Shown: piece by piece, positions 1 through 57,818 of the stretch
Layout of the letters: each line of letters opens with the position of its first letter
Numbering within the stretch: the first letter of the stretch is position 1
Program-made: the position numbers and the translations under genes
DNA from: Bacteroidales bacterium
GTDB taxonomy: Bacteria > Bacteroidota > Bacteroidia > Bacteroidales > P3
Assembly: GCA_017542345.1 (NCBI GenBank)
Contig: JAFXXI010000002.1
Span: 1 to 57,818, forward strand
Length of the DNA stretch: 57,818 nt
Reading direction: 5' to 3'
The notes under the pieces: generated by a model
What the model was told of the DNA's origin: nothing
The model's database searches: none
Seen by the model: the letters and a program-made list of their open reading frames with translations, nothing else

Positions 1-165
1 ACCTTTCCCGGGTGACTCCTCATTGTAAATCACCACGTCCCGCTCCTGCCAGACGCGGACGATGGAGTTTTCCGTGGCCACAATGGCCTCATAGATGCCC
101 TGTGCCGCGGCCGGTGCAGCCGCCAGCGCCAGCAGGGCGCAAACAATCAGTGCTTTCCGTCTCAA
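1..165 (-). CDS. Secreted protein, N-terminal part only (truncated by window edge)
   Basis: The reading frame runs off the left edge, so only about 55 N-terminal residues are visible. They begin LRRKALIVCALLALAAAPAA and continue to AQG, a clear Sec signal peptide with a signal-peptidase-I type cut after AQ. The mature start (GIYEAIVATENSIVRVWQER) matches nothing I recognise. The chosen start is TTG at 165. An in-frame ATG at 213 would precede the signal peptide, but the -7 box at 191-198 lies downstream of it, so that ATG would not be in the transcript. The gene sits below the first copy of the 11-bp repeat element. Function unknown; exported location is well supported. Confidence 0.6.
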   Translation of the reverse strand, partial: MRRKALIVCALLALAAAPAAAQGIYEAIVATENSIVRVWQERDVVIYNEESPGKG

Positions 166-190
166 GGTGAATCCGTTTTGTTTCTGACTG

Positions 191-198
191 CAAAGATA
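191..198 (-). promoter_or_regulatory. Bacteroidota -7 box for the truncated secreted-protein gene
   Basis: TATCTTTG on the minus strand matches the TAnnTTTG consensus, followed by the usual CA. No convincing TTTG lies 18-20 bases upstream; the nearest TTG is about 31 bases away. A start here would leave a leader of roughly 20 bases before the TTG codon at 165. Confidence 0.5.
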
Positions 199-433
199 CG
201 ATTTTTCTTTCATGTAATTATATAATATGCCAATTTTTTTCGGAGGGGGGGGCGGCGCCGTCCCCAAGGACTCCCCCTATATAATATAGTAACCACCTTA
301 GGTCCCGTTTTTTTCACTACCCCCTAAGATTTAACTTTTTTTAACCATCGACCCCCAGAGTGCTGCGGGCGGAATGCGGATTTATGATTATTTAACACCC
401 CCCGATTCGGTCTGCCGGTGGGTCTTCCGGTCC

Positions 434-535
434 GGTTCCCCTCCGGTCCCCCTCCGGTCCCGCTCCGGTCCCGCTCCGCTCATCTTGGGTCGAGTTGCGA
501 AGAGGGAGCGGAGGGGGGCCGGAGGGGAGGAGGGG
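434..535 (+). repeat. 11-bp tandem repeat element, copy R1, with inverted arm
   Basis: Four head-to-tail 11-bp units of pattern GGTYCCSCTCC occupy 434-444, 445-455, 456-466 and 467-477. They are followed by a tail (478-500) containing CATCTTGGGTCGAGTTGCGA. A purine-rich arm at 504-528 is the reverse complement of 437-461 at 23 of 25 positions, so the whole element can fold as a long hairpin. Related copies lie at 13793 and 54127, in the same orientation. Confidence 0.85.
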
Positions 536-562
536 AGAAGGGTTTTAGGGGAGGAGGGTGAG

Positions 563-604
563 CAGTCAGCGGTCGGCAGTCAGCAGTCAGCGGTCGGCAG
601 CCAG
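563..604 (+). repeat. 21-bp direct tandem duplication
   Basis: Two adjacent 21-bp units, 563-583 and 584-604, differ at a single position (T versus C in the last four bases). The unit starts CAGTCAGCGGTCGGCAG. It is not related to the 11-bp element next to it and does not overlap a gene. Confidence 0.8.
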
Positions 605-709
605 TGTAGAGTAGCGGAAGGGATTAGAAATCACTGGGATAGGACTATTTAGCGGGGGCGGTAACGGGTTGTGGAGACGATAATTAAAGTTAATTGCAAG
701 AAAAATTTG

Positions 710-739
710 TTTGCATGTACTAAAAATTTAGTAATTTTG
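710..739 (+). promoter_or_regulatory. Bacteroidota housekeeping promoter
   Basis: TTTG at 710-713, an 18-base spacer, then TAATTTTG at 732-739 followed by CA. This is a near-consensus primary sigma promoter for this phylum. It drives the DUF1573 gene and, by spacing, probably the aminotransferase and the GreA/B-like gene behind it. Confidence 0.75.
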
Positions 740-779
740 CAGCCCGATTGAAGAAGTAAAACTTAAAACAACCGATATC

Positions 780-1325
780 ATGAAAAAGTTTGCATTGATT
801 TGCCTTTTTGCCGCAATGTCGTTCGGCATGGCACAGGCACAGGACACTGAAAAGAAGGACGTTCCGGCCAACGGCGCCAAGATTCGCTTCGAGAGCATGG
901 AGCACCAGTACGGCACCATCGCCAAGGGCAGCAACGGCGACTGCCAGTTCACTTTCTGGAACGACGGCAACGAGCCCCTTATCCTCCAGAACGTGAAGGC
1001 CAGCTGCGGCTGCACCACACCCAAGTACACCCAGAAGCCCGTCATGCCGGGTGAGAAGGGCGTCATCGATGTGCACTACAACACCAACAACGTGGGCGGC
1101 TTCTCGAAGACCGTCACCGTGACCAGCAACGCCGTGGACAACCCGCGCGTGGTGCTGCGCATCAAGGGCAATGTGAAGCAGGATAACGTCGCTCCCCAGC
1201 AGCCTGCCACCGAGCCCATGCCCGTGAAGAAGGACCTGAAGCCCGCCAAGACGCCGAAGCCCGACGAGGCCACTCCCATCAAGGTGGCCGACGACAAGGT
1301 GATGGCTATGCCCAACAAGAGATAA
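780..1325 (+). CDS. DUF1573 family secreted protein
   Basis: This 181-residue exported protein has a Sec signal peptide at residues 1-20 (hydrophobic core, cut after AQA). The DUF1573 domain spans about residues 32-137. The family hallmark ASCGCTTP is present, as is the later GFSKTVTVTSN strand pair, which resembles an Ig-like/ASH beta sandwich. The last 40 residues are a lysine- and proline-rich tail. DUF1573 proteins are very common in Bacteroidota and are exported, but their biochemical role is not settled. The start is fixed by the signal peptide and by a good promoter 40 bases upstream. The A-rich leader AAAACAACCGATAT just before the ATG is shared with hutU. The next gene begins 23 bases downstream. 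Confidence 0.85.
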   Translation: MKKFALICLFAAMSFGMAQAQDTEKKDVPANGAKIRFESMEHQYGTIAKGSNGDCQFTFWNDGNEPLILQNVKASCGCTTPKYTQKPVMPGEKGVIDVHYNTNNVGGFSKTVTVTSNAVDNPRVVLRIKGNVKQDNVAPQQPATEPMPVKKDLKPAKTPKPDEATPIKVADDKVMAMPNKR

Positions 1326-1348
1326 AAAGAACCAAAACAGATAGAGAG

Positions 1349-2566
1349 ATGCCTCAAATATCGAAAAAAGGACTTGAGCTGCCGCAGAGCGCCATCCGCA
1401 AGCTTGTCCCCTTTGCCGACGCCGCCAAGGAGCGTGGTGTGCATGTGTACCACCTGAACATCGGCCAGCCCGACATCGAGACCCCCGCCGGAGCCATGAA
1501 GGCCATGGCTAAAGTGGTCAATGATATGGCCGACAACCACGGTGTGCTGGAGTACAGCCACTCGGCCGGTATCATGAGCTACCGCCGTGCCCTGTGCAAC
1601 TACTACCACCGTCACGGCATCGATGTGACGCCCAACCAGATTATCGTCACCACCGGCGGCAGCGAGGCCCTGCAGATGGCCTTCACCGTGTGCCTGAACC
1701 CGGGCGACGAAATCATCATTCCCGAGCCCTATTACACCAACTATAACACCTTCGCCAAGCTGTGCGATGCCAAGATTGTCACCATCCCGAGCGACATCAA
1801 GACCGGCTTTGCCCTGCCTCCCATCGAGGACTTCGAGAAGGCCATCACGCCGCGCACCCGCGCCATCATGATTTGCAACCCCAACAACCCGACGGGTTAC
1901 CTCTACACCCAGGAGGAGTTGCTGAAGGTGGCCGGCCTGGTGAAGAAGTACGACCTGTACCTCTTCGCCGACGAGGTGTACCGCGAGTTCTGCTACGACG
2001 GCCACAAGCACTTCAGCGTCATGCAGCTCGAAGGACTGGAGCGCAATGTCATCCTGTTCGACTCGGTGTCGAAGCGCTACAGCGCCTGCGGTGCCCGCGT
2101 GGGTTGCATGGTGACGCGCAACAGCGAGGTCTATGCCATCGCCATGCGCCTGGCACAGGCCCGTCTGTCGCCCCCCAGTTTCGGTCAGATCTTCGGCGAG
2201 GCCGCCGTCGACACCCCGCAGGAGTATTTCGACGGTGTCTACAACGAGTACATCGCCCGCCGCAACGTCATTGTCGAGGGCGTGAACAAGATTCCCGGAT
2301 GCTTCTGCCCGATGCCCAAGGGTGCTTTCTATACTGTGATTGACCTGCCGGTGGACGACAGCGACAAGTTCTGCCAGTGGCTGCTGACGGACTTCAGCTA
2401 CGAGGGTGCCACCGTGATGCTGGCTCCCGCCACGGGCTTCTATGTGGATCCCGAACGCGGACGCCATCAGGCCCGTATCACCTACTGCATCTGCATCGAA
2501 GACCTCAAGAAGGCCATCAAGTGCCTCGAAGTGGCTTTGAAGGAATACCCCGGCCGCACCAGATAA
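1349..2566 (+). CDS. Pyridoxal-phosphate aminotransferase, class I/II
   Basis: A 405-residue cytoplasmic fold-type-I PLP enzyme that should transfer an amino group between an amino acid and a 2-oxo acid. The glycine-rich TTGGSEALQ cofactor loop lies at about 101-109, the NPNNPTG motif at 177-183 (cofactor-binding Asn180), the Asp208/Tyr211 pair in ADEVYREF, and the Schiff-base lysine Lys242 in DSVSKRYSACGAR. A C-terminal arginine region (RHQARITYC) should bind the substrate carboxylate. Length and motifs fit the aspartate aminotransferase-like group, but the substrate cannot be read from sequence. The gene follows the DUF1573 gene by 23 bases, and the GreA/B-like gene follows 23 bases later, so one transcript is likely. 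Confidence 0.88.
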   Translation: MPQISKKGLELPQSAIRKLVPFADAAKERGVHVYHLNIGQPDIETPAGAMKAMAKVVNDMADNHGVLEYSHSAGIMSYRRALCNYYHRHGIDVTPNQIIVTTGGSEALQMAFTVCLNPGDEIIIPEPYYTNYNTFAKLCDAKIVTIPSDIKTGFALPPIEDFEKAITPRTRAIMICNPNNPTGYLYTQEELLKVAGLVKKYDLYLFADEVYREFCYDGHKHFSVMQLEGLERNVILFDSVSKRYSACGARVGCMVTRNSEVYAIAMRLAQARLSPPSFGQIFGEAAVDTPQEYFDGVYNEYIARRNVIVEGVNKIPGCFCPMPKGAFYTVIDLPVDDSDKFCQWLLTDFSYEGATVMLAPATGFYVDPERGRHQARITYCICIEDLKKAIKCLEVALKEYPGRTR

Positions 2567-2589
2567 CTAGTCGGACTAGTATAACTGGC

Positions 2590-3042
2590 ATGACTAGAGA
2601 AGAGAAACGCCAACAAGTGATATGCTCCTGCATCGAACAGCAGGAGCATATTGCTAATGTGGCCAAGCAGGAGATGGACTCGGCGCAGCAGCAGAGCAAC
2701 GACTACGGTGCCAATGTGGACCGCTATGACTCGTACCGCACCAAGATGCTGCGTTCGAGGGATATGTACGCGCGGCAGTACAGCAACGCCCTGGCGGGCA
2801 TACGCGCCTTGCAGGACCTGCTGAAGTTGCAGCCTTTCGACACCGTGGCGCACGGCGCCTGCGTGGTGACCGACCGCCAGAAGTTCTTCCTGAGCATTGG
2901 CGCAGGTAAGTTCCAGGTGGGGAATGAGGTGTGGTTTGCCATCTCGGCGCAGACCCCCATCTATCTGGCTGTGAAAGGCCGCCAGGCGGGCGACACGTTC
3001 ATCATCAACGGCCAGAGCCAGACCATCAAGGAGATATTCTAG
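2590..3042 (+). CDS. GreA/GreB-like small protein
   Basis: A 150-residue protein with a helical, charged N-terminal half (residues 1-75, rich in Gln and Glu, likely coiled coil) and a compact C-terminal half containing GAGKFQVGNEVWFAISAQTP and an AGDTFIINGQ stretch. The layout resembles the coiled-coil plus FKBP-like arrangement of GreA/GreB transcript-cleavage factors. Similar Bacteroidota proteins are often mislabelled 3-oxoacyl-ACP synthase. The first ATG with a sensible N terminus is 2590, because the frame extends upstream only into the aminotransferase gene. The last four bases overlap the 3' end of the convergent fusion gene, so there is no room for a terminator. Binding to RNA polymerase is inference from fold. 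Confidence 0.65.
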   Translation: MTREEKRQQVICSCIEQQEHIANVAKQEMDSAQQQSNDYGANVDRYDSYRTKMLRSRDMYARQYSNALAGIRALQDLLKLQPFDTVAHGACVVTDRQKFFLSIGAGKFQVGNEVWFAISAQTPIYLAVKGRQAGDTFIINGQSQTIKEIF

Positions 3043-5978
3043 AGGCGTTTCAAAGTGATGTCACCTATCGAGGCTTCCACGGCAGTGGGGGCCTCGAATT
3101 GTGTCGGGACGGTGGGGAGGATATGTCTCTCGTCGCCCCAGCCGAGGAGGGGTATCTGCTGGTATTCGCGCTGGAGGTCGGCGGCCGGAAGACGGAGTCC
3201 GGCGGGGTAGGCGGGGCGGCGGTCGAACTTGGAGGTGCTGTGGCGCGGGGCGCCGACCTCGAAGTGGGTGCAACGGTCGTTGCTCACCAGGCGGAAGCGG
3301 CCGGTGCTGTCGGTATAGGTGTTCATGCCTACGCTCCAGTCCGCGTTCCAGCCGCGGACGACGGCGCCCTCGACGGGCTTGCCGCGGTCGTCGACCACGC
3401 GACCCGTGACGGCGAGGTTCTGGTAGGCTAGCATGTTGCGATAGTTGGCCGGTGGCAGACAGTCCTCTTCAGAGGTCACGCCCAAGCAGGCGACGCGCAA
3501 GGTCTGGGGGAAGGTGGCGGCGGGCTTGCGGCGGCCCTGGCTGTCGCGCAGGCCGGTGTACTGCGCCTCGAAGTTGACGCCCTCGGGGTAGTCTTGGAAC
3601 TCCCACCAACCGTAGCCGATGGCGCCGTTGAGCTTGGCATAGCGGTAGGTCTCCCACATGAAGTCCACCTGCGCCTTGTAGGGCACCGCGTCGCCATCGG
3701 CGGGCAGGCCGGTCTCGCCCACCATCCAGGGTTTGCCGCAGTAGTGGCTGTACCACCACATCTCGCCCTGCACGCGCAGGGGGTGATAGGTGTGCATCTC
3801 GATGAAGTCGACCGGCAGCATGGCGGGGTCCCACTCGAAGACCTCGATGGGTTCGGCGGTGGCCACGGTGAAGAGCTGGTGGGGCGCGTAGGTGCGCACC
3901 AGGCGGCGCCATTCGCTCACGGTGGCGACAGCGTCGCGTTTGTCGCGGTCGGCCTTGGGATCGAAGTAGAGGGGTTCGTTCAGGAGGTCGTAGGCCCAGA
4001 GAGCGGGCATGTCGGCGAGGTGACGCATGAGACCGACGGCGTAGTCGCGCCAGTAGCCCTCGAAGGGGGGCTTGATGAGCAGCATGACGTGGAGTCCGGC
4101 GCTGTCGGCCTGCTGCACCATGCGGCGGGTGGCATGGTACATGGCGGCAGAGTCGCCGTCTTCGTCGAGCACGTCGAGGCAGACGCGCACGGCGTTGAAG
4201 CCCCAGGCGGCAATTGTGTCGAAGTGGGCGCGGACGTCGCCGTCGGTATACCACGGCGCGGGCACCACACGGTCGCAGTCGATGAAGGCTTTGTAATTGA
4301 GCATCAGCGGGAACCACGGTTCGCCGTCGAGGACGAAGGAGTGGCGGTCGATGCCGACGAAGCCGTGGTTGCCGAAGAAGTCCTCGAGGGTCTCGTTGAC
4401 GACGGTGTCCGCCATGCGGCAGAGTGAGAGTCGGCCGTTGCCGGCGATGCGCTGCAGGCGTCCGAGGATGTGTTTCTGCCAGGGGAAGTTGTCGCGGAAG
4501 GCGTCGTCCTCGATGACGGCATAGTCGGCGGGGACGTGTATTGCAGCGTCGATGATGGGCTCGTCGTACCACATGAGGCTGTAGCCTTTGCGGCCCATCT
4601 GGATGAAGGGAGTGTTCTGCGGGTAGGAGAAAACGGAGAGGATTTTGGCATCGCGGCTCACGCCGAGGCTATCGAGCCACCGGTCGGCGCCGGCATAGTT
4701 GAGGTTGCATTGGTATGCTTTGTCGTCGGGGATTTGCCGACTGCGGTTATTGTGCCGTGCGCCAGAGAACATCAGGCCGCCGAGCAGGATTACAGCAGCA
4801 ATGCTGCCGAGCTTTGTGGCGGTGCCCTTGGGATTAGGGAGGGCTTTGAGTGCCAAGACGAAAAGAAGGATGCAGGGCAGGAAGAAGCTGTCGAGGAAGT
4901 AGTAGTCGTGGTCTTCGAACTGAACCATCATGGCTGCGAAGAAGAGCACCTCGCCGAGCCAGTAGATGGCTGCTAACCAAAGCAGCGACAGACGGCCTTC
5001 TTGTGGGCGGGATTGCCCGTTCCGTTTACGGTTCAGGAAGAAGAACACGGTGGCGGCCGCGAGGGTGACGGCTATCGTCCAGTGCTGCAGGCGCGAGAAA
5101 TACTGCCACCGCCAGCTTTCTTTTATGGTGTCAAAGAGGCGGTCGGCATCCGCCAAGCTGGTCGGGCTCCGCAGTTCGCTGAGGAAAAGGGTGCCGTGCT
5201 GTGCAGCCAGGTGGCTGTTCCAGAAATGGTAGGCCAGGATGGCGGCGAAGGCCGATGCCACCGATAGCCATTTCAGTCTTATCTTCTCTTCTCCTCGCAG
5301 GATGCGTATCAGCTCGAAGCCGCAGACGGCCACCAATGTCACCGCCTGCGATGAGCGGACAAGCGTTGCCATTCCGAGCAAGGCGATGGCCCAGTGCCAG
5401 AATCGCACGCCGTCGCCCTGCCAGTGGCGTATGTAGGCCCAAAGCCCCATGACGGCAAGAGCCAGCGCCGGAGCGCAGGGAAGGAAGTTGGCGAAGTAGT
5501 AGGCATAGACGGGCGCCGTCATGTACAGCACTATGGCCGCCGCCGATTTTAGTATCGACCGCGTGAGCCTCCACGTCAGCATGTACAGGAACCAGGCTCC
5601 CACAAGGCTGCAGAGCAGTGTCCAGAGGTGAAATACCCAGGGTGCCGTGGTGCCGAAAAGCGACATCAGCAGCGCCACAATATACTCATGAATCGGGAAG
5701 TCGACCGAAGTGATGGTGTCGCCATAGTCTACCGCCCACCAGCCTGGATATTGCTTATTGTAGATGAGTGTCTCGGGGTGGAAGAGGTCGAAACCATTGT
5801 TGGTAAACCCGATGGCAATGGAGTACCAGTCGGACTGCGACCAAGCGTGGATATATGCCGGGAGGGCATCGATGAAGGGCCACGCCAGGGGCAGTGCGAT
5901 AGAAACAATTGCAATGGCGGCAAAGATGCCGCCATTGCAATTGTCGGAGGAGGCTGTCTTAGTAGCCGAAAATCTCAT
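3039..5978 (-). CDS. Membrane GT-C-like / GH5-like hydrolase / regulatory-domain fusion
   Basis: This 979-residue protein joins three modules. Residues 17-410 hold about ten hydrophobic segments in a GT-C (GT39/ArnT-like) layout, with acidic residues in the first outside loops (SQSDWY; VDFPIHEY). Residues 410-540 form a linker domain. Residues 545-825 look like a GH5-type TIM barrel: the acid/base sits in DLLNEPL (Glu668), the nucleophile in VGETGLP (Glu755), and HTYHP precedes it. Residues 855-905 match a carboxypeptidase-regulatory-like beta sandwich (VTGRVVDDRGKPVEGAVVRG). The hydrolase should face the periplasm. The gene starts 20 bases inside the end of the M16 peptidase gene, so the two are co-transcribed. 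GT-C proteins normally do not carry a GH5 domain. Substrates are unknown. Confidence 0.75.
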   Translation of the reverse strand: MRFSATKTASSDNCNGGIFAAIAIVSIALPLAWPFIDALPAYIHAWSQSDWYSIAIGFTNNGFDLFHPETLIYNKQYPGWWAVDYGDTITSVDFPIHEYIVALLMSLFGTTAPWVFHLWTLLCSLVGAWFLYMLTWRLTRSILKSAAAIVLYMTAPVYAYYFANFLPCAPALALAVMGLWAYIRHWQGDGVRFWHWAIALLGMATLVRSSQAVTLVAVCGFELIRILRGEEKIRLKWLSVASAFAAILAYHFWNSHLAAQHGTLFLSELRSPTSLADADRLFDTIKESWRWQYFSRLQHWTIAVTLAAATVFFFLNRKRNGQSRPQEGRLSLLWLAAIYWLGEVLFFAAMMVQFEDHDYYFLDSFFLPCILLFVLALKALPNPKGTATKLGSIAAVILLGGLMFSGARHNNRSRQIPDDKAYQCNLNYAGADRWLDSLGVSRDAKILSVFSYPQNTPFIQMGRKGYSLMWYDEPIIDAAIHVPADYAVIEDDAFRDNFPWQKHILGRLQRIAGNGRLSLCRMADTVVNETLEDFFGNHGFVGIDRHSFVLDGEPWFPLMLNYKAFIDCDRVVPAPWYTDGDVRAHFDTIAAWGFNAVRVCLDVLDEDGDSAAMYHATRRMVQQADSAGLHVMLLIKPPFEGYWRDYAVGLMRHLADMPALWAYDLLNEPLYFDPKADRDKRDAVATVSEWRRLVRTYAPHQLFTVATAEPIEVFEWDPAMLPVDFIEMHTYHPLRVQGEMWWYSHYCGKPWMVGETGLPADGDAVPYKAQVDFMWETYRYAKLNGAIGYGWWEFQDYPEGVNFEAQYTGLRDSQGRRKPAATFPQTLRVACLGVTSEEDCLPPANYRNMLAYQNLAVTGRVVDDRGKPVEGAVVRGWNADWSVGMNTYTDSTGRFRLVSNDRCTHFEVGAPRHSTSKFDRRPAYPAGLRLPAADLQREYQQIPLLGWGDERHILPTVPTQFEAPTAVEASIGDITLKRL

Positions 5979-8874
5979 CGAGCGTCAGCTTCTTCACTTT
6001 GCCGAACTTCGAGAGGGCGTCGAAGTCCATCTCGCTCTCCTTGCCGAGAATGAGGTAGGTCTTCTTCTGACCCTTGACGTGCTTCTGCTGGAAGTTGACA
6101 AGGTCGCCCATCGTCATCTTCTGGTAGGCCTGGAAGTTCTGCTTGCGCAGGGGTTCCTTCCAGCCCATCTGCTCGCAGTTGAGGTAGGCGTTGATGATGC
6201 CCATCTTGGTGGTGCGGGCGGTGCGGCTGCCGGCAAGCAGGGCGTCCTTGGCCAGCTTGAAGTTGGCTTCGGCCTGCGGCATGTCATCGAAGAGTTCCTC
6301 GTAGGCGTTGAGGGCGTCCATCAGCTTGTCGTTCTGCGTGATGACGTTGGCAGTGTTGAAGAAGTAGCCGTCCTTGTCGCTGCCGTAGGTGTAGCGGCTG
6401 CTGGCGCTGTAGGCGAGGGAGCGTTTCTCGCGCATCTCCTGGAAGACGATGGCGTTCATCGAGCCACCGAAGTATTCGTTGAAGAGGTTCATGCCCGGCA
6501 CCTGGGCGGTGTTGAAGTGCTCGCCGCGGAAGTACTCGGTGACGTAGGTGTTCTTGGCGTTGTAGTCCACGAAGAGGACGGTGTTCTCGTTGGTGGCCTG
6601 GGGCTGGTACACCTTGTTGGCGGGGATGTCCTTGGTGGGCTTCACGGTGTGGATGCGGTTGACGGCGGCGGTGGCCTCCTTGAGCGACAGCGGGCCGTAG
6701 TAGAGCACGCGGTGCTTGTACTGGAAGAGGCCGTGCAGGGCATCGGTCAGCTGCCTGGCGGTGTAGGCGCGCAGCTCGGCGTCGCTCTCGGTACCCTCTT
6801 TGACGTACTGCTCGCCGTAGATGCCATAGCTATTGAGGGCGCTGAAGGCGGCACGCTGGTTGGTCTTGCGGTCGTTGCGGTTCTTGATGGCGCGTTCTAC
6901 GAGCATCTTCAATGCCTCGTCGTCGGGCTGGCAGCTGGCCATCACTTCCTCCACCAGGGCCATAGCCTTCTCCATATTCTCGGCCAGACCGTTGATGCTG
7001 ACGGTGACGGTGCGTGCGCCGACGCTGATGCCCCACGAGCAGGCCAGCTTGTAGAACTCCTCCTGCAGCTGCTCGGCGGTGTGGTTCGGAGTGTTGAGGT
7101 AGTCCACATAATTGGATGCCAGGTCGATGGTCTTGTCGGCAGTGGAGCCGAACTCGAAGCGGTACTGCAGGTTGAAGGTGCCGTTCTCCACGTTCTTCAC
7201 ATAGAGCACCTCGCTACCATTGGCGGTTTTGCCCTTCTGAAGGTCTTTCTTGAAGTTGACGAAGACGGGCTGGATGGGTTTGGCTTTGGCGGCATCGGCT
7301 TTCACCTGGGTCAGGAAGGCGCTCTCGTTGTCGCGGCTCACGCTGATGGGGGTGATGGCGGGTTTGACGACCTTGGCCACGGGGTCGGGGGTGTCCTGGT
7401 GCTTGAAGACGATGACGTAGTTGTTGTCCTTGCAGATGCGGTTGGCGAAGTCGACGATGTCCTGTTTGGTAATCTTGTCAAGCTCGTTGATTTCGTTGCA
7501 CACCTGGTCCCAGGTCTGGTGCTGCACGAAGGCGTAGGCCATCTGACGTGCGCGGCTGTCGTTGCCCTCGGCATCCTCCATGATTTCGAGCTTCAACTGG
7601 TTGATGCTGGCCTCGATAAGGCTCTCGTCGAATTGACCCGCTTTCACGAGTTCAATCTGTTCGAGCAGCAGGTTGCGCAGCTCGCCGAGACTCTGTCCCT
7701 GGGTGGGACGGCCGGCAAGCACGAAGGCGGCATAGTCGTTGAGGGTGTAGGGGTAGGCATAGGCGCCGAGGCAGAGCTGCTTCTGGTTGAGGTTGAGGTC
7801 GATGAGGCCGCAGCTGCCGTTGTAGAGCACAATCTTCATAGCCCTGGCCAGCAGGGCGTCGCGGCTACCGTTGCCCTCTTCGATGCGGAAGGCGATGGTG
7901 AGGCTGGCGGGGTCCTGGCCGTTCACCAAGCGGATGATGGGGCTGGTGATGGGTGCTTCCTTCACCTTGTGGAATGTGGGTACGGGACCGGGTACCCAGC
8001 TGCCAAAGTACTTGTCAATAATCTTGATGGCCTCGTCGGGGTTGAAGTCGCCGGCCATCGCGATGCACATGTTGTTGGGCACATAGTAGGTGTGATGGAA
8101 GCGGTAGATGTTGGTCATCGAGGGGTTCTTCAGATGCTCGATGGTGCCGAGGGTGGTTTGGGTGCCGTAGGGGTGGTGCGGGAAAAGGCCGCGGAAAAGT
8201 TCCTCGTTCACGCGACGGCTGTCCTGCGCCAAACTGATGTTCTTTTCTTCGTATACGGCTTCCAACTCTGTGTGGAAGAGACGCAGCACCAAGTTGGGGA
8301 AGCGGTCGCCCTCCACCTTGGCCCAGGTCTCCAGCATGTTGGCGGGGATGTTCTCCACGTACATCGTGTAGTCGTTGGAGGTGAAGGCGTTGGTGCCCTC
8401 GCTGCCGATAGCGGTCATCGACTTGCCATACTCGTTGGCGATGGCGATGGTCGACGCCACATAGCTGATGGAGTCGATCTGGTAGTAGATCTCGGCGCGA
8501 CGTTTGTCGTCGGTGGTCTTGCGGTAGACCTCATAGAGGGCCTCAATCTTGTCGAGCTCCACCTTTTCGCGGGTCCAGTCGCTGGTACCCAGCTTCTGGC
8601 TGCCTTTGAACATCATGTGCTCCAGGTAGTGGGCCAGACCGGTGGTCTCGCTGGGGTCGTTTTTTGAACCGGCACGCACGGCTATGTAGGTCTGGATGCG
8701 CGGAGCGTCCTTGTAGACGCTCATGAACACCTTCAGACCGTTCTTCAGCGTGTACTCACGTACACCCAACGGATCGTTGTCATAGGTCTTGTACTCATAC
8801 TTTTGCGCGCTGGCACCCATGCTGAAGAGCAGCAAGACTGCGGCTACGCAGGTCATCAGAAATCTCTTTTTCAT
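5959..8874 (-). CDS. M16 family zinc metallopeptidase, two-lobe form
   Basis: A 971-residue exported peptidase with a signal peptide at residues 1-23 (cut after ASA). The first half carries the inverted zinc motif HYLEH (82-86) and the downstream glutamate ligand region near residues 203-210 (HTELEAVYEE). The second half, from about 520, has the same fold but no HxxEH and should be the structural partner lobe, as in pitrilysin-like proteins. It probably acts in the periplasm or at the outer membrane and cleaves peptides enclosed between the lobes. It is the middle gene of a minus-strand trio: the adhesin-like gene ends 27 bases upstream and the fusion gene overlaps its 3' end. Confidence 0.88.
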   Translation of the reverse strand: MKKRFLMTCVAAVLLLFSMGASAQKYEYKTYDNDPLGVREYTLKNGLKVFMSVYKDAPRIQTYIAVRAGSKNDPSETTGLAHYLEHMMFKGSQKLGTSDWTREKVELDKIEALYEVYRKTTDDKRRAEIYYQIDSISYVASTIAIANEYGKSMTAIGSEGTNAFTSNDYTMYVENIPANMLETWAKVEGDRFPNLVLRLFHTELEAVYEEKNISLAQDSRRVNEELFRGLFPHHPYGTQTTLGTIEHLKNPSMTNIYRFHHTYYVPNNMCIAMAGDFNPDEAIKIIDKYFGSWVPGPVPTFHKVKEAPITSPIIRLVNGQDPASLTIAFRIEEGNGSRDALLARAMKIVLYNGSCGLIDLNLNQKQLCLGAYAYPYTLNDYAAFVLAGRPTQGQSLGELRNLLLEQIELVKAGQFDESLIEASINQLKLEIMEDAEGNDSRARQMAYAFVQHQTWDQVCNEINELDKITKQDIVDFANRICKDNNYVIVFKHQDTPDPVAKVVKPAITPISVSRDNESAFLTQVKADAAKAKPIQPVFVNFKKDLQKGKTANGSEVLYVKNVENGTFNLQYRFEFGSTADKTIDLASNYVDYLNTPNHTAEQLQEEFYKLACSWGISVGARTVTVSINGLAENMEKAMALVEEVMASCQPDDEALKMLVERAIKNRNDRKTNQRAAFSALNSYGIYGEQYVKEGTESDAELRAYTARQLTDALHGLFQYKHRVLYYGPLSLKEATAAVNRIHTVKPTKDIPANKVYQPQATNENTVLFVDYNAKNTYVTEYFRGEHFNTAQVPGMNLFNEYFGGSMNAIVFQEMREKRSLAYSASSRYTYGSDKDGYFFNTANVITQNDKLMDALNAYEELFDDMPQAEANFKLAKDALLAGSRTARTTKMGIINAYLNCEQMGWKEPLRKQNFQAYQKMTMGDLVNFQQKHVKGQKKTYLILGKESEMDFDALSKFGKVKKLTLDEIFGY

Positions 8875-8901
8875 TTCTTGTTTGTTATTTGTTTGTATTT
8901 G

Positions 8902-11900
8902 TTATCGCTTAATCAGTTTGCCTACTGCCGAGTGCTGCGGACTCACGAGCCGCAGGAAGTAGTGCCCGCGCGTGAGCGCGCTGATGTCTATCTGTGTCAC
9001 CTCGGCGTTGATGTCCACACTCATCAGCCGACGTCCGTTGATGTCTATGATGTCCAGTGTGGCGGGGTAGTCGTTGGACACCACGGTCACACTCGTCGTC
9101 GCCGGGTTGGGGTAGAGGGTGATGCCCCTGACGGTTCGGCCCGCTTCAGTGATGCCCACTTCGCCTGTGGTGGTGAAGGTGACTGGCCGGCTCCACACAC
9201 TGCTGCTGGTTGCATCGCACACCGAGGCGATATAGGCTTGGTATGTCGTGCCGGGCTCAAGTCCGTGGATGGTATAGGGATTCTCGATAATGGTGTAGGC
9301 GCCTATGGCCTCGCCACGGCTGAAGCCCTCGTAGCCGTATTCCAGACGCCACCGTTCGCTCCCGTTCCGCTCGTCCCATTGCAGGATGACCGTGTTGTCG
9401 TCCACCACCTGGAAGGTCAAGTTCTCAATCGGCTGGCAGGTATTGGTGGTGAAACTTATCGTGTCTGACCATTCACTGGGCACATTTCTGTGGCTTCCAC
9501 GGAACTCTCGCACGGCGGCATAATAGGTCACGCCGCTCGTCAGCTGGTCGAAGGTCACCTCCCGTGTCGTCGTGGTCACCGTCTCGTCGATGAGTGTGTT
9601 GAACAGGTGCACTTCCCAGAGTCCGGTATCGATGTCCGAACTGGAAGACCAGTGCAGCGTGGCGCTGGTGCGGCTGGTCTCCACGATGTCGAGCGCTATC
9701 GTGAACAGCGAGCTGATGGAGTCGGTGGTGATGCGCCGTAGCGACCACATTGACACGCTTCCGTTGTCGCAGTGGCTGCGCAAGCCCACGGTGTAGAGTG
9801 TGCCGGGCTGTATATTGTCGTCGAACCTGAAGTGTCCGCTGCTGTCCAGTGTGCCGCTGACGCCGCGGTTCCACCAGCCCCGCATGATATGCACTTCGTA
9901 GACCCTGTTGGCAGGATAATACACATCGATGCTCATATCGTCGGCCGTCACGCTGTCTATCATCGGCGGGTTGCAGAAGTCGGTCTCGTCAGGGCAGAAG
10001 TCCACCCGCATCAGGTTGCGCAGGTTCGAGGGGATATGGATAACGTTTTCCAGTGTATCCAGTCCAGTCACGATGCTCACACCGTCCCACAGTCGGTTGC
10101 AATCAAATGCAGGTGTAGGATATGTCGAGATTCCTGAACTGGTGACCGTGACCAGCAGGTTGTCGTGACCGTTGTAGTGGAACGGCTCCTGCAGGTTGAA
10201 GGTGTTCCACCCCACAGTTGCAAGCAGTGGTCCGTTGTAGTACATTGTCATTGTGTCATACGGTATGACTTCGCTCAAGCTATCGGCTGTGGTGTGTGCT
10301 AAATAGATTTGGCAATTCCGGTGGATAGCTCCTTGACGTCTTGATTTGAACAGCAATGCAGTGATATTGCCTGCCGCATTGTCGAAGTCTTCAGAGGTGA
10401 ATATCTGCTGCGTGGTCGAGGGGTATGCTGCCAAGGCTGCGGGCAGCAGCGTCGACCCCATCACTGTGTTCGTCGAATCGTAGTTCGACAGGTTCAGCCG
10501 GTCTGAGATTTCGCAGGTGGTCATAAAGGACAATGTGTCGGTGCGTGCCACAACCGTATCTGCTTCGTCGCAAAGCAGGTCAACATAGACGCGGTACTGC
10601 GTGAATGAGTTGAGCCCGTACATCGAGTATTCCGTCCCGCGGCAGACAAAGGTATCCAGCTCCTCCCCTGCCGAGTCGAGCAGGTGCACCACATAACTGG
10701 CGCTTTCTGCATTTCCCAATCCGATGCTCCACGAGAAATCCGCGCGTGCATCCCACACCCCCTCTATCGCAAACCACGAAATCTCCGTCGGACAGGGCGG
10801 GGTGATGCCCACCGTCACATCGTCGATGAACACTGCCTGCACGCCTCCTGTGTTGTAGTATACCCTCAACGCTATATAGCGGCCGGTGCCGTGATATTCG
10901 TTCAACCGAGTCGTGAAAGGAGTGAGCCCGCTATTTGATACTGAAAGCGTGTGACGCTGCAAGGCGACGAATGTGCTTGTGTCATTGGGGTCGTCCATCA
11001 CACCCACTTCAATAAAACTACTGAGCGAAGCGAAGCCGTAGAAGCTTATGAACAGGTCGTTCACATAGTCCATCTCGGGCAACACAGCTATCTGTGGCGC
11101 TCCGCGACGGCCGACGACGAACTCCAGGCTATTGCCGCTGACGCCGGTGTGCATATTGCTATCGGGACTGGGGTATCCCTCACCCATGGCGTTGTTGTAA
11201 TTGTGCAATGTCCAGCAGGGGCTTATCGGCTGGTTGATGCCGGGCGTGTAGTCGTCGAAGTTCTCCATGTAGGGGAGGTCGGCATGCGTCAGTGTAACAC
11301 ACTCGGTATTGAACAGCGTCCACACCGAGTCGGTTAGGCTGCCATCGTAGCAAATGCTTCGTACCCAGGCGCGGTAGCGTGTCGAGTGGCGCAGCCCGGT
11401 CAGGGTCGCTTCATAGCCGTAGATGTCTACTGAATCAATCGGGCCGCCGAATATGGGCGTGTAATAGATGCGGTAGTTGCTGTTCTCCGTATGGTCATAG
11501 ACGTGCAGCACCGCCGTCGAAGTGTCGGCTGTCACCAGTACCAAGCTGTCGGCGTGGCGGCAGGATCCGACATGCCGCACCTGAACGTCGTCAATATAGG
11601 CATAGTGCTGCATGTACTGATAGTTCGATGTGAGCGGACCGGGTGCCCAACGGAAGGCTACGCGCACCGAGTCGGTGGTCCACAACTGGCTGGTGTAGAA
11701 TTCATGGAAGACGGAATTCATGCCATTGCTTGCCGTGGCGGTGTAATAGGGGATGAATATTGAGTCGGTCAGTGTCATCACGCCCGCTTCGAATTCTCCG
11801 TCCGTTTGTGCCACCCAGAAGGAGACATGCAGCTCGTTGGCGTTGGCGTTGTGCATGCGCGGCATCAATGCTGTAATGGTGTCGTAGCGTTTTGCCATCA

Positions 11901-13605
11901 ACTGTAGAGACTTCGCTCCGTGGCCATAGCCATCCAATACCATTGGCTCCTGGTGGCTGGTGGTGTCTTGGTGGCGATATTCCCAGCAGGGAGGTGCCGC
12001 GCGGTCTTCATAGCTCTCAAAGGTCTCCATGTAGGGCACCTGCGCCTCGCCGCAGGTGGTGCGTATCATGGGGAACGCCACCCACACCGAGTCCTCGTCG
12101 CACAGCGACCGCACCCAGAACCAGTAGTTGGTGTTGTTGTGCAGGTTCACAAAACTCATGGTCGTGTCCATGGTGAAGACCCCGTTGCTGTCGGCGTCGG
12201 GGGGAATTGTATCGACGGTGTTGTAGCGCACCTCGTAGCCTGTCGCCTCACGGCTGTGGTCCACCCAGTGCAGCTCCGCGCCCGTGGCCGTCACATCGGT
12301 AATGGTGGGTAGTATGGGAGGATGGCATCCGCCCGCCGCCTCGATGCGCACATTGTCAACCCAGGCAGATCCATATTGGCCTCTCCAGCGGAACGCTACC
12401 CTCACCTGCACCGTGTCGGGCAGCGTCAGCCCGTCGGTGTAATAATCATAATCCCCTATCGGGTTTGCCTCGTCGCCCGTTATGGTCAGTATCGGGATGA
12501 AGCTCATCGTGTCTGTGATGTCGGTAATCACGCCCGCATCCAACACGCCGTACATGTTGCTGTATTTTTGGAAACTGATGTGCAGGTCGTCGGGCGCCAG
12601 GTTGACAGGTGCGGTGCACACTATCACGCCTTCGCCGTTGTAGTTGACAAACTCTAATTTATATTGCCACACGGCAGGATACCAACCCTGGGCGGTCTGA
12701 AAAGCGCCCGACACTATCTCCCAGCAGAGGGGTAAAGTGAAATCGCTGTAAGTATTGAAACCTTCATAAAAGGGCGTGTCAATGGCAGAGCAAGCAGTGC
12801 GGAAATTGAGCCATGCCTTTGCTGTTGTGTCGCCCATGGGACAGATGGCCTGTAGCGATATGTTATATATGGCATTGGCTTGCAGGCTGTCAAGCAGCAG
12901 AGTGGTGTCTGTGGTGGAGTATTCCAGACTGTCGAGGGTCAGCAGAAAGCCGTTCTCGCCCCCATCGTGGCTCCATGTCAGCAGCGCCCAGTTGCTGTCG
13001 GCTTGTGCCAGCCTGAAGTTGTAGGGCATGGGGCATCCACCTCCGCGCTCGATGGTCAGGTCGTCGATGAAATATGAGTTAATCCAATCACCACCCGTTC
13101 GGAAGGCAAGCCGCATCGTATCACTCAAACTAAAGGTATCGGTCTGGAATTCATAGTACCTCCATAGTCCATTGGCAGCGCCCGAATCCGTCAGCAGCGG
13201 ATGAAAGGAGGTGAGGTCGGAGGTGTCGGACATCAACCCTATTTGGAAGATGCTCGAAGGAGCGACATTGTATATGCATAGCCAGAAGGAGATGTGCATG
13301 CGGTTGGCCGGCAGCGGCACCACCGGCGTCACCGCCATGATATACTCATTGTCAAACGAAGTGAGGTTGAGGAATTTGCTGCCTGAATGAGCCTCATAGA
13401 AGTATGCCTCCACCGCCGGATAGACGTCCTCGTAACTGGTGTCGGTCAGCGGCCGCAGCCAGCAGTCGGGCATCAGCCCGGCAGCGGTCGAATCGAAATC
13501 ACAGAAATAGGGTAGCGTCAGCGTGTCGCAACTGCCTTGGGCCCTCAAGGTCCATGCCGGCAGCAACAGCATCGCAGCCATCAACCAGAGTGTTTTTTTC
13601 TTCAT
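8902..13605 (-). CDS. Giant T9SS cargo protein with cleaved-adhesin and FN3 modules
   Basis: A 1567-residue secreted protein. The signal peptide covers residues 1-23 (ending LRAQG). At least four jelly-roll modules of the cleaved-adhesin/MAM type begin with related openings (PYFCDFDS, PFYEGFNTY, PYMETFESY, PYMENFDDY), each followed by PxCW and interleaved with FN3-like domains ending in cysteine pairs. The last 80 or so residues are a type A T9SS sorting domain (LYPNPATTSVTV; IDINGRRL; GHYFLRLVS; GKLIKR), so the protein should cross the outer membrane and be anchored to the surface. The start at 13605 is set by the signal peptide. The frame stays open to 13974 but that extension crosses the promoter. 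Ligand unknown. Confidence 0.85.
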   Translation of the reverse strand: MKKKTLWLMAAMLLLPAWTLRAQGSCDTLTLPYFCDFDSTAAGLMPDCWLRPLTDTSYEDVYPAVEAYFYEAHSGSKFLNLTSFDNEYIMAVTPVVPLPANRMHISFWLCIYNVAPSSIFQIGLMSDTSDLTSFHPLLTDSGAANGLWRYYEFQTDTFSLSDTMRLAFRTGGDWINSYFIDDLTIERGGGCPMPYNFRLAQADSNWALLTWSHDGGENGFLLTLDSLEYSTTDTTLLLDSLQANAIYNISLQAICPMGDTTAKAWLNFRTACSAIDTPFYEGFNTYSDFTLPLCWEIVSGAFQTAQGWYPAVWQYKLEFVNYNGEGVIVCTAPVNLAPDDLHISFQKYSNMYGVLDAGVITDITDTMSFIPILTITGDEANPIGDYDYYTDGLTLPDTVQVRVAFRWRGQYGSAWVDNVRIEAAGGCHPPILPTITDVTATGAELHWVDHSREATGYEVRYNTVDTIPPDADSNGVFTMDTTMSFVNLHNNTNYWFWVRSLCDEDSVWVAFPMIRTTCGEAQVPYMETFESYEDRAAPPCWEYRHQDTTSHQEPMVLDGYGHGAKSLQLMAKRYDTITALMPRMHNANANELHVSFWVAQTDGEFEAGVMTLTDSIFIPYYTATASNGMNSVFHEFYTSQLWTTDSVRVAFRWAPGPLTSNYQYMQHYAYIDDVQVRHVGSCRHADSLVLVTADTSTAVLHVYDHTENSNYRIYYTPIFGGPIDSVDIYGYEATLTGLRHSTRYRAWVRSICYDGSLTDSVWTLFNTECVTLTHADLPYMENFDDYTPGINQPISPCWTLHNYNNAMGEGYPSPDSNMHTGVSGNSLEFVVGRRGAPQIAVLPEMDYVNDLFISFYGFASLSSFIEVGVMDDPNDTSTFVALQRHTLSVSNSGLTPFTTRLNEYHGTGRYIALRVYYNTGGVQAVFIDDVTVGITPPCPTEISWFAIEGVWDARADFSWSIGLGNAESASYVVHLLDSAGEELDTFVCRGTEYSMYGLNSFTQYRVYVDLLCDEADTVVARTDTLSFMTTCEISDRLNLSNYDSTNTVMGSTLLPAALAAYPSTTQQIFTSEDFDNAAGNITALLFKSRRQGAIHRNCQIYLAHTTADSLSEVIPYDTMTMYYNGPLLATVGWNTFNLQEPFHYNGHDNLLVTVTSSGISTYPTPAFDCNRLWDGVSIVTGLDTLENVIHIPSNLRNLMRVDFCPDETDFCNPPMIDSVTADDMSIDVYYPANRVYEVHIMRGWWNRGVSGTLDSSGHFRFDDNIQPGTLYTVGLRSHCDNGSVSMWSLRRITTDSISSLFTIALDIVETSRTSATLHWSSSSDIDTGLWEVHLFNTLIDETVTTTTREVTFDQLTSGVTYYAAVREFRGSHRNVPSEWSDTISFTTNTCQPIENLTFQVVDDNTVILQWDERNGSERWRLEYGYEGFSRGEAIGAYTIIENPYTIHGLEPGTTYQAYIASVCDATSSSVWSRPVTFTTTGEVGITEAGRTVRGITLYPNPATTSVTVVSNDYPATLDIIDINGRRLMSVDINAEVTQIDISALTRGHYFLRLVSPQHSAVGKLIKR

Positions 13606-13703
13606 TGTAGGTCTCCTTTCCTCCATTCGGCATCCCTTGCGGGGTGACGGGGTTGTCTTGTTTTCTTGTATTGTGTTGTCCGCCAAGCGCGTATGCGCAT
13701 CCT

Positions 13704-13721
13704 GCGTGCGTTTGCGCACGC
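13704..13721 (-). promoter_or_regulatory. Leader hairpin of the T9SS cargo gene
   Basis: GCGTGCG (13704-13710) and CGCACGC (13715-13721) form a perfect 7-bp stem with a TTTG loop. It lies just downstream of the -7 box and about 100 bases before the start codon, at the very 5' end of the predicted mRNA. A smaller GCGC/GCGC stem follows at 13687-13698. Possible roles are mRNA protection or control; neither is shown. Confidence 0.4.
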
Positions 13722-13734
13722 CCGTTTGACATTG

Positions 13735-13765
13735 CAAATATATAAAAAATTTCTTAACCGCCAAA
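13735..13765 (-). promoter_or_regulatory. Promoter of the T9SS cargo / M16 / fusion operon
   Basis: On the minus strand TTTG (13762-13765), a 19-base spacer and TATATTTG (13735-13742) give a full Bacteroidota promoter. The predicted leader is about 120 bases. Repeat copy R2 begins 28 bases upstream of the -33 element. Confidence 0.75.
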
Positions 13766-13792
13766 AATAATTTCAAACCATGCTTCCGGTCC

Positions 13793-13880
13793 GGTTCCCC
13801 TCCGGTCCCGGTCCGGTCCCCCTCCGCTCCCGCTCCTATCATTTTGGGTCGAATTGCAGAGGGGATGCAGAGGGGGAGGA
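13793..13880 (+). repeat. 11-bp tandem repeat element, copy R2
   Basis: Four 11-bp units: GGTTCCCCTCC (13793-13803), GGTCCCGGTCC (13804-13814), GGTCCCCCTCC (13815-13825) and GCTCCCGCTCC (13826-13836). The conserved tail TATCATTTTGGGTCGAATTG follows, then a purine-rich arm (13858-13880) that only partly complements the units. CTTCCGGTCC just before the first unit is shared with R1. Confidence 0.85.
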
Positions 13881-14083
13881 GATGGGGTCTAGGCAGATGG
13901 GTAAGCGGCTGTCTATTATTATCTTGCATCGGCTCGGGCAACTTATCAACGCGATGGTTTGATAACTTTTTCATTTTCTCGTCGGGCGGTCAGGAAAATA
14001 GTGGTAATTTTACCGTTGGAAAAACGCCCCCGAAGGTGCGTATAAATGTCATATTGTCAATAAAATAAACAGCATATAGAACT

Positions 14084-14995
14084 ATGAAAAACTGTGTCAA
14101 AGACCTCACCGAGGGCATGCAGCGGCTATGCGACATCGCCAACCGCATCGTGGCCGCCGACGGCAAGGTGGGACTCATCGAGCGCGACCTGCTGATGGAC
14201 GACCTGCGGCGCCTCTACGACGTGGCTCTGCAGCTCTGTCCCGACGCCGTCACCGTACAAAGCCCTGCCAGTGTGGCGAAAGAGCCGGAGACCCCTGCCG
14301 AGGAGCCGATGCCCGACGAGGAAATCCTCTCGTCGACCATGATGGCCACCATGGCCGCCATGGCCGCGGCACCCGCCGAGCCGGAGCCTGAACCCGAACC
14401 TGAGCCGGAACCTGTGGTTGAGCCAGAGCCCGAACCTGAACCAGAGCCTGAGACTCTGCCCGAACCGGAGCCGGAACCCGAAGAGAATACGATGGCGGCA
14501 TTCGAGACCGAGAGCGGCCTGCTGTTCGACGAGGTAGTGGTGGAGCCCGAGCCGGAACCCGAGCCCGTGGCCGTTCCCGAGCCGGAAATGGTGTTTGAAC
14601 CTGAACCCGAACCGGAGCCTGAACCCGTGCCGGAGAAGCCGCAGACCTCGCTGCTCGACTACCTGAAGCACCCCGTGGTCGACCATCCCACTGTGACCAC
14701 CCTCGGCGACCGCCTGGGCAGCGACGCGGCGCAGCATGCGGCAGGCGTGGACCATCTGGTGAAGAAAGTCGACGACCTGCGCACCGTCATCAACATCAAC
14801 GACAAATTCAGCTTCATGTCCGAGCTGTTCAAGAACAACATGAGAGCCTACAACGACTTCATCATGTACCTCAACGGGCTGACATCGCGCGACGAGGCAG
14901 AGGCCTATGTGCGTGAGACGGCGGCGCAGTACAGCTGGGACAGCAACTCGCCGACGGTGCAAACGTTCTACAAGATATTCGACAAGAAGTTCTGA
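14084..14995 (+). CDS. Pro-Glu repeat protein with conserved C-terminal domain
   Basis: A 303-residue protein with no signal peptide or membrane segment, so probably cytoplasmic. Residues 1-65 form a helical N domain. Residues 66-190 are very rich in PE/PEPEP repeats, interrupted by two short non-repetitive islands (an alanine/methionine-rich stretch and [13 protein letters not shown]). Residues 215-303 form a compact helical domain containing [12 protein letters not shown] and [20 protein letters not shown], a type of C terminus I associate with hypothetical proteins of Bacteroidota. The PE tract may be a stiff spacer between two folded ends. It is first in the gmk-mreCD-porZ-recO operon and ends 6 bases before gmk. 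Function unknown; a link to cell shape or envelope is suggested only by position. Confidence 0.7.
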
Positions 14996-15001
14996 ATCGG
15001 C

Positions 15002-15565
15002 ATGGGCAAGGCAATCCTCTTCTCGGCGCCGTCGGGCTGCGGCAAGACGACAATCATCAACGAGCTGATGCAGTGGTTCGGCAATTTCGGCTTCAGCATC
15101 AGCGCCACTTCGCGTGCGCCGCGCGGAAGCGAGTGCGACGGCAAGGACTACTACTTCCTGAGCCATGACGAGTTCATGCGGCGTGTCGAGGCGGGCGACT
15201 TCCTGGAATGGGAGGAGGTTTACCAAGGTACCTGCTATGGCACTCTCAAGTCGGAAATCAGCCGCATCTGGGACGAGGGACGCGTCATCGTGTTCGACGT
15301 CGACGTCAACGGTGGCCGCAACATCAAGCGCTACCTCGGCGCCGACGCGCTGTCGATATTCGTTATGCCGCCGAGCCTGGAAGTGCTTGAGCAGCGCCTA
15401 CGCAGCCGCGGTACAGACAGCGAGGAAGCCATCGTCAAGCGGCTGGCGCGCAGTGCCGAGGAGCTGAAACAGGCACCGCAGTTTGACGTGACCATCGTCA
15501 ACGACGACCTGCAGCGCGCTGTGGCTGAGACACGTGGAGTGATAGAAAAGTTCCTGCATGGATAA
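15002..15565 (+). CDS. gmk: Guanylate kinase
   Basis: Phosphorylates GMP to GDP with ATP in the cytoplasm, an essential step of guanine nucleotide supply. The 187-residue length is typical. The P-loop SAPSGCGKTT lies at residues 8-17. The GMP-binding region follows (SATSRAPRGSECDGKDYYFL; EWEEVYQGTCYGT), then the lid arginines (RLRSRGTDSEEAIVKRLARS). The start at 15002 gives the expected short lead MGKAILF before the P-loop. The stop overlaps the mreC start by 8 bases, so translation of the two is probably coupled. Confidence 0.95.
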   Translation: MGKAILFSAPSGCGKTTIINELMQWFGNFGFSISATSRAPRGSECDGKDYYFLSHDEFMRRVEAGDFLEWEEVYQGTCYGTLKSEISRIWDEGRVIVFDVDVNGGRNIKRYLGADALSIFVMPPSLEVLEQRLRSRGTDSEEAIVKRLARSAEELKQAPQFDVTIVNDDLQRAVAETRGVIEKFLHG

Positions 15566-16388
15566 ACTGCTCAACATACTGCGGAAATACGACTACCTGG
15601 TGGTCTTCGTGCTGCTGACGGCACTGTCGCTGGTGCTCATGTCGCGTACCACCGACTACCAGCGTTCGCGCCTGGTGGCTTGGAGCAACAGCATCGTGGG
15701 CAGTTGGTATCAGGGTATCAGCAGTGTGGGCGGCTACTTCGGTCTGAAGGCCGAGAACGACCGACTGGCGGCCGAGAACTCAGCCCTGCGGGCACAACTG
15801 GCCGAGTCGTACATCAGCTACACCGACAGCGTGTTCACGGTCAACGACACCGTCTACCGCCAACGCTACGCCTACACCGAGGCGCGGGTCATCAAGAACT
15901 CGTGGACACAGCAGGACAACTACATCATGATTAACAAGGGCGCCGACCGCGGCATCAAGGTCGACCAGGCAGTCATCTCGCCCGACGGCATCGTGGGCAT
16001 CGTGGTCTCCACGTCGCGCAACTTCGCCACCATCATGCCGGTGCTGCACTCGGACAGCCGCAATAGCGTCAAGGTGCGCCGCACGGGCGTCAGCGGCTCG
16101 CTGGTGTGGGACGGCATAGACTACCGCTATGCGCAGGTGGTCGACATCACCACGGCCTACCAAATCAACCCGGGCGACACCATCGTCACCTCGGGCCAGG
16201 CCAACGACTTCCCCGAGGGCATCCCGGTGGGCTATGTGGAGAGCGCCGAGACCAACCAAGGTACGGGCTTCTACAAGGTGCATGTGCGCTTGGCCACCGA
16301 CTTCAACAAACTCGACCATGTCTATGTCATCGACAACCGTTTCCGCGAGGAGCAACAGGCGCTGATGGCAGAAATAACAAACAAATAA
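15558..16388 (+). CDS. mreC: Rod shape-determining protein MreC
   Basis: A 276-residue inner-membrane protein with one N-terminal membrane segment (about residues 12-28), a periplasmic coiled coil rich in Glu/Asn/Leu (60-85, LKAENDRLAAENSALRAQLA) and the two-barrel MreC domain containing INKGADRGIKVDQAVISPDG and DFPEGIPVGYVESAE. MreC links the elongation machinery to the cell-wall synthases. It overlaps gmk by 8 bases. A TraB/GumN gene separates it from mreD, which is not the usual order; mreB is not in the window. Family membership is secure. Confidence 0.92.
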   Translation: MDKLLNILRKYDYLVVFVLLTALSLVLMSRTTDYQRSRLVAWSNSIVGSWYQGISSVGGYFGLKAENDRLAAENSALRAQLAESYISYTDSVFTVNDTVYRQRYAYTEARVIKNSWTQQDNYIMINKGADRGIKVDQAVISPDGIVGIVVSTSRNFATIMPVLHSDSRNSVKVRRTGVSGSLVWDGIDYRYAQVVDITTAYQINPGDTIVTSGQANDFPEGIPVGYVESAETNQGTGFYKVHVRLATDFNKLDHVYVIDNRFREEQQALMAEITNK

Positions 16389-16402
16389 GAACAGCGACGA
16401 CT

Positions 16403-17311
16403 ATGAAAAAGGCATTTCTCGTTCTGACCTTAGGCCTGCTGGCGACGGCGGGTGTGCAGGCGCAGTTGCTCTACCGCATCTCCGGCAAGGACCTTAAGGC
16501 CCCAAGCTATATTGTCGGCACCTACCACCTGGCGCCGGCCACCTTCGTCGACAGCATCCCCGGCCTCCGCGCCGCCTTCGCCGCCACGGAACAGGTGTAT
16601 GGCGAGGTGGACATGCTGGAGACCCTCAAGCCCGAAAATTCGTCCAAGATGCAGGAAACCATGATGCTGCCGGAAGGACAGACCCTCTCGACGCTGCTGG
16701 ACAAGAACCAGATGGAGCGCCTCAATGCGCTGTTGCGCGAACTTATGGGTGTGGACATGAACAACGAGGCCGTGGCTCAACAGCTAGGACAGCTGAAACC
16801 CATGGTGCTCGAGGCCCAGCTTACGCTGTTGCTGTACATGAAGAATATCCAAGGGCTCAATCCATACGACCTGATAGATACCTACTTCCAACGCGAAGCC
16901 TCCAAAACAGGCAAGGCTGTCAAAGGGTTTGAAACATCGGATTTCCAGATGGAGATACTCTATGGTTCCCCGCTGAAGGAGCAAGTGGATGGGCTGATGT
17001 GTTTTGTGGACCACTACCAGGAGGCCGCCGAGATGGCCGAATTCATCACCGCAGCCTACTTCTCCCAAGACCTGGAGATGCTCGGGGACCTGAATGAAGA
17101 GGAGCAGGAAAGCGCTTGCGGAAGCAGTGATCCGGAGAACAGCGAAAAGTTAATCTATGAGCGGAATACCCGCTGGGTGAAGGCAATGCCCTCCATCATG
17201 GCCGAGAAGCCCACCTTCTTCGCCGTCGGCGCATTCCACCTCTGCGGCGAGCGGGGTGTGCTACACATGCTTGAAGAGGAAGGATACACAATAGAAGGAG
17301 TGAGAAAATGA
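16403..17311 (+). CDS. TraB/GumN family protein
   Basis: A 302-residue exported protein. The signal peptide is residues 1-20 (cut after VQA). The family signatures are the N-terminal GTYHLAP (about 36-42) and the C-terminal FAVGAFHLCGERGVLHMLEE, whose paired glycine-histidine motifs are thought to be a metal or catalytic site in the TIKI/TraB superfamily. TIKI proteins are metalloproteases; bacterial members are mostly uncharacterised. I chose the ATG at 16403 because it starts the signal peptide, whereas the open frame upstream overlaps mreC. It lies 14 bases after mreC and overlaps mreD by 4 bases, so it is built into the mre operon and may act in the periplasm near the elongation machinery; that role is inference. 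Confidence 0.8.
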   Translation: MKKAFLVLTLGLLATAGVQAQLLYRISGKDLKAPSYIVGTYHLAPATFVDSIPGLRAAFAATEQVYGEVDMLETLKPENSSKMQETMMLPEGQTLSTLLDKNQMERLNALLRELMGVDMNNEAVAQQLGQLKPMVLEAQLTLLLYMKNIQGLNPYDLIDTYFQREASKTGKAVKGFETSDFQMEILYGSPLKEQVDGLMCFVDHYQEAAEMAEFITAAYFSQDLEMLGDLNEEEQESACGSSDPENSEKLIYERNTRWVKAMPSIMAEKPTFFAVGAFHLCGERGVLHMLEEEGYTIEGVRK

Positions 17312-17823
17312 ACAAACTGGTGTGGCGAAATATAGGGAGGTTTGCGCTGCTGATGCTCATTCAGCTGCTGGTGCTCAATCATGTCTACCTGGGGGGCTAT
17401 GTGATGCCGATGCTCTATGTGCTCTTCATCCTGATGCTGCCCACCAACCTCAAGCCCATCCCGATGATGCTGATAGCCTTCGGCACGGGACTACTGATGG
17501 ACATGATGAACAACATGCTGGGATTCCACGCCCTGGCCTGCACGGTGGTGGCACTGCTGCGCGGCCTCTATGCCGACCGCATCCTCACGCGTGGCGAGCC
17601 GGTGGTGATTGAGAAACCCTGCGTCTATACCGTCACCCCGCAGTATTTCATCAGCTACCTGATGCTGATGCTGGCGGTCTACTATCTGGTGTTCTACACC
17701 ATCGAGGTCTTCAGCTTCCGGGGCTTCGGCGGCGTGCTGCTGGCTACGGTGTGCAGCACCATAGTGACCACTCTGTTGGCGGTGCTCTATCAATTGATAT
17801 TCATCAAACGGGAAAAACAATGA
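17308..17823 (+). CDS. mreD: Rod shape-determining protein MreD
   Basis: A 171-residue integral membrane protein with five or six hydrophobic segments and short loops, matching MreD in length and in the charged-aromatic turn after the third segment (GTGLLMDMMNNMLGFHALAC). MreD works with MreC in the elongation complex. The ATG overlaps the TraB/GumN stop in an ATGA arrangement, and porZ begins 4 bases before its end. Assignment rests on topology plus the nearby mreC. Confidence 0.82.
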   Translation: MNKLVWRNIGRFALLMLIQLLVLNHVYLGGYVMPMLYVLFILMLPTNLKPIPMMLIAFGTGLLMDMMNNMLGFHALACTVVALLRGLYADRILTRGEPVVIEKPCVYTVTPQYFISYLMLMLAVYYLVFYTIEVFSFRGFGGVLLATVCSTIVTTLLAVLYQLIFIKREKQ

Positions 17824-20105
17824 AGAGAACGCTCGCCATCCTGCTGATGCTGCTGCCGCTCGCCGTGAGCGGGCAGACGGCTATCGGGCGGTGGCGCGAC
17901 TGCCTTGACTATAACGCCATCTTTCATGTCGAGCCCGCCGATGGCTGCATCTATGCCGCCGGACGGACGGGCCTGATGTACTGTCGTCTGCCGGAACGCG
18001 AGGTGGGTACCCTAAGTAAAGCGTCGGGCCTTAGCGACGCAGGCATCTCCACCATCGCCTTCGACTCGGCTTCGGGTTGTCTGGTAGTGGCCTACACTAA
18101 TTCCAATGTCGACTTGGTCTTCGGCAGCGAGGTATACAATATCTCCGACATCAAGCGCAGCGACATGCTGGGCGACAAGGCGGTCTACAGCATCCGCTTC
18201 CGCGGAGGCACAGCCTATCTCGCTACGGGCTTCGGCATCGTGGCGGTCGATTTGGCGCGCCGCGAAATCAGCGAGACATACTATATTGGCACAGGTGGTG
18301 TCCATACCGCCGTCTACGATATCGCCTTCACCGCTGACAGCCTCTATGCTGCCACGGACGAAGGACTCAAGCGCATCGCGGTCAATGAGTCGCACCTCGG
18401 CATCAGCGACCGCTGGCAAACCGATACGCGGCTGGCCGGTGTAGCGCTGAAGCAGCTGGCTTACCTCGGCGGCAACCTTGTCGCCACAGGCTATACCGTC
18501 GACCCCTCATGGCTCACCCTCTACTGTCACACCGATACGGGCTATCGCGCTGTCGTCAGCGGCAAGATACAATCTATCCATGCCGGTGGCGGCATGCTGG
18601 CCGTCAGCACCCTTGAGGGTGTGCTGCAATACGATGGGGCGCTGCGGTTTGTCGATAGCGTCACCGTCTTCACCGACTGGGCCGATGTCTCGGCCTACGA
18701 CGCCGTGGTTGCCTCCGACGGGGCGCTCTGGGTGGCACATAGTTGGGTCGGACTGCTCTGCATCGCTCCGGGAGTAGCCGAGTTCTACCTCCCCGAAGGG
18801 CCGCAGTCGAACGACAAAGTCTACCGTCTGGTACCCACCCCCGGCCGCATGATGCTCTGCCCGGGAGGCCATACCAATATCTATGCCAATTCCTACCTCG
18901 ACCCGGTGCTGTCGGTCACCAACGGACACCGCTGGACGACGGTAGATCGCTCCGGCGGACAGCTGGATGGGACCTATGACATTGTCGATGCCGCCGTCAA
19001 TCCGCGCGACACGACAGAGGCCTTCCTGGCCGTCTGGGGCTATGGCATCGCACAAGTGAAAAACGATACGGTGCAACAACTCTTCACCGAAGCCAATACG
19101 GGAGGTGCGCTGCGTACCTACCAAAACGTGCTGCTTACCGGCGCCCTCGCTTTCGACCGCCAGGGCAACCTTTGGGCGCTCAACTCGCACAGCCCCGACG
19201 CCCTCGTGGTGCGCCGCCGCGACGGTAGCTGGGAACACTTCTCCACCGAGGCACTCTCGTCGTTGCTCCAGGTGGATAAGCTCGTCTGGGACAGCGTCAA
19301 CAACTACCTCTGGTTTGCAGGCCGTAACAACGAAATCTATGTGCATGACGGCACCAGCCGCATGGCGCGAATCAACCCCAATAACGGCAGCAAGCTGCAA
19401 ACCGAGAGCGTCAACGCGCTGGTGCAGGACCTCCTCGGCAACATCTGGATAGGCACCAACAAAGGCATCAAGGTCATCTACGACGGTTCGAAGGCCTTTG
19501 CTTCGGGTGGCCACGGCGAGACCGCAGCCGTCAGCTGCAGCAATATCACCATCACCAACGGCGACTTCTACGAGTATCTGATGGCCTATGAGAACGTCAC
19601 CGCCATCGCGGTCGACGGCGCCAACCGCAAGTGGGTGGGCACTGCTTCGGGCGGCCTCTACCTGCTTTCGGACAACGGATTGGAACAGTTGGCGCACTAC
19701 ACCGCTGCCGATAGCCCCCTGATGTCGGACAAGATAATCGCCATCGGCATCCAGCCCGCCAGCGGCGAGGTCTATGTCGGCACCGCGGCAGGCCTGCAGG
19801 TGTTCCGCTCCACCGCCACCTATGCCGAGAGCGCCCCGCTGGAGCACATCTATGCTTTTCCCAACCCGGTGCGACCTGGCTATGAAGGTCCTGTGGCCAT
19901 CAAGGGCTTCACGCGTGACGCCATCGTGCACATCACCGATGCCGCCGGACATGTCGTCTTTGCCACCCAGGCCCTCGGCGGACAGGCCATCTGGAACGCC
20001 CGCACAGCCAATGGTGAGCGCGTGGCTTCGGGTGTCTACTATGTCTTTGCTTCCGACGCCGAAGGCGGCAATCGCTCGGTGGCGAAAATCCTTGTGGTGC
20101 GATGA
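17820..20105 (+). CDS. porZ: PorZ-like T9SS attachment-complex protein
   Basis: A 761-residue exported protein with a signal peptide at residues 1-19. Most of it is two-component-regulator-propeller-like repeats (for example LGNIWIGTNKGIKVIYDGS, ANRKWVGTASGGLYLLSDNG, SGEVYVGTAAGLQVF), consistent with two seven-bladed beta propellers. It ends in an Ig-like C-terminal domain (IYAFPNPVRPGYEG ... GVYYVFASDAEGGNRSVAKI) of the T9SS type. This matches PorZ of Porphyromonas gingivalis (about 776 residues), a surface protein that works with PorU, PorV and PorQ to attach cargo to anionic LPS. The ATG at 17820 directly starts the signal peptide, and the stop overlaps recO by 4 bases. PorU, PorV and PorQ are not in the window. 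Confidence 0.78.
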   Translation: MKRTLAILLMLLPLAVSGQTAIGRWRDCLDYNAIFHVEPADGCIYAAGRTGLMYCRLPEREVGTLSKASGLSDAGISTIAFDSASGCLVVAYTNSNVDLVFGSEVYNISDIKRSDMLGDKAVYSIRFRGGTAYLATGFGIVAVDLARREISETYYIGTGGVHTAVYDIAFTADSLYAATDEGLKRIAVNESHLGISDRWQTDTRLAGVALKQLAYLGGNLVATGYTVDPSWLTLYCHTDTGYRAVVSGKIQSIHAGGGMLAVSTLEGVLQYDGALRFVDSVTVFTDWADVSAYDAVVASDGALWVAHSWVGLLCIAPGVAEFYLPEGPQSNDKVYRLVPTPGRMMLCPGGHTNIYANSYLDPVLSVTNGHRWTTVDRSGGQLDGTYDIVDAAVNPRDTTEAFLAVWGYGIAQVKNDTVQQLFTEANTGGALRTYQNVLLTGALAFDRQGNLWALNSHSPDALVVRRRDGSWEHFSTEALSSLLQVDKLVWDSVNNYLWFAGRNNEIYVHDGTSRMARINPNNGSKLQTESVNALVQDLLGNIWIGTNKGIKVIYDGSKAFASGGHGETAAVSCSNITITNGDFYEYLMAYENVTAIAVDGANRKWVGTASGGLYLLSDNGLEQLAHYTAADSPLMSDKIIAIGIQPASGEVYVGTAAGLQVFRSTATYAESAPLEHIYAFPNPVRPGYEGPVAIKGFTRDAIVHITDAAGHVVFATQALGGQAIWNARTANGERVASGVYYVFASDAEGGNRSVAKILVVR

Positions 20106-20797
20106 CACTCTCCACTCCCGGCCAAGTGCTGCACGTCACCCCCTACGGCGATTCTTCGGTCATCGTCAAGGTCTTCACCCGCCAACTGGGCCTTCGCTCC
20201 TATATCATCAAGGGCGTGCGGAGCCGCAACGCACGCGTCAAGCAAAACCTGCTCCAGCCCCTCACCAGCCTCGATATGGTTGTCTATGACAATCCGCACA
20301 CCGACCTCAACCACGTCAAAGAACTCTCGCCCCGCCATCCGGCGCAGCCTTCCGACCCTGTGAACAACGCCCTCCGTTTCTTCATGACCGAGGTGCTCTA
20401 CAAGACCCTCCACGAAGCCGAGCCCATGCCCGAACTCTTCGACTATGTCGATGAAACAACAACCAACTCCCCACTGCCCACTGCCCATTTACCGATAACC
20501 TTCCTCCTCACTGTGGCGCGCCACATGGGCATCGAGCCGCTGGACAACCACAGCCCCCACGAACCTTACTTCGACCTTCAGGAGGGCCGCTTCGTCTCCG
20601 CCCCTTGTGAGACCACCCTCTCGCCTGCGCTCTCCTCAATGCTCCACACATACCTTGACTCCTCATTCACCGCTCATCATTCATCACTCGACGAGCGCCG
20701 TTCGCTCATCGACGCCCTCATCGCCTACTTCCAGCTGCACCTCAGCAGCTTCCGCGATTTCACCAGCCACGAAATATTACACACAATCCTAAAATAG
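20102..20797 (+). CDS. recO: DNA repair protein RecO
   Basis: A 231-residue cytoplasmic protein with the N-terminal OB fold (TPGQVLHVTPYGDSSVIVKV; LGLRSYIIKGVRSRNARVKQ) and a helical C-terminal part. RecO helps RecR load RecA onto SSB-coated single strands. I see no zinc-finger cysteine cluster, as is common in Bacteroidota members. The start codon overlaps the porZ stop (ATGA), so translation is probably coupled, although the two functions are unrelated. The S8 protease gene follows after 6 bases. Confidence 0.88.
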   Translation: MTLSTPGQVLHVTPYGDSSVIVKVFTRQLGLRSYIIKGVRSRNARVKQNLLQPLTSLDMVVYDNPHTDLNHVKELSPRHPAQPSDPVNNALRFFMTEVLYKTLHEAEPMPELFDYVDETTTNSPLPTAHLPITFLLTVARHMGIEPLDNHSPHEPYFDLQEGRFVSAPCETTLSPALSSMLHTYLDSSFTAHHSSLDERRSLIDALIAYFQLHLSSFRDFTSHEILHTILK

Positions 20798-20803
20798 CAG
20801 TAT

Positions 20804-23155
20804 ATGAAAAAGATATTGACGTTAGCGGCCTTTGTGCTGATGCTCTGCGGGATGCAGGCACAGCAAGCCTACTGGGTCTTCCTTTCCGACAAGCAGGGAA
20901 CGACTTTTGACCCCTACGCCTATTTCGACGCCAAAGCCATCGAGCGCTACCAGCAGTGCGGCGCCGACCTCTACGACATCACCAACTACCCGCTGCGGCA
21001 GCAGTATGTCGACGGGGTGAATGCCCTTGCTTCCGAGGAAATCGGTTGTAGCCGCTGGATGAATGCCGTAGGTGTGATGGCCACCCCCGACCAGGCGGCA
21101 CAGATCGAAGCACTCCCTTATGTGCTTCGGGTGCAGCTGATTGAGGCCGACGGTATGGTCCTGGCGGAATATTCGGGATACTCCGATGATTCTGAAATTC
21201 CCGACCTTCCCGGACTCCTCAGCAAGGCCACCGTCGACGGCCCGCTGGAGGCGCAGCTCGTCCGCATGGGCGGCAAGGCCTTCCGCGACCAGGGCATCGA
21301 CGGCAAAGGCATCCGTATCGCCGTGTTCGACGGCGGCTTCCCGCGGGTCAACACCCACATCGCCTTCAAGCACCTGCGCGACAACAACCAAATCCTCAAA
21401 ACCTGGAATTTCCCTAACAAAAAGGAGGATGTCTACGGCTGGAACTCCCACGGCACCATGACGCTCAGCTGCATCGCCGGCCACATCGACGGCAAGGACC
21501 TTGGCTTGGCCACAGGTGCCGAGTTCCTGCTGGCGCGCACCGAGGTCAACACCGAGCCCTTCAAGGAGGAGGTCTGGTGGCAGATGGCTGTGGAATGGGC
21601 CGATAAAAACGGCGCCAACGTCATCAGCTCCAGCCTCGGCTACGGCAAGGAACGCCACTATACCAAAGACATGGACGGCACCTCCTATGTGGCCAAGGCC
21701 GGCAACCTCGCCGCCCGCAAGGGTATGCTGGTTTGCAACTCGGCCGGCAACGAGGCCGATTCCAAGCAGTGGAAGACCATCATCACCCCCTCCGACGCCG
21801 ACAGCGTGCTCTGTGTCGGCGGCATCGAGAACAGCCTCACCGAATACCACCACATCGAGTTCAGCAGCTACGGCCCCAGCGCCGACGGCCGCCTGAAACC
21901 CAACGTCTGCGCCTTCGGCTATGCCCGCACCGCCAATGTCAAGAACGACCACTCCGAGCATTATGTTCACGGCACCAGCTTCTCCTGCCCGTTGGTGGCA
22001 GGTTTCGCCGCCTGTGCCTGGCAGGCTTCGCCCGGCAAGACCGCCATGGAGATGTTCCGCCTCATCGAGCAGAGCGGCGACCTCTACCCCTACTATGACT
22101 ATGCCTTCGGCTATGGCGTTCCGCAAGCCGACTTCTTCGTCCGTAAGTCAGACGCCGAACATTCGACGCCCACCTTCCGCTTCGTTTCCACGGAGGACAC
22201 CGTGCGTATCATGCCCCTCAAACCCTTGACCCACACCACGCTCTTCTACCACCTGCGTCGTCCCGCCGACGGCGAGTTGCATTACTATGGCAGCTTCGAT
22301 ATCACCTATATGGGCCCCGACGAGAGCTTCGCCCTCTCCAAAGCCGCCGTCTACAACCGCATGCTGGTTGTCAACCTCGCGGGTTATACCGACAGCTTCG
22401 CCCTCGCCCCCGACGAGTGGAAGCGCTACGACAATATGAGCGGCTTCAGCTATGTGCTGACCGAAAGCCCGCAGGCGGTGGTAGACAAGCAGTTGGGCCG
22501 TAGAAACCGCCCCGAACCCTCCAAGTGGGGCAGCTGCGCTACCTGGCGCACCGACTGGTACTTCCAGCTTGGCTTGCCCGTCAAACTCGCCGACGACGAG
22601 ACCCCCATGCTTGCCTGGTCGCCCGCCATGCGCATGGGACTCCGTGTGATGCGTGCCTTCGGCAAGAGCTACTGCGTCGGCCTTGGTTTCGAGTACGGAA
22701 GCCTCTGGTATAACTATCGCGGCATGCAGCCCAACGCCCTTGAGCAGCAACTGGGCGCCGACCTCGAAGCCGCCGCTATGGACAAGGTTGACCGTCGTTG
22801 CCTCCAGTTCGACCTCTTCGGCATCGAACTCTTCCAGCGCATCCGCCTCGTGCCCCTCGGCCTTGCCGGCAAAGGCCTCCACTGGGACCTCGGCCTCTAC
22901 GGCAACGTGGCCGGAAACGAATACACCCTCTCGGGCAACATCAAGAGCAGCGGCTTGGCAGAGGAGGTCACGACCAACTACAAGACCCTCTCCGCCCTCG
23001 CCGACTACCGCTTCAACTACGGTGTCACCACGCGCATAAGTTACGATGTCATAGGCATCTATGCACGCTACCGTCTCAACGGCATCGGCCAATCGCCCGC
23101 CGCCGGACGCATCCTCCTTCCCCGTCTCGAAGTGGGCATCCAACTCCAGTTCTGA
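20804..23155 (+). CDS. Subtilisin-like (S8) protease with barrel-like C terminus
   Basis: A 783-residue exported serine protease. Residues 1-20 are a signal peptide; residues 21-115 form a pro-like region (YWVFLSDKQGTTFDPYAYFD) typical of Bacteroidota S8 enzymes. The triad is Asp176 (IAVFDGGFP), His216 (NSHGTMT) and Ser392 (GTSFSCP), with oxyanion Asn316 (SAGNEAD). Relatives usually end in a T9SS sorting domain. Here residues about 582-783 show alternating hydrophobic strands (DWYFQLGLPVKL, GLRVMRAFG, YCVGLGFEYGSLWYNY, ISYDVIGIYARYRL) and finish RLEVGIQLQF with a terminal Phe, like a small outer-membrane barrel. It would then be anchored in the outer membrane. It is the last gene of the operon starting at 14084. 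Confidence 0.82.
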   Translation: MKKILTLAAFVLMLCGMQAQQAYWVFLSDKQGTTFDPYAYFDAKAIERYQQCGADLYDITNYPLRQQYVDGVNALASEEIGCSRWMNAVGVMATPDQAAQIEALPYVLRVQLIEADGMVLAEYSGYSDDSEIPDLPGLLSKATVDGPLEAQLVRMGGKAFRDQGIDGKGIRIAVFDGGFPRVNTHIAFKHLRDNNQILKTWNFPNKKEDVYGWNSHGTMTLSCIAGHIDGKDLGLATGAEFLLARTEVNTEPFKEEVWWQMAVEWADKNGANVISSSLGYGKERHYTKDMDGTSYVAKAGNLAARKGMLVCNSAGNEADSKQWKTIITPSDADSVLCVGGIENSLTEYHHIEFSSYGPSADGRLKPNVCAFGYARTANVKNDHSEHYVHGTSFSCPLVAGFAACAWQASPGKTAMEMFRLIEQSGDLYPYYDYAFGYGVPQADFFVRKSDAEHSTPTFRFVSTEDTVRIMPLKPLTHTTLFYHLRRPADGELHYYGSFDITYMGPDESFALSKAAVYNRMLVVNLAGYTDSFALAPDEWKRYDNMSGFSYVLTESPQAVVDKQLGRRNRPEPSKWGSCATWRTDWYFQLGLPVKLADDETPMLAWSPAMRMGLRVMRAFGKSYCVGLGFEYGSLWYNYRGMQPNALEQQLGADLEAAAMDKVDRRCLQFDLFGIELFQRIRLVPLGLAGKGLHWDLGLYGNVAGNEYTLSGNIKSSGLAEEVTTNYKTLSALADYRFNYGVTTRISYDVIGIYARYRLNGIGQSPAAGRILLPRLEVGIQLQF

Positions 23156-23194
23156 ACCGTACCCACTTTTGCACAGAAAGTGCGGTAAAGAAAC

Positions 23195-23225
23195 CACCAG
23201 CAGCGTCCGCAAGGCGCTGCTGGTG
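23195..23225 (+). terminator. Strong stem-loop after the S8 protease operon
   Basis: CACCAGCAGCG (23195-23205) pairs perfectly with CGCTGCTGGTG (23215-23225) around a 9-base loop. There is no T-run directly after it, so it may be a 3'-end stabiliser or a Rho-type end rather than a classic terminator. A weaker CACTTT/AAAGTG stem precedes it at 23164-23182. Confidence 0.55.
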
Positions 23226-23303
23226 TGGTAGTTATTTATGCTACACAATAAAAACGCTGCGGTGGCGTTAATCAAGATTAGAAATAAATAAAAAACAACC
23301 GAT

Positions 23304-25305
<2,002 letters not shown>

Positions 25306-25307
<2 letters not shown>

Positions 25308-25387
25308 CCGTTGCGCAAAGCGAGAGCAGAGCAAGCCCGCTTGCTATGCCGAGCCAAAGCAACGTGAATGAACGAAGTGAATTAACC
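25306..25387 (+). repeat. 82-bp palindromic intergenic repeat, copy 1
   Basis: An 82-bp element that begins in the hutU stop codon. It contains a small hairpin GCAAGC-CC-GCTTGC inside a larger arch closed by GTTGC ... GCAAC, then a GAATGAACGAAGTGAATTAA tail. Copy 2 lies at 25463-25544 and differs at three positions. Confidence 0.85.
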
Positions 25388-25400
25388 CATAGACTCTCAA

Positions 25401-25464
25401 ACCTTAAGACCCTTAAACCCTTAAACCCTCAAACCCTCAAACCTTTAAACCTTTAAACCCTTAA
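25401..25464 (+). repeat. 8-bp tandem array, ACCCTTAA type
   Basis: Eight consecutive octamers of pattern ACCYTYAA (one ending AAG) fill the space between the two 82-bp repeats; for example ACCCTTAA at 25409 and 25417, ACCCTCAA at 25425 and 25433, and ACCTTTAA at 25441 and 25449. Two more units follow copy 2 (25542-25557), ending 4 bases before the next start codon. Confidence 0.85.
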
Positions 25465-25544
25465 CCGTTGCGCAAAGCGAGAGCAGAACAAGCTTGCTTG
25501 CTATGCCGAGCCAAAGCAACGTGAATGAACGAAGTGAATTAACC
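25463..25544 (+). repeat. 82-bp palindromic intergenic repeat, copy 2
   Basis: Identical to copy 1 at 79 of 82 positions. The three changes are in and next to the small hairpin: G to A just before it, and CC to TT in the loop. Five base pairs of the stem are kept (CAAGC-TT-GCTTG). That suggests the stem matters or that the copies are young. Confidence 0.85.
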
Positions 25545-25561
25545 TTTAAACCCTCGAACCC

Positions 25562-26266
25562 ATGACTGAAAATCAAACCCCGTCCAAGAAAAACACGATT
25601 CTGGGCGTCGCCATCGTGCTGGCGGCCGCCGTGCTCGGACTCTTTATGGTCTTCACCGTGAAGACCCTCAAGTCCTATGACGACACCGTGAAGGTGCGCG
25701 GCCTCTGCGAGAAAGAGGTCCCCGCCGACCGCGTGGTGCTGCGCATCAACTTCAGCGGCCAGGACAACGAGCTCACCGCCCTGCGCGCCACCATGGAGCG
25801 CAACGAGAAGGCCGTCATCGCCCTGCTGAAGAAAGCCGGTTTCGGCGACGAGGAAATCAAGTACACCTCGGCCCACTTCAACGACCGCTACGACAGCTAC
25901 TACACCTCCAACATCCGCTTCCGCTACAGCGCCAACCAAACCATCAACCTCTTCACCGACAAGATGGACGCCGTGCGTGACCTCGAGCGCACCATCGACG
26001 GCGAATTGCTGAAGCAGGACATCATCAGCAACAGCTACGCCAGCTACGAGTATCACGGCCTCAACGACATCAAGCCCGCCATGATTGCCGAAAGTCTCGA
26101 GAACGCCCGCACGGCCGCCGACGAGTTCGCCAAGAACAGCCACAGCAAGATTGGCAAGATGCGCACCGCCTCGCAGGGCTACTTCGAGGTGGAAGACCTC
26201 GACGAGAACACCCCGCAGGTGAAGAAAATCCGCGTGGTGACCACTGTTGAGTACTACCTGAAATAA
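25562..26266 (+). CDS. SIMPL domain protein (DUF541)
   Basis: A 234-residue protein with a short cytoplasmic N terminus, one membrane segment (about residues 11-33) and an outside SIMPL domain (about 40-234). The family pattern of a toxin-resistance-like alpha/beta fold is visible in VKVRGLCEKEVPADRVVLRI, the helix EKAVIALLKKAG and the C-terminal KKIRVVTTVEYYLK strand. SIMPL/DUF541 proteins are envelope proteins of unclear function. The gene is preceded by the octamer array and shares one base with the queC start (TAATG), so it is probably transcribed with the queuosine genes; a functional link is not evident. Confidence 0.8.
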   Translation: MTENQTPSKKNTILGVAIVLAAAVLGLFMVFTVKTLKSYDDTVKVRGLCEKEVPADRVVLRINFSGQDNELTALRATMERNEKAVIALLKKAGFGDEEIKYTSAHFNDRYDSYYTSNIRFRYSANQTINLFTDKMDAVRDLERTIDGELLKQDIISNSYASYEYHGLNDIKPAMIAESLENARTAADEFAKNSHSKIGKMRTASQGYFEVEDLDENTPQVKKIRVVTTVEYYLK

Positions 26267-26919
26267 TGAAGGACTCGGTCATCATCTATTCCGGCGGCCT
26301 CGACTCGACCACACTCCTCTATGAGGAGCGCGAGCGGGTGGCGCTGGCCGTCACCTTCGACTACGGCAGCAACCATGCTGCGCGCGAGATTGCCTGTGCG
26401 CGCCATCATTGCGCCCTCCTGGGCGTCGAGCATCTGGTGATCGATCTCACCTTCATGAAGCGCTGCTTCACCTCGTCGCTCCTCAGCGGCGCAGACGCCA
26501 TCCCCAGCGGCAGCTATGACGACGAGAACATGAAAAGCACCGTCGTGCCGTTCCGCAACGGCATCATGCTCAGTATCGCCTGCGGCCTCGCCGAAGACCG
26601 CGGCCTCAAGCGCGTGCTGATTGCCAATCACGGCGGCGACCACGCCATCTACCCCGACTGCCGTCCGCAGTTCGTCCGCGCTATGTCCAGCGCCATGCAA
26701 GCCGGCACCTACGAAGGGGTACGGCTCGACGCGCCCTATACCGACATCAGCAAGGCCGACATCGTGCGGCGCGGAGCGCAGCTGGGCATCGACTACGGCG
26801 CGACCTATTCCTGCTACCGCGGCGGCGAGCGTCACTGCGGCACCTGCGGCACCTGCACCGAACGGCGCGAGGCATTCCGCGAAGCAGGCGTGGCCGACCC
26901 TACCAACTACGAAAGATAA
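26266..26919 (+). CDS. queC: 7-cyano-7-deazaguanine synthase
   Basis: Makes preQ0 from 7-carboxy-7-deazaguanine, ammonia and ATP in queuosine tRNA-modification synthesis. The 217-residue length is typical. The PP-loop SGGLDST lies at residues 9-15, NHGGDHAIYPDCRP at about 121-134, and the zinc cysteines at Cys183, Cys191, Cys194 and Cys197. The start codon overlaps the SIMPL stop by one base. An 8-bp GC hairpin separates it from queE. No preQ1 riboswitch was seen upstream. Confidence 0.95.
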   Translation: MKDSVIIYSGGLDSTTLLYEERERVALAVTFDYGSNHAAREIACARHHCALLGVEHLVIDLTFMKRCFTSSLLSGADAIPSGSYDDENMKSTVVPFRNGIMLSIACGLAEDRGLKRVLIANHGGDHAIYPDCRPQFVRAMSSAMQAGTYEGVRLDAPYTDISKADIVRRGAQLGIDYGATYSCYRGGERHCGTCGTCTERREAFREAGVADPTNYER

Positions 26920-26929
26920 AGCGAAACCG

Positions 26930-26950
26930 GAAGGGGGCATTTCCCCCTTC
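26930..26950 (+). promoter_or_regulatory. Intercistronic hairpin between queC and queE
   Basis: GAAGGGGG (26930-26937) pairs with CCCCCTTC (26943-26950) around a 5-base loop, 15 bases before the queE start codon. There is no T-run. It could slow ribosomes or mark an RNA processing site. Confidence 0.4.
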
Positions 26951-26965
26951 AAAGAGAGACGAACG

Positions 26966-27550
26966 ATGAAGGTAAACGAGATATTCTACTCGCTGCAGGG
27001 CGAGGGCTACCACAGCGGCACACCCTCCATCTTTGTGCGCCTGAGCGGCTGCAACCTGCGCTGCCCCTTCTGCGACACACAGCATGACGAGGGTACGGAG
27101 ATGACTGACGAAGAGATCGTGCGCGAGGTGAGCCAGTATCCCGCGCGGCGGGTGGTCATCACCGGCGGCGAGCCGTCGCTGCAGCTCACGCGTCAGCTGG
27201 TCAGCGCCCTGCACGGGGCCGACAAGATAGTGTCGGTGGAGACCAATGGCACCCACTCCCTCCCCGCCAACGTCGATTGGATCACCCTCTCGCCCAAAGA
27301 CATCTGGCTTGGCAAGAAAGCGGTGCCGGTCCTCGGGGTGGTCGACGAGCTGAAGGTGGTCTTCGACGGAGAGCACGAGCCCGCCAAATACGAAGGCGTG
27401 CTGTGCACCCACGGCCGCTTCCTGCAACCCTGCGACACCGGCGACCCGCAACGCAATGCCGCCATCGTACAGAAAGCTGTGGAATACTGCAAGGCGCACC
27501 CGCAGTGGCAGCTTTCGCTTCAATTGCATAAAATATTAAACATTCGATGA
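26966..27550 (+). CDS. queE: 7-carboxy-7-deazaguanine synthase (radical SAM)
   Basis: A 194-residue radical SAM enzyme that contracts 6-carboxytetrahydropterin to 7-carboxy-7-deazaguanine. The iron-sulfur cysteines are Cys29, Cys33 and Cys36 ([14 protein letters not shown]), preceded by the family opening [20 protein letters not shown]. The SAM-binding TGGEPSLQ follows at about 56-63. The start at 26966 gives the canonical N terminus; the frame is open further upstream but overlaps queC. The stop overlaps the queF start (ATGA). The supplier of its substrate, QueD, is not in the window. Confidence 0.94.
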
Positions 27551-28011
27551 CTATGGACCGCAAAAGAGACAACCTGCAGGCCTTGGGCAGCAAGAGCCAG
27601 ATACCCGACAACTACGCCCCCGAAGTGCTCGAAGCCTTCGAAAACCAGCATCCCGAACGCGACTACTGGGTGCAGTTCAACTGCCCCGAATTCACGGCCA
27701 TGTGTCCCATCACCGGACAGCCCGACTTCGCCGAGATCAAGATCCTCTATATCCCCGACAAGCGCATGGTGGAGAGCAAGAGCCTGAAGCTGTATCTCTT
27801 CTCGTTCCGCAACCACGGCGACTTCCACGAAGACTGTGTCAACATCATCATGGACGACCTCATCCGTCTGATGGACCCCCGTTATATCGAGGTGATAGGC
27901 ATCTTCGTCCCGCGTGGCGGCATCAGCATCCACCCCTACGCCAACTACGGCCGTCCCGGCACCCAGTACGAAGCCCTGGCCGAGCACCGCCTGCGCAACT
28001 ACAAGCTCTGA
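27547..28011 (+). CDS. queF: NADPH-dependent preQ0 reductase
   Basis: Reduces the nitrile of preQ0 to the amine preQ1 with NADPH, before insertion into tRNA. The 154-residue length fits the short, unimodular type. Catalytic Cys53 lies in [13 protein letters not shown] with Asp60, the QueF motif [11 protein letters not shown] is at about 76-86, and His94/Glu95 are in GDFHED. An alternative in-frame ATG two codons in (27553) is possible. It ends the que operon. Confidence 0.94.
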
Positions 28012-28128
28012 AGCATAAACCCACAGCTCCCTGTAGTTTCTTCGTGCACTGCCGAGACATTCTCGCTGCCATAGTGTTTCCCGCCGCCTCACCGCCGCAA
28101 ACGCATTCACACATTAACACAATACCTT

Positions 28129-28986
28129 ATGGACCTCAACAATCGCAGACAAAGCACCAACTATGAAGACCGTCGTGGCAAAGGCAGCGTCGGCAAGATC
28201 GCCGGCCTCGGCGGCGGCGGAGCCATCATCATAGCCCTCCTCATGCTCTTCTTGGGCAAAGACCCCAGCCAGGTCATCCAGCAGATGTCCTCCTCCCAGC
28301 TGCAAACCACCGAAGAGTATACCCCCACGGCACAGGAAGAGGAGTTCAAGGTCTTCGCCTTGCAGATCCTCGCCAGCACCGAGGATGTCTGGACCTCCGA
28401 ATTCAAGAAGCAGGGCCTCACCTACCGTGCCCCCAAGCTCATCCTCTTCCATGGTAGCGTACAGAGCGCCTGCGGCGGCGCCACCTCGTCGGCAGGTCCC
28501 TTCTACTGCTCGGCCGACGAGCAGGTATACCTCGACCTCGACTTCTTCAACGAGATGAGCCGCTCTATAGGAGCCGGCGGCGACTTCGCCTGCGCCTATG
28601 TCATCGCCCACGAGGTGGGCCATCATGTGCAACACCTCCTCGGCACCCTCGACCAAGCCCATAGCCAGATGGCCCGCCAGAACGAGAACGACAAGAACCG
28701 CACCTCCGTCCGCATCGAGCTGCAGGCCGACTACTATGCCGGCGTCTGGGGTTACCACGAGAACCGCATGTTCGGCTCGCTCGAAGACGGCGACATCGAA
28801 GAAGCCATCAACGCCGCCCAGAAGATAGGCGACGACTACCTGCAGAAGAAGGCCCGCGGCTACACCACCCCCGAGAGTTTCACCCACGGCACCTCGGCCC
28901 AGCGCATGCGCTGGCTCAAGAAAGGCCTTACCACCGGCAGCCTCCAGGGCGGCGACACCTTCTCGCCCGCCTACAGCAGCCTGTAG
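28129..28986 (+). CDS. Neutral zinc metallopeptidase, YpfJ type
   Basis: A 285-residue protein with a basic cytoplasmic N terminus (residues 1-22), one membrane anchor (about 24-43) and an outside peptidase domain. The zinc motif HEVGHH lies at 161-166 with catalytic Glu162. The conserved ADEQVYLDLDFF stretch precedes it, and ELQADYYAGVW supplies the third ligand. The family (YpfJ/KPN_02809) is widespread and its substrates are unknown. The gene stands alone after queF (117-base gap) and is followed by a 15-bp terminator hairpin. Confidence 0.88.
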   Translation: MDLNNRRQSTNYEDRRGKGSVGKIAGLGGGGAIIIALLMLFLGKDPSQVIQQMSSSQLQTTEEYTPTAQEEEFKVFALQILASTEDVWTSEFKKQGLTYRAPKLILFHGSVQSACGGATSSAGPFYCSADEQVYLDLDFFNEMSRSIGAGGDFACAYVIAHEVGHHVQHLLGTLDQAHSQMARQNENDKNRTSVRIELQADYYAGVWGYHENRMFGSLEDGDIEEAINAAQKIGDDYLQKKARGYTTPESFTHGTSAQRMRWLKKGLTTGSLQGGDTFSPAYSSL

Positions 28987-29015
28987 GGCGAACCGGCTTC
29001 CAATCATTAGTAATA

Positions 29016-29050
29016 GCAGAAAGGGCGCCCCAACCGGGCGCCCTTTCTGC
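29016..29050 (+). terminator. Very strong terminator hairpin
   Basis: A perfect 15-bp stem: GCAGAAAGGGCGCCC (29016-29030) and GGGCGCCCTTTCTGC (29036-29050) around CAACC. Its core GGGCGCCC ... GGGCGCCCTTT is repeated in the hairpin at 29339. Confidence 0.8.
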
Positions 29051-29216
29051 GTTCAATGAAGCAATCGGGAAGTGGAGGAGTGAGGGAAGTGTGGGGAGTG
29101 AGTGGGTGGGTGCTGCTGCGCCTTAGCCGATGTTGCCCGTGCCTACGAAGCTGCTGTCGGAGGGCTCGTTGGGCACCGTGTTGTTCGGCGCGCCGATGCA
29201 GAAGCCCCAGACGTGG

Positions 29217-29316
29217 GCCCGCATGCCGCGTCCAGATCAGCGCCGCCCACGAGCACGAACACCTCGACAAGTGCATCGAGGCCTTCAAGAAAGTCCGCAA
29301 AGAGATTGAGGGATAG
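29217..29316 (+). pseudogene. kbl: Remnant of kbl (2-amino-3-ketobutyrate CoA ligase), 3' end
   Basis: The last 30 codons read RVQISAAHEHEHLDKCIEAF then KKVRKEIEG and a stop. This closely fits the C terminus of Kbl/glycine C-acetyltransferase, which ends in an RVQxSAAH ... LDKxIxAFxKVGKEL pattern. Three matching codons upstream (A-R-M) are one frame off, so a one-base insertion near 29226 is likely. Nothing else of the roughly 395-residue gene is visible. A terminator hairpin follows at 29339, and the intact SDR-type threonine dehydrogenase gene, the natural partner, starts 390 bases downstream. The identification rests on one short match. Confidence 0.6.
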
Positions 29317-29338
29317 GAAGACCCTCCCGACTCATCCG

Positions 29339-29369
29339 AGGGCGCCCCAGACGGGCGCCCTTTTCTTTT
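29339..29369 (+). terminator. Rho-independent terminator behind the kbl remnant
   Basis: AGGGCGCCC (29339-29347) pairs with GGGCGCCCT (29353-29361) around CAGAC, followed by TTTTCTTTT. Its position just after the kbl stop is consistent with the original terminator of that gene. Confidence 0.8.
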
Positions 29370-29441
29370 CCATTGTGCCCCCCGCCAGCAGGTGTGCAGC
29401 GCCGCAATCCCACCCGGGACGGCGCGCGTCGCCACAGCATC

Positions 29442-29506
29442 ATCTCTACCTCATCTCTACCTTATCTCTACCTTTTCTCTACCCTTTCGCTACCCTAAAG
29501 GTAGAG
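29442..29506 (+). repeat. 11-bp pyrimidine tandem array with inverted end
   Basis: Five 11-bp units: ATCTCTACCTC, ATCTCTACCTT (twice), TTCTCTACCCT and TTCGCTACCCT (29442-29496). The next bases AAAGGTAGAG (29497-29506) are the reverse complement of the unit core, so the array can fold back. The 11-bp period equals that of the R1-R3 elements, but the unit sequence differs. Confidence 0.8.
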
Positions 29507-29594
29507 TTGAGGTGGGGAAGAGGTAAGGAAAAGCTATCGGGGCGGGAGGGCGCGTCGATGGAGGCAGGGGACAGGCGGCCGAGCCGAAATTTTT

Positions 29595-29625
29595 TTGTCC
29601 GTTCCAAATATTATTTGTACTTTTG
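29595..29625 (+). promoter_or_regulatory. Promoter of tdh
   Basis: TTG (29595-29597, within a T-run) and TACTTTTG (29618-29625) are separated by 20 bases, matching the phylum promoter. The leader to the tdh ATG is about 75 bases. Confidence 0.6.
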
Positions 29626-29706
29626 TGGGTGTCATTGCGGGGCGCTGTGCCGCGCAAAGGCGTGATACATTGCAAGATATAACGAATAAACAAACAACGG
29701 ATAACG

Positions 29707-30654
29707 ATGAAAAAGATTCTTATCGTCGGTGCCGGCGGCCAGATTGGCAGTGAGCTGACACGTAATTTGAGAGACATCTATGGCGACAACAACGTGGTGT
29801 GCAGCGACCTGCGTCCGCTGAAGGGCGACCCCTACGAGCGTGGCCCCGTGGAACGCATCGACTCGACCCAGATCATGCAGATTGCCACTGCCGTGAAGCA
29901 GTACAACATCGACACTATCTACAACCTGGCGGCTATCCTGAGCGCCACGGCCGAGCTGAACCCCATGCTGGGTTGGAACGTGGGCATCGGGAGCCTGGTG
30001 AACTGCCTCGAAGTGGCCCGCCTGTTCGGCTGCGCCGTCTTCACACCTTCGTCGATCGGCGCCTTCGGCCCCTCGACGCCGCACGTCAACACGCCGCAGG
30101 ACACCATCCAGCGCCCCAACACCATCTACGGTGTCACCAAGGTGACCGGCGAGCTGCTGAGCGACTACTACTTCACCCGCTTCGGCGTGGACACCCGCTC
30201 GGTGCGCTTCCCGGGCCTGATCAGCTACCAGACGCTGCCCGGCGGCGGCACGACCGACTACGCTGTGGAGATCTACTACGCCGCCGTGAAAGGCGAGAAG
30301 TTCGTCTGCCCGCTGAAGAAAGGCACCCTGATGGATATGATGTATATGCCCGACGCACAGAAGGCCATGATCGACATCATGGAGGCCGACCCCAGCAAGC
30401 TGGTGCACCGCAATTCGTTCAACGTGACCGCTATGAGCTTCGGTCCCGAGACCATCTACGAGGTCATCAAGAAGCGCTACCCCAACTTTGAAATGGTGTA
30501 CGAGCCGGAGCCCATCAAGCAGGCCATCGCCGACAGCTGGCCCGACAATATGGACGACAGCTGCGCCCGCAAGGAGTGGGGCTGGAACCCGCAGTACGAC
30601 CTGGAGAAGATGACGGACGACATGATCCTGAACCTGAAGAAGAAGCTGCTTTAA
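29707..30654 (+). CDS. tdh: SDR-type L-threonine 3-dehydrogenase
   Basis: A 315-residue cytoplasmic NAD-dependent short-chain dehydrogenase. The Rossmann motif GAGGQIG lies at residues 8-14, the catalytic Ser in PSSIGAFG (about 114-121), and the YxxxK pair is Tyr141/Lys145 (IYGVTKVTGE). The layout AAILSATAELNPMLGWNVG and PGLISYQTLPGGGTTDYAVE fits the epimerase-like threonine dehydrogenases found in Bacteroidota and animals, not the zinc-dependent MDR type. It oxidises threonine to 2-amino-3-ketobutyrate, which Kbl then splits to glycine and acetyl-CoA. A kbl remnant lies just upstream. The stop codon merges into the octamer repeat array. Confidence 0.82.
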   Translation: MKKILIVGAGGQIGSELTRNLRDIYGDNNVVCSDLRPLKGDPYERGPVERIDSTQIMQIATAVKQYNIDTIYNLAAILSATAELNPMLGWNVGIGSLVNCLEVARLFGCAVFTPSSIGAFGPSTPHVNTPQDTIQRPNTIYGVTKVTGELLSDYYFTRFGVDTRSVRFPGLISYQTLPGGGTTDYAVEIYYAAVKGEKFVCPLKKGTLMDMMYMPDAQKAMIDIMEADPSKLVHRNSFNVTAMSFGPETIYEVIKKRYPNFEMVYEPEPIKQAIADSWPDNMDDSCARKEWGWNPQYDLEKMTDDMILNLKKKLL

Positions 30655-30776
30655 GGAGATAAGAAGGTAAGGAGATAAGGAGTTTGCTCCACGAGGTCGC
30701 AGGCCTGCGGAGCAGGCAGAAGGAGATAAGAAGGTAAGGAGATAAGGAGTTTAAGGAGATAAGAAGATAAGGAGTC
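30653..30776 (+). repeat. 8-bp purine tandem array A, AAGGAGAT type
   Basis: Eleven octamers in three runs: a four-unit block (AAGGAGAT AAGAAGGT AAGGAGAT AAGGAGTT in that order) at 30653-30684, the same block repeated at 30720-30751, and three more units at 30753-30776. A 35-base insert (30685-30719) separates the first two blocks and holds a TGCTCC/GGAGCA stem around the palindrome GCAGGCCTGC. The array starts within the tdh stop codon. Confidence 0.9.
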
Positions 30777-30802
30777 TGGAGATAAATAATAAGTAAAACG
30801 AT

Positions 30803-32563
30803 ATGAAATTCAACCGTATTTTAGCAGCGGGCATGCTGGGCTTGGCCCTGTTTGCGGCCAGCACCGCCGACGCCTGCACCAATTTCCTGTTCACGAAGGG
30901 TGCCACCAAGGACGGCAGCACCATGATTACCTATGCCGCCGACAGCCACACGCTCTACGGCGAGCTGTACTACCGCAAGGCGGCCACCTACCCCGCCGGG
31001 ACGATGTTCCAAGTGGTCGACTGGGACAGCGGCACGCCGCTGATCATGATTCCGCAGGTGGCGCAGACCTACAGCGTGGTGGGCAACATGAACGAGTGGC
31101 AGCTGGCCATCGGCGAGACGACCTACGGCGGCCGCGAGGAATTGGCCAAAGAGATTGAGGGCGGCATCGACTACGGCTCGTATATCTACCTCACCCTGCA
31201 GCGCGCCAAGAACGCCCGCGAGGCCATCCAGGTGCTCGCCGGCTTCATGAAGGACTACCCCTACCACAGCGAGGGCGAGAGTTTCAGCATCGCCGACCCC
31301 AACGAGGTGTGGATTCTCGAGCTCATCGGCAAGCGCCAGGGTACCGTCAAGGCCGACCTCGCCAAGAAGCTGAAATACAAATACACCGACGGCGCCGTGT
31401 GGGTGGCCCGCCGCATCCCCGACGGCTATGTGTGCGGTCACGCCAACCAGGCCCGCATCACCCAGTTCCCCCAGGAGCCCAAGAAGTTCAGCAAGGCCAA
31501 AGGCAAAGGGCTGCACACTGTGATCAGCAGCAAGCACCTCGACTACCTCTTCGAGCCCGAGGTGGAGTGCGTCTACAGCGACGAGGTGATCACCTATGCC
31601 CGCGCCTGCGGCTGGTACAACGGCAAGGACGAGGACTTCTCGTTCTGCGATGTCTATGCTCCGCTGACTTTCAGCGGCATGCGCGGCTGCGACGCCCGCG
31701 TCTACGCTATGTTCAACCGCGTGGCCAGCGGCATGCAGCGCTATGAGAAATACGCCATGGGCGATGCCACCGCCGAGCGCATGCCCCTCTGGATTAAGCC
31801 CGACCACAAGATTGACGTGCTGGAGGCCATGAACCTGATGCGCGACCACTACGAGGGCACCTCGATGGATATGAGCAAAGACCTCGGCGGCGGTCCCTTC
31901 AACTGCCCCTACCGCTGGCGTCCCATGGGCTTCGAGCTCGACGGCCACAGCTATGTGCACGAGCGCGCCACCTCGACCCAGCAGACAGGCTTCTCGTTTG
32001 TGGCTCAGTGCCGCAGCTGGCTGCCCGCCAAAGTGGGCGGCATCCTGTGGTTCGGCGTCGACGACACCTACTCGACCGTCTACTGCCCGATGTACTGCGG
32101 CATCACCGAGATACCGCTCTGCTTCCGTCAGGGCAACGGCGACATGCTGACCTACAGCGAGACGTCGGCCTTCTGGCTCTTCAACCGCGTGACCAACTTC
32201 GTCTACAGCCGCTACAGCGACATGATCAAGGACGTGCAAAAAGTGCAGAGCCGTCTGGAGAAGAGCTATGTGAAGGATGTGGAGCGCTTCGACCAGCGTG
32301 CCGCCCAGAGCGAGGGCGAAGCCTTGGCCAAGCAGCTCAACGACTTCAGCGGCCGCGCCGCCGCCCGCATGATGAAAGAGTGGGACACCCTCGACAAATA
32401 CCTGCTGGTCAAATACATGGATGGCAACATCAAGAAGGAGAGGGATGGCCAGTTCGAGCGTACCGCCACCGGCAACGCCGTCTTCCCCCAGCAGCCGCAC
32501 TACCGTCAGGAGTGGCAGCGCATGATTGTCAAGGATCACGGCGACGTCATCCGCGAGAAATAA
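30803..32563 (+). CDS. C69 family dipeptidase
   Basis: A 586-residue N-terminal-nucleophile peptidase. Residues 1-24 look like a signal peptide ending TADA; cleavage exposes Cys25 (CTNFLF), the expected catalytic residue of the family. Further family features are KDGSTMITYAADSHTLYGEL, NEWQLAIGETTYGG (about 94-107), YPYHSEGESFSIADPNEVWI and PDGYVCGHANQARI. The family cleaves dipeptides; in gut Bacteroidota such enzymes are exported. The gene follows the octamer array and ends at a long-stem terminator. Confidence 0.9.
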   Translation: MKFNRILAAGMLGLALFAASTADACTNFLFTKGATKDGSTMITYAADSHTLYGELYYRKAATYPAGTMFQVVDWDSGTPLIMIPQVAQTYSVVGNMNEWQLAIGETTYGGREELAKEIEGGIDYGSYIYLTLQRAKNAREAIQVLAGFMKDYPYHSEGESFSIADPNEVWILELIGKRQGTVKADLAKKLKYKYTDGAVWVARRIPDGYVCGHANQARITQFPQEPKKFSKAKGKGLHTVISSKHLDYLFEPEVECVYSDEVITYARACGWYNGKDEDFSFCDVYAPLTFSGMRGCDARVYAMFNRVASGMQRYEKYAMGDATAERMPLWIKPDHKIDVLEAMNLMRDHYEGTSMDMSKDLGGGPFNCPYRWRPMGFELDGHSYVHERATSTQQTGFSFVAQCRSWLPAKVGGILWFGVDDTYSTVYCPMYCGITEIPLCFRQGNGDMLTYSETSAFWLFNRVTNFVYSRYSDMIKDVQKVQSRLEKSYVKDVERFDQRAAQSEGEALAKQLNDFSGRAAARMMKEWDTLDKYLLVKYMDGNIKKERDGQFERTATGNAVFPQQPHYRQEWQRMIVKDHGDVIREK

Positions 32564-32583
32564 AGCCTATAAATCAGCATCAT

Positions 32584-32637
32584 CACCGTGCCATCGCCGA
32601 CTGCGGTCGGAGGTGGCGCGGTGTTGTTTTGTAGGTG
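32584..32637 (+). terminator. Terminator after the C69 dipeptidase gene
   Basis: A long imperfect stem runs from CACCGTG (32584) to CGCGGTG around a GCCGAC-TGCG-GTCGG apex and is followed by TTGTTTTG. It lies 20 bases after the stop codon. Confidence 0.65.
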
Positions 32638-32666
32638 CGACGGGAGGGCGGTTGAGTATTTTTAAC

Positions 32667-32697
32667 ATTGATTATTATAAAAAAGTTTGTATCTTTG
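32667..32697 (+). promoter_or_regulatory. Promoter of the pth operon
   Basis: ATTG (32667-32670), a 19-base spacer and TATCTTTG (32690-32697) followed by CAG. Transcription should start near 32703, just before the alternative start codon at 32716. Confidence 0.75.
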
Positions 32698-32784
32698 CAG
32701 TTTAAAACGATACGGATGGGACTGTTCAATTGGATTGTATCGGTTTGTAAACAAAAAGATTGCAAAGACGCTGAGGTTGAGCCG

Positions 32785-33381
32785 ATGAGCAAATATCTGA
32801 TAGTGGGATTGGGCAATGTGGGTGCCGAGTATGAGGGCACACGCCACAACGCGGGCTTCATGGTGGTCGACGCTTTGGCCAAGGAGGCCGAGGCCAAATG
32901 GAGCCTGGAGCGCCACGCCTACCGCACGGAGGTGCGCCACAAAGGACGCGTGCTGGTGCTCGTCAAACCCACCACCTATATGAACCTCAGCGGCAAAGCA
33001 GTGAAATACTGGCTACAAGCCGAGAAGATCGAGCTGCAGAACCTGATGGTCGTGGTCGACGACATAGCGCTCGACCCGGGCATCATCCGCATCAAGAAGC
33101 AGGGCGGCGCCGGCGGCCACAACGGGCTGACGGATATCGAGGCCGCCTTGGGGACGGCGAACTACAACCGCATACGCATGGGGGTGGGCGACCACTTCAG
33201 CCGCGGACGCCAGGTGGATTATGTGCTCGGCCGCATGGAGGGCGAGGATCTGACGAAGATGGAGGAAGCCATCAAGACGGCGTGCGACGCCATCAAGTGT
33301 TTCGCCACGCAAGGCATCGACCGCACGATGAATATGTACAACAGCAAAGGGAATGCGAGGGAGAAGGAGATAAGGAGATAA
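32785..33381 (+). CDS. pth: Peptidyl-tRNA hydrolase
   Basis: A 198-residue cytoplasmic esterase that releases stalled peptides from tRNA. The N terminus YLIVGLGNVGAEYEGTRHNAGF contains catalytic His21. The motif KPTTYMNLSGKAV follows, then VVVDDIALDPG and the glycine-rich GGAGGHNGLTDIE. I start at 32785, which matches the family N terminus. An in-frame ATG at 32716, right after the transcription start, would add 23 residues (MGLFNWIVSVCKQKDCKDAE...). The last codons and the stop come from the beginning of the octamer array (GAGAAGGAGATAAGGAGATAA), so the repeat has reshaped the C terminus. Confidence 0.92.
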   Translation: MSKYLIVGLGNVGAEYEGTRHNAGFMVVDALAKEAEAKWSLERHAYRTEVRHKGRVLVLVKPTTYMNLSGKAVKYWLQAEKIELQNLMVVVDDIALDPGIIRIKKQGGAGGHNGLTDIEAALGTANYNRIRMGVGDHFSRGRQVDYVLGRMEGEDLTKMEEAIKTACDAIKCFATQGIDRTMNMYNSKGNAREKEIRR

Positions 33382-33499
33382 GGAGATAAGAAGGTAAGGA
33401 GATAAGGAGTTAAGGAGATAAGAAGGTAAGGAGATAAGGAGATAAGAAGGTAAGGAGTTAAGGAGATAAGAAGGTAAGGAGATAAGGAGATAAGGAGTT
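33364..33499 (+). repeat. 8-bp purine tandem array B, 17 perfect-length units
   Basis: Seventeen uninterrupted octamers: ten AAGGAGAT, four AAGAAGGT and three AAGGAGTT. They run from inside the pth 3' end to one base before the coaX ATG. The four-unit order seen in array A recurs at units 3-6. Every unit contains AAGG, and 13 contain AAGGAG, the Shine-Dalgarno core. Confidence 0.95.
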
Positions 33500-33500
33500 T

Positions 33501-34184
33501 ATGAAGCTGACGCTGGACATAGGGAATACGGCTGTGAAGTGGGCCACCTTCGAGGGGCACACGCTGGTCGAGCACGGACACGGGATGCCCGCCGACAAGC
33601 TTGCGGCGGCCGAGGAGGTGCTGATGTGCGCCAGCGGCGAGGTGCCGGAGGAGCTGCAAGGGCTTCCGCGCCTGACCGCCGACACACCGCTGCCGATACG
33701 GCTCGACTACAAGACACCCGACACGCTGGGTGCCGACCGCATTGCGGGTGCCTGCGGGGCGTGGGCGCTGCACCGCGGCGAGCCGAGCGTGGTGATCGAT
33801 GCGGGCACCTGCATCACCGTCGACTTCATCGACGGAGCGGGGGTGTATCACGGCGGTGCCATCATGCCGGGCTTGCGCATGAATTTGCAGGCGCTGCATA
33901 CTTTTACGGAGAAACTGCCGTTAATAGATATAGACGGAATAACCAAAGCCCCCGTGCTGGGGCGCTCGACAGAGGAGTGCCTGGTGGCCGGGACGCTGGG
34001 CGCCACGATGCTGGCGCTGGCGGGCTATGTGGCACTGTACCGCGAGAAGTGCCCCGCGCTGCGGGTGCTGCTGACCGGCGGCGACGCCGGACGGCTGACG
34101 GCCGCCGGCGCGACGGGCTGGGAGGCGGTGCCGGAGCTGACATTGCTGGGGCTGAACGAGATAATGACACATCATGAAGAATAA
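33501..34184 (+). CDS. coaX: Type III pantothenate kinase
   Basis: A 227-residue cytoplasmic enzyme for the first step of coenzyme A synthesis (pantothenate to 4'-phosphopantothenate). It belongs to the ASKHA fold: DIGNTAVKW (residues 6-14) binds phosphate, LGADRIAGACGAW binds pantothenate, and VIDAGTCITVDFID carries the catalytic aspartate, followed by GGAIMPGLRM. Type III enzymes need a monovalent cation. The ATG is preceded by AAGGAGTTT at the end of the octamer array, an unusually strong Shine-Dalgarno-like site for this phylum. It overlaps the next gene by 11 bases. Confidence 0.93.
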   Translation: MKLTLDIGNTAVKWATFEGHTLVEHGHGMPADKLAAAEEVLMCASGEVPEELQGLPRLTADTPLPIRLDYKTPDTLGADRIAGACGAWALHRGEPSVVIDAGTCITVDFIDGAGVYHGGAIMPGLRMNLQALHTFTEKLPLIDIDGITKAPVLGRSTEECLVAGTLGATMLALAGYVALYREKCPALRVLLTGGDAGRLTAAGATGWEAVPELTLLGLNEIMTHHEE

Positions 34185-35499
34185 GGGATTATTGATAGGC
34201 ATACTGGGTTTGATGGGCCTGCTGGGCTCCGGAGCGACGGCGCAGAACGGCTTTAACCTGCCGTATACGCAGTTCGGCCTGGGGCTGGGCGAGATGCCCT
34301 ACAACATGCCAGCGGCGACGCGCATGGGCGGCGCCGTGCTGACCCGCGCGGGCGGAAACTCCATCAACCCGTTCAATCCGGCCTCCTACGGCGACATCGC
34401 GACCGAGAGCTTTGTGTTCGACATGGGGCTCAACATCCAGCTGAGCACCCTGCGGAGCGGCGACAAATCGGTGCGCGACGCCGACGGCAACATAGGCTAC
34501 CTGGCCATAGGGCTGCCCATCACGAAATGGTGGAAGGTGGCCGCAGGATTGATGCCCTACTCGACGGTCGACTATGAGTCGGTGGATTCCACCAATGTGG
34601 TGAAGACCACCTATGCCGGCACCGGCGGCGTGAACGAGTTGTTTGCGGGTTCGGCGTTCTGCATCCCCGTGGGCACGGGGCGTTCGCTGGAGGTGGGCTT
34701 CAATGCGGGCTACCTGACGGGCAGCATCCAGCGCGGCATCACCTATAACTTCGCCGGCGGCGACACCACCTACTACATCGACTCGCGCAAGCAGAAAGAC
34801 ACTCGAATAAGCAACGTGGTGTTCGACTTCGGCCTGCGCTACCGTCAACCGATTGGCAAGCGGTACACGCTTTGCCTGGGTTTGAGCTACAAGCCGTATC
34901 AGGACATGAGCGTCAAGGAGACGGCGCTGATATACACCTTCCGCAGCATCTCGGGCTCGGAGCGTCTGTTCGACACCATCTTCCCCGCCCGCGGCGACGA
35001 TGCGGAGATAGAGAGCCGGATAGAGCAGCCGCACACCTACGGCGTGGGGTTGAGCCTGGAGCGCAACGGAGTGTGGCAGGTGGCCGCCGACGCGACCTTC
35101 TCCGCCTGGCAGGGGTTGCGCTATACCGAGGATGAGTCGCACCGCGTCTTCGGCGACAACACGCTTGGCGACGGCGCTTTCAGCCGCTATGCCGTGGGAT
35201 TCGAGAAGATGGGTGTGATGGATGCCTCGACCTACTGGGGCCGTATCGGCTGGAGCATCGGTGCCCATGCCGAGCAGGGCGTGCTGTATCTGAATACCGG
35301 CGACGGAAGCCGCCGCATCGACCAATGGGGCGTGGGGGCCGGCATGAGCCTGCCGATGCGCAAAGGACGCTCGCTGCTGAGCCTGAGCGTGGGATACAAC
35401 TGCCTGGGTGATGCCGACCTGCTGCAACGCAACACGGTGACCTTCGGCATCGCGGTGAGCAGCTGCGAGAAGTGGTTTGCGAAACGGAAGTACAATTAG
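34174..35499 (+). CDS. Outer-membrane beta-barrel protein
   Basis: A 441-residue exported protein with a signal peptide (residues 1-23, cut after TAQ). The rest is rich in amphipathic strands with aromatic ends (LEVGFNAGYLTGSI, FDFGLRYRQPIGKRYTLCLGL, SLLSLSVGYNCLG), so an outer-membrane barrel of perhaps 14 strands is likely; the opening FNLPYTQFGLGLGEMPYNMPAATRMGG recalls FadL/PorV-like proteins. Ligand unknown. The start overlaps coaX, and the TPR protein and lptC follow, an arrangement consistent with an envelope-biogenesis role. Confidence 0.72.
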   Translation: MKNKGLLIGILGLMGLLGSGATAQNGFNLPYTQFGLGLGEMPYNMPAATRMGGAVLTRAGGNSINPFNPASYGDIATESFVFDMGLNIQLSTLRSGDKSVRDADGNIGYLAIGLPITKWWKVAAGLMPYSTVDYESVDSTNVVKTTYAGTGGVNELFAGSAFCIPVGTGRSLEVGFNAGYLTGSIQRGITYNFAGGDTTYYIDSRKQKDTRISNVVFDFGLRYRQPIGKRYTLCLGLSYKPYQDMSVKETALIYTFRSISGSERLFDTIFPARGDDAEIESRIEQPHTYGVGLSLERNGVWQVAADATFSAWQGLRYTEDESHRVFGDNTLGDGAFSRYAVGFEKMGVMDASTYWGRIGWSIGAHAEQGVLYLNTGDGSRRIDQWGVGAGMSLPMRKGRSLLSLSVGYNCLGDADLLQRNTVTFGIAVSSCEKWFAKRKYN

Positions 35500-35568
35500 C
35501 AAGAAGCAATAAACGACGGCGAAGCCGTACTAAACCAAAAAAGGGAAATAACAAAAAACACGATAACG

Positions 35569-36924
35569 ATGAAAGCAATCAGAACATTGAGCATTGGACT
35601 CCTCCTCGCGGCGGCGCTGCCCGCGATGGCACAGATGGAGAAATGGGACTGCAGCGACGAGGTGATGCAGAACCCGCAGCCCATGATGGAAGCTGTCTCG
35701 CTGTACCAGGAGAACGTGAAACAGTATAAGGCCTCGAAAGACACGCGCTACCTGGAAGAGGCCTATCCGCAGTGGAAGACTGTGGTGAACGGCTGCCCGA
35801 AGCAGAGCAAGAACCTCTACATCAACGGTGCCAACATCCTGAAGGTGAAGATTGCCACCGCCGCTACGGCCGAGGAGAAGAAAGGCTATATCGACGAGCT
35901 GATGGCTATGTACGACACGCGTATTGCCAAGTACGGCGAAGCCGCCAAGTATACCGCCAAGAAAGCCAACGAGCTTGAAGAGCTGCTGAAAGAAGAGGGC
36001 CTGCAACAGTACTACGCCCTCTACTCGGAAGCCGTCCGCATCGGTGGTGACGACCTGGAGGCCGGCTACCTGGTGAAGTATATGGAAGCCACCATCAACT
36101 ATGTGCGCGCCGGCTATGCCGAGCCCACGCTGGTGGTCGACAACTACGACATCGCCAGCGACCTGCTGGAAGGTGAGTTGCAGAAGAACGCCGCCGACAG
36201 CGTGAAGGCCGCCACCATCCGCGGTTACATCGCCGGCGTCGAGGCCGCCTTCTCGCCCTATGCCACCTGCGACCAGCTGGTGGAGATCTACGGCAAGAAA
36301 TTCGAGGCCGACCCCGAGAATGTGGAGCTGCTGAAGAAGATTACGAGCATCATGATGCGCAAACGCTGCACCGATCAGGAGCTCTTCTTCCGCGCCACCG
36401 AGAACCTCTACCGCCTCGAACCGAGCCCCGCCACCGCTATGCGCATGGGTCAGATGTGCCTGTCGAAGAAGCAGTATGGCGATGCGGTGAAATACCTGAG
36501 CGATGCCGTCAAGGGTGTCACCGACAAAGACAAATATATGGCTTACCTCTATCTGGGTCACGCCTACAACGGCTCGAAGAGCTACAGCGCCGCCCGCACG
36601 GCTTACAACAACGCCGCTGCCGCCGACGGCACCAAGGGTGAGCCCTACCGCATGATTGCCATGCTCTATGCCTCGAGCACCTCGAGCGCCTCGGAGGACA
36701 ACGTGGGAGGCCGCAGCGCCTACTGGGCCGCCGTCGACGCCCTGAACCGCTCGAAGAGCGTGGATCCCTCGGAGGAGAACGTCGAGGCCTGCAACAGGCT
36801 CATCGGCACCTACGCCGGCCACTATCCCTCCAAGACCGACGCCTTCATGGCCGGCCTGGAGAACGGCAAGAGCTTCACGGTGCCCGGATGGATTGGTGTA
36901 ACGACCACCGTCAGAACCCGATAG
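35569..36924 (+). CDS. Exported TPR-repeat protein
   Basis: A 451-residue protein with a signal peptide at residues 1-20 (MKAIRTLSIGLLLAAALPAM, cut after AQ). The rest is helical. Recognisable tetratricopeptide-like repeats lie near residues 285-370 (for example AMRMGQMCLSKKQYGDAVKY and AYLYLGHAYNGSKSYSAART). It is probably periplasmic and scaffolds protein contacts. It sits between the outer-membrane barrel gene and lptC, 4 bases before the latter, so a role in envelope assembly is plausible but unproven. Confidence 0.75.
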   Translation: MKAIRTLSIGLLLAAALPAMAQMEKWDCSDEVMQNPQPMMEAVSLYQENVKQYKASKDTRYLEEAYPQWKTVVNGCPKQSKNLYINGANILKVKIATAATAEEKKGYIDELMAMYDTRIAKYGEAAKYTAKKANELEELLKEEGLQQYYALYSEAVRIGGDDLEAGYLVKYMEATINYVRAGYAEPTLVVDNYDIASDLLEGELQKNAADSVKAATIRGYIAGVEAAFSPYATCDQLVEIYGKKFEADPENVELLKKITSIMMRKRCTDQELFFRATENLYRLEPSPATAMRMGQMCLSKKQYGDAVKYLSDAVKGVTDKDKYMAYLYLGHAYNGSKSYSAARTAYNNAAAADGTKGEPYRMIAMLYASSTSSASEDNVGGRSAYWAAVDALNRSKSVDPSEENVEACNRLIGTYAGHYPSKTDAFMAGLENGKSFTVPGWIGVTTTVRTR

Positions 36925-36928
36925 CCGA

Positions 36929-37510
36929 GTGAAAACAACAGGTCTCTGTCGTCCGATAGGGGCAGGCGTACGACGCTTGTCCCTATTGGTGTGTTTGTCG
37001 GTGGCGCTGACGGCGTGCCACAACGACAAGTCCATGCTGCCGCAGGACCGTTCGGATTCGGCCGCACAGGAGGTCTACAACGCCCAGGTGCGGCGCAGCG
37101 AACACGGCAAGTTGCAGCTTGAGATGGACGCCCCCATCATAAAGAAATTCGACCGACCCAAGCCCCGGACGCTCTACCACAGTGCCCAAGGGCGGCGGGT
37201 GCAGCTGCGCCTCTACGACGAAGAGCACAAGGTGAAGACCATCATCGAGGCGGGCAACGCGGTGTCGTTCGACGACCGCGACATCATGGAGGCACACGAC
37301 AGCGTGGTGGTCATCGACTTCTCAAACAACGACACCATATACCTCAAGGACCTTATCTGGAACTCGGCCGAAGACCGTATCTACTCGGACAACCCCGTGC
37401 GGGCGAAGAACGGCTCGCGCATCACCGAGGGCGACGGCTTCACCAGCGACCAGCGCATGGAGAACATGCAGATATTGCACCAGCGCGGTGTCATAGAATT
37501 TAAAGATTGA
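36929..37510 (+). CDS. lptC: LPS transport protein LptC (lipoprotein form)
   Basis: A 193-residue protein that should pass lipopolysaccharide from the LptBFG complex to the periplasmic bridge. The start is GTG at 36929. Residues 17-29 are a hydrophobic stretch ending in the lipobox LTAC with Cys30, so this member is a lipoprotein rather than a bitopic protein like E. coli LptC. The beta-jellyroll strands include GKLQLEMDAPIIKKF, VKTIIEAGNAVSFDDRDIM and the family-typical DTIYLKDLIWNSAEDRIYSD. lpxD follows 6 bases downstream, so LPS synthesis and export genes are joined. Confidence 0.85.
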   Translation: MKTTGLCRPIGAGVRRLSLLVCLSVALTACHNDKSMLPQDRSDSAAQEVYNAQVRRSEHGKLQLEMDAPIIKKFDRPKPRTLYHSAQGRRVQLRLYDEEHKVKTIIEAGNAVSFDDRDIMEAHDSVVVIDFSNNDTIYLKDLIWNSAEDRIYSDNPVRAKNGSRITEGDGFTSDQRMENMQILHQRGVIEFKD

Positions 37511-37516
37511 ACAGCG

Positions 37517-38530
37517 ATGCAATTTACAGCAAAAGAACTGGCCAAGATAGTGCACGGCACCGTAGAGGGCGACGAGAACGCCCGCGTGTGGCAGCCTTGC
37601 AAGATTGAAGAGGGCTGCGAGGGGGGCATCACCTTCCTCGGCAATGCCAAGTACACCCACTATATCTACGAGAAGCAATCCACGATAGTGATTGTACGCA
37701 AGGACTTCGTGCCCGAACACCCGGTGGGATCGACGCTGATTCGCGTGGAGAATCCCTATATGGCGGTGGCGGTGCTGCTGCATGCCTTCAACGAGCGCAC
37801 CAAACCGCCGCGCGGCAGGTCGTGGCGCAGCAGCGTGGGCAAGGGCAGCAAGATAGGAAAACATTGCTATCTGGGCCCCTACGCTGTAGTGGGACGCCAC
37901 ACGCAAGTGGGCAACGACGTGAAGATATACCCCAACGCCTATATCGGCGACAACTGCAAGATAGGCGATGGCACCATCATCTATGCCGGAGTGAAGATAT
38001 ACGAAGGCGTGGAGATTGGCCGCAACTGCATCATCCATGCGGGCGCCGTCATCGGAGCCGACGGCTTCGGTTTCGCCCCAGCCGGCGACGGTACCTGGAA
38101 CAAGATTGACCAGATTGGCAATGTGGTACTGGAAGACAACGTCGAGGTGGGCGCCAACACCTGCATCGACCGCGCCACCATGGGCTCCACACGCCTGCAC
38201 GAAGGCGCCAAGGTCGACAACCTGTGCCAGATAGCCCACAACGTAGTCGTGGGCCGCAACACCGCTATGGCGGCGCAGGTGGGCATCGCCGGCAGCTGCA
38301 AGGTGGGCGAAGAGTGCATCATCGCCGGCCAGGCAGGCCTGGTGGGACATATCAGCGTGGGCGACCATGTGACCATCGGTGCCCAGAGCGGCGTGACGCA
38401 CAACATACCCGACAACAGCACCATCTTCGGAAGTCCCGCCATTGACGGCTCCAAACGCCGCAAGATTGAGGTGCTGATAAGGAATTTGGACAAACTAGCA
38501 GACAGGATAGAACGTTTGGAGAAGCAATGA
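37517..38530 (+). CDS. lpxD: UDP-3-O-acylglucosamine N-acyltransferase
   Basis: Adds the N-linked acyl chain in lipid A synthesis, using acyl-ACP. The 337-residue length is standard. An N-terminal uridine-binding domain (residues 1-100) precedes a left-handed beta helix of hexapeptide repeats (about 100-290: IGKHCYLGPYAVVGRHTQVG, and NCIIHAGAVIGADGFGF). The conserved LDNLCQIAHNV-type region appears as VDNLCQIAHNVVVG with the active-site histidine. A C-terminal helix follows. The start is 6 bases after lptC, and the stop overlaps the SGNH gene by 4 bases. Confidence 0.94.
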   Translation: MQFTAKELAKIVHGTVEGDENARVWQPCKIEEGCEGGITFLGNAKYTHYIYEKQSTIVIVRKDFVPEHPVGSTLIRVENPYMAVAVLLHAFNERTKPPRGRSWRSSVGKGSKIGKHCYLGPYAVVGRHTQVGNDVKIYPNAYIGDNCKIGDGTIIYAGVKIYEGVEIGRNCIIHAGAVIGADGFGFAPAGDGTWNKIDQIGNVVLEDNVEVGANTCIDRATMGSTRLHEGAKVDNLCQIAHNVVVGRNTAMAAQVGIAGSCKVGEECIIAGQAGLVGHISVGDHVTIGAQSGVTHNIPDNSTIFGSPAIDGSKRRKIEVLIRNLDKLADRIERLEKQ

Positions 38531-39993
38531 AGGCTCTCAAGATACTGGGCTTCTTCGCCTCCGTCATAGCTGTGCTGGGCACCTTGGGGCTGGTTGTGCC
38601 GGACGAGGGCATAGCCCTCGGCAGCGCGCATTTGCGCTATCCCACGACACACTCCATCCTGGCCGGCCACGAACAAGAAGAGCCAGATCCCACCGCCGCC
38701 ACCGAGTCACCGATACTGACGCAGATGGCGGATTCCCTATGCTATTTCCAGCAGCAGACCGACAACAGCGACCTGCGCCTCTGGCTTCCCGAGCCACACT
38801 ACCTCGACGCCTTCTGGGCGGCCGCCGAGCAGGCACAGGCCAAACGGCGCACCTTGCGCGTGTTGCACTATGGCGACTCGCAGATTGAGATGGACCACAT
38901 GACCTCGCGCCTGCGCGCCCACATGCAGCGCACTTTCGGCGGCGGCGGTCCCGGCATGCTGCCCTTCCACCCCATCACCCCCGTTGTTTCCGTACGCCAA
39001 AGCACACAGGGCGCATTGTCGCTCCTGTCGTCCTTCGGCGACAGCTTGGCTGTGCGCAGTCGCGGCAACTATGGTGTGATGATGCAGTGCTTCCGCCTCA
39101 ACGGCAGCGCCACCACCACCGTCAGAGCCACCAACAGCAGCCATGTGGACGACGGCGTCAAACAATTCTCGCATGTGCGGCTGGTGGCCAACAGCCACGA
39201 AGGTACCCTCCGCACCGAACTCACCGACCTGAAGCACAAAAAGGCCGTCCCAACGACAGAAGTCTCTCAAAAAGGGGTGAGCATGATGGAATGGAAGGCC
39301 GACGGCCCGACCGATGCCTTCCGCCTGCATGTCTCGGGCAACGCCGACCTCTATGCCCTGCTGATTGATTCCGACAGCGGCGGCGTAGCTGTGGACAACA
39401 TACCCATGCGTGGCTGCTCCGGCCAGCAGTTCACCCTCGTCAACAAGAATCTGCTCACCGAAGCCTACGGGCTCCTCGACGTGGGGCTTATCATCCTTCA
39501 GTTCGGCGGCAACTCCGTGCCCTACCTCAAGAGTGGCAAGTCGATCTCCACCTATTGCCAATCGCTGGGCAAGCAAATCGACTACATCCACCAGTGCTGT
39601 CCGCAAGCCAAGATACTCTTCATCGGGCCGTCGGACATGTGCAAGCACATCAACGGCAAGCCGCAGACCTACCCCGTCATTCCCGAACTTATCGACAGCC
39701 TGATAGTCACCGTCAACGCACACGATGCCGCATTCTGGAGCATCTATCACGCGATGGGCGGCCTCAACTCCATGCCTGTGTGGGCGCACAAAGGGCTTGC
39801 GGGCTCCGACTACATACATTTCTCGCAGAAAGGCGCCGATCTGATGGGCGACCACCTGGCTCAAGCCCTCGACAACAGCTACCAGCGCTACCGTCTTGAG
39901 AAGCGCATTGAGCTACAGCGCCAGAAAGAGGCCGAAAGCAAAGACGAAAGCGCCAAACATAAGCAGAAGAAGGGGAAAGGAGGTGCACGATGA
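38527..39993 (+). CDS. Membrane-anchored SGNH hydrolase-like protein 1
   Basis: A 488-residue protein with one N-terminal membrane segment (about residues 5-24) and an outside SGNH domain. Block I is HYGDSQIE (nucleophile Ser118), block III is FGGN (Gly327-Gly328-Asn329), and the last block is SDYIHF (Asp428/His431). A large insert lies between blocks I and III. The C terminus is a lysine-rich tail. Such domains next to MBOAT proteins usually finish transfer of acyl groups to cell-surface polymers (compare AlgX/AlgJ, PatB). It overlaps lpxD and the second SGNH gene by 4 bases each. Confidence 0.82.
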   Translation: MKALKILGFFASVIAVLGTLGLVVPDEGIALGSAHLRYPTTHSILAGHEQEEPDPTAATESPILTQMADSLCYFQQQTDNSDLRLWLPEPHYLDAFWAAAEQAQAKRRTLRVLHYGDSQIEMDHMTSRLRAHMQRTFGGGGPGMLPFHPITPVVSVRQSTQGALSLLSSFGDSLAVRSRGNYGVMMQCFRLNGSATTTVRATNSSHVDDGVKQFSHVRLVANSHEGTLRTELTDLKHKKAVPTTEVSQKGVSMMEWKADGPTDAFRLHVSGNADLYALLIDSDSGGVAVDNIPMRGCSGQQFTLVNKNLLTEAYGLLDVGLIILQFGGNSVPYLKSGKSISTYCQSLGKQIDYIHQCCPQAKILFIGPSDMCKHINGKPQTYPVIPELIDSLIVTVNAHDAAFWSIYHAMGGLNSMPVWAHKGLAGSDYIHFSQKGADLMGDHLAQALDNSYQRYRLEKRIELQRQKEAESKDESAKHKQKKGKGGAR

Positions 39994-41234
39994 GCCGACG
40001 TCTGTCTCCCGTCCTGTTGCTCCTCGCGTTGCTGACAAGCACCCTGTTGCAAGCGCAGCTGCAATCCCCTACCCTGCCGAAACATCCCTTTATCAAGTAT
40101 CGCGCCAACGTGCTGCACTACGACAGCACCTCGCCGTCCATGCGCCAGCTTTTCGACAAGTGGCAGCGTGTTGCCAACGGTGACGGCGGCAATCTCAACA
40201 TCGTCCACATCGGCGGCTCGCATGTGCAAGCCGGCAGCCTGACCAACACCATCCGCTGCAATATCCTCGGCGCCTACCCCAATCTGGTGGGTCCCCGCGG
40301 CATGATATTCCCATATTCGGCCGCCGCCCGCTGCAACAACCCCGCCGACTACCGCGTGCACTGCCCGCAGAAGGTGGAGCTCACCCGCAACGTCTACAAG
40401 GAATACGCCTATCCGCTGGGTCTGTGCGGCATTGCCGTCACCGCAGCCGATGAGTTCACCGAGATGGATATCGTGATGAGTGAGCCGCGTGTCGACTATG
40501 CCGTCAACCGCGTGGTGCTGCTGGGTCACGGTGAGGGCGGTGTGGTGCCGCGCCTGCGCATCGACGGCCACGAACTCTATGCCGCCTATATCGACAACGT
40601 CAGCGACCGTTACATCTTCAACCTCCCGACGCCGACCGACTCGTTTACCATCGTGCTGCCCTGCCGTCCGGGCGACAAGTTCACCGTCAGCGGCATCTAT
40701 CTCGACAACCGCCACCCGGGCTTCAGTTACCACTCCATCGGCGTCAACGGCGCCGCCGTGCCCGATTACCTGCGCTGCGTCAACTTCGTGCGCGACCTGC
40801 GGCTGCTGCATCCCGACGTGGTCGTCTTCGGCATCGGCATCAACGACGCCGTACCCGCTAACTTCGACACCGCCGCCTTCCAGCAGAACTACCTGCGGCT
40901 CATCGACTCCGTGCGTAGCATCAATCCCGACTGCGCCTTCATCTTCATCACCAACAACGACAGCTACCGGAAGACCGGCCGCCGCCGTTACAGCGTCAAC
41001 ACCAACGGCGCTTTGGCGCGCGAGGTGTTCTACCGTCTGGCCGCCGACTGTGGCGGAGCCGTGTGGGACCTCTTCGAGGTGATGGGCGGCTTGCGCTCGA
41101 TGGACCATTGGCGCAAGGCGGGCTTAGCGCGGAACGACCGCGTGCACTTCACCGCCGCCGGCTACCAGCTGGTCGGTGACCTCTTCACCGGCGCTCTCTT
41201 TAACGCCATTAACAAAGAAACCTCCGAGCCTTGA
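39990..41234 (+). CDS. Exported SGNH hydrolase-like protein 2
   Basis: A 414-residue protein with a signal peptide at residues 1-22 (cut after LQA). The SGNH fold is clear, but block I reads IVHIGGSHVQ, with Gly in place of the usual Asp before nucleophile Ser77. Block III is FGIGINDAVP (Asn285) and the catalytic pair lies in RNDRVHF (Asp383/His386). So the triad residues are kept with a variant block I. It pairs with SGNH protein 1 and the MBOAT enzyme; the start and stop both overlap its neighbours by 4 bases. A role as soluble periplasmic acyltransferase or esterase is inferred. Confidence 0.8.
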   Translation: MSRRLSPVLLLLALLTSTLLQAQLQSPTLPKHPFIKYRANVLHYDSTSPSMRQLFDKWQRVANGDGGNLNIVHIGGSHVQAGSLTNTIRCNILGAYPNLVGPRGMIFPYSAAARCNNPADYRVHCPQKVELTRNVYKEYAYPLGLCGIAVTAADEFTEMDIVMSEPRVDYAVNRVVLLGHGEGGVVPRLRIDGHELYAAYIDNVSDRYIFNLPTPTDSFTIVLPCRPGDKFTVSGIYLDNRHPGFSYHSIGVNGAAVPDYLRCVNFVRDLRLLHPDVVVFGIGINDAVPANFDTAAFQQNYLRLIDSVRSINPDCAFIFITNNDSYRKTGRRRYSVNTNGALAREVFYRLAADCGGAVWDLFEVMGGLRSMDHWRKAGLARNDRVHFTAAGYQLVGDLFTGALFNAINKETSEP

Positions 41235-43087
41235 ACGACCTGGCGGCATACCTCCTGCGGCTCCTGAGTTTCGACAGCTCGCGTCCGTTGCTGTTCACAC
41301 AGATTCATTTCTGGGTCTTCTTCCTCTTCGTCTTCCTTTTCTTCTCCCTCATCGTCACCCGCAGCAAGCGTCTCACCATCCGCAACGGATACCTCTTTCT
41401 GGTCAGCCTGCTGTTCTACTACAAGACCTCGGGTCTTTTCGTGCTGCTGCTGGTCTTCTCCACCCTGCTCGGCTGGGTGCTCGGCATACGCATGGATCAT
41501 ACCGCCAGCCAGCGGCGGCGCAAAACGCTGATGGCCATCGGCGTCACTGTCAACCTGGCCATCCTCTTCTACTTCAAATACGCCTACTTCTTCACCGATA
41601 TTTATAACGCCACCTTCGGCACCTCGCACACCGTCGTCAACCACCTGGCGCGCTGGGCCAACAACGCCTTCCACACCAACCATTTCGACGCTTCGGTCAT
41701 CCTGCTCCCCGTCGGCATCAGCTTCTTCACCTTCCAGAACATCAGCTACATCGTCGACGTCTACAAGCGCAAGATCGCCCACGTCTCCAATGTGTTCGAC
41801 TTCGGCTTCTACACCGCCTTCTTCCCGCAGCTGGTCGCCGGCCCCATCCTGCGTGCCGACCAGTTTGTGCCACAACTCTACAAGCCCTTCTTCCTGGGCC
41901 GCCGACAGTTCGGCATCGCGGTGTTCTGGATACTCAACGGCTTGGTTAAAAAGCTCGTCCTCAGCGACTACCTGGCCGTCAACTTCGTCGACCGCATCTT
42001 CGAGAACCCCTCGCTCTACACCCCCTTCGAGAACTTCTCGGCCCTGATGCTCTACTCCATGCAGGTCTACGCCGACTTCTCGGGCTACACCGACATCGCC
42101 ATCGGCGTGGCTATGCTCATGGGCTTCTACCTGCCGGTCAACTTCAACTCGCCCTACAAGGCCAAGAACCCCACCGAGTTCTGGCGTCGTTGGCACATGT
42201 CGCTCTCACGCTGGCTGCGCGACTATCTCTACATCCCCCTGGGCGGCAACCGCTCGGCGGGCTTCCTCTCCTATTTCCTGCTGTTCGCCATCCTGGCCAT
42301 CGCGGCCTTCCGCCTACACAGCACCTTCTTCACTATCGCCGTCGCCGCGGTGGTGCTCGTCATTCTGGCGATGTTTCTCTTCCGCCCGCGGCACCGCCGC
42401 TCCCTCGGCACCAACGTCAACAACATGGATACCATGCTCCTCGGCGGCCTCTGGCACGGTGCCTCGTTCAACTTCATCACCTGGGGCGGCCTCAACGGAT
42501 TGGGCATCTTAGTATACAAATGGTGGAAAGATAAGGGCTGGATGGAGCAGATTGCGGCTGTGGGCATCACCACACTCGCGCTACATATCCTGAAGGTCCA
42601 CGTCGACGGACCTCTGATTAACATGCTGTGGTTCATCTCCTTGGTGTGCCTCATCGGATACACCGTGCTGCACCTCCTGCCCCAAAACTGGCGCTTCACC
42701 ACCCGCTCGTGGAACGTCTGGTTCACCCTGCTCACCTTCGTCTTCATCAGCTTCACACGCCTCTTCTTCCGCAGCGGCTCCAATCTCGACCCCGCCGAAG
42801 CCAACGAGGTGGCTTGGATGACTGCCTCGATGATGGTGGAACAGATAGGTTCACATTGGAACTTGGCGCAAATACCTGAAATCGTGAGTCATTACTGGGC
42901 ACCCTTCCTGCTCTTTGTCATCGGCATGACCATCCACTGGCTACCCACCCGCTTCAAGCGGCGCTATCGCCTGTGGTTTGCCCAGATGCCCCTGTGGCTC
43001 ATGGCAGTAGTCACTGTGGCTGTGGTCATAGCGGTCTACCAGTTTATCACCGCCGACCTGCAGCCCTTCATCTATTTCCAATTTTGA
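41231..43087 (+). CDS. MBOAT family membrane O-acyltransferase
   Basis: A 618-residue polytopic protein (about 12 membrane segments) of the AlgI/DltB/PatA type, which moves acyl groups across the inner membrane. Conserved features are YADFSGYTDIAIG (280-292), NPTEFWRRWHMSLSRWLRDY (313-332) and the catalytic His409 in GGLWHGASFNF. The start is TTG at 41231, overlapping the previous stop as TTGA; no nearby ATG keeps the first membrane segment intact. With the two SGNH genes it forms a complete acyl-transfer set directly behind lptC-lpxD. The gene ends 5 bases from the convergent DUF2723 gene. Confidence 0.9.
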   Translation: MNDLAAYLLRLLSFDSSRPLLFTQIHFWVFFLFVFLFFSLIVTRSKRLTIRNGYLFLVSLLFYYKTSGLFVLLLVFSTLLGWVLGIRMDHTASQRRRKTLMAIGVTVNLAILFYFKYAYFFTDIYNATFGTSHTVVNHLARWANNAFHTNHFDASVILLPVGISFFTFQNISYIVDVYKRKIAHVSNVFDFGFYTAFFPQLVAGPILRADQFVPQLYKPFFLGRRQFGIAVFWILNGLVKKLVLSDYLAVNFVDRIFENPSLYTPFENFSALMLYSMQVYADFSGYTDIAIGVAMLMGFYLPVNFNSPYKAKNPTEFWRRWHMSLSRWLRDYLYIPLGGNRSAGFLSYFLLFAILAIAAFRLHSTFFTIAVAAVVLVILAMFLFRPRHRRSLGTNVNNMDTMLLGGLWHGASFNFITWGGLNGLGILVYKWWKDKGWMEQIAAVGITTLALHILKVHVDGPLINMLWFISLVCLIGYTVLHLLPQNWRFTTRSWNVWFTLLTFVFISFTRLFFRSGSNLDPAEANEVAWMTASMMVEQIGSHWNLAQIPEIVSHYWAPFLLFVIGMTIHWLPTRFKRRYRLWFAQMPLWLMAVVTVAVVIAVYQFITADLQPFIYFQF

Positions 43088-43092
43088 AAATG

Positions 43093-44796
43093 CTAATTTA
43101 ACATACTGGGAGGGAGGCTCCCAGTGTTGCGACGCCAGTCGGCAAGGAAGCGTCGCGAAACATCGTCGAGGTACTCGCCGGGGGTGATATTCCACTCGAT
43201 AGAGTCGCGGAGGTGACGTTGCAGCGGGACGGGGTCGTCGACCCCTTCGGCGTCGGGCAACACACGCCAGCAGAAGCCTTCGCAGCGCAGACGGCCTTCG
43301 AAGAGATACCCATAGCGCTCGTAGAAGTACTGCGACACATAGACGGGGCGTTGCCATTGGTTTTCTTCAATGGCCTGCTTGACAGCGTGGTAGCCCTCTA
43401 GGTTGACGTTATGGACGCTGACGTCGGTGCGGCGTTGCTCGACAAGTTGGAGATACCACAGGGGGAAGGTGTCGTTGTCGCCGAGGGTGATGAGGATGGC
43501 GTCGGGGTCGCACGACTGGAGGTGGTTGAGGCTGATGTCGTGCACGGCGTGGCAACGGTGCCGGTCGTGGTCGCTCCAGTTGCCCACAGCCAGCAGCAGC
43601 GGTGCCAGTAGCAGCAACCAACGCCAGCGGGGGTGGTTGATGTGGCTGGCGCCGAGGCCTATCCAGAGGGCGAAGGCGTAGAAGGAGAGGATGTAGGCGT
43701 AATCGCGTTCGCGAGGCTCGTAGCAAGGGTGGTTGAGGTAGAGATTTAGTAGTACGCCGCCAAAGAGGAAAAGCAGCATAACAGCCCAGAAATCGGCCCG
43801 ACTGCGGCGGCAATGGCGCAGCAATCCCCACACGCCCAGGAGGAAAGGAACGATGAAGACCACCACGATGCCGTGTTTGAGGTTCTCGCGGCCGATGAAG
43901 TTGTACATCAGGTAACGGCCATACATGTAGCCGAGCTGGTAGTTGACGGTGTAGAGCACGTTGCCCACCACACCCTCGGTGCCGAAGGTCCAGGGGTGGT
44001 AGTTGGCGCTGTCGCGCTCGCGCCACATACGGGGATAGAGCGGTGCCTTGGGGTATTGGTCGCGCTTGACGTAGGAGGCGAAGGCTTCGACCGTAGCGGG
44101 GTTGCCCTCGTTGATGGCGGGCTTGGCGGCGGCGCGGAGAGGCACGATGGCATACGGCGTGAGTCCTAAGACAAAGAAGAGCGCCGCCAGCGGCAGCACC
44201 CTTGCCCAACGACGGCAGCGCATGAGGGTGGGCAGGATGACGACCAGCAGGGCCGGGAGGGTGAGCAGCGTCATCAGGTGCACACACAGGCCGAGGCCGA
44301 GCAGCAGGGACAGGAGCAGCAACAGGCGGTGATTGCGGGTGCGGCGCCAGCGCAGGGCGAGCCACACCTCGAGCGAGCAGAGGAGCATGGCCATCGCGTA
44401 GACCTCGCTCTCGACGGCCGAGAACCAGGCAGTGTCGCAAAAGAGATAGCACAGGGCTGCAATCACTGCCGCAAAACGATGCTGACAGAGCTCAACCACA
44501 GTGAGATAGAGCACACCTACGGTGAGGCCTCCGCAGAGGGCTGAGAGGGCGTTGCTCAAGGGGGCCACCAGCATGGGGTGACCGAAGGAAAGAAGCGTGA
44601 AACAATGGGCGACAAGCTGGTAGAAAGGGGCTCCCGGAGGGTGGCCGACACCGAGGAGATGGCTGGTGGCGATGAACTCGCCGCAGTCCCACCAACTGGC
44701 CGAACGGTCCATGGTGAGCAGGTAGACCGCCGTGGCGAAGAGCGCCAGCAGGGCGGCTACCAGTTTACTACTGACTTGTTGAAGATGTCCTCGCAT
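43093..44796 (-). CDS. DUF2723 (protein O-mannosyltransferase-like) membrane protein
   Basis: A 567-residue protein with about ten membrane segments. The N-terminal part matches DUF2723: SWWDCGEFIATSHLLGVGHPPGAPFYQL (about 34-61) with the Asp-Cys-Gly-Glu typical of the first outside loop. The family is a GT-C-like group related to protein O-mannosyltransferases. Members in Bacteroidota are commonly around 1000 residues with a long periplasmic tail; here the tail is short (DAILITLGDNDTFPLWYLQL and after). The start lies 40 bases inside the end of lptE, so the two are translationally linked. Acceptor unknown. Confidence 0.8.
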   Translation of the reverse strand: MRGHLQQVSSKLVAALLALFATAVYLLTMDRSASWWDCGEFIATSHLLGVGHPPGAPFYQLVAHCFTLLSFGHPMLVAPLSNALSALCGGLTVGVLYLTVVELCQHRFAAVIAALCYLFCDTAWFSAVESEVYAMAMLLCSLEVWLALRWRRTRNHRLLLLLSLLLGLGLCVHLMTLLTLPALLVVILPTLMRCRRWARVLPLAALFFVLGLTPYAIVPLRAAAKPAINEGNPATVEAFASYVKRDQYPKAPLYPRMWRERDSANYHPWTFGTEGVVGNVLYTVNYQLGYMYGRYLMYNFIGRENLKHGIVVVFIVPFLLGVWGLLRHCRRSRADFWAVMLLFLFGGVLLNLYLNHPCYEPRERDYAYILSFYAFALWIGLGASHINHPRWRWLLLLAPLLLAVGNWSDHDRHRCHAVHDISLNHLQSCDPDAILITLGDNDTFPLWYLQLVEQRRTDVSVHNVNLEGYHAVKQAIEENQWQRPVYVSQYFYERYGYLFEGRLRCEGFCWRVLPDAEGVDDPVPLQRHLRDSIEWNITPGEYLDDVSRRFLADWRRNTGSLPPSMLN

Positions 44797-45293
44797 AGCT
44801 CGGTAACGATTTCGCCCATCAGCGAACTCTCGACGGCCGAGAAGTCCTGCGAGGCGGCATAGTCGCGGAAGCGGGAGAACTGTTGCTCAAAGTCGGCGTC
44901 GGGGTCGATGGTGTTGACGAACTTGACCCTGACGGCGATGGTCAGACGGTTCATGGAGACCTCGTCGCTGCTCGAGAGGGCCGAAGCGCGGGTCTCGTAG
45001 CCCACTATCTCTCCGCTGAGCTGCAGGTCGCCGTCGGCCTGGGTGACGGTGAGCGATGTCTGGTTGGAGAACATCTGCTTCAGCTCGTCGGTGAGCTTCT
45101 GGCTGAGCTGCGGGTTGACGGTAGGGGCATAGTTGGGGAAGGTGGCCACAGAGATGGTCTTGGCGCCCGGCGGGATGGAGGCGCCGGTGAAGGAGTAGCC
45201 ACCGGTGCAGGCCACCGTCAGCAGGCAGCAGACGGCCATCAGCAGGCAGCGTATGCTGACTGCCACGGGCTTAATAATCGCGCGAGTCTTCAT
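44757..45293 (-). CDS. lptE: LPS assembly lipoprotein LptE
   Basis: A 178-residue outer-membrane lipoprotein that plugs LptD and helps insert LPS into the outer leaflet. The signal peptide ends in LLTVACTGGYSF, with a lipobox (TVAC) and lipidated Cys. The LptE pattern GYSFTGASIPPGAKTISVATFPN and LTDELKQMFSNQTSLTVTQADG follows. I start at ATG 45293; an upstream TTG at 45314 would add 7 residues. It overlaps the preceding small gene by 23 bases and the DUF2723 gene by 40 bases. Confidence 0.88.
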   Translation of the reverse strand: MKTRAIIKPVAVSIRCLLMAVCCLLTVACTGGYSFTGASIPPGAKTISVATFPNYAPTVNPQLSQKLTDELKQMFSNQTSLTVTQADGDLQLSGEIVGYETRASALSSSDEVSMNRLTIAVRVKFVNTIDPDADFEQQFSRFRDYAASQDFSAVESSLMGEIVTELCEDIFNKSVVNW

Positions 45294-45441
45294 CGATGCG
45301 TTGTTCGTCCTCAAGTTGCCAGAGCAGGAAACCCGACTCCTGTTGTATGTAGTTCAGTACCGCAATCTTGGTAGGCAGATCGGTGACCTCCGACACTTCG
45401 GAGATGAGCTTGTCGATTTTCTCTTTGAATGCTAAGTCCAT
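45271..45441 (-). CDS. Small helical protein (56 residues) upstream of lptE
   Basis: A short intact frame beginning MDLAFKEKIDKLISEVSEVT and ending EDEQRIDEDSRDY. It is acidic, predicted helical, and has no signal peptide or membrane segment. Evidence that it is a gene: a proper ATG, codon use like its neighbours, a tight fit between the arginase-like gene (24-base gap) and lptE (23-base overlap), and no competing frame. I do not recognise a family. It may serve translational coupling to lptE or act as a small cytoplasmic partner protein. Confidence 0.6.
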   Translation of the reverse strand: MDLAFKEKIDKLISEVSEVTDLPTKIAVLNYIQQESGFLLWQLEDEQRIDEDSRDY

Positions 45442-45465
45442 AGGGGATGTGATTATTTTGTGACT

Positions 45466-46644
45466 TTAACCGTTGATGCGATTGTAGTAGTGCCACCACA
45501 GCTCGGGAATCTCGTTTTCCATGGCGCGCTGGTAGTCGCTGTAGTTGCAGGGTACGAGAGTGTGGCGCAGGTAGCGCTCGCGGCGCTCATTGTCGTCGCA
45601 CGGCACCTCCATCCACCAGCGGTCGGTCTTGAGACTCTTGTAGAAGACAAGGTCGATGCCGTGGTCCTGCATGGCCACGGTGAAGCGCTTGTAGCTCTGC
45701 TTGTCCTGCGCGGGGAAGTCGCCCAGGCGGTAGTGGAATCCCTCGAGGAAGAACCACACGGCATGGGCCAGCATGTGGGCGGTCTGCCCGTTGTGGTCGT
45801 AGGCGGGATTCATCTCGAAGAGGCCGAAGCAGGTGGTCTTGTCGCTCATGCCGGCAAAACGCGCAATCTGACACAACTGCTCGCCGTAGAAGCCGTGAGG
45901 CGAGGGGTTGGCGTTGGCGGGGGCGTCGCTCTGGCGCACAGCGCTGATGTCGACAGCCACCACGTCGCTGTAGCGCACCAGCGGCTCGGCATGCTCCATG
46001 TTGGGCTGCAGTTCACCGACACGATGCGTAGTGAATTTCAACTCGTCCATCAGCTGCACCATCTCGGTCCCGACGAAGTAGGACTGGTAGCCCACATTGA
46101 CATAGTCAAACAGGTAGTTCGGCTGCTGTAGAATGATGTGTTGCAGGTAGTTGTTGCTGCTGATTTGCTCACCTCCCTCCAGGTTGAAACGCGAGTCAAC
46201 CGAGCAGATGTTGATGACGCGGCCCAGGATTTCGTATGCCTTGTAGATGGGGAAGACGAGGTCGTCGCTGCCGCCGAGCACCACGACTGTCTTGCCCATG
46301 TCGAGCAGCTGCTGGAGCACCTCGATAAGGGCGAAGTAGGTGTCGCGGGCCTCATTGCCCGGGGCGATATTGCCGAGGTCGGCCAGACGAATGCCGTCGT
46401 AGGGCTTGGCCAGACGGTAGAGGTAATGGCGTATGTGGTCGGGTGAGGCCGCACAGCCGCGGTTGTCCACCGAGGCGCGGTCTTCCTTGACACCGAGCAG
46501 CACCATCTCGGCATCGGCGCAGTCGGGAAATCCCGTGACGTCGGTGTAGGCGTTGATTTCGTCGCCCAGCATCGGACGGAAGTCCACGCTGTAATAGTCC
46601 ACCACTGCGCTGTCGATAGGTTCAAAATAGCTGCTCAGCTCCAT
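45466..46644 (-). CDS. Arginase-fold protein with altered metal-site motifs
   Basis: A 392-residue cytoplasmic protein of the ureohydrolase (arginase/agmatinase/formimidoylglutamase) fold. Bacteroidota relatives are annotated as formimidoylglutamase (HutG). The three usual metal-binding motifs are changed: GGSDDL (124-129) replaces GGxHx, CSVDSRFNLE (147-156) replaces DAHxD, and VVAVDISAVRQSDAP (228-242) replaces SxDxDxxDP. A normal two-manganese site is therefore doubtful, and the protein may be an inactive or re-purposed member. Its neighbours are the lptE group and tRNAs, not hut genes; hutU is 21 kb away. Confidence 0.7.
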   Translation of the reverse strand: MELSSYFEPIDSAVVDYYSVDFRPMLGDEINAYTDVTGFPDCADAEMVLLGVKEDRASVDNRGCAASPDHIRHYLYRLAKPYDGIRLADLGNIAPGNEARDTYFALIEVLQQLLDMGKTVVVLGGSDDLVFPIYKAYEILGRVINICSVDSRFNLEGGEQISSNNYLQHIILQQPNYLFDYVNVGYQSYFVGTEMVQLMDELKFTTHRVGELQPNMEHAEPLVRYSDVVAVDISAVRQSDAPANANPSPHGFYGEQLCQIARFAGMSDKTTCFGLFEMNPAYDHNGQTAHMLAHAVWFFLEGFHYRLGDFPAQDKQSYKRFTVAMQDHGIDLVFYKSLKTDRWWMEVPCDDNERRERYLRHTLVPCNYSDYQRAMENEIPELWWHYYNRING

Positions 46645-46700
46645 AGTCGTTTCTTTTTCTTATATTAACGTGTGGCGAAGGCAATTATTGCATAGCAAAC

Positions 46701-46737
46701 AAAAAAAGGGGAGAGGTTGTTTGTAACCTCTCCCCTT
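46701..46737 (-). terminator. Terminator of the tRNA cluster
   Basis: A perfect 13-bp stem, 46706-46718 with 46725-46737, around a 6-base loop. On the minus strand the stem is followed by a run of T (46701-46705, seven T in all with the stem end). It closes the tRNA transcript before the arginase-fold gene. Confidence 0.85.
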
Positions 46738-46741
46738 GGTG

Positions 46742-46815
46742 TGACCCTGCTGCGACTCGAACGCAGGACCTAGAGTTTAGAAGACTCTCGCTCTATCCAG
46801 CTGAGCTACAGGGCC
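46742..46815 (-). tRNA. tRNA-Arg(TCT)
   Basis: A 74-base tRNA. The acceptor stem GGCCCTG/CAGGGTC has one GU pair, the discriminator is A, the D arm GTAGCTCAGCTGGATAGAGC and T arm GCGTTCGAGTCGC are present, and the anticodon loop CTTCTAA gives TCT, which reads AGA. CCA is not encoded. Confidence 0.95.
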
Positions 46816-46839
46816 GACTTCGCGTTTTCCACTTTCTCG

Positions 46840-46914
46840 TCGGGACACCCAGATTCGAACTGGGGATCTCCTGCTCCCAAAGCAGGCGCGATAACCGGAC
46901 TTCGCTATATCCCG
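46840..46914 (-). tRNA. tRNA-Pro(TGG)
   Basis: A 75-base tRNA. The acceptor stem CGGGATA/TGTCCCG pairs, the discriminator is A, the T arm contains GTTCGAATC, and the anticodon loop TTTGGGA between CCTGC and GCAGG gives TGG. Confidence 0.95.
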
Positions 46915-46920
46915 GCAATA

Positions 46921-46952
46921 ACAAAGGACGCCTTTTGAGTGGCGTCCTTTGT
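46921..46952 (-). terminator. Hairpin between tRNA-Ser and tRNA-Pro
   Basis: A perfect 12-bp stem (ACAAAGGACGCC, 46921-46932; GGCGTCCTTTGT, 46941-46952) with an 8-base loop. The minus strand continues TATTG, so the T-run is weak. It may give partial termination or mark a processing site between tRNAs. Confidence 0.5.
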
Positions 46953-46956
46953 TTGG

Positions 46957-47044
46957 CGGAGAAGGGGGGATTCGAACCCCCGGTACCCTAATCGAGTACG
47001 ACAGTTTAGCAAACTGTTGGTTTCAGCCACTCACCCACCTCTCC
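46957..47044 (-). tRNA. tRNA-Ser(GCT)
   Basis: An 88-base class II tRNA with a long variable arm (GTACTCGATTAGGGTAC). The acceptor stem GGAGAGG/CTTCTCC has one GT pair, the discriminator is G, the T arm has GTTCGAATC, and the anticodon loop TTGCTAA gives GCT, which reads AGC/AGT. Confidence 0.95.
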
Positions 47045-47060
47045 GTGTGTTCTCTTGACT

Positions 47061-47097
47061 AAAAAAGCACCGCTTTTTCTCTCTTGAAAAGCGGTGC
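47061..47097 (-). terminator. Terminator of the gpmA transcript
   Basis: GCACCGCTTTT (47067-47077) pairs with AAAAGCGGTGC (47087-47097) around 9 bases. On the minus strand the hairpin is followed by six T (47066-47061). It lies 79 bases after the gpmA stop. Confidence 0.8.
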
Positions 47098-47128
47098 AAA
47101 ATTACGAACATTTTTAATACTGACCAAA
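47097..47128 (-). promoter_or_regulatory. Promoter of the tRNA cluster
   Basis: On the minus strand TTTG (47125-47128), a 20-base spacer and TAATTTTG (47097-47104). The -7 box shares a base with the gpmA terminator stem, so the two signals are fused. Transcription should begin near 47090, inside the hairpin. Confidence 0.7.
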
Positions 47129-47175
47129 TTTTTTTTCAATTCCCCCTCCTCTACCCTCTGGCCGTCAGTCAAGTT

Positions 47176-47922
47176 CTACTTCCTCTTTGCCTGATTGGCA
47201 ACGCTTTGCATCTTGGCAGCGATAACATCGGGGTCGCCCAGAAATTTGTCCTCGACCAGGTTCATCTTCTCGTCGAAAGTGAAGACGTAGGGCACTGCCG
47301 TGGGCAAATTGAACTTGATTATCTCCTCGTTGCTCATGCCTTTAAGCTCTTTGACGATGCCGCGCAGCGAATTGCCGTGGGCCACCACCATCAGGGTGTT
47401 GCGGTTCTCAAAGGCGGGCATGATGGTGCCGCGGTAGTAGGGCATCAGACGCTCGATGGTGTCTTTGAGGCTCTCGGTGAGCGGGATGAGGTTGTCGGGA
47501 ATCTCGTTATAGCGCGGGTCCATGCGCGGACTGCGCTCGTCGTGCATGTCGAGTGCGGGGGGCTGCACATCAAACGAGCGTCGCCACAGCAGCACCTGCT
47601 CGTCGCCATACTTGGCGGCGGTGTCGGCCTTGTTCAGGCCCTGGATGGCGCCATAGCTCTTCTCGTTCAGGCGCCAGCTCTTCTGCACCGGCAGCCAGTC
47701 CATGTCCATGGCGTCGAGCATCTGGTTGAGGGTCTTCACCGCCCGCTTGAGGTAGGAGGTGAAGCACAGCTCGGGACGATAGCCCTCGGCCACCAGCAGC
47801 TTGCCGGCCTCCCAGGCCTCTTTCATGCCAGCCTCGGTGAGGTCGACATCCGTCCAGCCGGTGAACAGGTTGAGTTTGTTCCACGCGCTCTCGCCGTGGC
47901 GTACAAGTATCAGAGTCTTCAT
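47176..47922 (-). CDS. gpmA: 2,3-bisphosphoglycerate-dependent phosphoglycerate mutase
   Basis: Interconverts 3- and 2-phosphoglycerate in glycolysis. The 248-residue length is typical. The active-site motif LVRHGESAWN holds the phosphorylated His9, followed by LFTGWTDVDLTEAG. RRSFDVQPP and the second histidine region VVAHGNSLRGIVK complete the site. The start codon overlaps the lgt stop by 4 bases. A terminator that doubles as part of the tRNA promoter follows. Confidence 0.95.
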   Translation of the reverse strand: MKTLILVRHGESAWNKLNLFTGWTDVDLTEAGMKEAWEAGKLLVAEGYRPELCFTSYLKRAVKTLNQMLDAMDMDWLPVQKSWRLNEKSYGAIQGLNKADTAAKYGDEQVLLWRRSFDVQPPALDMHDERSPRMDPRYNEIPDNLIPLTESLKDTIERLMPYYRGTIMPAFENRNTLMVVAHGNSLRGIVKELKGMSNEEIIKFNLPTAVPYVFTFDEKMNLVEDKFLGDPDVIAAKMQSVANQAKRK

Positions 47923-48794
47923 TTCTTCTTGCTTTCTTTATGTTTCATTACTTCCCCTTGGGGGAACGGGCCCTGCGGCAGCTTCTCCTTTCGCGCCAGC
48001 CACGCAACCACCAGTCCGCCAATGATGAACGGCAGACTCAGCAGCTGACCCATGTTGAGCACCATGCCGGCCTCGAAGTCCACCTGGTCATTCTTCACGA
48101 ACTCGATAATCAGCCGCATGCCGAACAGCGCCACCAGCCACCAGCCAAAGATGCTGCCCGTCTTGAACTGTCCCTTCTTCCTGATGTAGTACCACAGCGA
48201 AACCGCGAAAATGGTGAAGTAGCTCAGGCTCTCGTAGAGCTGCGTGGGGTGCTTGGGCACCGTCTCGCCGTTCTGCTCAAACACGAAGCCCCACGGCAAG
48301 GTGGTCTCCACACCGTATATCTCGCTGTTGAACAGGTTGCCCAAACGGATGAAGGCACCGCCTAGGGCCACCACTATCACCATCCTGTCGAGTATCCAGA
48401 CGGGATTCATGCGGTATTTCTTCCAGTAGATCCACAGCGCCAGCAGTATGGCGACGGCGGCACCGTGACTAGCCAGTCCCTGGAAGCCGGTGTACTGCCC
48501 GTCCTGGAACGGCCAGAACATCTCTGTCCAGTGCGCCGACGTCAGGAAGTAGTCGGGCTCATAGAACAGGCAGTGGCCCAGACGCGCTCCCACCAGCACA
48601 GCCAGGAAAATATAGACTATCAGGCTGTCCAGGTAGTCTAAGTGGATCTTCTCAAACTTGTATATCCGGGTAAGGATGATGTAGCCCAACACGAAGGCGA
48701 AGAGGAAGCCAAACGAGTAGTACCGCAGCCCGAACGACCCGATGTTGAACATCACCGGGTCCACATTCCAATGTATAGCCAGCGGCAGCATCAC
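47919..48794 (-). CDS. lgt: Prolipoprotein diacylglyceryl transferase
   Basis: Transfers diacylglycerol from phosphatidylglycerol to the lipobox cysteine of prolipoproteins at the inner membrane. The protein has 291 residues and about seven membrane segments. The Lgt signature [17 protein letters not shown] is present, as are [12 protein letters not shown] (catalytic His region) and HPTQLYESL. The start overlaps the rny stop by 4 bases, so the rny-lgt-gpmA genes form a coupled operon. Several lipoproteins in the window (LptC, LptE, the 66-residue protein) would be its substrates. Confidence 0.94.
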
Positions 48795-50347
48795 TTCGCG
48801 TAGTTGATGGCACGGGTCTCGCGGATGACCGTCACCTTAATCTGGCCCGGATAGGTCATCTCGCTCTGTATCTGCTTCGAGAGGTCAAAGCTGAGCTTGT
48901 TGGCCTCGGCGTCGCTCACCTTGTCGGCGCCGACGATGACGCGCAGCTCGCGGCCGGCCTGGATGGCGTAGGTCTTCACCACTCCCGGGTAGGTCATGGC
49001 CATGTCCTCGAGTTTCTTCAGGCGGTTGATATAGGCTTCCACCACCTCGCGGCGGGCACCCGGACGGGCACCGCTGATGGCGTCGGCCACCTGGATGATG
49101 GGCGAGATGAGGTTGGTCATCTCCACCTCGTCGTGGTGGGCACCGATGGCGTTGCAGATGTCGGGATGCTCCTTGTATTTCTCCGCCAGCTTCATGCCGA
49201 AGATGGCGTGCGGCATCTCGGGGTCGGTCTCCGGCACCTTGCCGATATCGTGCAGCAGACCTGCGCGCTTGGCCAGCTTGGGGTTCAGGCCCAGCTCCGA
49301 CGCCATCGTGGCAGCCAGGTTGGCCACCTCGCGGCTGTGCTGCAGCAGGTTCTGCCCATAGCTCGAGCGGTACTTCATGCGGCCCACCATGCGCATCAGC
49401 TCATGGTTCATGTTCAGGATGCCCAGGTCGATGCAGGTGCGCTTACCCACCTCGTTGATCTCCTGCTCAATCTGGCGGCGCGTCTTGGCCACCACCTCCT
49501 CGATGCGGGCCGGGTGGATGCGGCCGTCGGTCACCAGCTTGTGCAGCGACAGGCGTGCAATCTCGCGGCGCACGGGGTCGAAGCCGCTGATGATGATGGC
49601 GTCGGGCGAGTCGTCGATGATGATTTCCACACCCGTAAGGCTCTCCAGCGTGCGTATGTTGCGGCCCTCGCGGCCGATGATGCGGCCCTTCACCTCCTCG
49701 TTCTCGAGGTTGAAGACGCTCACCGTGTTCTCCACAGCCGTCTCGGTGGCGGTGCGCTGTATGCTCTGGATGACCACCTTCTTGGCCTGCTCGGCGGCGG
49801 TAATCTTGGCCTCCTCGACAATATCCATGATGGTGGTGCTCGCCTCGGCGCGTGCCTCCTCGGTCATGGCCTCAATCAAATGCTGCTTGGCCTCTTCGGC
49901 GCTCATGCCGGCAATGTGCTCCAGCTTGTTCACACTCTCCTTATACACCTTCTCCACCTCGGCCTGGCGCTTGTGCAGCGTCTCTATCTCGCCGTTCAGC
50001 TTGTCGCTCACGCCCTTCAGCTCGGCGCTCTTCTTCTGCAGCTCGTCGACCTTCTGGTTCAGCGTGCTCTCGCGCTGTTTCAGCTTGTTTTCCTGGTCGC
50101 GCAGCTTGTTGTTCTGCTCGTTGACGCGCTTGTCGTGCTCGCGCTGCATCTGCAGGGCGCGTTCCTTCACTTTCAGCTCGCCTTCTTTCTTGATGATTTC
50201 ACTTTTCTCTTCGGCATCCTTGAGCACTTGCTGGCTCTGTGCCAGGAGCTTGTTGCGGAGCAGGTGCGTCGTCAGCCAGATAGCTATGCCGCCACCGACC
50301 AGCACTCCTCCGATCACTCCAATGATTATTCCCAGTTCTAATGACAT
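48791..50347 (-). CDS. rny: Ribonuclease Y
   Basis: A membrane-anchored endoribonuclease that starts mRNA decay. The 518 residues are laid out as one membrane segment (5-26), a long coiled coil (35-190), a KH domain with the GxxG loop GREG (225-228) and an HD domain with His366-Asp367 in [10 protein letters not shown]-terminal RNase Y domain follows. The gene is preceded by a 170-base structured leader and by zapA on the same strand. Confidence 0.95.
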
Positions 50348-50393
50348 GATGTGTGTGAGTTTGTTTGTTGTGGGAACCTCACGACCGGCTTTG

Positions 50394-50503
50394 AAAAAAC
50401 CGCATCCGACCTTCCAAGAGTTGTGGTAAACTCCATGACTGTTAGGATTTGAGCGCCGGGCGTATCAACCATACAATCTACCCGCCCATGAGCCGACTCG
50501 GTT
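50394..50503 (-). ncRNA. Candidate structured RNA between zapA and rny
   Basis: On the minus strand a 110-base segment starts AACCGAG and ends CGG followed by six T. AACCG and CGGTT can close it. Inside are a GGGCG/CGCCC stem (50458-50462 with 50483-50487) and a GAGTT/AACTC stem-loop (50418-50422 with 50429-50433). Position next to zapA recalls the 6S RNA (ssrS) locus of Proteobacteria, but the length is short for 6S and I cannot show its long bulged-hairpin shape. It may instead be the rny leader. Confidence 0.35.
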
Positions 50504-50530
50504 TGTAAAATGTGTTGAGTTTACAAACTG
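50502..50530 (-). promoter_or_regulatory. Inverted repeat over the zapA stop codon
   Basis: GTTTGTAAA and TTTACAAAC flank a 10-base spacer on the minus strand. The zapA stop lies in the first arm. It could be a protein-binding site or a weak hairpin that sets off the following RNA. Confidence 0.4.
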
Positions 50531-50826
50531 TTTCGGGTCGGATGCAGTATCCCTTCCAGCACTGTGTCTATCGACTGCAGCCGCTGCGCCAGGTCCGTAT
50601 CCTTGAACCGCAGCGAGTCTTGTATCTTAGTCAATTGCGTGATCTGAGTCAATGCCACCATCGCCAGCAAGTCCTGATGGTCGTTGTATGCATACTGCTG
50701 CCCATACTGCTTGGCCTGACCCTCGATGGCCGCCGCCGCCTTGCGCAGCGCCGCCTCGTCCTCCGCCGCCACGCGGAGACGGTAGGTCCGTCCCAATATG
50801 TTCACCGATGCCGATACCGTATCCAT
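50521..50826 (-). CDS. zapA: Cell division protein ZapA
   Basis: A 101-residue cytoplasmic protein that binds and bundles FtsZ. The N-terminal domain DTVSASVNILGRTYRLRVAA matches ZapA, followed by EDEAALRKAAAAIEGQAKQY and a C-terminal coiled coil. I chose ATG 50826, which has AAGGAGA 8 bases upstream; a GTG at 50853 would add 9 residues and overlap the previous gene. It follows the coiled-coil protein gene by 19 bases. Confidence 0.85.
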   Translation of the reverse strand: MDTVSASVNILGRTYRLRVAAEDEAALRKAAAAIEGQAKQYGQQYAYNDHQDLLAMVALTQITQLTKIQDSLRFKDTDLAQRLQSIDTVLEGILHPTRNSL

Positions 50827-50845
50827 TGCTGCTCTCCTTTCTGTC

Positions 50846-51148
50846 CTATTCACCCGCCTCCTGGCTCTTCAACACTTCCAGACTCCTGTCTATGGCCCTT
50901 ATCATTCGATTGAGCTTAAGCTTCAATTCTGCACTGTCATTTCCTTCTGCCAGTCTGTTCCCTAATTTAACTAATTTGTTCTCTTCTTTTAAATTGTTGA
51001 TTAATATTTCCTTGTTTTTCAGTGCTTCCTCCAGTTCCAGGCAACGGCTCTCACCCTCCGACACCAGCCGCCGCAGACGCGTCACCTCGTCTGCCAACTG
51101 CCTCACTTTAAACTCAATCCCACTGACCGATGTCTCAAAATCGAACAT
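50846..51148 (-). CDS. Coiled-coil protein next to zapA (ZapB-like role possible)
   Basis: A 100-residue protein, almost wholly coiled coil (FKVRQLADEVTRLRRLVSEG; LEEALKNKEILINNLKEENK), cytoplasmic by lack of signal. A short coiled-coil gene just before zapA is familiar in Bacteroidota. Size and position recall ZapB, the small coiled-coil partner of ZapA in Proteobacteria, but no sequence motif proves the relationship. It is the first gene after the promoter at 51184-51213 and so opens the zapA-rny-lgt-gpmA transcript. Confidence 0.65.
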   Translation of the reverse strand: MFDFETSVSGIEFKVRQLADEVTRLRRLVSEGESRCLELEEALKNKEILINNLKEENKLVKLGNRLAEGNDSAELKLKLNRMIRAIDRSLEVLKSQEAGE

Positions 51149-51183
51149 GCCGTTTACTACCTATTATACTATAAAAAGCGCTG

Positions 51184-51213
51184 CAAAAATACAAAAAATT
51201 TCCCACACACAAA
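51184..51213 (-). promoter_or_regulatory. Promoter of the zapA-rny-lgt-gpmA operon
   Basis: On the minus strand TTTG (51210-51213), an 18-base spacer and TATTTTTG (51184-51191) followed by CAG. It lies 36 bases before the first start codon. Confidence 0.65.
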
Positions 51214-51249
51214 AAAAAACTTGCATCGCCACCCCAAACGGCTGCTATT

Positions 51250-52557
51250 CTACTGCACCACCAGGCGCCGCGCGGCGGTGCCCTCGCTGGTTGTCACGCT
51301 CACCGTGTAGGCCCCCTTCGGCAGCCGGCTCACGTCCAGCGTCAGCCTTCCGCTCTCCACCTTGCGGCGCACCACCTCGGTGCCGCGCATATCGGTCACC
51401 GTCAGCACTCCGCCGGACATCCAGGCGCCGCCCTCCAGCGTCACCTCCTCCCGTGCGGGGTTAGGCCGCAACGTGAAGCCCACTGTCCCAGCCACCTCGC
51501 GGATACCCTCCGGCGGGTCTTCCGGGTCGGGGTCTTCGGGGTCGGGGTTGCTCCCTGCCGTCACTGTCCACACACTGCTCCAGGGCGACCACTCCTGACG
51601 GTACAGCAGGTTGCAGCGCGAGCGCACGCTCACCGTGTAGCTGCCGCCGGGTTCCAGTCCGCAGCGGCGCCACTGCCGCTCCGACACAGTATCTGTCTCG
51701 CCCTCTCCGGCTGCGGTGCCCTCGGGGCCGAAACTCACCATCCAGTGCGCCTGCATCGGCAGGCTGTCCCATCGCACGGTCACGCACCCCGCGCTGTCGG
51801 CCTCCACCGTCACGCTGTCGATGCTCACGCACGGCGGGTCGATGATGGGAAACAGGTTCGGCAGCGACCGCTCCGTATGGCCGTCCACCCACATGCTGTC
51901 ATACCTCACGCGGTAGTCGCTGCCGGGGAAATACCACGGCGCTCCGTGATTCTCGTGCCAGAAACACTGCGAAACACCCTCATCCCTTCTGGGAGTGTAC
52001 TCGCTGGTTATTGCAACATAGAAATCCCCCACGACATTTACAGGATTTCCCCATTTCCCATCGAAAATGGCAAACCAGAAAGTCTCAGGAAGATTACGGT
52101 AGTTACAAAATGGATCACTGTACTGGCATCCACGAACGTGCAGCGAATGGTACTGCGTGTCATTGCATACATTTTGAACAAACGACAACTGTTGAAATTT
52201 TGCGTATGACAATCTGTTCATCGCAGAGTCATAGACAGATACTCTCATAGTATCTTGGTTGCTTAAATAACCGCACACAATGCCAATCACCCGCAGGGTG
52301 TCGTCGGTGTGCATCTTCAGCGCATATTCGTCCGGCCAAGCGGAAACGCTTGTGCCATATCCAACAATTTCATAACTGTAAGTCAATCCGCACGGAGTCG
52401 AGTCGGGATGATAGATGCCAGTCTTTGGGAAGTCACCATAATAGAAGTAGGGATACATCCCAATGGTGTCCTCGTATATGAAAGTATACTGCGCTTTCGC
52501 GCAACCTCCACCCAGACATAGCAGGGCAACAATGGTCATCAAATAATTTCTATTCAT
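51250..52557 (-). CDS. Secreted protein with T9SS sorting domain, mosaic composition
   Basis: A 435-residue exported protein. A signal peptide covers residues 1-22 (MNRNYLMTIVALLCLGGGCA, cut after KAQ). Residues 23-235 are an unrecognised beta-rich domain. Residues 240-335 look FN3-like (VTVRWDSLPMQAHWMVSFGP; GLEPGGSYTVSVRSRCN). A DPEDPDPEDPPE linker follows, then a type A T9SS sorting domain (LRPNPAREEVTLEGG; KGAYTVSVTTSEG; RRLVVQ). The DNA for the first half is clearly AT-rich, while the FN3-sorting half is GC-rich like the rest of the window. It follows the 470-residue gene by 15 bases, so the two are co-transcribed. Confidence 0.78.
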   Translation of the reverse strand: MNRNYLMTIVALLCLGGGCAKAQYTFIYEDTIGMYPYFYYGDFPKTGIYHPDSTPCGLTYSYEIVGYGTSVSAWPDEYALKMHTDDTLRVIGIVCGYLSNQDTMRVSVYDSAMNRLSYAKFQQLSFVQNVCNDTQYHSLHVRGCQYSDPFCNYRNLPETFWFAIFDGKWGNPVNVVGDFYVAITSEYTPRRDEGVSQCFWHENHGAPWYFPGSDYRVRYDSMWVDGHTERSLPNLFPIIDPPCVSIDSVTVEADSAGCVTVRWDSLPMQAHWMVSFGPEGTAAGEGETDTVSERQWRRCGLEPGGSYTVSVRSRCNLLYRQEWSPWSSVWTVTAGSNPDPEDPDPEDPPEGIREVAGTVGFTLRPNPAREEVTLEGGAWMSGGVLTVTDMRGTEVVRRKVESGRLTLDVSRLPKGAYTVSVTTSEGTAARRLVVQ

Positions 52558-52572
52558 AATTGGTTTGTCTTT

Positions 52573-53985
52573 TTATTCGCATATTATTTCGAGGGGATAT
52601 TCCTCATGTTCGGGCCACCAAATATCCCATCTAATAATGTAATCGCTCAATATTTGCTCATGGTTGAAATAATACTGGTCGTCTTCCAACGGTTCGACCT
52701 CAATTTTTTCACTATTGGTGCACTCATCCTCCATCATCAGTTCGCTGAACAGCCACAGCGCGCGTAACGACAAATCACTGCGTGAGCCAGAGACGACGCA
52801 TCGATTGAAGGAAGGCACATAATCCAGCGAAAACCAGATATGCTCGCCACTTATATCTTCCGTCGTCACCAAATCCGTATAAGGCGCCGTGATATGCCGA
52901 ATCTGATTTTCCGGATAGACTGGAATCATATATAAAGTTTTATTTTTCTTGTTGTAGGCCAGCTCCCGGTATTCCCAATACGCAGTAGAATTGTCACCAA
53001 CACGGAGTGCAGGTGGCAAAGTGGGGTCGTTATAGAAGCTGATTACGGTCTGATGTCCCAAACCGGGAATGTCGGCAATGCATACTGTCGCGAAATCATT
53101 TCCTCCCATCGCCTCGATGCAGATATTGTTTATCACCTGCATGACACTGGGGGTGGTATGGTATATCGGCATGGGCACTATCCCATCAAAATAACCATTC
53201 TGTATTTTAAAAATATTTTGGCAGATATTTTCTTCGGTATACCTGTTATATGAAATAAGGTTATGGGTACTTGGCAAGGGATAAGTCCATTCCCGTACCG
53301 TCACAACCACATTATCATCGGTCACAGCAATATCATCATAAGTATACTCTTCAAAATAATCCATAATATACTCCAATTTCCATGGGTCATTGCCGCAATG
53401 CCAGAAATCGGCTAAAACAGAGGGATAATGCAACGTATTGTTGGCAGTGTCGACATACATGGCGCCACCCGTCATAAGCAGATGCGTCGCACCATACTCT
53501 TTCACAACCCTCATCCGGCCAAAACCAAGCAATTGCTCATATCCACGGACAAAATAATTCTGATTAGGGGCAACATAGTGAATTTGATCACACACTAAGT
53601 AGTGGATGCTTCCGCCATTGAAGAAGACATCGCTAATACTGAAGTACCCAATAAGAGCACCGCCGCTGGTTATACTGCGATAGTAGTTTCCGCAAAAATA
53701 TACAGTATCGTCGGCAATACGGAAATCGGACACACCCATGCCGGTAGGCAGGAATACCGTGATGGATGTGCCAGCACCTCTGTCCACATAACTGAACCTG
53801 TAATTGGACACAAGAATATCAAAAACAATGTCCACTCTGTTTTTGTAGTGTCTTACGATGGAAAACTCCGCCCCATCGTCTGTCACCTCATAAATTGTGC
53901 TCTGTGCCACAATCCGCGAAGGGCACCATGCTACTAAAATCAGCATAAATATGCTGAAAAGCAATAATTTACTGTAATTTTTCAT
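52573..53985 (-). CDS. AT-rich gene for exported protein of unknown function
   Basis: A 470-residue protein with a signal peptide (about residues 1-27, ending SRIVAQ). The rest is beta-rich with repeated aromatic strands (FRIADDTVYFCGNYY; NKKNKTLYMIPVY; LRALWLFSELMM), which suggests a propeller-like fold; I recognise no family. It has no T9SS sorting domain, so it may remain in the periplasm or work with the sorted protein encoded 15 bases downstream. Base composition and codon choice (many A/T-ending codons) differ strongly from the neighbours, a sign of recent transfer. Repeat copy R3 lies upstream of its promoter. Confidence 0.7.
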   Translation of the reverse strand: MKNYSKLLLFSIFMLILVAWCPSRIVAQSTIYEVTDDGAEFSIVRHYKNRVDIVFDILVSNYRFSYVDRGAGTSITVFLPTGMGVSDFRIADDTVYFCGNYYRSITSGGALIGYFSISDVFFNGGSIHYLVCDQIHYVAPNQNYFVRGYEQLLGFGRMRVVKEYGATHLLMTGGAMYVDTANNTLHYPSVLADFWHCGNDPWKLEYIMDYFEEYTYDDIAVTDDNVVVTVREWTYPLPSTHNLISYNRYTEENICQNIFKIQNGYFDGIVPMPIYHTTPSVMQVINNICIEAMGGNDFATVCIADIPGLGHQTVISFYNDPTLPPALRVGDNSTAYWEYRELAYNKKNKTLYMIPVYPENQIRHITAPYTDLVTTEDISGEHIWFSLDYVPSFNRCVVSGSRSDLSLRALWLFSELMMEDECTNSEKIEVEPLEDDQYYFNHEQILSDYIIRWDIWWPEHEEYPLEIICE

Positions 53986-54010
53986 ATGCTTTAGTATTTT
54001 TTTTTCATTG

Positions 54011-54042
54011 CAAAACTATGCAAAAAGAATGACTTTTGCAAA
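54011..54042 (-). promoter_or_regulatory. Promoter of the AT-rich two-gene operon
   Basis: On the minus strand TTTG (54039-54042), a 20-base spacer and TAGTTTTG (54011-54018) followed by CA. It lies 26 bases before the start codon at 53985. Confidence 0.7.
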
Positions 54043-54126
54043 CTTTTTTTCACTCAAAACACAAACGGTTAAAAATCAGCATCTTACAACTAGATTTACA
54101 AAACGCTGTTTTTTAGGGTCCTGTCC

Positions 54127-54200
54127 GGTTCCCCTCCGGTCCCCCTCCGGTCCCGCTCCGCTCCCCCTCCTATCATCGTCGGTCGAGATGCGAAGAAAGG
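54127..54200 (+). repeat. 11-bp tandem repeat element, copy R3
   Basis: Four 11-bp units: GGTTCCCCTCC (54127), GGTCCCCCTCC (54138), GGTCCCGCTCC (54149) and GCTCCCCCTCC (54160-54170). The conserved tail is TATCATCGTCGGTCGAGATG. The first three units are identical to those of R1. It sits at the edge of the AT-rich insert, 85 bases upstream of the -33 element. Confidence 0.85.
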
Positions 54201-54203
54201 GCG

Positions 54204-54242
54204 AAGAGGGCCCGGCTCGGATGGGGAGCGGGGCCCTCTTTT
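54204..54242. terminator. Stem-loop between ribBA and the AT-rich operon
   Basis: AAGAGGGCCC (54204-54213) pairs with GGGCCCTCTT (54231-54240) around a 17-base GC-rich loop. A short T-run follows on the plus strand; on the minus strand it could end the ribBA transcript, whose stop lies 21 bases away. Confidence 0.55.
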
Positions 54243-54262
54243 AACAATAATTTGGAAATGGA

Positions 54263-55474
54263 TTACCCGATGTGCAGCTCGTGACCCATGCGATCCTGCT
54301 TGGTCTTGAGGTAGCGTTCGTTGTAGCGGTTGGGCTCGACGACGATGGGCACTATCTCGGTGACTTCCAGGCCGTAGCCTTCGAGGCCGGTGCGCTTGAC
54401 GGGGTTGTTGGTGATGAGGCGCATCTTGGAGATATGCTGGTCGCGGAGTATCTGGGCGCCGATGCCGTAGTCGCGCTCGTCGGCCTTGAAGCCGAGTTTG
54501 AGGTTGGCGTCGACGGTATCGAAGCCCTGTTCCTGGAGGTGATAGGCTTTGAGCTTGTTGACCAAGCCGATGCCGCGGCCCTCCTGGCTCATATAAGCTA
54601 TGAGCCCTTTACCCTCATGCTCAATCATTTCCATGGCGCGGTGGAGCTGTTCGCCACAGTCGCACTTGCAGGAGCCGAAGATGTCGCCGGTGGCGCAGCT
54701 GGAGTGGACACGCACCAGGACAGGCTCGTCCTCCTTCCACTCGCCTTTTTTCAGCACCATGTGGGTGATGCCGTTGTCGAGCTGGGTGTAGGCGATGAGC
54801 TGGAAGTTGCCCCACTGGGTGGGCAGGAAGACCTCCTCTTCCTTGCGGATGAGGGTCTCGTGGGCCACGCGGTAGGCAATGAGGTCTTTGATAGTCACTA
54901 TCTTGAGTCCGAAGCGTTTGGCCACTTCCTGCAGCTGGGGCATACGGGCCATGGTGCCGTCGTCGTTGATGATTTCGATGAGGGCGCCGGCAGGTTGGAG
55001 ACCGGCGAGGCGGGCAAGGTCGACGGCGGCCTCGGTGTGGCCGGCACGGACCAGGACGCCGCCGTTGCGGGCGCGCAGGGGGTTGATGTGGCCCGGACGA
55101 CCCAGGTCGTCGGCCTTGGTGGCGGGGTCGGCCAGGGCACGGATGGTGGAGGCTCGGTCGTGCATGGAGACGCCGGTGGTGCAGCCGTCCTTGAGGTTGT
55201 CGACGGTGACGGTGAAGGGGGTGCCCAGGAGCGAGGTGTTGTCGTGCACCTGCATGTCGAGGTTGAGCTCGTGGCAACGCTGCTCGGTGATGGGGGCGCA
55301 AAGCACGCCGCGACCGTTCTTGAGCATGAAGTTGACATGCTCGGGGGTAATCTTCTCGGCGGCCATGATGAAGTCGCCTTCGTTCTCACGGTCCTCGTCG
55401 TCGACGACGATAACGAATTTGCCTTGTCGGAAGTCTTCGACGGCTTCCTCTATAGTGTTGAGTTTGAAATCCAT
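54263..55474 (-). CDS. ribBA: Bifunctional DHBP synthase / GTP cyclohydrolase II
   Basis: A 403-residue enzyme that supplies both precursors of riboflavin. The N half (1-200) is 3,4-dihydroxy-2-butanone-4-phosphate synthase, with [11 protein letters not shown] (25-35) and [12 protein letters not shown]. The C half (205-403) is GTP cyclohydrolase II, with zinc cysteines Cys260, Cys271 and Cys273 ([18 protein letters not shown]) and [16 protein letters not shown] start at ATG 55474; the frame extends to a TTG at 55519, but that lies on the -7 box. No FMN riboswitch is visible in the roughly 35-base leader. Confidence 0.95.
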
Positions 55475-55516
55475 AAATGTGCTGACGCGATAGATTGACA
55501 AATGTTTGTAACGCTG

Positions 55517-55524
55517 CAAAAATA
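55517..55524 (-). promoter_or_regulatory. -7 box for ribBA
   Basis: TATTTTTG on the minus strand followed by CAG, about 45 bases before the ATG. No clear TTTG is seen at the right distance. Confidence 0.45.
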
Positions 55525-55554
55525 CGAAAAAAAAGACAAGTCAGAAAAAAGATG

Positions 55555-55562
55555 TATATTTG
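55555..55562 (+). promoter_or_regulatory. -7 box for the small lipoprotein / manA pair
   Basis: TATATTTG on the plus strand followed by CC, 60 bases before the ATG at 55623. It is divergent from the ribBA -7 box about 30 bases away. A -33 element is not evident. Confidence 0.4.
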
Positions 55563-55622
55563 CCGATGGAAAAGCCGTGTGGGGAAATGCACAACGGCAC
55601 TGATAATCAGATACAATAAGAC

Positions 55623-55823
55623 ATGAGAAACATCTTCAGAAAAGCGATGCCTCTGCTGCTGGCGGCCCTGGTGCTGACAGCCAGCACGCTGGCCGTGAGT
55701 TGCAAAAGCTCGTCGGACACCATGTACGGCCGCAAGCAGACCAACAAGGGAGCCAAGGTGAAGTCGAACATCAAGGTCAAGGGCTCGGGTCAAATCAACA
55801 CCCGCACAACCAAATCATACTGA
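55623..55823 (+). CDS. Small lipoprotein
   Basis: A 66-residue protein with a signal peptide ending in the lipobox LAVSC (lipidated Cys27). A short basic and polar tail follows (SSSDTMYGRKQTNKGAKVKS). Similar tiny lysine-rich lipoproteins occur in Bacteroidota and have no known function. Its stop shares a base with the manA start (TGATG), so translation of the two is coupled. Confidence 0.75.
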   Translation: MRNIFRKAMPLLLAALVLTASTLAVSCKSSSDTMYGRKQTNKGAKVKSNIKVKGSGQINTRTTKSY

Positions 55824-56875
55824 TGCAGACAGCACTCTATCCGTTGAAGTTCCTGCCCCTGTACAAGAATGTGCTCTGGGGAGGCAACCGGCTGAAAGAC
55901 TACGGCTTCAACTACGACCCGCTGCCCAACTGCGGCGAGTTGTGGGCGCTGTCGGCGGTTGAGGGACGCGAGAGCGTCATTGCCAACGGTTTCCTGGCCG
56001 AGAACACGCTGAACGAGGCTATCGAGGTCTATATGGGCGACTTGGTGGGCGAAAAGGTCTTCAACCGCTTCGGAACCGAGTTCCCGCTGCTGGTGAAGGT
56101 TATCGACGCCGCACAAGACCTCAGCATCCAGGTGCACCCCGACGACGAGCTGGCGCAGCGGCGCGGCATGCCGCAGGGCAAGACCGAGATGTGGTATGTC
56201 ATGCAGGCCGACCCGGGGGCACGGCTCATCAGCGGCTTCCGCCGCGACACCACGCCCGAGGAATACACCGCCGCCCTCCACAGCGGCCACCTCACCGACC
56301 TGCTGCACAGTGAAGAACCCGAGGCAGGTGACGTATACTTTATCCCTGCCGGCCGTGTGCACGCCCTCGGCAAGGGCCTCATGGTGGCCGAAATACAGCA
56401 GACTTCGGACTGCACCTACCGTATCTACGACTACGACCGCGTGGACAAGGACGGCAAGAAGCGCCAGCTGCATACCGCCGAGGCCATGGACGCCATTGAC
56501 TTCAGCGGCATCCAAGGCCATGCCCACACACACTACCACGCCCACCTCAACGAGACCGTCACCGTGGCCGACTGCCCCTATTTCACCACGCGCTTCGTCG
56601 CTTTCGACACGCCGATACGCAAGAACCTCGAAGAGGTGGACACCTTCGTGCTCTACTTCTGCGTCGAGGGGCTGGCGGCGGTGAAGAGCATGGAGACCAT
56701 CGTGCCGCTGCATACCGGCGAATGCGCGCTGGTACCCGCCGTGGCCGACAGCGTGGAACTCTTCTGCGAAGGCCCCGCCAAGCTGCTGGAAGTGACCATC
56801 GACACCACCGACTGGACCGACGCCCCCAGCGAGGAAAACGACTGGGTAGCACAGTTCATCGCCGACGCCCGGTAA
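55823..56875 (+). CDS. manA: Class I mannose-6-phosphate isomerase
   Basis: Interconverts mannose-6-phosphate and fructose-6-phosphate, feeding mannose into glycolysis or GDP-mannose synthesis. The 350-residue length fits the short Bacteroidota type. The zinc ligands are Gln103 and His105 (SIQVHPDDE), Glu122 (KTEMWYV) and His180 (IPAGRVHALG). The N terminus KNVLWGGNRLKDYG is also typical. The ATG at 55823 overlaps the lipoprotein stop; the frame is open further upstream but covers that gene. A terminator follows. Confidence 0.92.
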   Translation: MQTALYPLKFLPLYKNVLWGGNRLKDYGFNYDPLPNCGELWALSAVEGRESVIANGFLAENTLNEAIEVYMGDLVGEKVFNRFGTEFPLLVKVIDAAQDLSIQVHPDDELAQRRGMPQGKTEMWYVMQADPGARLISGFRRDTTPEEYTAALHSGHLTDLLHSEEPEAGDVYFIPAGRVHALGKGLMVAEIQQTSDCTYRIYDYDRVDKDGKKRQLHTAEAMDAIDFSGIQGHAHTHYHAHLNETVTVADCPYFTTRFVAFDTPIRKNLEEVDTFVLYFCVEGLAAVKSMETIVPLHTGECALVPAVADSVELFCEGPAKLLEVTIDTTDWTDAPSEENDWVAQFIADAR

Positions 56876-56904
56876 CCCTGAGTCCCATAGGAAACACACT
56901 ATAG

Positions 56905-56929
56905 CCGTGGGTAAATCCCACGGTTTTTT
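56905..56929 (+). terminator. Terminator of manA
   Basis: CCGTGGG (56905-56911) pairs with CCCACGG (56917-56923), followed by six T (56924-56929). The hairpin core is nearly the same as the palindrome 60 bases downstream. Confidence 0.8.
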
Positions 56930-56967
56930 GTCATGCCAATTCCAAGCCCCAGCGGGACGGCAGATAA

Positions 56968-56992
56968 TAGCCGTGGGTTTCACCCACGGCTA
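56968..56992. repeat. REP-like palindrome
   Basis: A perfect 11-bp stem TAGCCGTGGGT (56968-56978) and ACCCACGGCTA (56982-56992) with a 3-base loop. ATAGCCGTGGGT also begins the manA terminator (56901-56912), so two copies lie 66 bases apart. The shape is typical of REP elements moved by RAYT transposases; no such gene is in the window. Confidence 0.65.
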
Positions 56993-57009
56993 ATCCATCT
57001 GCGGACAAT

Positions 57010-57330
57010 CTACTTCTTTTTCTTGACTTGGGCGGGCTTGGCCTGGGGCTTGTCGCTGACGACTTTGGTGTCGTAGCCTATCTGCTTCATGGCGGCCTGG
57101 AGCTTCTTGACGTCGGTCTTCGAGGCGTCGTAGGTGACGGCGACGGTCTGCTCCGGGACGCTGGTCTCTATCTTCACCACGCCTTTCTCGAAGCGGAGGT
57201 TCTTCTTAATCTTGTTCTCGCAGTTCTCGCAGTGCATCTGCGGCGTGGGTGTCATCACCAGCACGCGGAGGTCTTTCGAAGCGCCCATGAGCATCAGGGC
57301 GGAGAGGATGACTAAAAACAGCTGTTTCAT
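57010..57330 (-). CDS. Exported heavy-metal-associated (HMA) domain protein
   Basis: A 106-residue protein with a signal-like N terminus (MKQLFLVILSALMLMGAS). One HMA domain spans about residues 22-90, with the metal-binding motif MHCENCENKI (Cys34 and Cys37) and the typical second half VAVTYDASKTDVKKLQAAMK. The tail is lysine-rich. It should bind a soft metal such as copper in the periplasm. It lies 34 bases after the TonB-dependent receptor gene on the same strand, so the two probably act in one metal-handling unit. Confidence 0.82.
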   Translation of the reverse strand: MKQLFLVILSALMLMGASKDLRVLVMTPTPQMHCENCENKIKKNLRFEKGVVKIETSVPEQTVAVTYDASKTDVKKLQAAMKQIGYDTKVVSDKPQAKPAQVKKKK

Positions 57331-57364
57331 AGTGGGTTTTACGTTTTATGTTTAACGTTATTGT

Positions 57365-57818
57365 TTACATTTTCCAGAAATTCATGCGTATGCCGGCGTA
57401 GGCCATGATGCCGTGCACGGGACCCCAGACGAGGGTGGGGTCGAAGGTGGCGGACCAGGGGTTGGCAGCGTTGACCACGGGGTTGGGCTGACGGTAGTTG
57501 GTGAGGTTCTCGCCGCCGACATAGAGGGAGAAATGGCGGAACTCGCGCGTCACCTGCAGGTTGAGCTGCGGGTAGGCAGGGAACTCCTCGCCGCTGACCA
57601 GTGTGCCGTCGGCGTCAAGGTAGGCGGGAATGCGGCCGCCGCCGTTGAGCTGCAGGGTGAGGTCGACCTGCCACACTGCCAGCATAGGCTTCCAGCTGAG
57701 GGTGACGAGGCCTTTGTAGCGGCTCTGCAGCGGCTTCTCGAGCAGCTGGCCGTCGTAGGTGCAGCGCACATAGTTGTAGCGGAAGACGGCTAGGATATTG
57801 AGGTCTTCGGTGATGTCG
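57365..57818 (-). CDS. TonB-dependent receptor, C-terminal part (runs off window)
   Basis: The last 150 or so residues of an outer-membrane receptor; the 5' part lies beyond the window edge. Visible barrel strands include KGLVTLSWKPML, WQVDLTLQLNGGGRIP, FRHFSLYVGGENLTNYRQPNP (the NLTN motif typical of the receptor end) and the final strand YAGIRMNFWKM. No frameshift is seen. The HMA-domain protein follows, which suggests a metal or metal-chelate substrate. Confidence 0.78.
   Translation of the reverse strand, partial: DITEDLNILAVFRYNYVRCTYDGQLLEKPLQSRYKGLVTLSWKPMLAVWQVDLTLQLNGGGRIPAYLDADGTLVSGEEFPAYPQLNLQVTREFRHFSLYVGGENLTNYRQPNPVVNAANPWSATFDPTLVWGPVHGIMAYAGIRMNFWKM

Follow-up and report, generated by a model that had tools for sequence, protein, structure and literature searches.

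The window, by which we mean the whole 57,818-nucleotide stretch that was analysed, is contig 10 of a genome of 1.26 Mb and 69.67% completeness (the home genome). Judged by a single aminotransferase, its nearest named records are MAGs of the Bacteroidales, many with titles that point to ruminant guts, and the host is probably a gut bacterium of ruminant origin. Three repeats in the window, R1, R2 and R3, are real and are members of a dispersed family, designated family A, whose unit is CTCCGGTCCCC. On the plus strand, R1 comprises an array at 425-477, made up of a leading TTCCGGTCC and four 11-bp units that were read directly at 434-477 in the order GGTTCCCCTCC-GGTCCCCCTCC-GGTCCCGCTCC-GGTCCCGCTCC, then a joint or tail, GCTCATCTTGGGTCGAGTTGCGAAG (478-502), and a G-rich inverted arm (503-537) that pairs with the array. 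R2, also on the plus strand, has a four-unit core at 13793-13836, which becomes a five-unit array (13782-13836) under a relaxed definition that includes the leading GCTTCCGGTCC, and continues into a tail and a degenerate G-rich arm (13837-13885). R3 follows the same plan on the same strand, with an array at 54119-54170 consisting of a leading TCCTGTCC and four units (read directly at 54127-54170), and with a tail and degenerate right arm at 54171-54213. To the left of each repeat lies a minus-strand gene with a -7-like promoter box on its strand, TATCTTTG at 191-198 for R1 and TATATTTG at 13735-13742 for R2, both read from the sequence, and TAGTTTTG at 54011-54018 for R3, within a stretch common to two other copies. 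The boxes are so named after the Bacteroidetes promoter consensus.

Much of what a preliminary description had reported for these repeats is borne out within the window. The conserved tail is present as TSGGTCGARWTGCRRAG at 486, 13845 and 54179, the only three matches in the window, against a shuffle mean of 0.28. The arrays lie 269 (R1), 188 (R2) and 142 (R3) bases upstream of the gene starts at 165, 13605 and 53985, as in the reported range of 140-270 bases, and the translated N-termini of the three minus-strand genes do look, by eye, like signal peptides. The inverted arm described for R1 is strong (fold z of -4.1 on the plus and -5.0 on the minus strand), and R2 (-0.9) and R3 (+0.6) are without one of this kind.

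Some 170-190 bp to the left of the array, promoter included, are common to R3 (window positions 54000-54170) and two other copies, L183 and L186, at 77-88% identity. The gene beside R3 is a paralogue of the one beside L183, with roughly 30% identity across 177 residues, and the gene of the third copy matches neither; at these three places it is as if promoter and array had spread together. The neighbour of R1 belongs to a family that is presumably DUF1573-like, and among the relatives with such a neighbour that were read by eye, only one (L110) has an 11-nt array there. Arrays of 7- or 8-nt units also occur in the window, at 33364-33497, 25384-25464, 30720-30785 and 561-604, with units that include AAGGAGAT (17 times) and AACCCTTA (10 times); the last of these arrays sits directly to the right of R1.

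With R1 as query, family A was found at 40 distinct places in the home genome, on both strands. This number is a floor: 40 of 54 first-look candidates were scored, second-arm matches of the same hairpins having been set aside, and a 41st, two-armed copy at L338 (5229-5348) lies outside the scored set. Under the relaxed definition, the arrays hold three units in 3 copies, four in 19, five in 16, six in 1 and seven in 1. The statement that each copy has exactly four units is therefore correct for R1 and R3, depends on the definition for R2 (four or five), and does not carry over to the genome, where the number ranges from 3 to 7. The common orientation likewise stands for the window, with all three repeats on the plus strand, and fails genome-wide; we ascribe it to small numbers, since copies in divergent gaps face gene starts at both ends and those in tandem gaps are split 8 to 5. 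Most copies have a common unit order, in which GGTTCCCCTCC comes first, GGTCCC(C/G)CTCC in the middle and, often, GCTCCC(C/G)CTCC last, which marks them as copies of one another and not independent births. Median pairwise identity is 0.932 for the left array and 0.523 for the right arm, a disparity that counts against a single burst of equal age. The best lag of the right arm is 11 in 31 of the 40 copies, and an old 11-nt array, since eroded, would explain it. Either constraint or ongoing copying must keep the left array uniform among copies; given a C-rich array that is about 93% alike despite erosion of the opposite arm, copying of the array, or binding to it, are the likely causes. In three relatives, too, the array is more alike than the opposite arm (0.91 versus 0.26-0.50), in a set biased by having been found with the array pattern. 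A CTGANAATCAG-like motif is seen about 10-70 bp to the left of arrays in several species (L003-L005, L007, L013, L014 and L023 in the home genome; L152, L155 and L164 in relatives), followed in several of the home copies by a TTACAAAACGCTG-like sequence.

Genes were called with a home-made codon-usage gene finder, for which the called coding fraction of the family A loci is 0.91. All 40 copies fall between called genes, 27 in divergent gaps, 13 in tandem gaps and none in convergent gaps, so that every copy faces at least one gene start. Little weight attaches to the absence of convergent copies (p=0.24 under one length weighting and 0.043 under another, against backgrounds drawn from the loci around the copies). 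A preference for divergent gaps (p=0.005, and far smaller by the other weighting) was set aside, both backgrounds again coming from loci around the copies; nor is it claimed as general, because arrays are mostly tandem in two relatives (12 of 17 arrays in G103 and 13 of 21 in G024; in a third, G071, 8 of 16 arrays lie in divergent gaps and 6 in tandem ones). The distribution does not suit a terminator-like 3'-end hairpin either, with 27/40 copies divergent and 0/40 convergent, although the 13/40 copies in tandem gaps do follow a gene. For 41 of the 67 facing genes, a TAnnTTTG box stands between array and gene, as opposed to 5.6 in mononucleotide shuffles, which places those copies upstream of promoters.

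The preliminary description offered two main options, a regulatory element for surface-protein genes and a small mobile repeat. The first is not supported by the neighbours. Signal-peptide-like N-termini, scored by a home-made rule, occur in 29 of 67 genes that face an element and in 60 of 168 others (Fisher p=0.30), and some neighbours are clearly cytoplasmic. When 20 neighbours were scanned against NCBIfam, matches above the curated cut-off were obtained for RuvB, NAD synthase, MurF, KamB, a T9SS plug protein and a C-terminal peptidase, and strong matches below it for HolB and a lipid kinase, with no function common to the 20. On these two grounds of neighbour composition, an operator of surface genes was rejected. 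It had been stated beforehand that a variable unit number, or copies in both orientations near cytoplasmic genes, would speak against a regulatory role; the first is seen in the 3-7 units of the 40 copies, and the second beside RuvB, NAD synthase, MurF and KamB. The small mobile repeat is the better supported of the two options, with mobility itself being putative.

The home genome holds at least three unit families. Families B and C, along with the extra family A copy in L338, were found in ten further stretches of it, 196 kb in all, which hold none of the 40 known family A places and for that reason are no fair sample for family A and cannot decide the matter of divergent gaps. Family B (unit ACCGTAGAACG) occurs at 11 loci, 10 of which were read; these copies are about 140 bp long, with ends alike and flanks unlike, and no target-site duplication was seen by eye at their ends. 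In 10/10 loci read, A units stand at one end of the B element and enter the B units in unbroken 11-nt register, and the opposite end, by eye, resembles the right arm of family A. Family B thus looks like an A element with a replaced interior. Family C (unit CTCTACCTCAT) has three loci in the home genome, one of which gives the window a further type of 11-bp array, at 29442-29494 on the plus strand (unit ATCTCTACCTT, 4.8 copies), with an inverted arm, placed by folding, at approximately 29498-29528. Beside one family B element (L334, about 8150-8210) is an array of CTCGGAGTCAT, whose reverse complement resembles the unit of two relatives, G024 and G118.

Where inverted arms are seen, they are made of the arrays themselves, and some fold extremely well, as in the near-perfect palindromes L329 (-104 kcal/mol), L290 (-82) and L087 (-77). 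A fold z of -3 or below is reached by 7 of 17 arrays at conserved-gene loci, 10 of 40 family A copies and 3 of 11 period-7 arrays, compared with 4 of 40 control regions. As most copies are without a strong fold, the hairpin was rejected as the defining feature; the inverted arm is frequent and non-defining.

None of 60 other genomes, 36 from the same genus and 24 from the same order, contains the exact family A pattern, which likewise has no match in wider genome and viral contig collections, in which near records may be left out. Under a looser pattern, 19 of 99 genomes from the genus proved to have arrays with different units, the highest count being 171 overlapping matches in G103; the reversed pattern, as a control, gave 7 matches in 3 genomes. 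The looser pattern demanded a T at a position unlike the home unit, so that its zero in the home genome (G000) is uninformative. The 54 arrays taken from G103, G071 and G024 have units of their own and lie in tandem, divergent and, in four cases, convergent gaps. Intergenic regions were then scanned for tandem periods of 5 to 24 (at least 25/30 matches), with dinucleotide shuffles as control. Among 372 regions from 80 aminotransferase, 29 ruvB and 29 holB loci, a sample that is not random in that ruvB and holB were picked because the home genome has an element there, period 11 was found in 17, period 7 in 11, period 9 in 2, period 10 in 1 and periods 12 and 13 in none, and the shuffles gave 0. 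A set of 156 regions, which adds murF and a control gene, recounts ruvB and holB and so overlaps the former in part, contained period 11 in 21, period 22 in 3, period 7 in 2, period 8 in 1 and no others. Beyond the genus, arrays were seen in 0 of 60 gaps in a small sample of 29 genomes from other genera of the order (28 of them from other families); arrays L110 and L136, which come from loci at only 82% and 66% aminotransferase identity, nonetheless leave room for other genera. A more distant relative (L138, 2209-2323) has a gap with palindromic 22-nt units, TTCGGTAGGTATATACCAAA, of period 22 and not 11.

The arrays of relatives have unrelated units, among them TTCTTCAGTAG, CACCGTACATG, AATCGAAGAAC, TCGTTGTCCAG and GTACAGTACTT. 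For 23 arrays from 15 genomes, taking only the best-scoring array of each region and calling units alike at 10/11 or more positions in any rotation or strand, 5 of 11 same-genome pairs are alike as opposed to 0 of 242 different-genome pairs; at a threshold of 9/11 the figures are 5/11 and 3/242. The pairs are not independent, three of the five alike pairs coming from one genome (G073), and the six same-genome pairs that are unlike imply that one genome can hold several unit families. At one locus (L279), a second array is visible whose unit is the one seen elsewhere in that genome. That 11 is common to unrelated units in relatives keeps alive the earlier remark on 11 bp per helical turn. A G-quadruplex was considered for the G runs that family A has every 11 nt on one strand and was rejected as a general property, such runs being missing from CTCCGAGTCAA, TTCTTCAGTAG and GTACAGTACTT in relatives.

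Positions are in some cases occupied across genomes. For instance, the gap between the divergent lipid-kinase and HolB genes contains an array and, by eye, a complementary arm in the home genome and in G019, G008, G023 and G071, and none in G012. The units of the home genome, G019 and G071 all differ, and G008 and G023, sister genomes about 86% alike at this gap, share one unit and an inner hairpin, with one unit more in one arm of G023 (by eye). In a first comparison, 13 of 48 ruvB/holB gaps and 2 of 114 other promoter gaps were occupied, 94 of the 114 being from aminotransferase loci. The difference, which persisted when a minimum gap length of 200, 250 or 300 bp was imposed (p=0.0008 to 0.002), gave the impression that places were strongly conserved. 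With a control gene chosen because the home genome has no element there, the occupied gaps in relatives amount to 6/25 for the control, 4/25 for ruvB, 9/23 for holB and 4/22 for murF, and across these four searched genes to 23/95 versus 4/49 for other promoter gaps in the same loci. Special conservation of the home positions, as in a conserved regulon, was accordingly rejected, the control being occupied like murF and ruvB. A clean empty site was not obtained from these relatives, which are too distant (closest HolB identities of 76-79%). Two loci at ruvB, L273 (G036) and L283 (G080), are 98.6% identical over 2.35 kb and rearranged beside the 11-nt array; the two genomes are classed as different species despite this identity.

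With a probability of about 0.5, we read R1-R3 as copies of a non-autonomous, MITE/foldback-like intergenic repeat with 11-bp minisatellite arms, situated upstream of promoters. One arm would be the array of 11-bp units and the other, where it survives, its inverted complement. Copies would multiply within a genome through transposition or some other form of copying, after which slippage or template switching may reshape the array, always by whole 11-nt steps, such that the unit drifts fast and the period is inherited; copies would survive mainly in non-coding space beside promoters, on whose transcription they may have an influence. What the evidence points to is a spread of genome-specific units within each genome, an inherited period and whole-unit change; the enzyme and the insertion reaction are putative. 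The class is assigned from the dispersed intergenic copies, from the shared ends and unrelated flanks of family B, and from the closest described element, BrickBuilt, being a Bacteroidales MITE. As in a MITE, the elements are short, non-coding, dispersed and intergenic (40 A places, all between genes, and 11 B loci) and carry an internal spacerless minisatellite of 11-nt units, 3-7 per array. No target-site duplication and, for family A, no defined terminal inverted repeat was found, and a search for Y1 transposases returned none that shares the element ends; as neither a transposase, a target duplication nor a clean empty site was found, mobility is inferred and the probability is set at one half.

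The most serious rival, possible though doubtful, is that of phased binding arrays. Here a protein that differs or co-evolves from genome to genome would bind the 11-bp units along a single helix face, upstream of promoters, and would thereby control many genes; the inverted arm would be dispensable. Binding would agree with the facing of a gene start by all 40 home copies (27 divergent, 0 convergent), with the promoter box between array and gene, and with conservation of the array strand alone, a tendency also present in the biased arrays of three relatives. Yet little can be made of the missing convergent copies, 4 of the 54 arrays from three relatives do lie in convergent gaps, a single genome holds at least three unit families, the 20 scanned neighbours have no common function, and the occupied positions are not specially conserved (control gene, 6/25). 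An improbable alternative is that each genome of this genus has a machine of its own that writes or rewrites 11-nt promoter arrays, with the machine setting the length and a template of the genome setting the sequence; conceivable candidates include a recombinase that measures a helical turn and a reverse transcriptase carrying a short internal template. Such templated writing, if true, would account for identical units at unrelated loci within a genome, different units in relatives and the constant 11. One ancestral type of 11-nt array, whose sequence has turned over and whose period has been inherited, is simpler and likelier.

Three further readings are less probable still. Array and inverted arm might be transcribed into a long hairpin that presents a feature at each turn and is bound by an RNA-binding protein or nuclease; an A-form helix has a pitch of 11 bp, which fits the period, and elements such as L329, L290 and L087 fold extremely well. 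This is very unlikely, as many copies fold no better than controls, copies in divergent gaps lie upstream of the promoter box where one is found and would not be transcribed with the adjacent gene, and Rfam 15 matched only three tRNAs in the window at gathering score. Neutral minisatellites, born and lost by slippage anywhere in non-coding DNA with neither mobility nor function, were already disfavoured and are slightly less credible again: unit-number differences are visible and periods 7 and 8 occur too, but the same unit recurs at unrelated loci of one genome and not across genomes (5/11 versus 0/242), the peak at 11 is too sharp, and unit order is common to most of 40 dispersed copies. Least probable of all are REP/REPIN-like elements moved by a RAYT (Y1) transposase. 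REP elements are tied to Y1 transposases, Y1 genes occur in 8 of 12 relatives searched, and the repeats are intergenic, partly palindromic and present in dozens of copies. Against this, there are 0 Y1 (PF01797) matches in the home genome (at 69.67% completeness, a miss is possible) and none in 4 of the 12 relatives, G118, G009, G008 and G019 (81-95% complete) carry 11-nt arrays with no detected Y1, and an 11-nt array lies near one of four Y1 loci inspected (L404).

Taken together, these data suggest a family of small DNA elements, mobile or regulatory, that changes quickly. Most intergenic repeats of bacteria are known family by family; here relatives have in common a period of 11 nt while the unit is private to each genome. 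A shared period with a private unit makes the origin of the arrays testable, the options being templated writing, copying of an element, or slippage accompanied by concerted turnover. Should adjoining promoters be affected by the arrays, these would also provide a fast route to the rewiring of expression in uncultured gut Bacteroidales.

Foldback transposons of the Drosophila FB type have inverted arms of short tandem repeats, and the elements described here resemble them in this construction, while being far shorter, bacterial and without known transposase or target duplication. No description of 11-nt arrays with genome-specific units was found in the open-licence PMC literature, as far as its accessible parts extend; those that surfaced concern REP/REPIN elements, TAACTGA heptamers and BrickBuilt, and in the available main text of a survey of perfect inverted repeats from 2026 (PMC13155455) no word starts with 'bacteroid'. 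REPs, according to the parts available, are palindromes of 20-40 bp (PMC3116915, PMC3733652), and the title of one of these papers names a GTAG/CGTC tag of short palindromes (PMC3733652). Our elements are like them in being dispersed, extragenic, partly palindromic and of high copy number (PMC3116915, PMC3733652), and unlike them in consisting of 11-bp units set in arrays and in that neither the home genome nor 4/12 relatives yielded a Y1 match. TAACTGA heptamers, described in the available part of the source as direct repeats in Beggiatoaceae, Cyanobacteria and some Bacteroidetes (PMC4679880), also form short direct-repeat arrays, mostly upstream of genes with no shared function (PMC4679880). 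They have period 7 and one fixed sequence across distant groups, whereas our arrays, with period 11, other and genome-differing units and occasional folding back, do not belong to that type. The nearest counterpart is BrickBuilt, a minisatellite-bearing MITE of Porphyromonas gingivalis (PMC4596501), and thus likewise of the Bacteroidales. In the accessible portion of that account, it has spacerless tandem units within a dispersed, always intergenic element, a variable unit number, a conserved leader-like end and a possible effect on neighbouring promoters (PMC4596501), all of which recur here. It differs in a unit of 23 nt, as against 11 nt, and in a leader and tail with 12-bp TIRs like those of IS5-family ISPg elements, none of which were found here (PMC4596501); in our elements, by contrast with BrickBuilt as there described, the unit differs between genomes and some arrays stand opposite an inverted complement of themselves.
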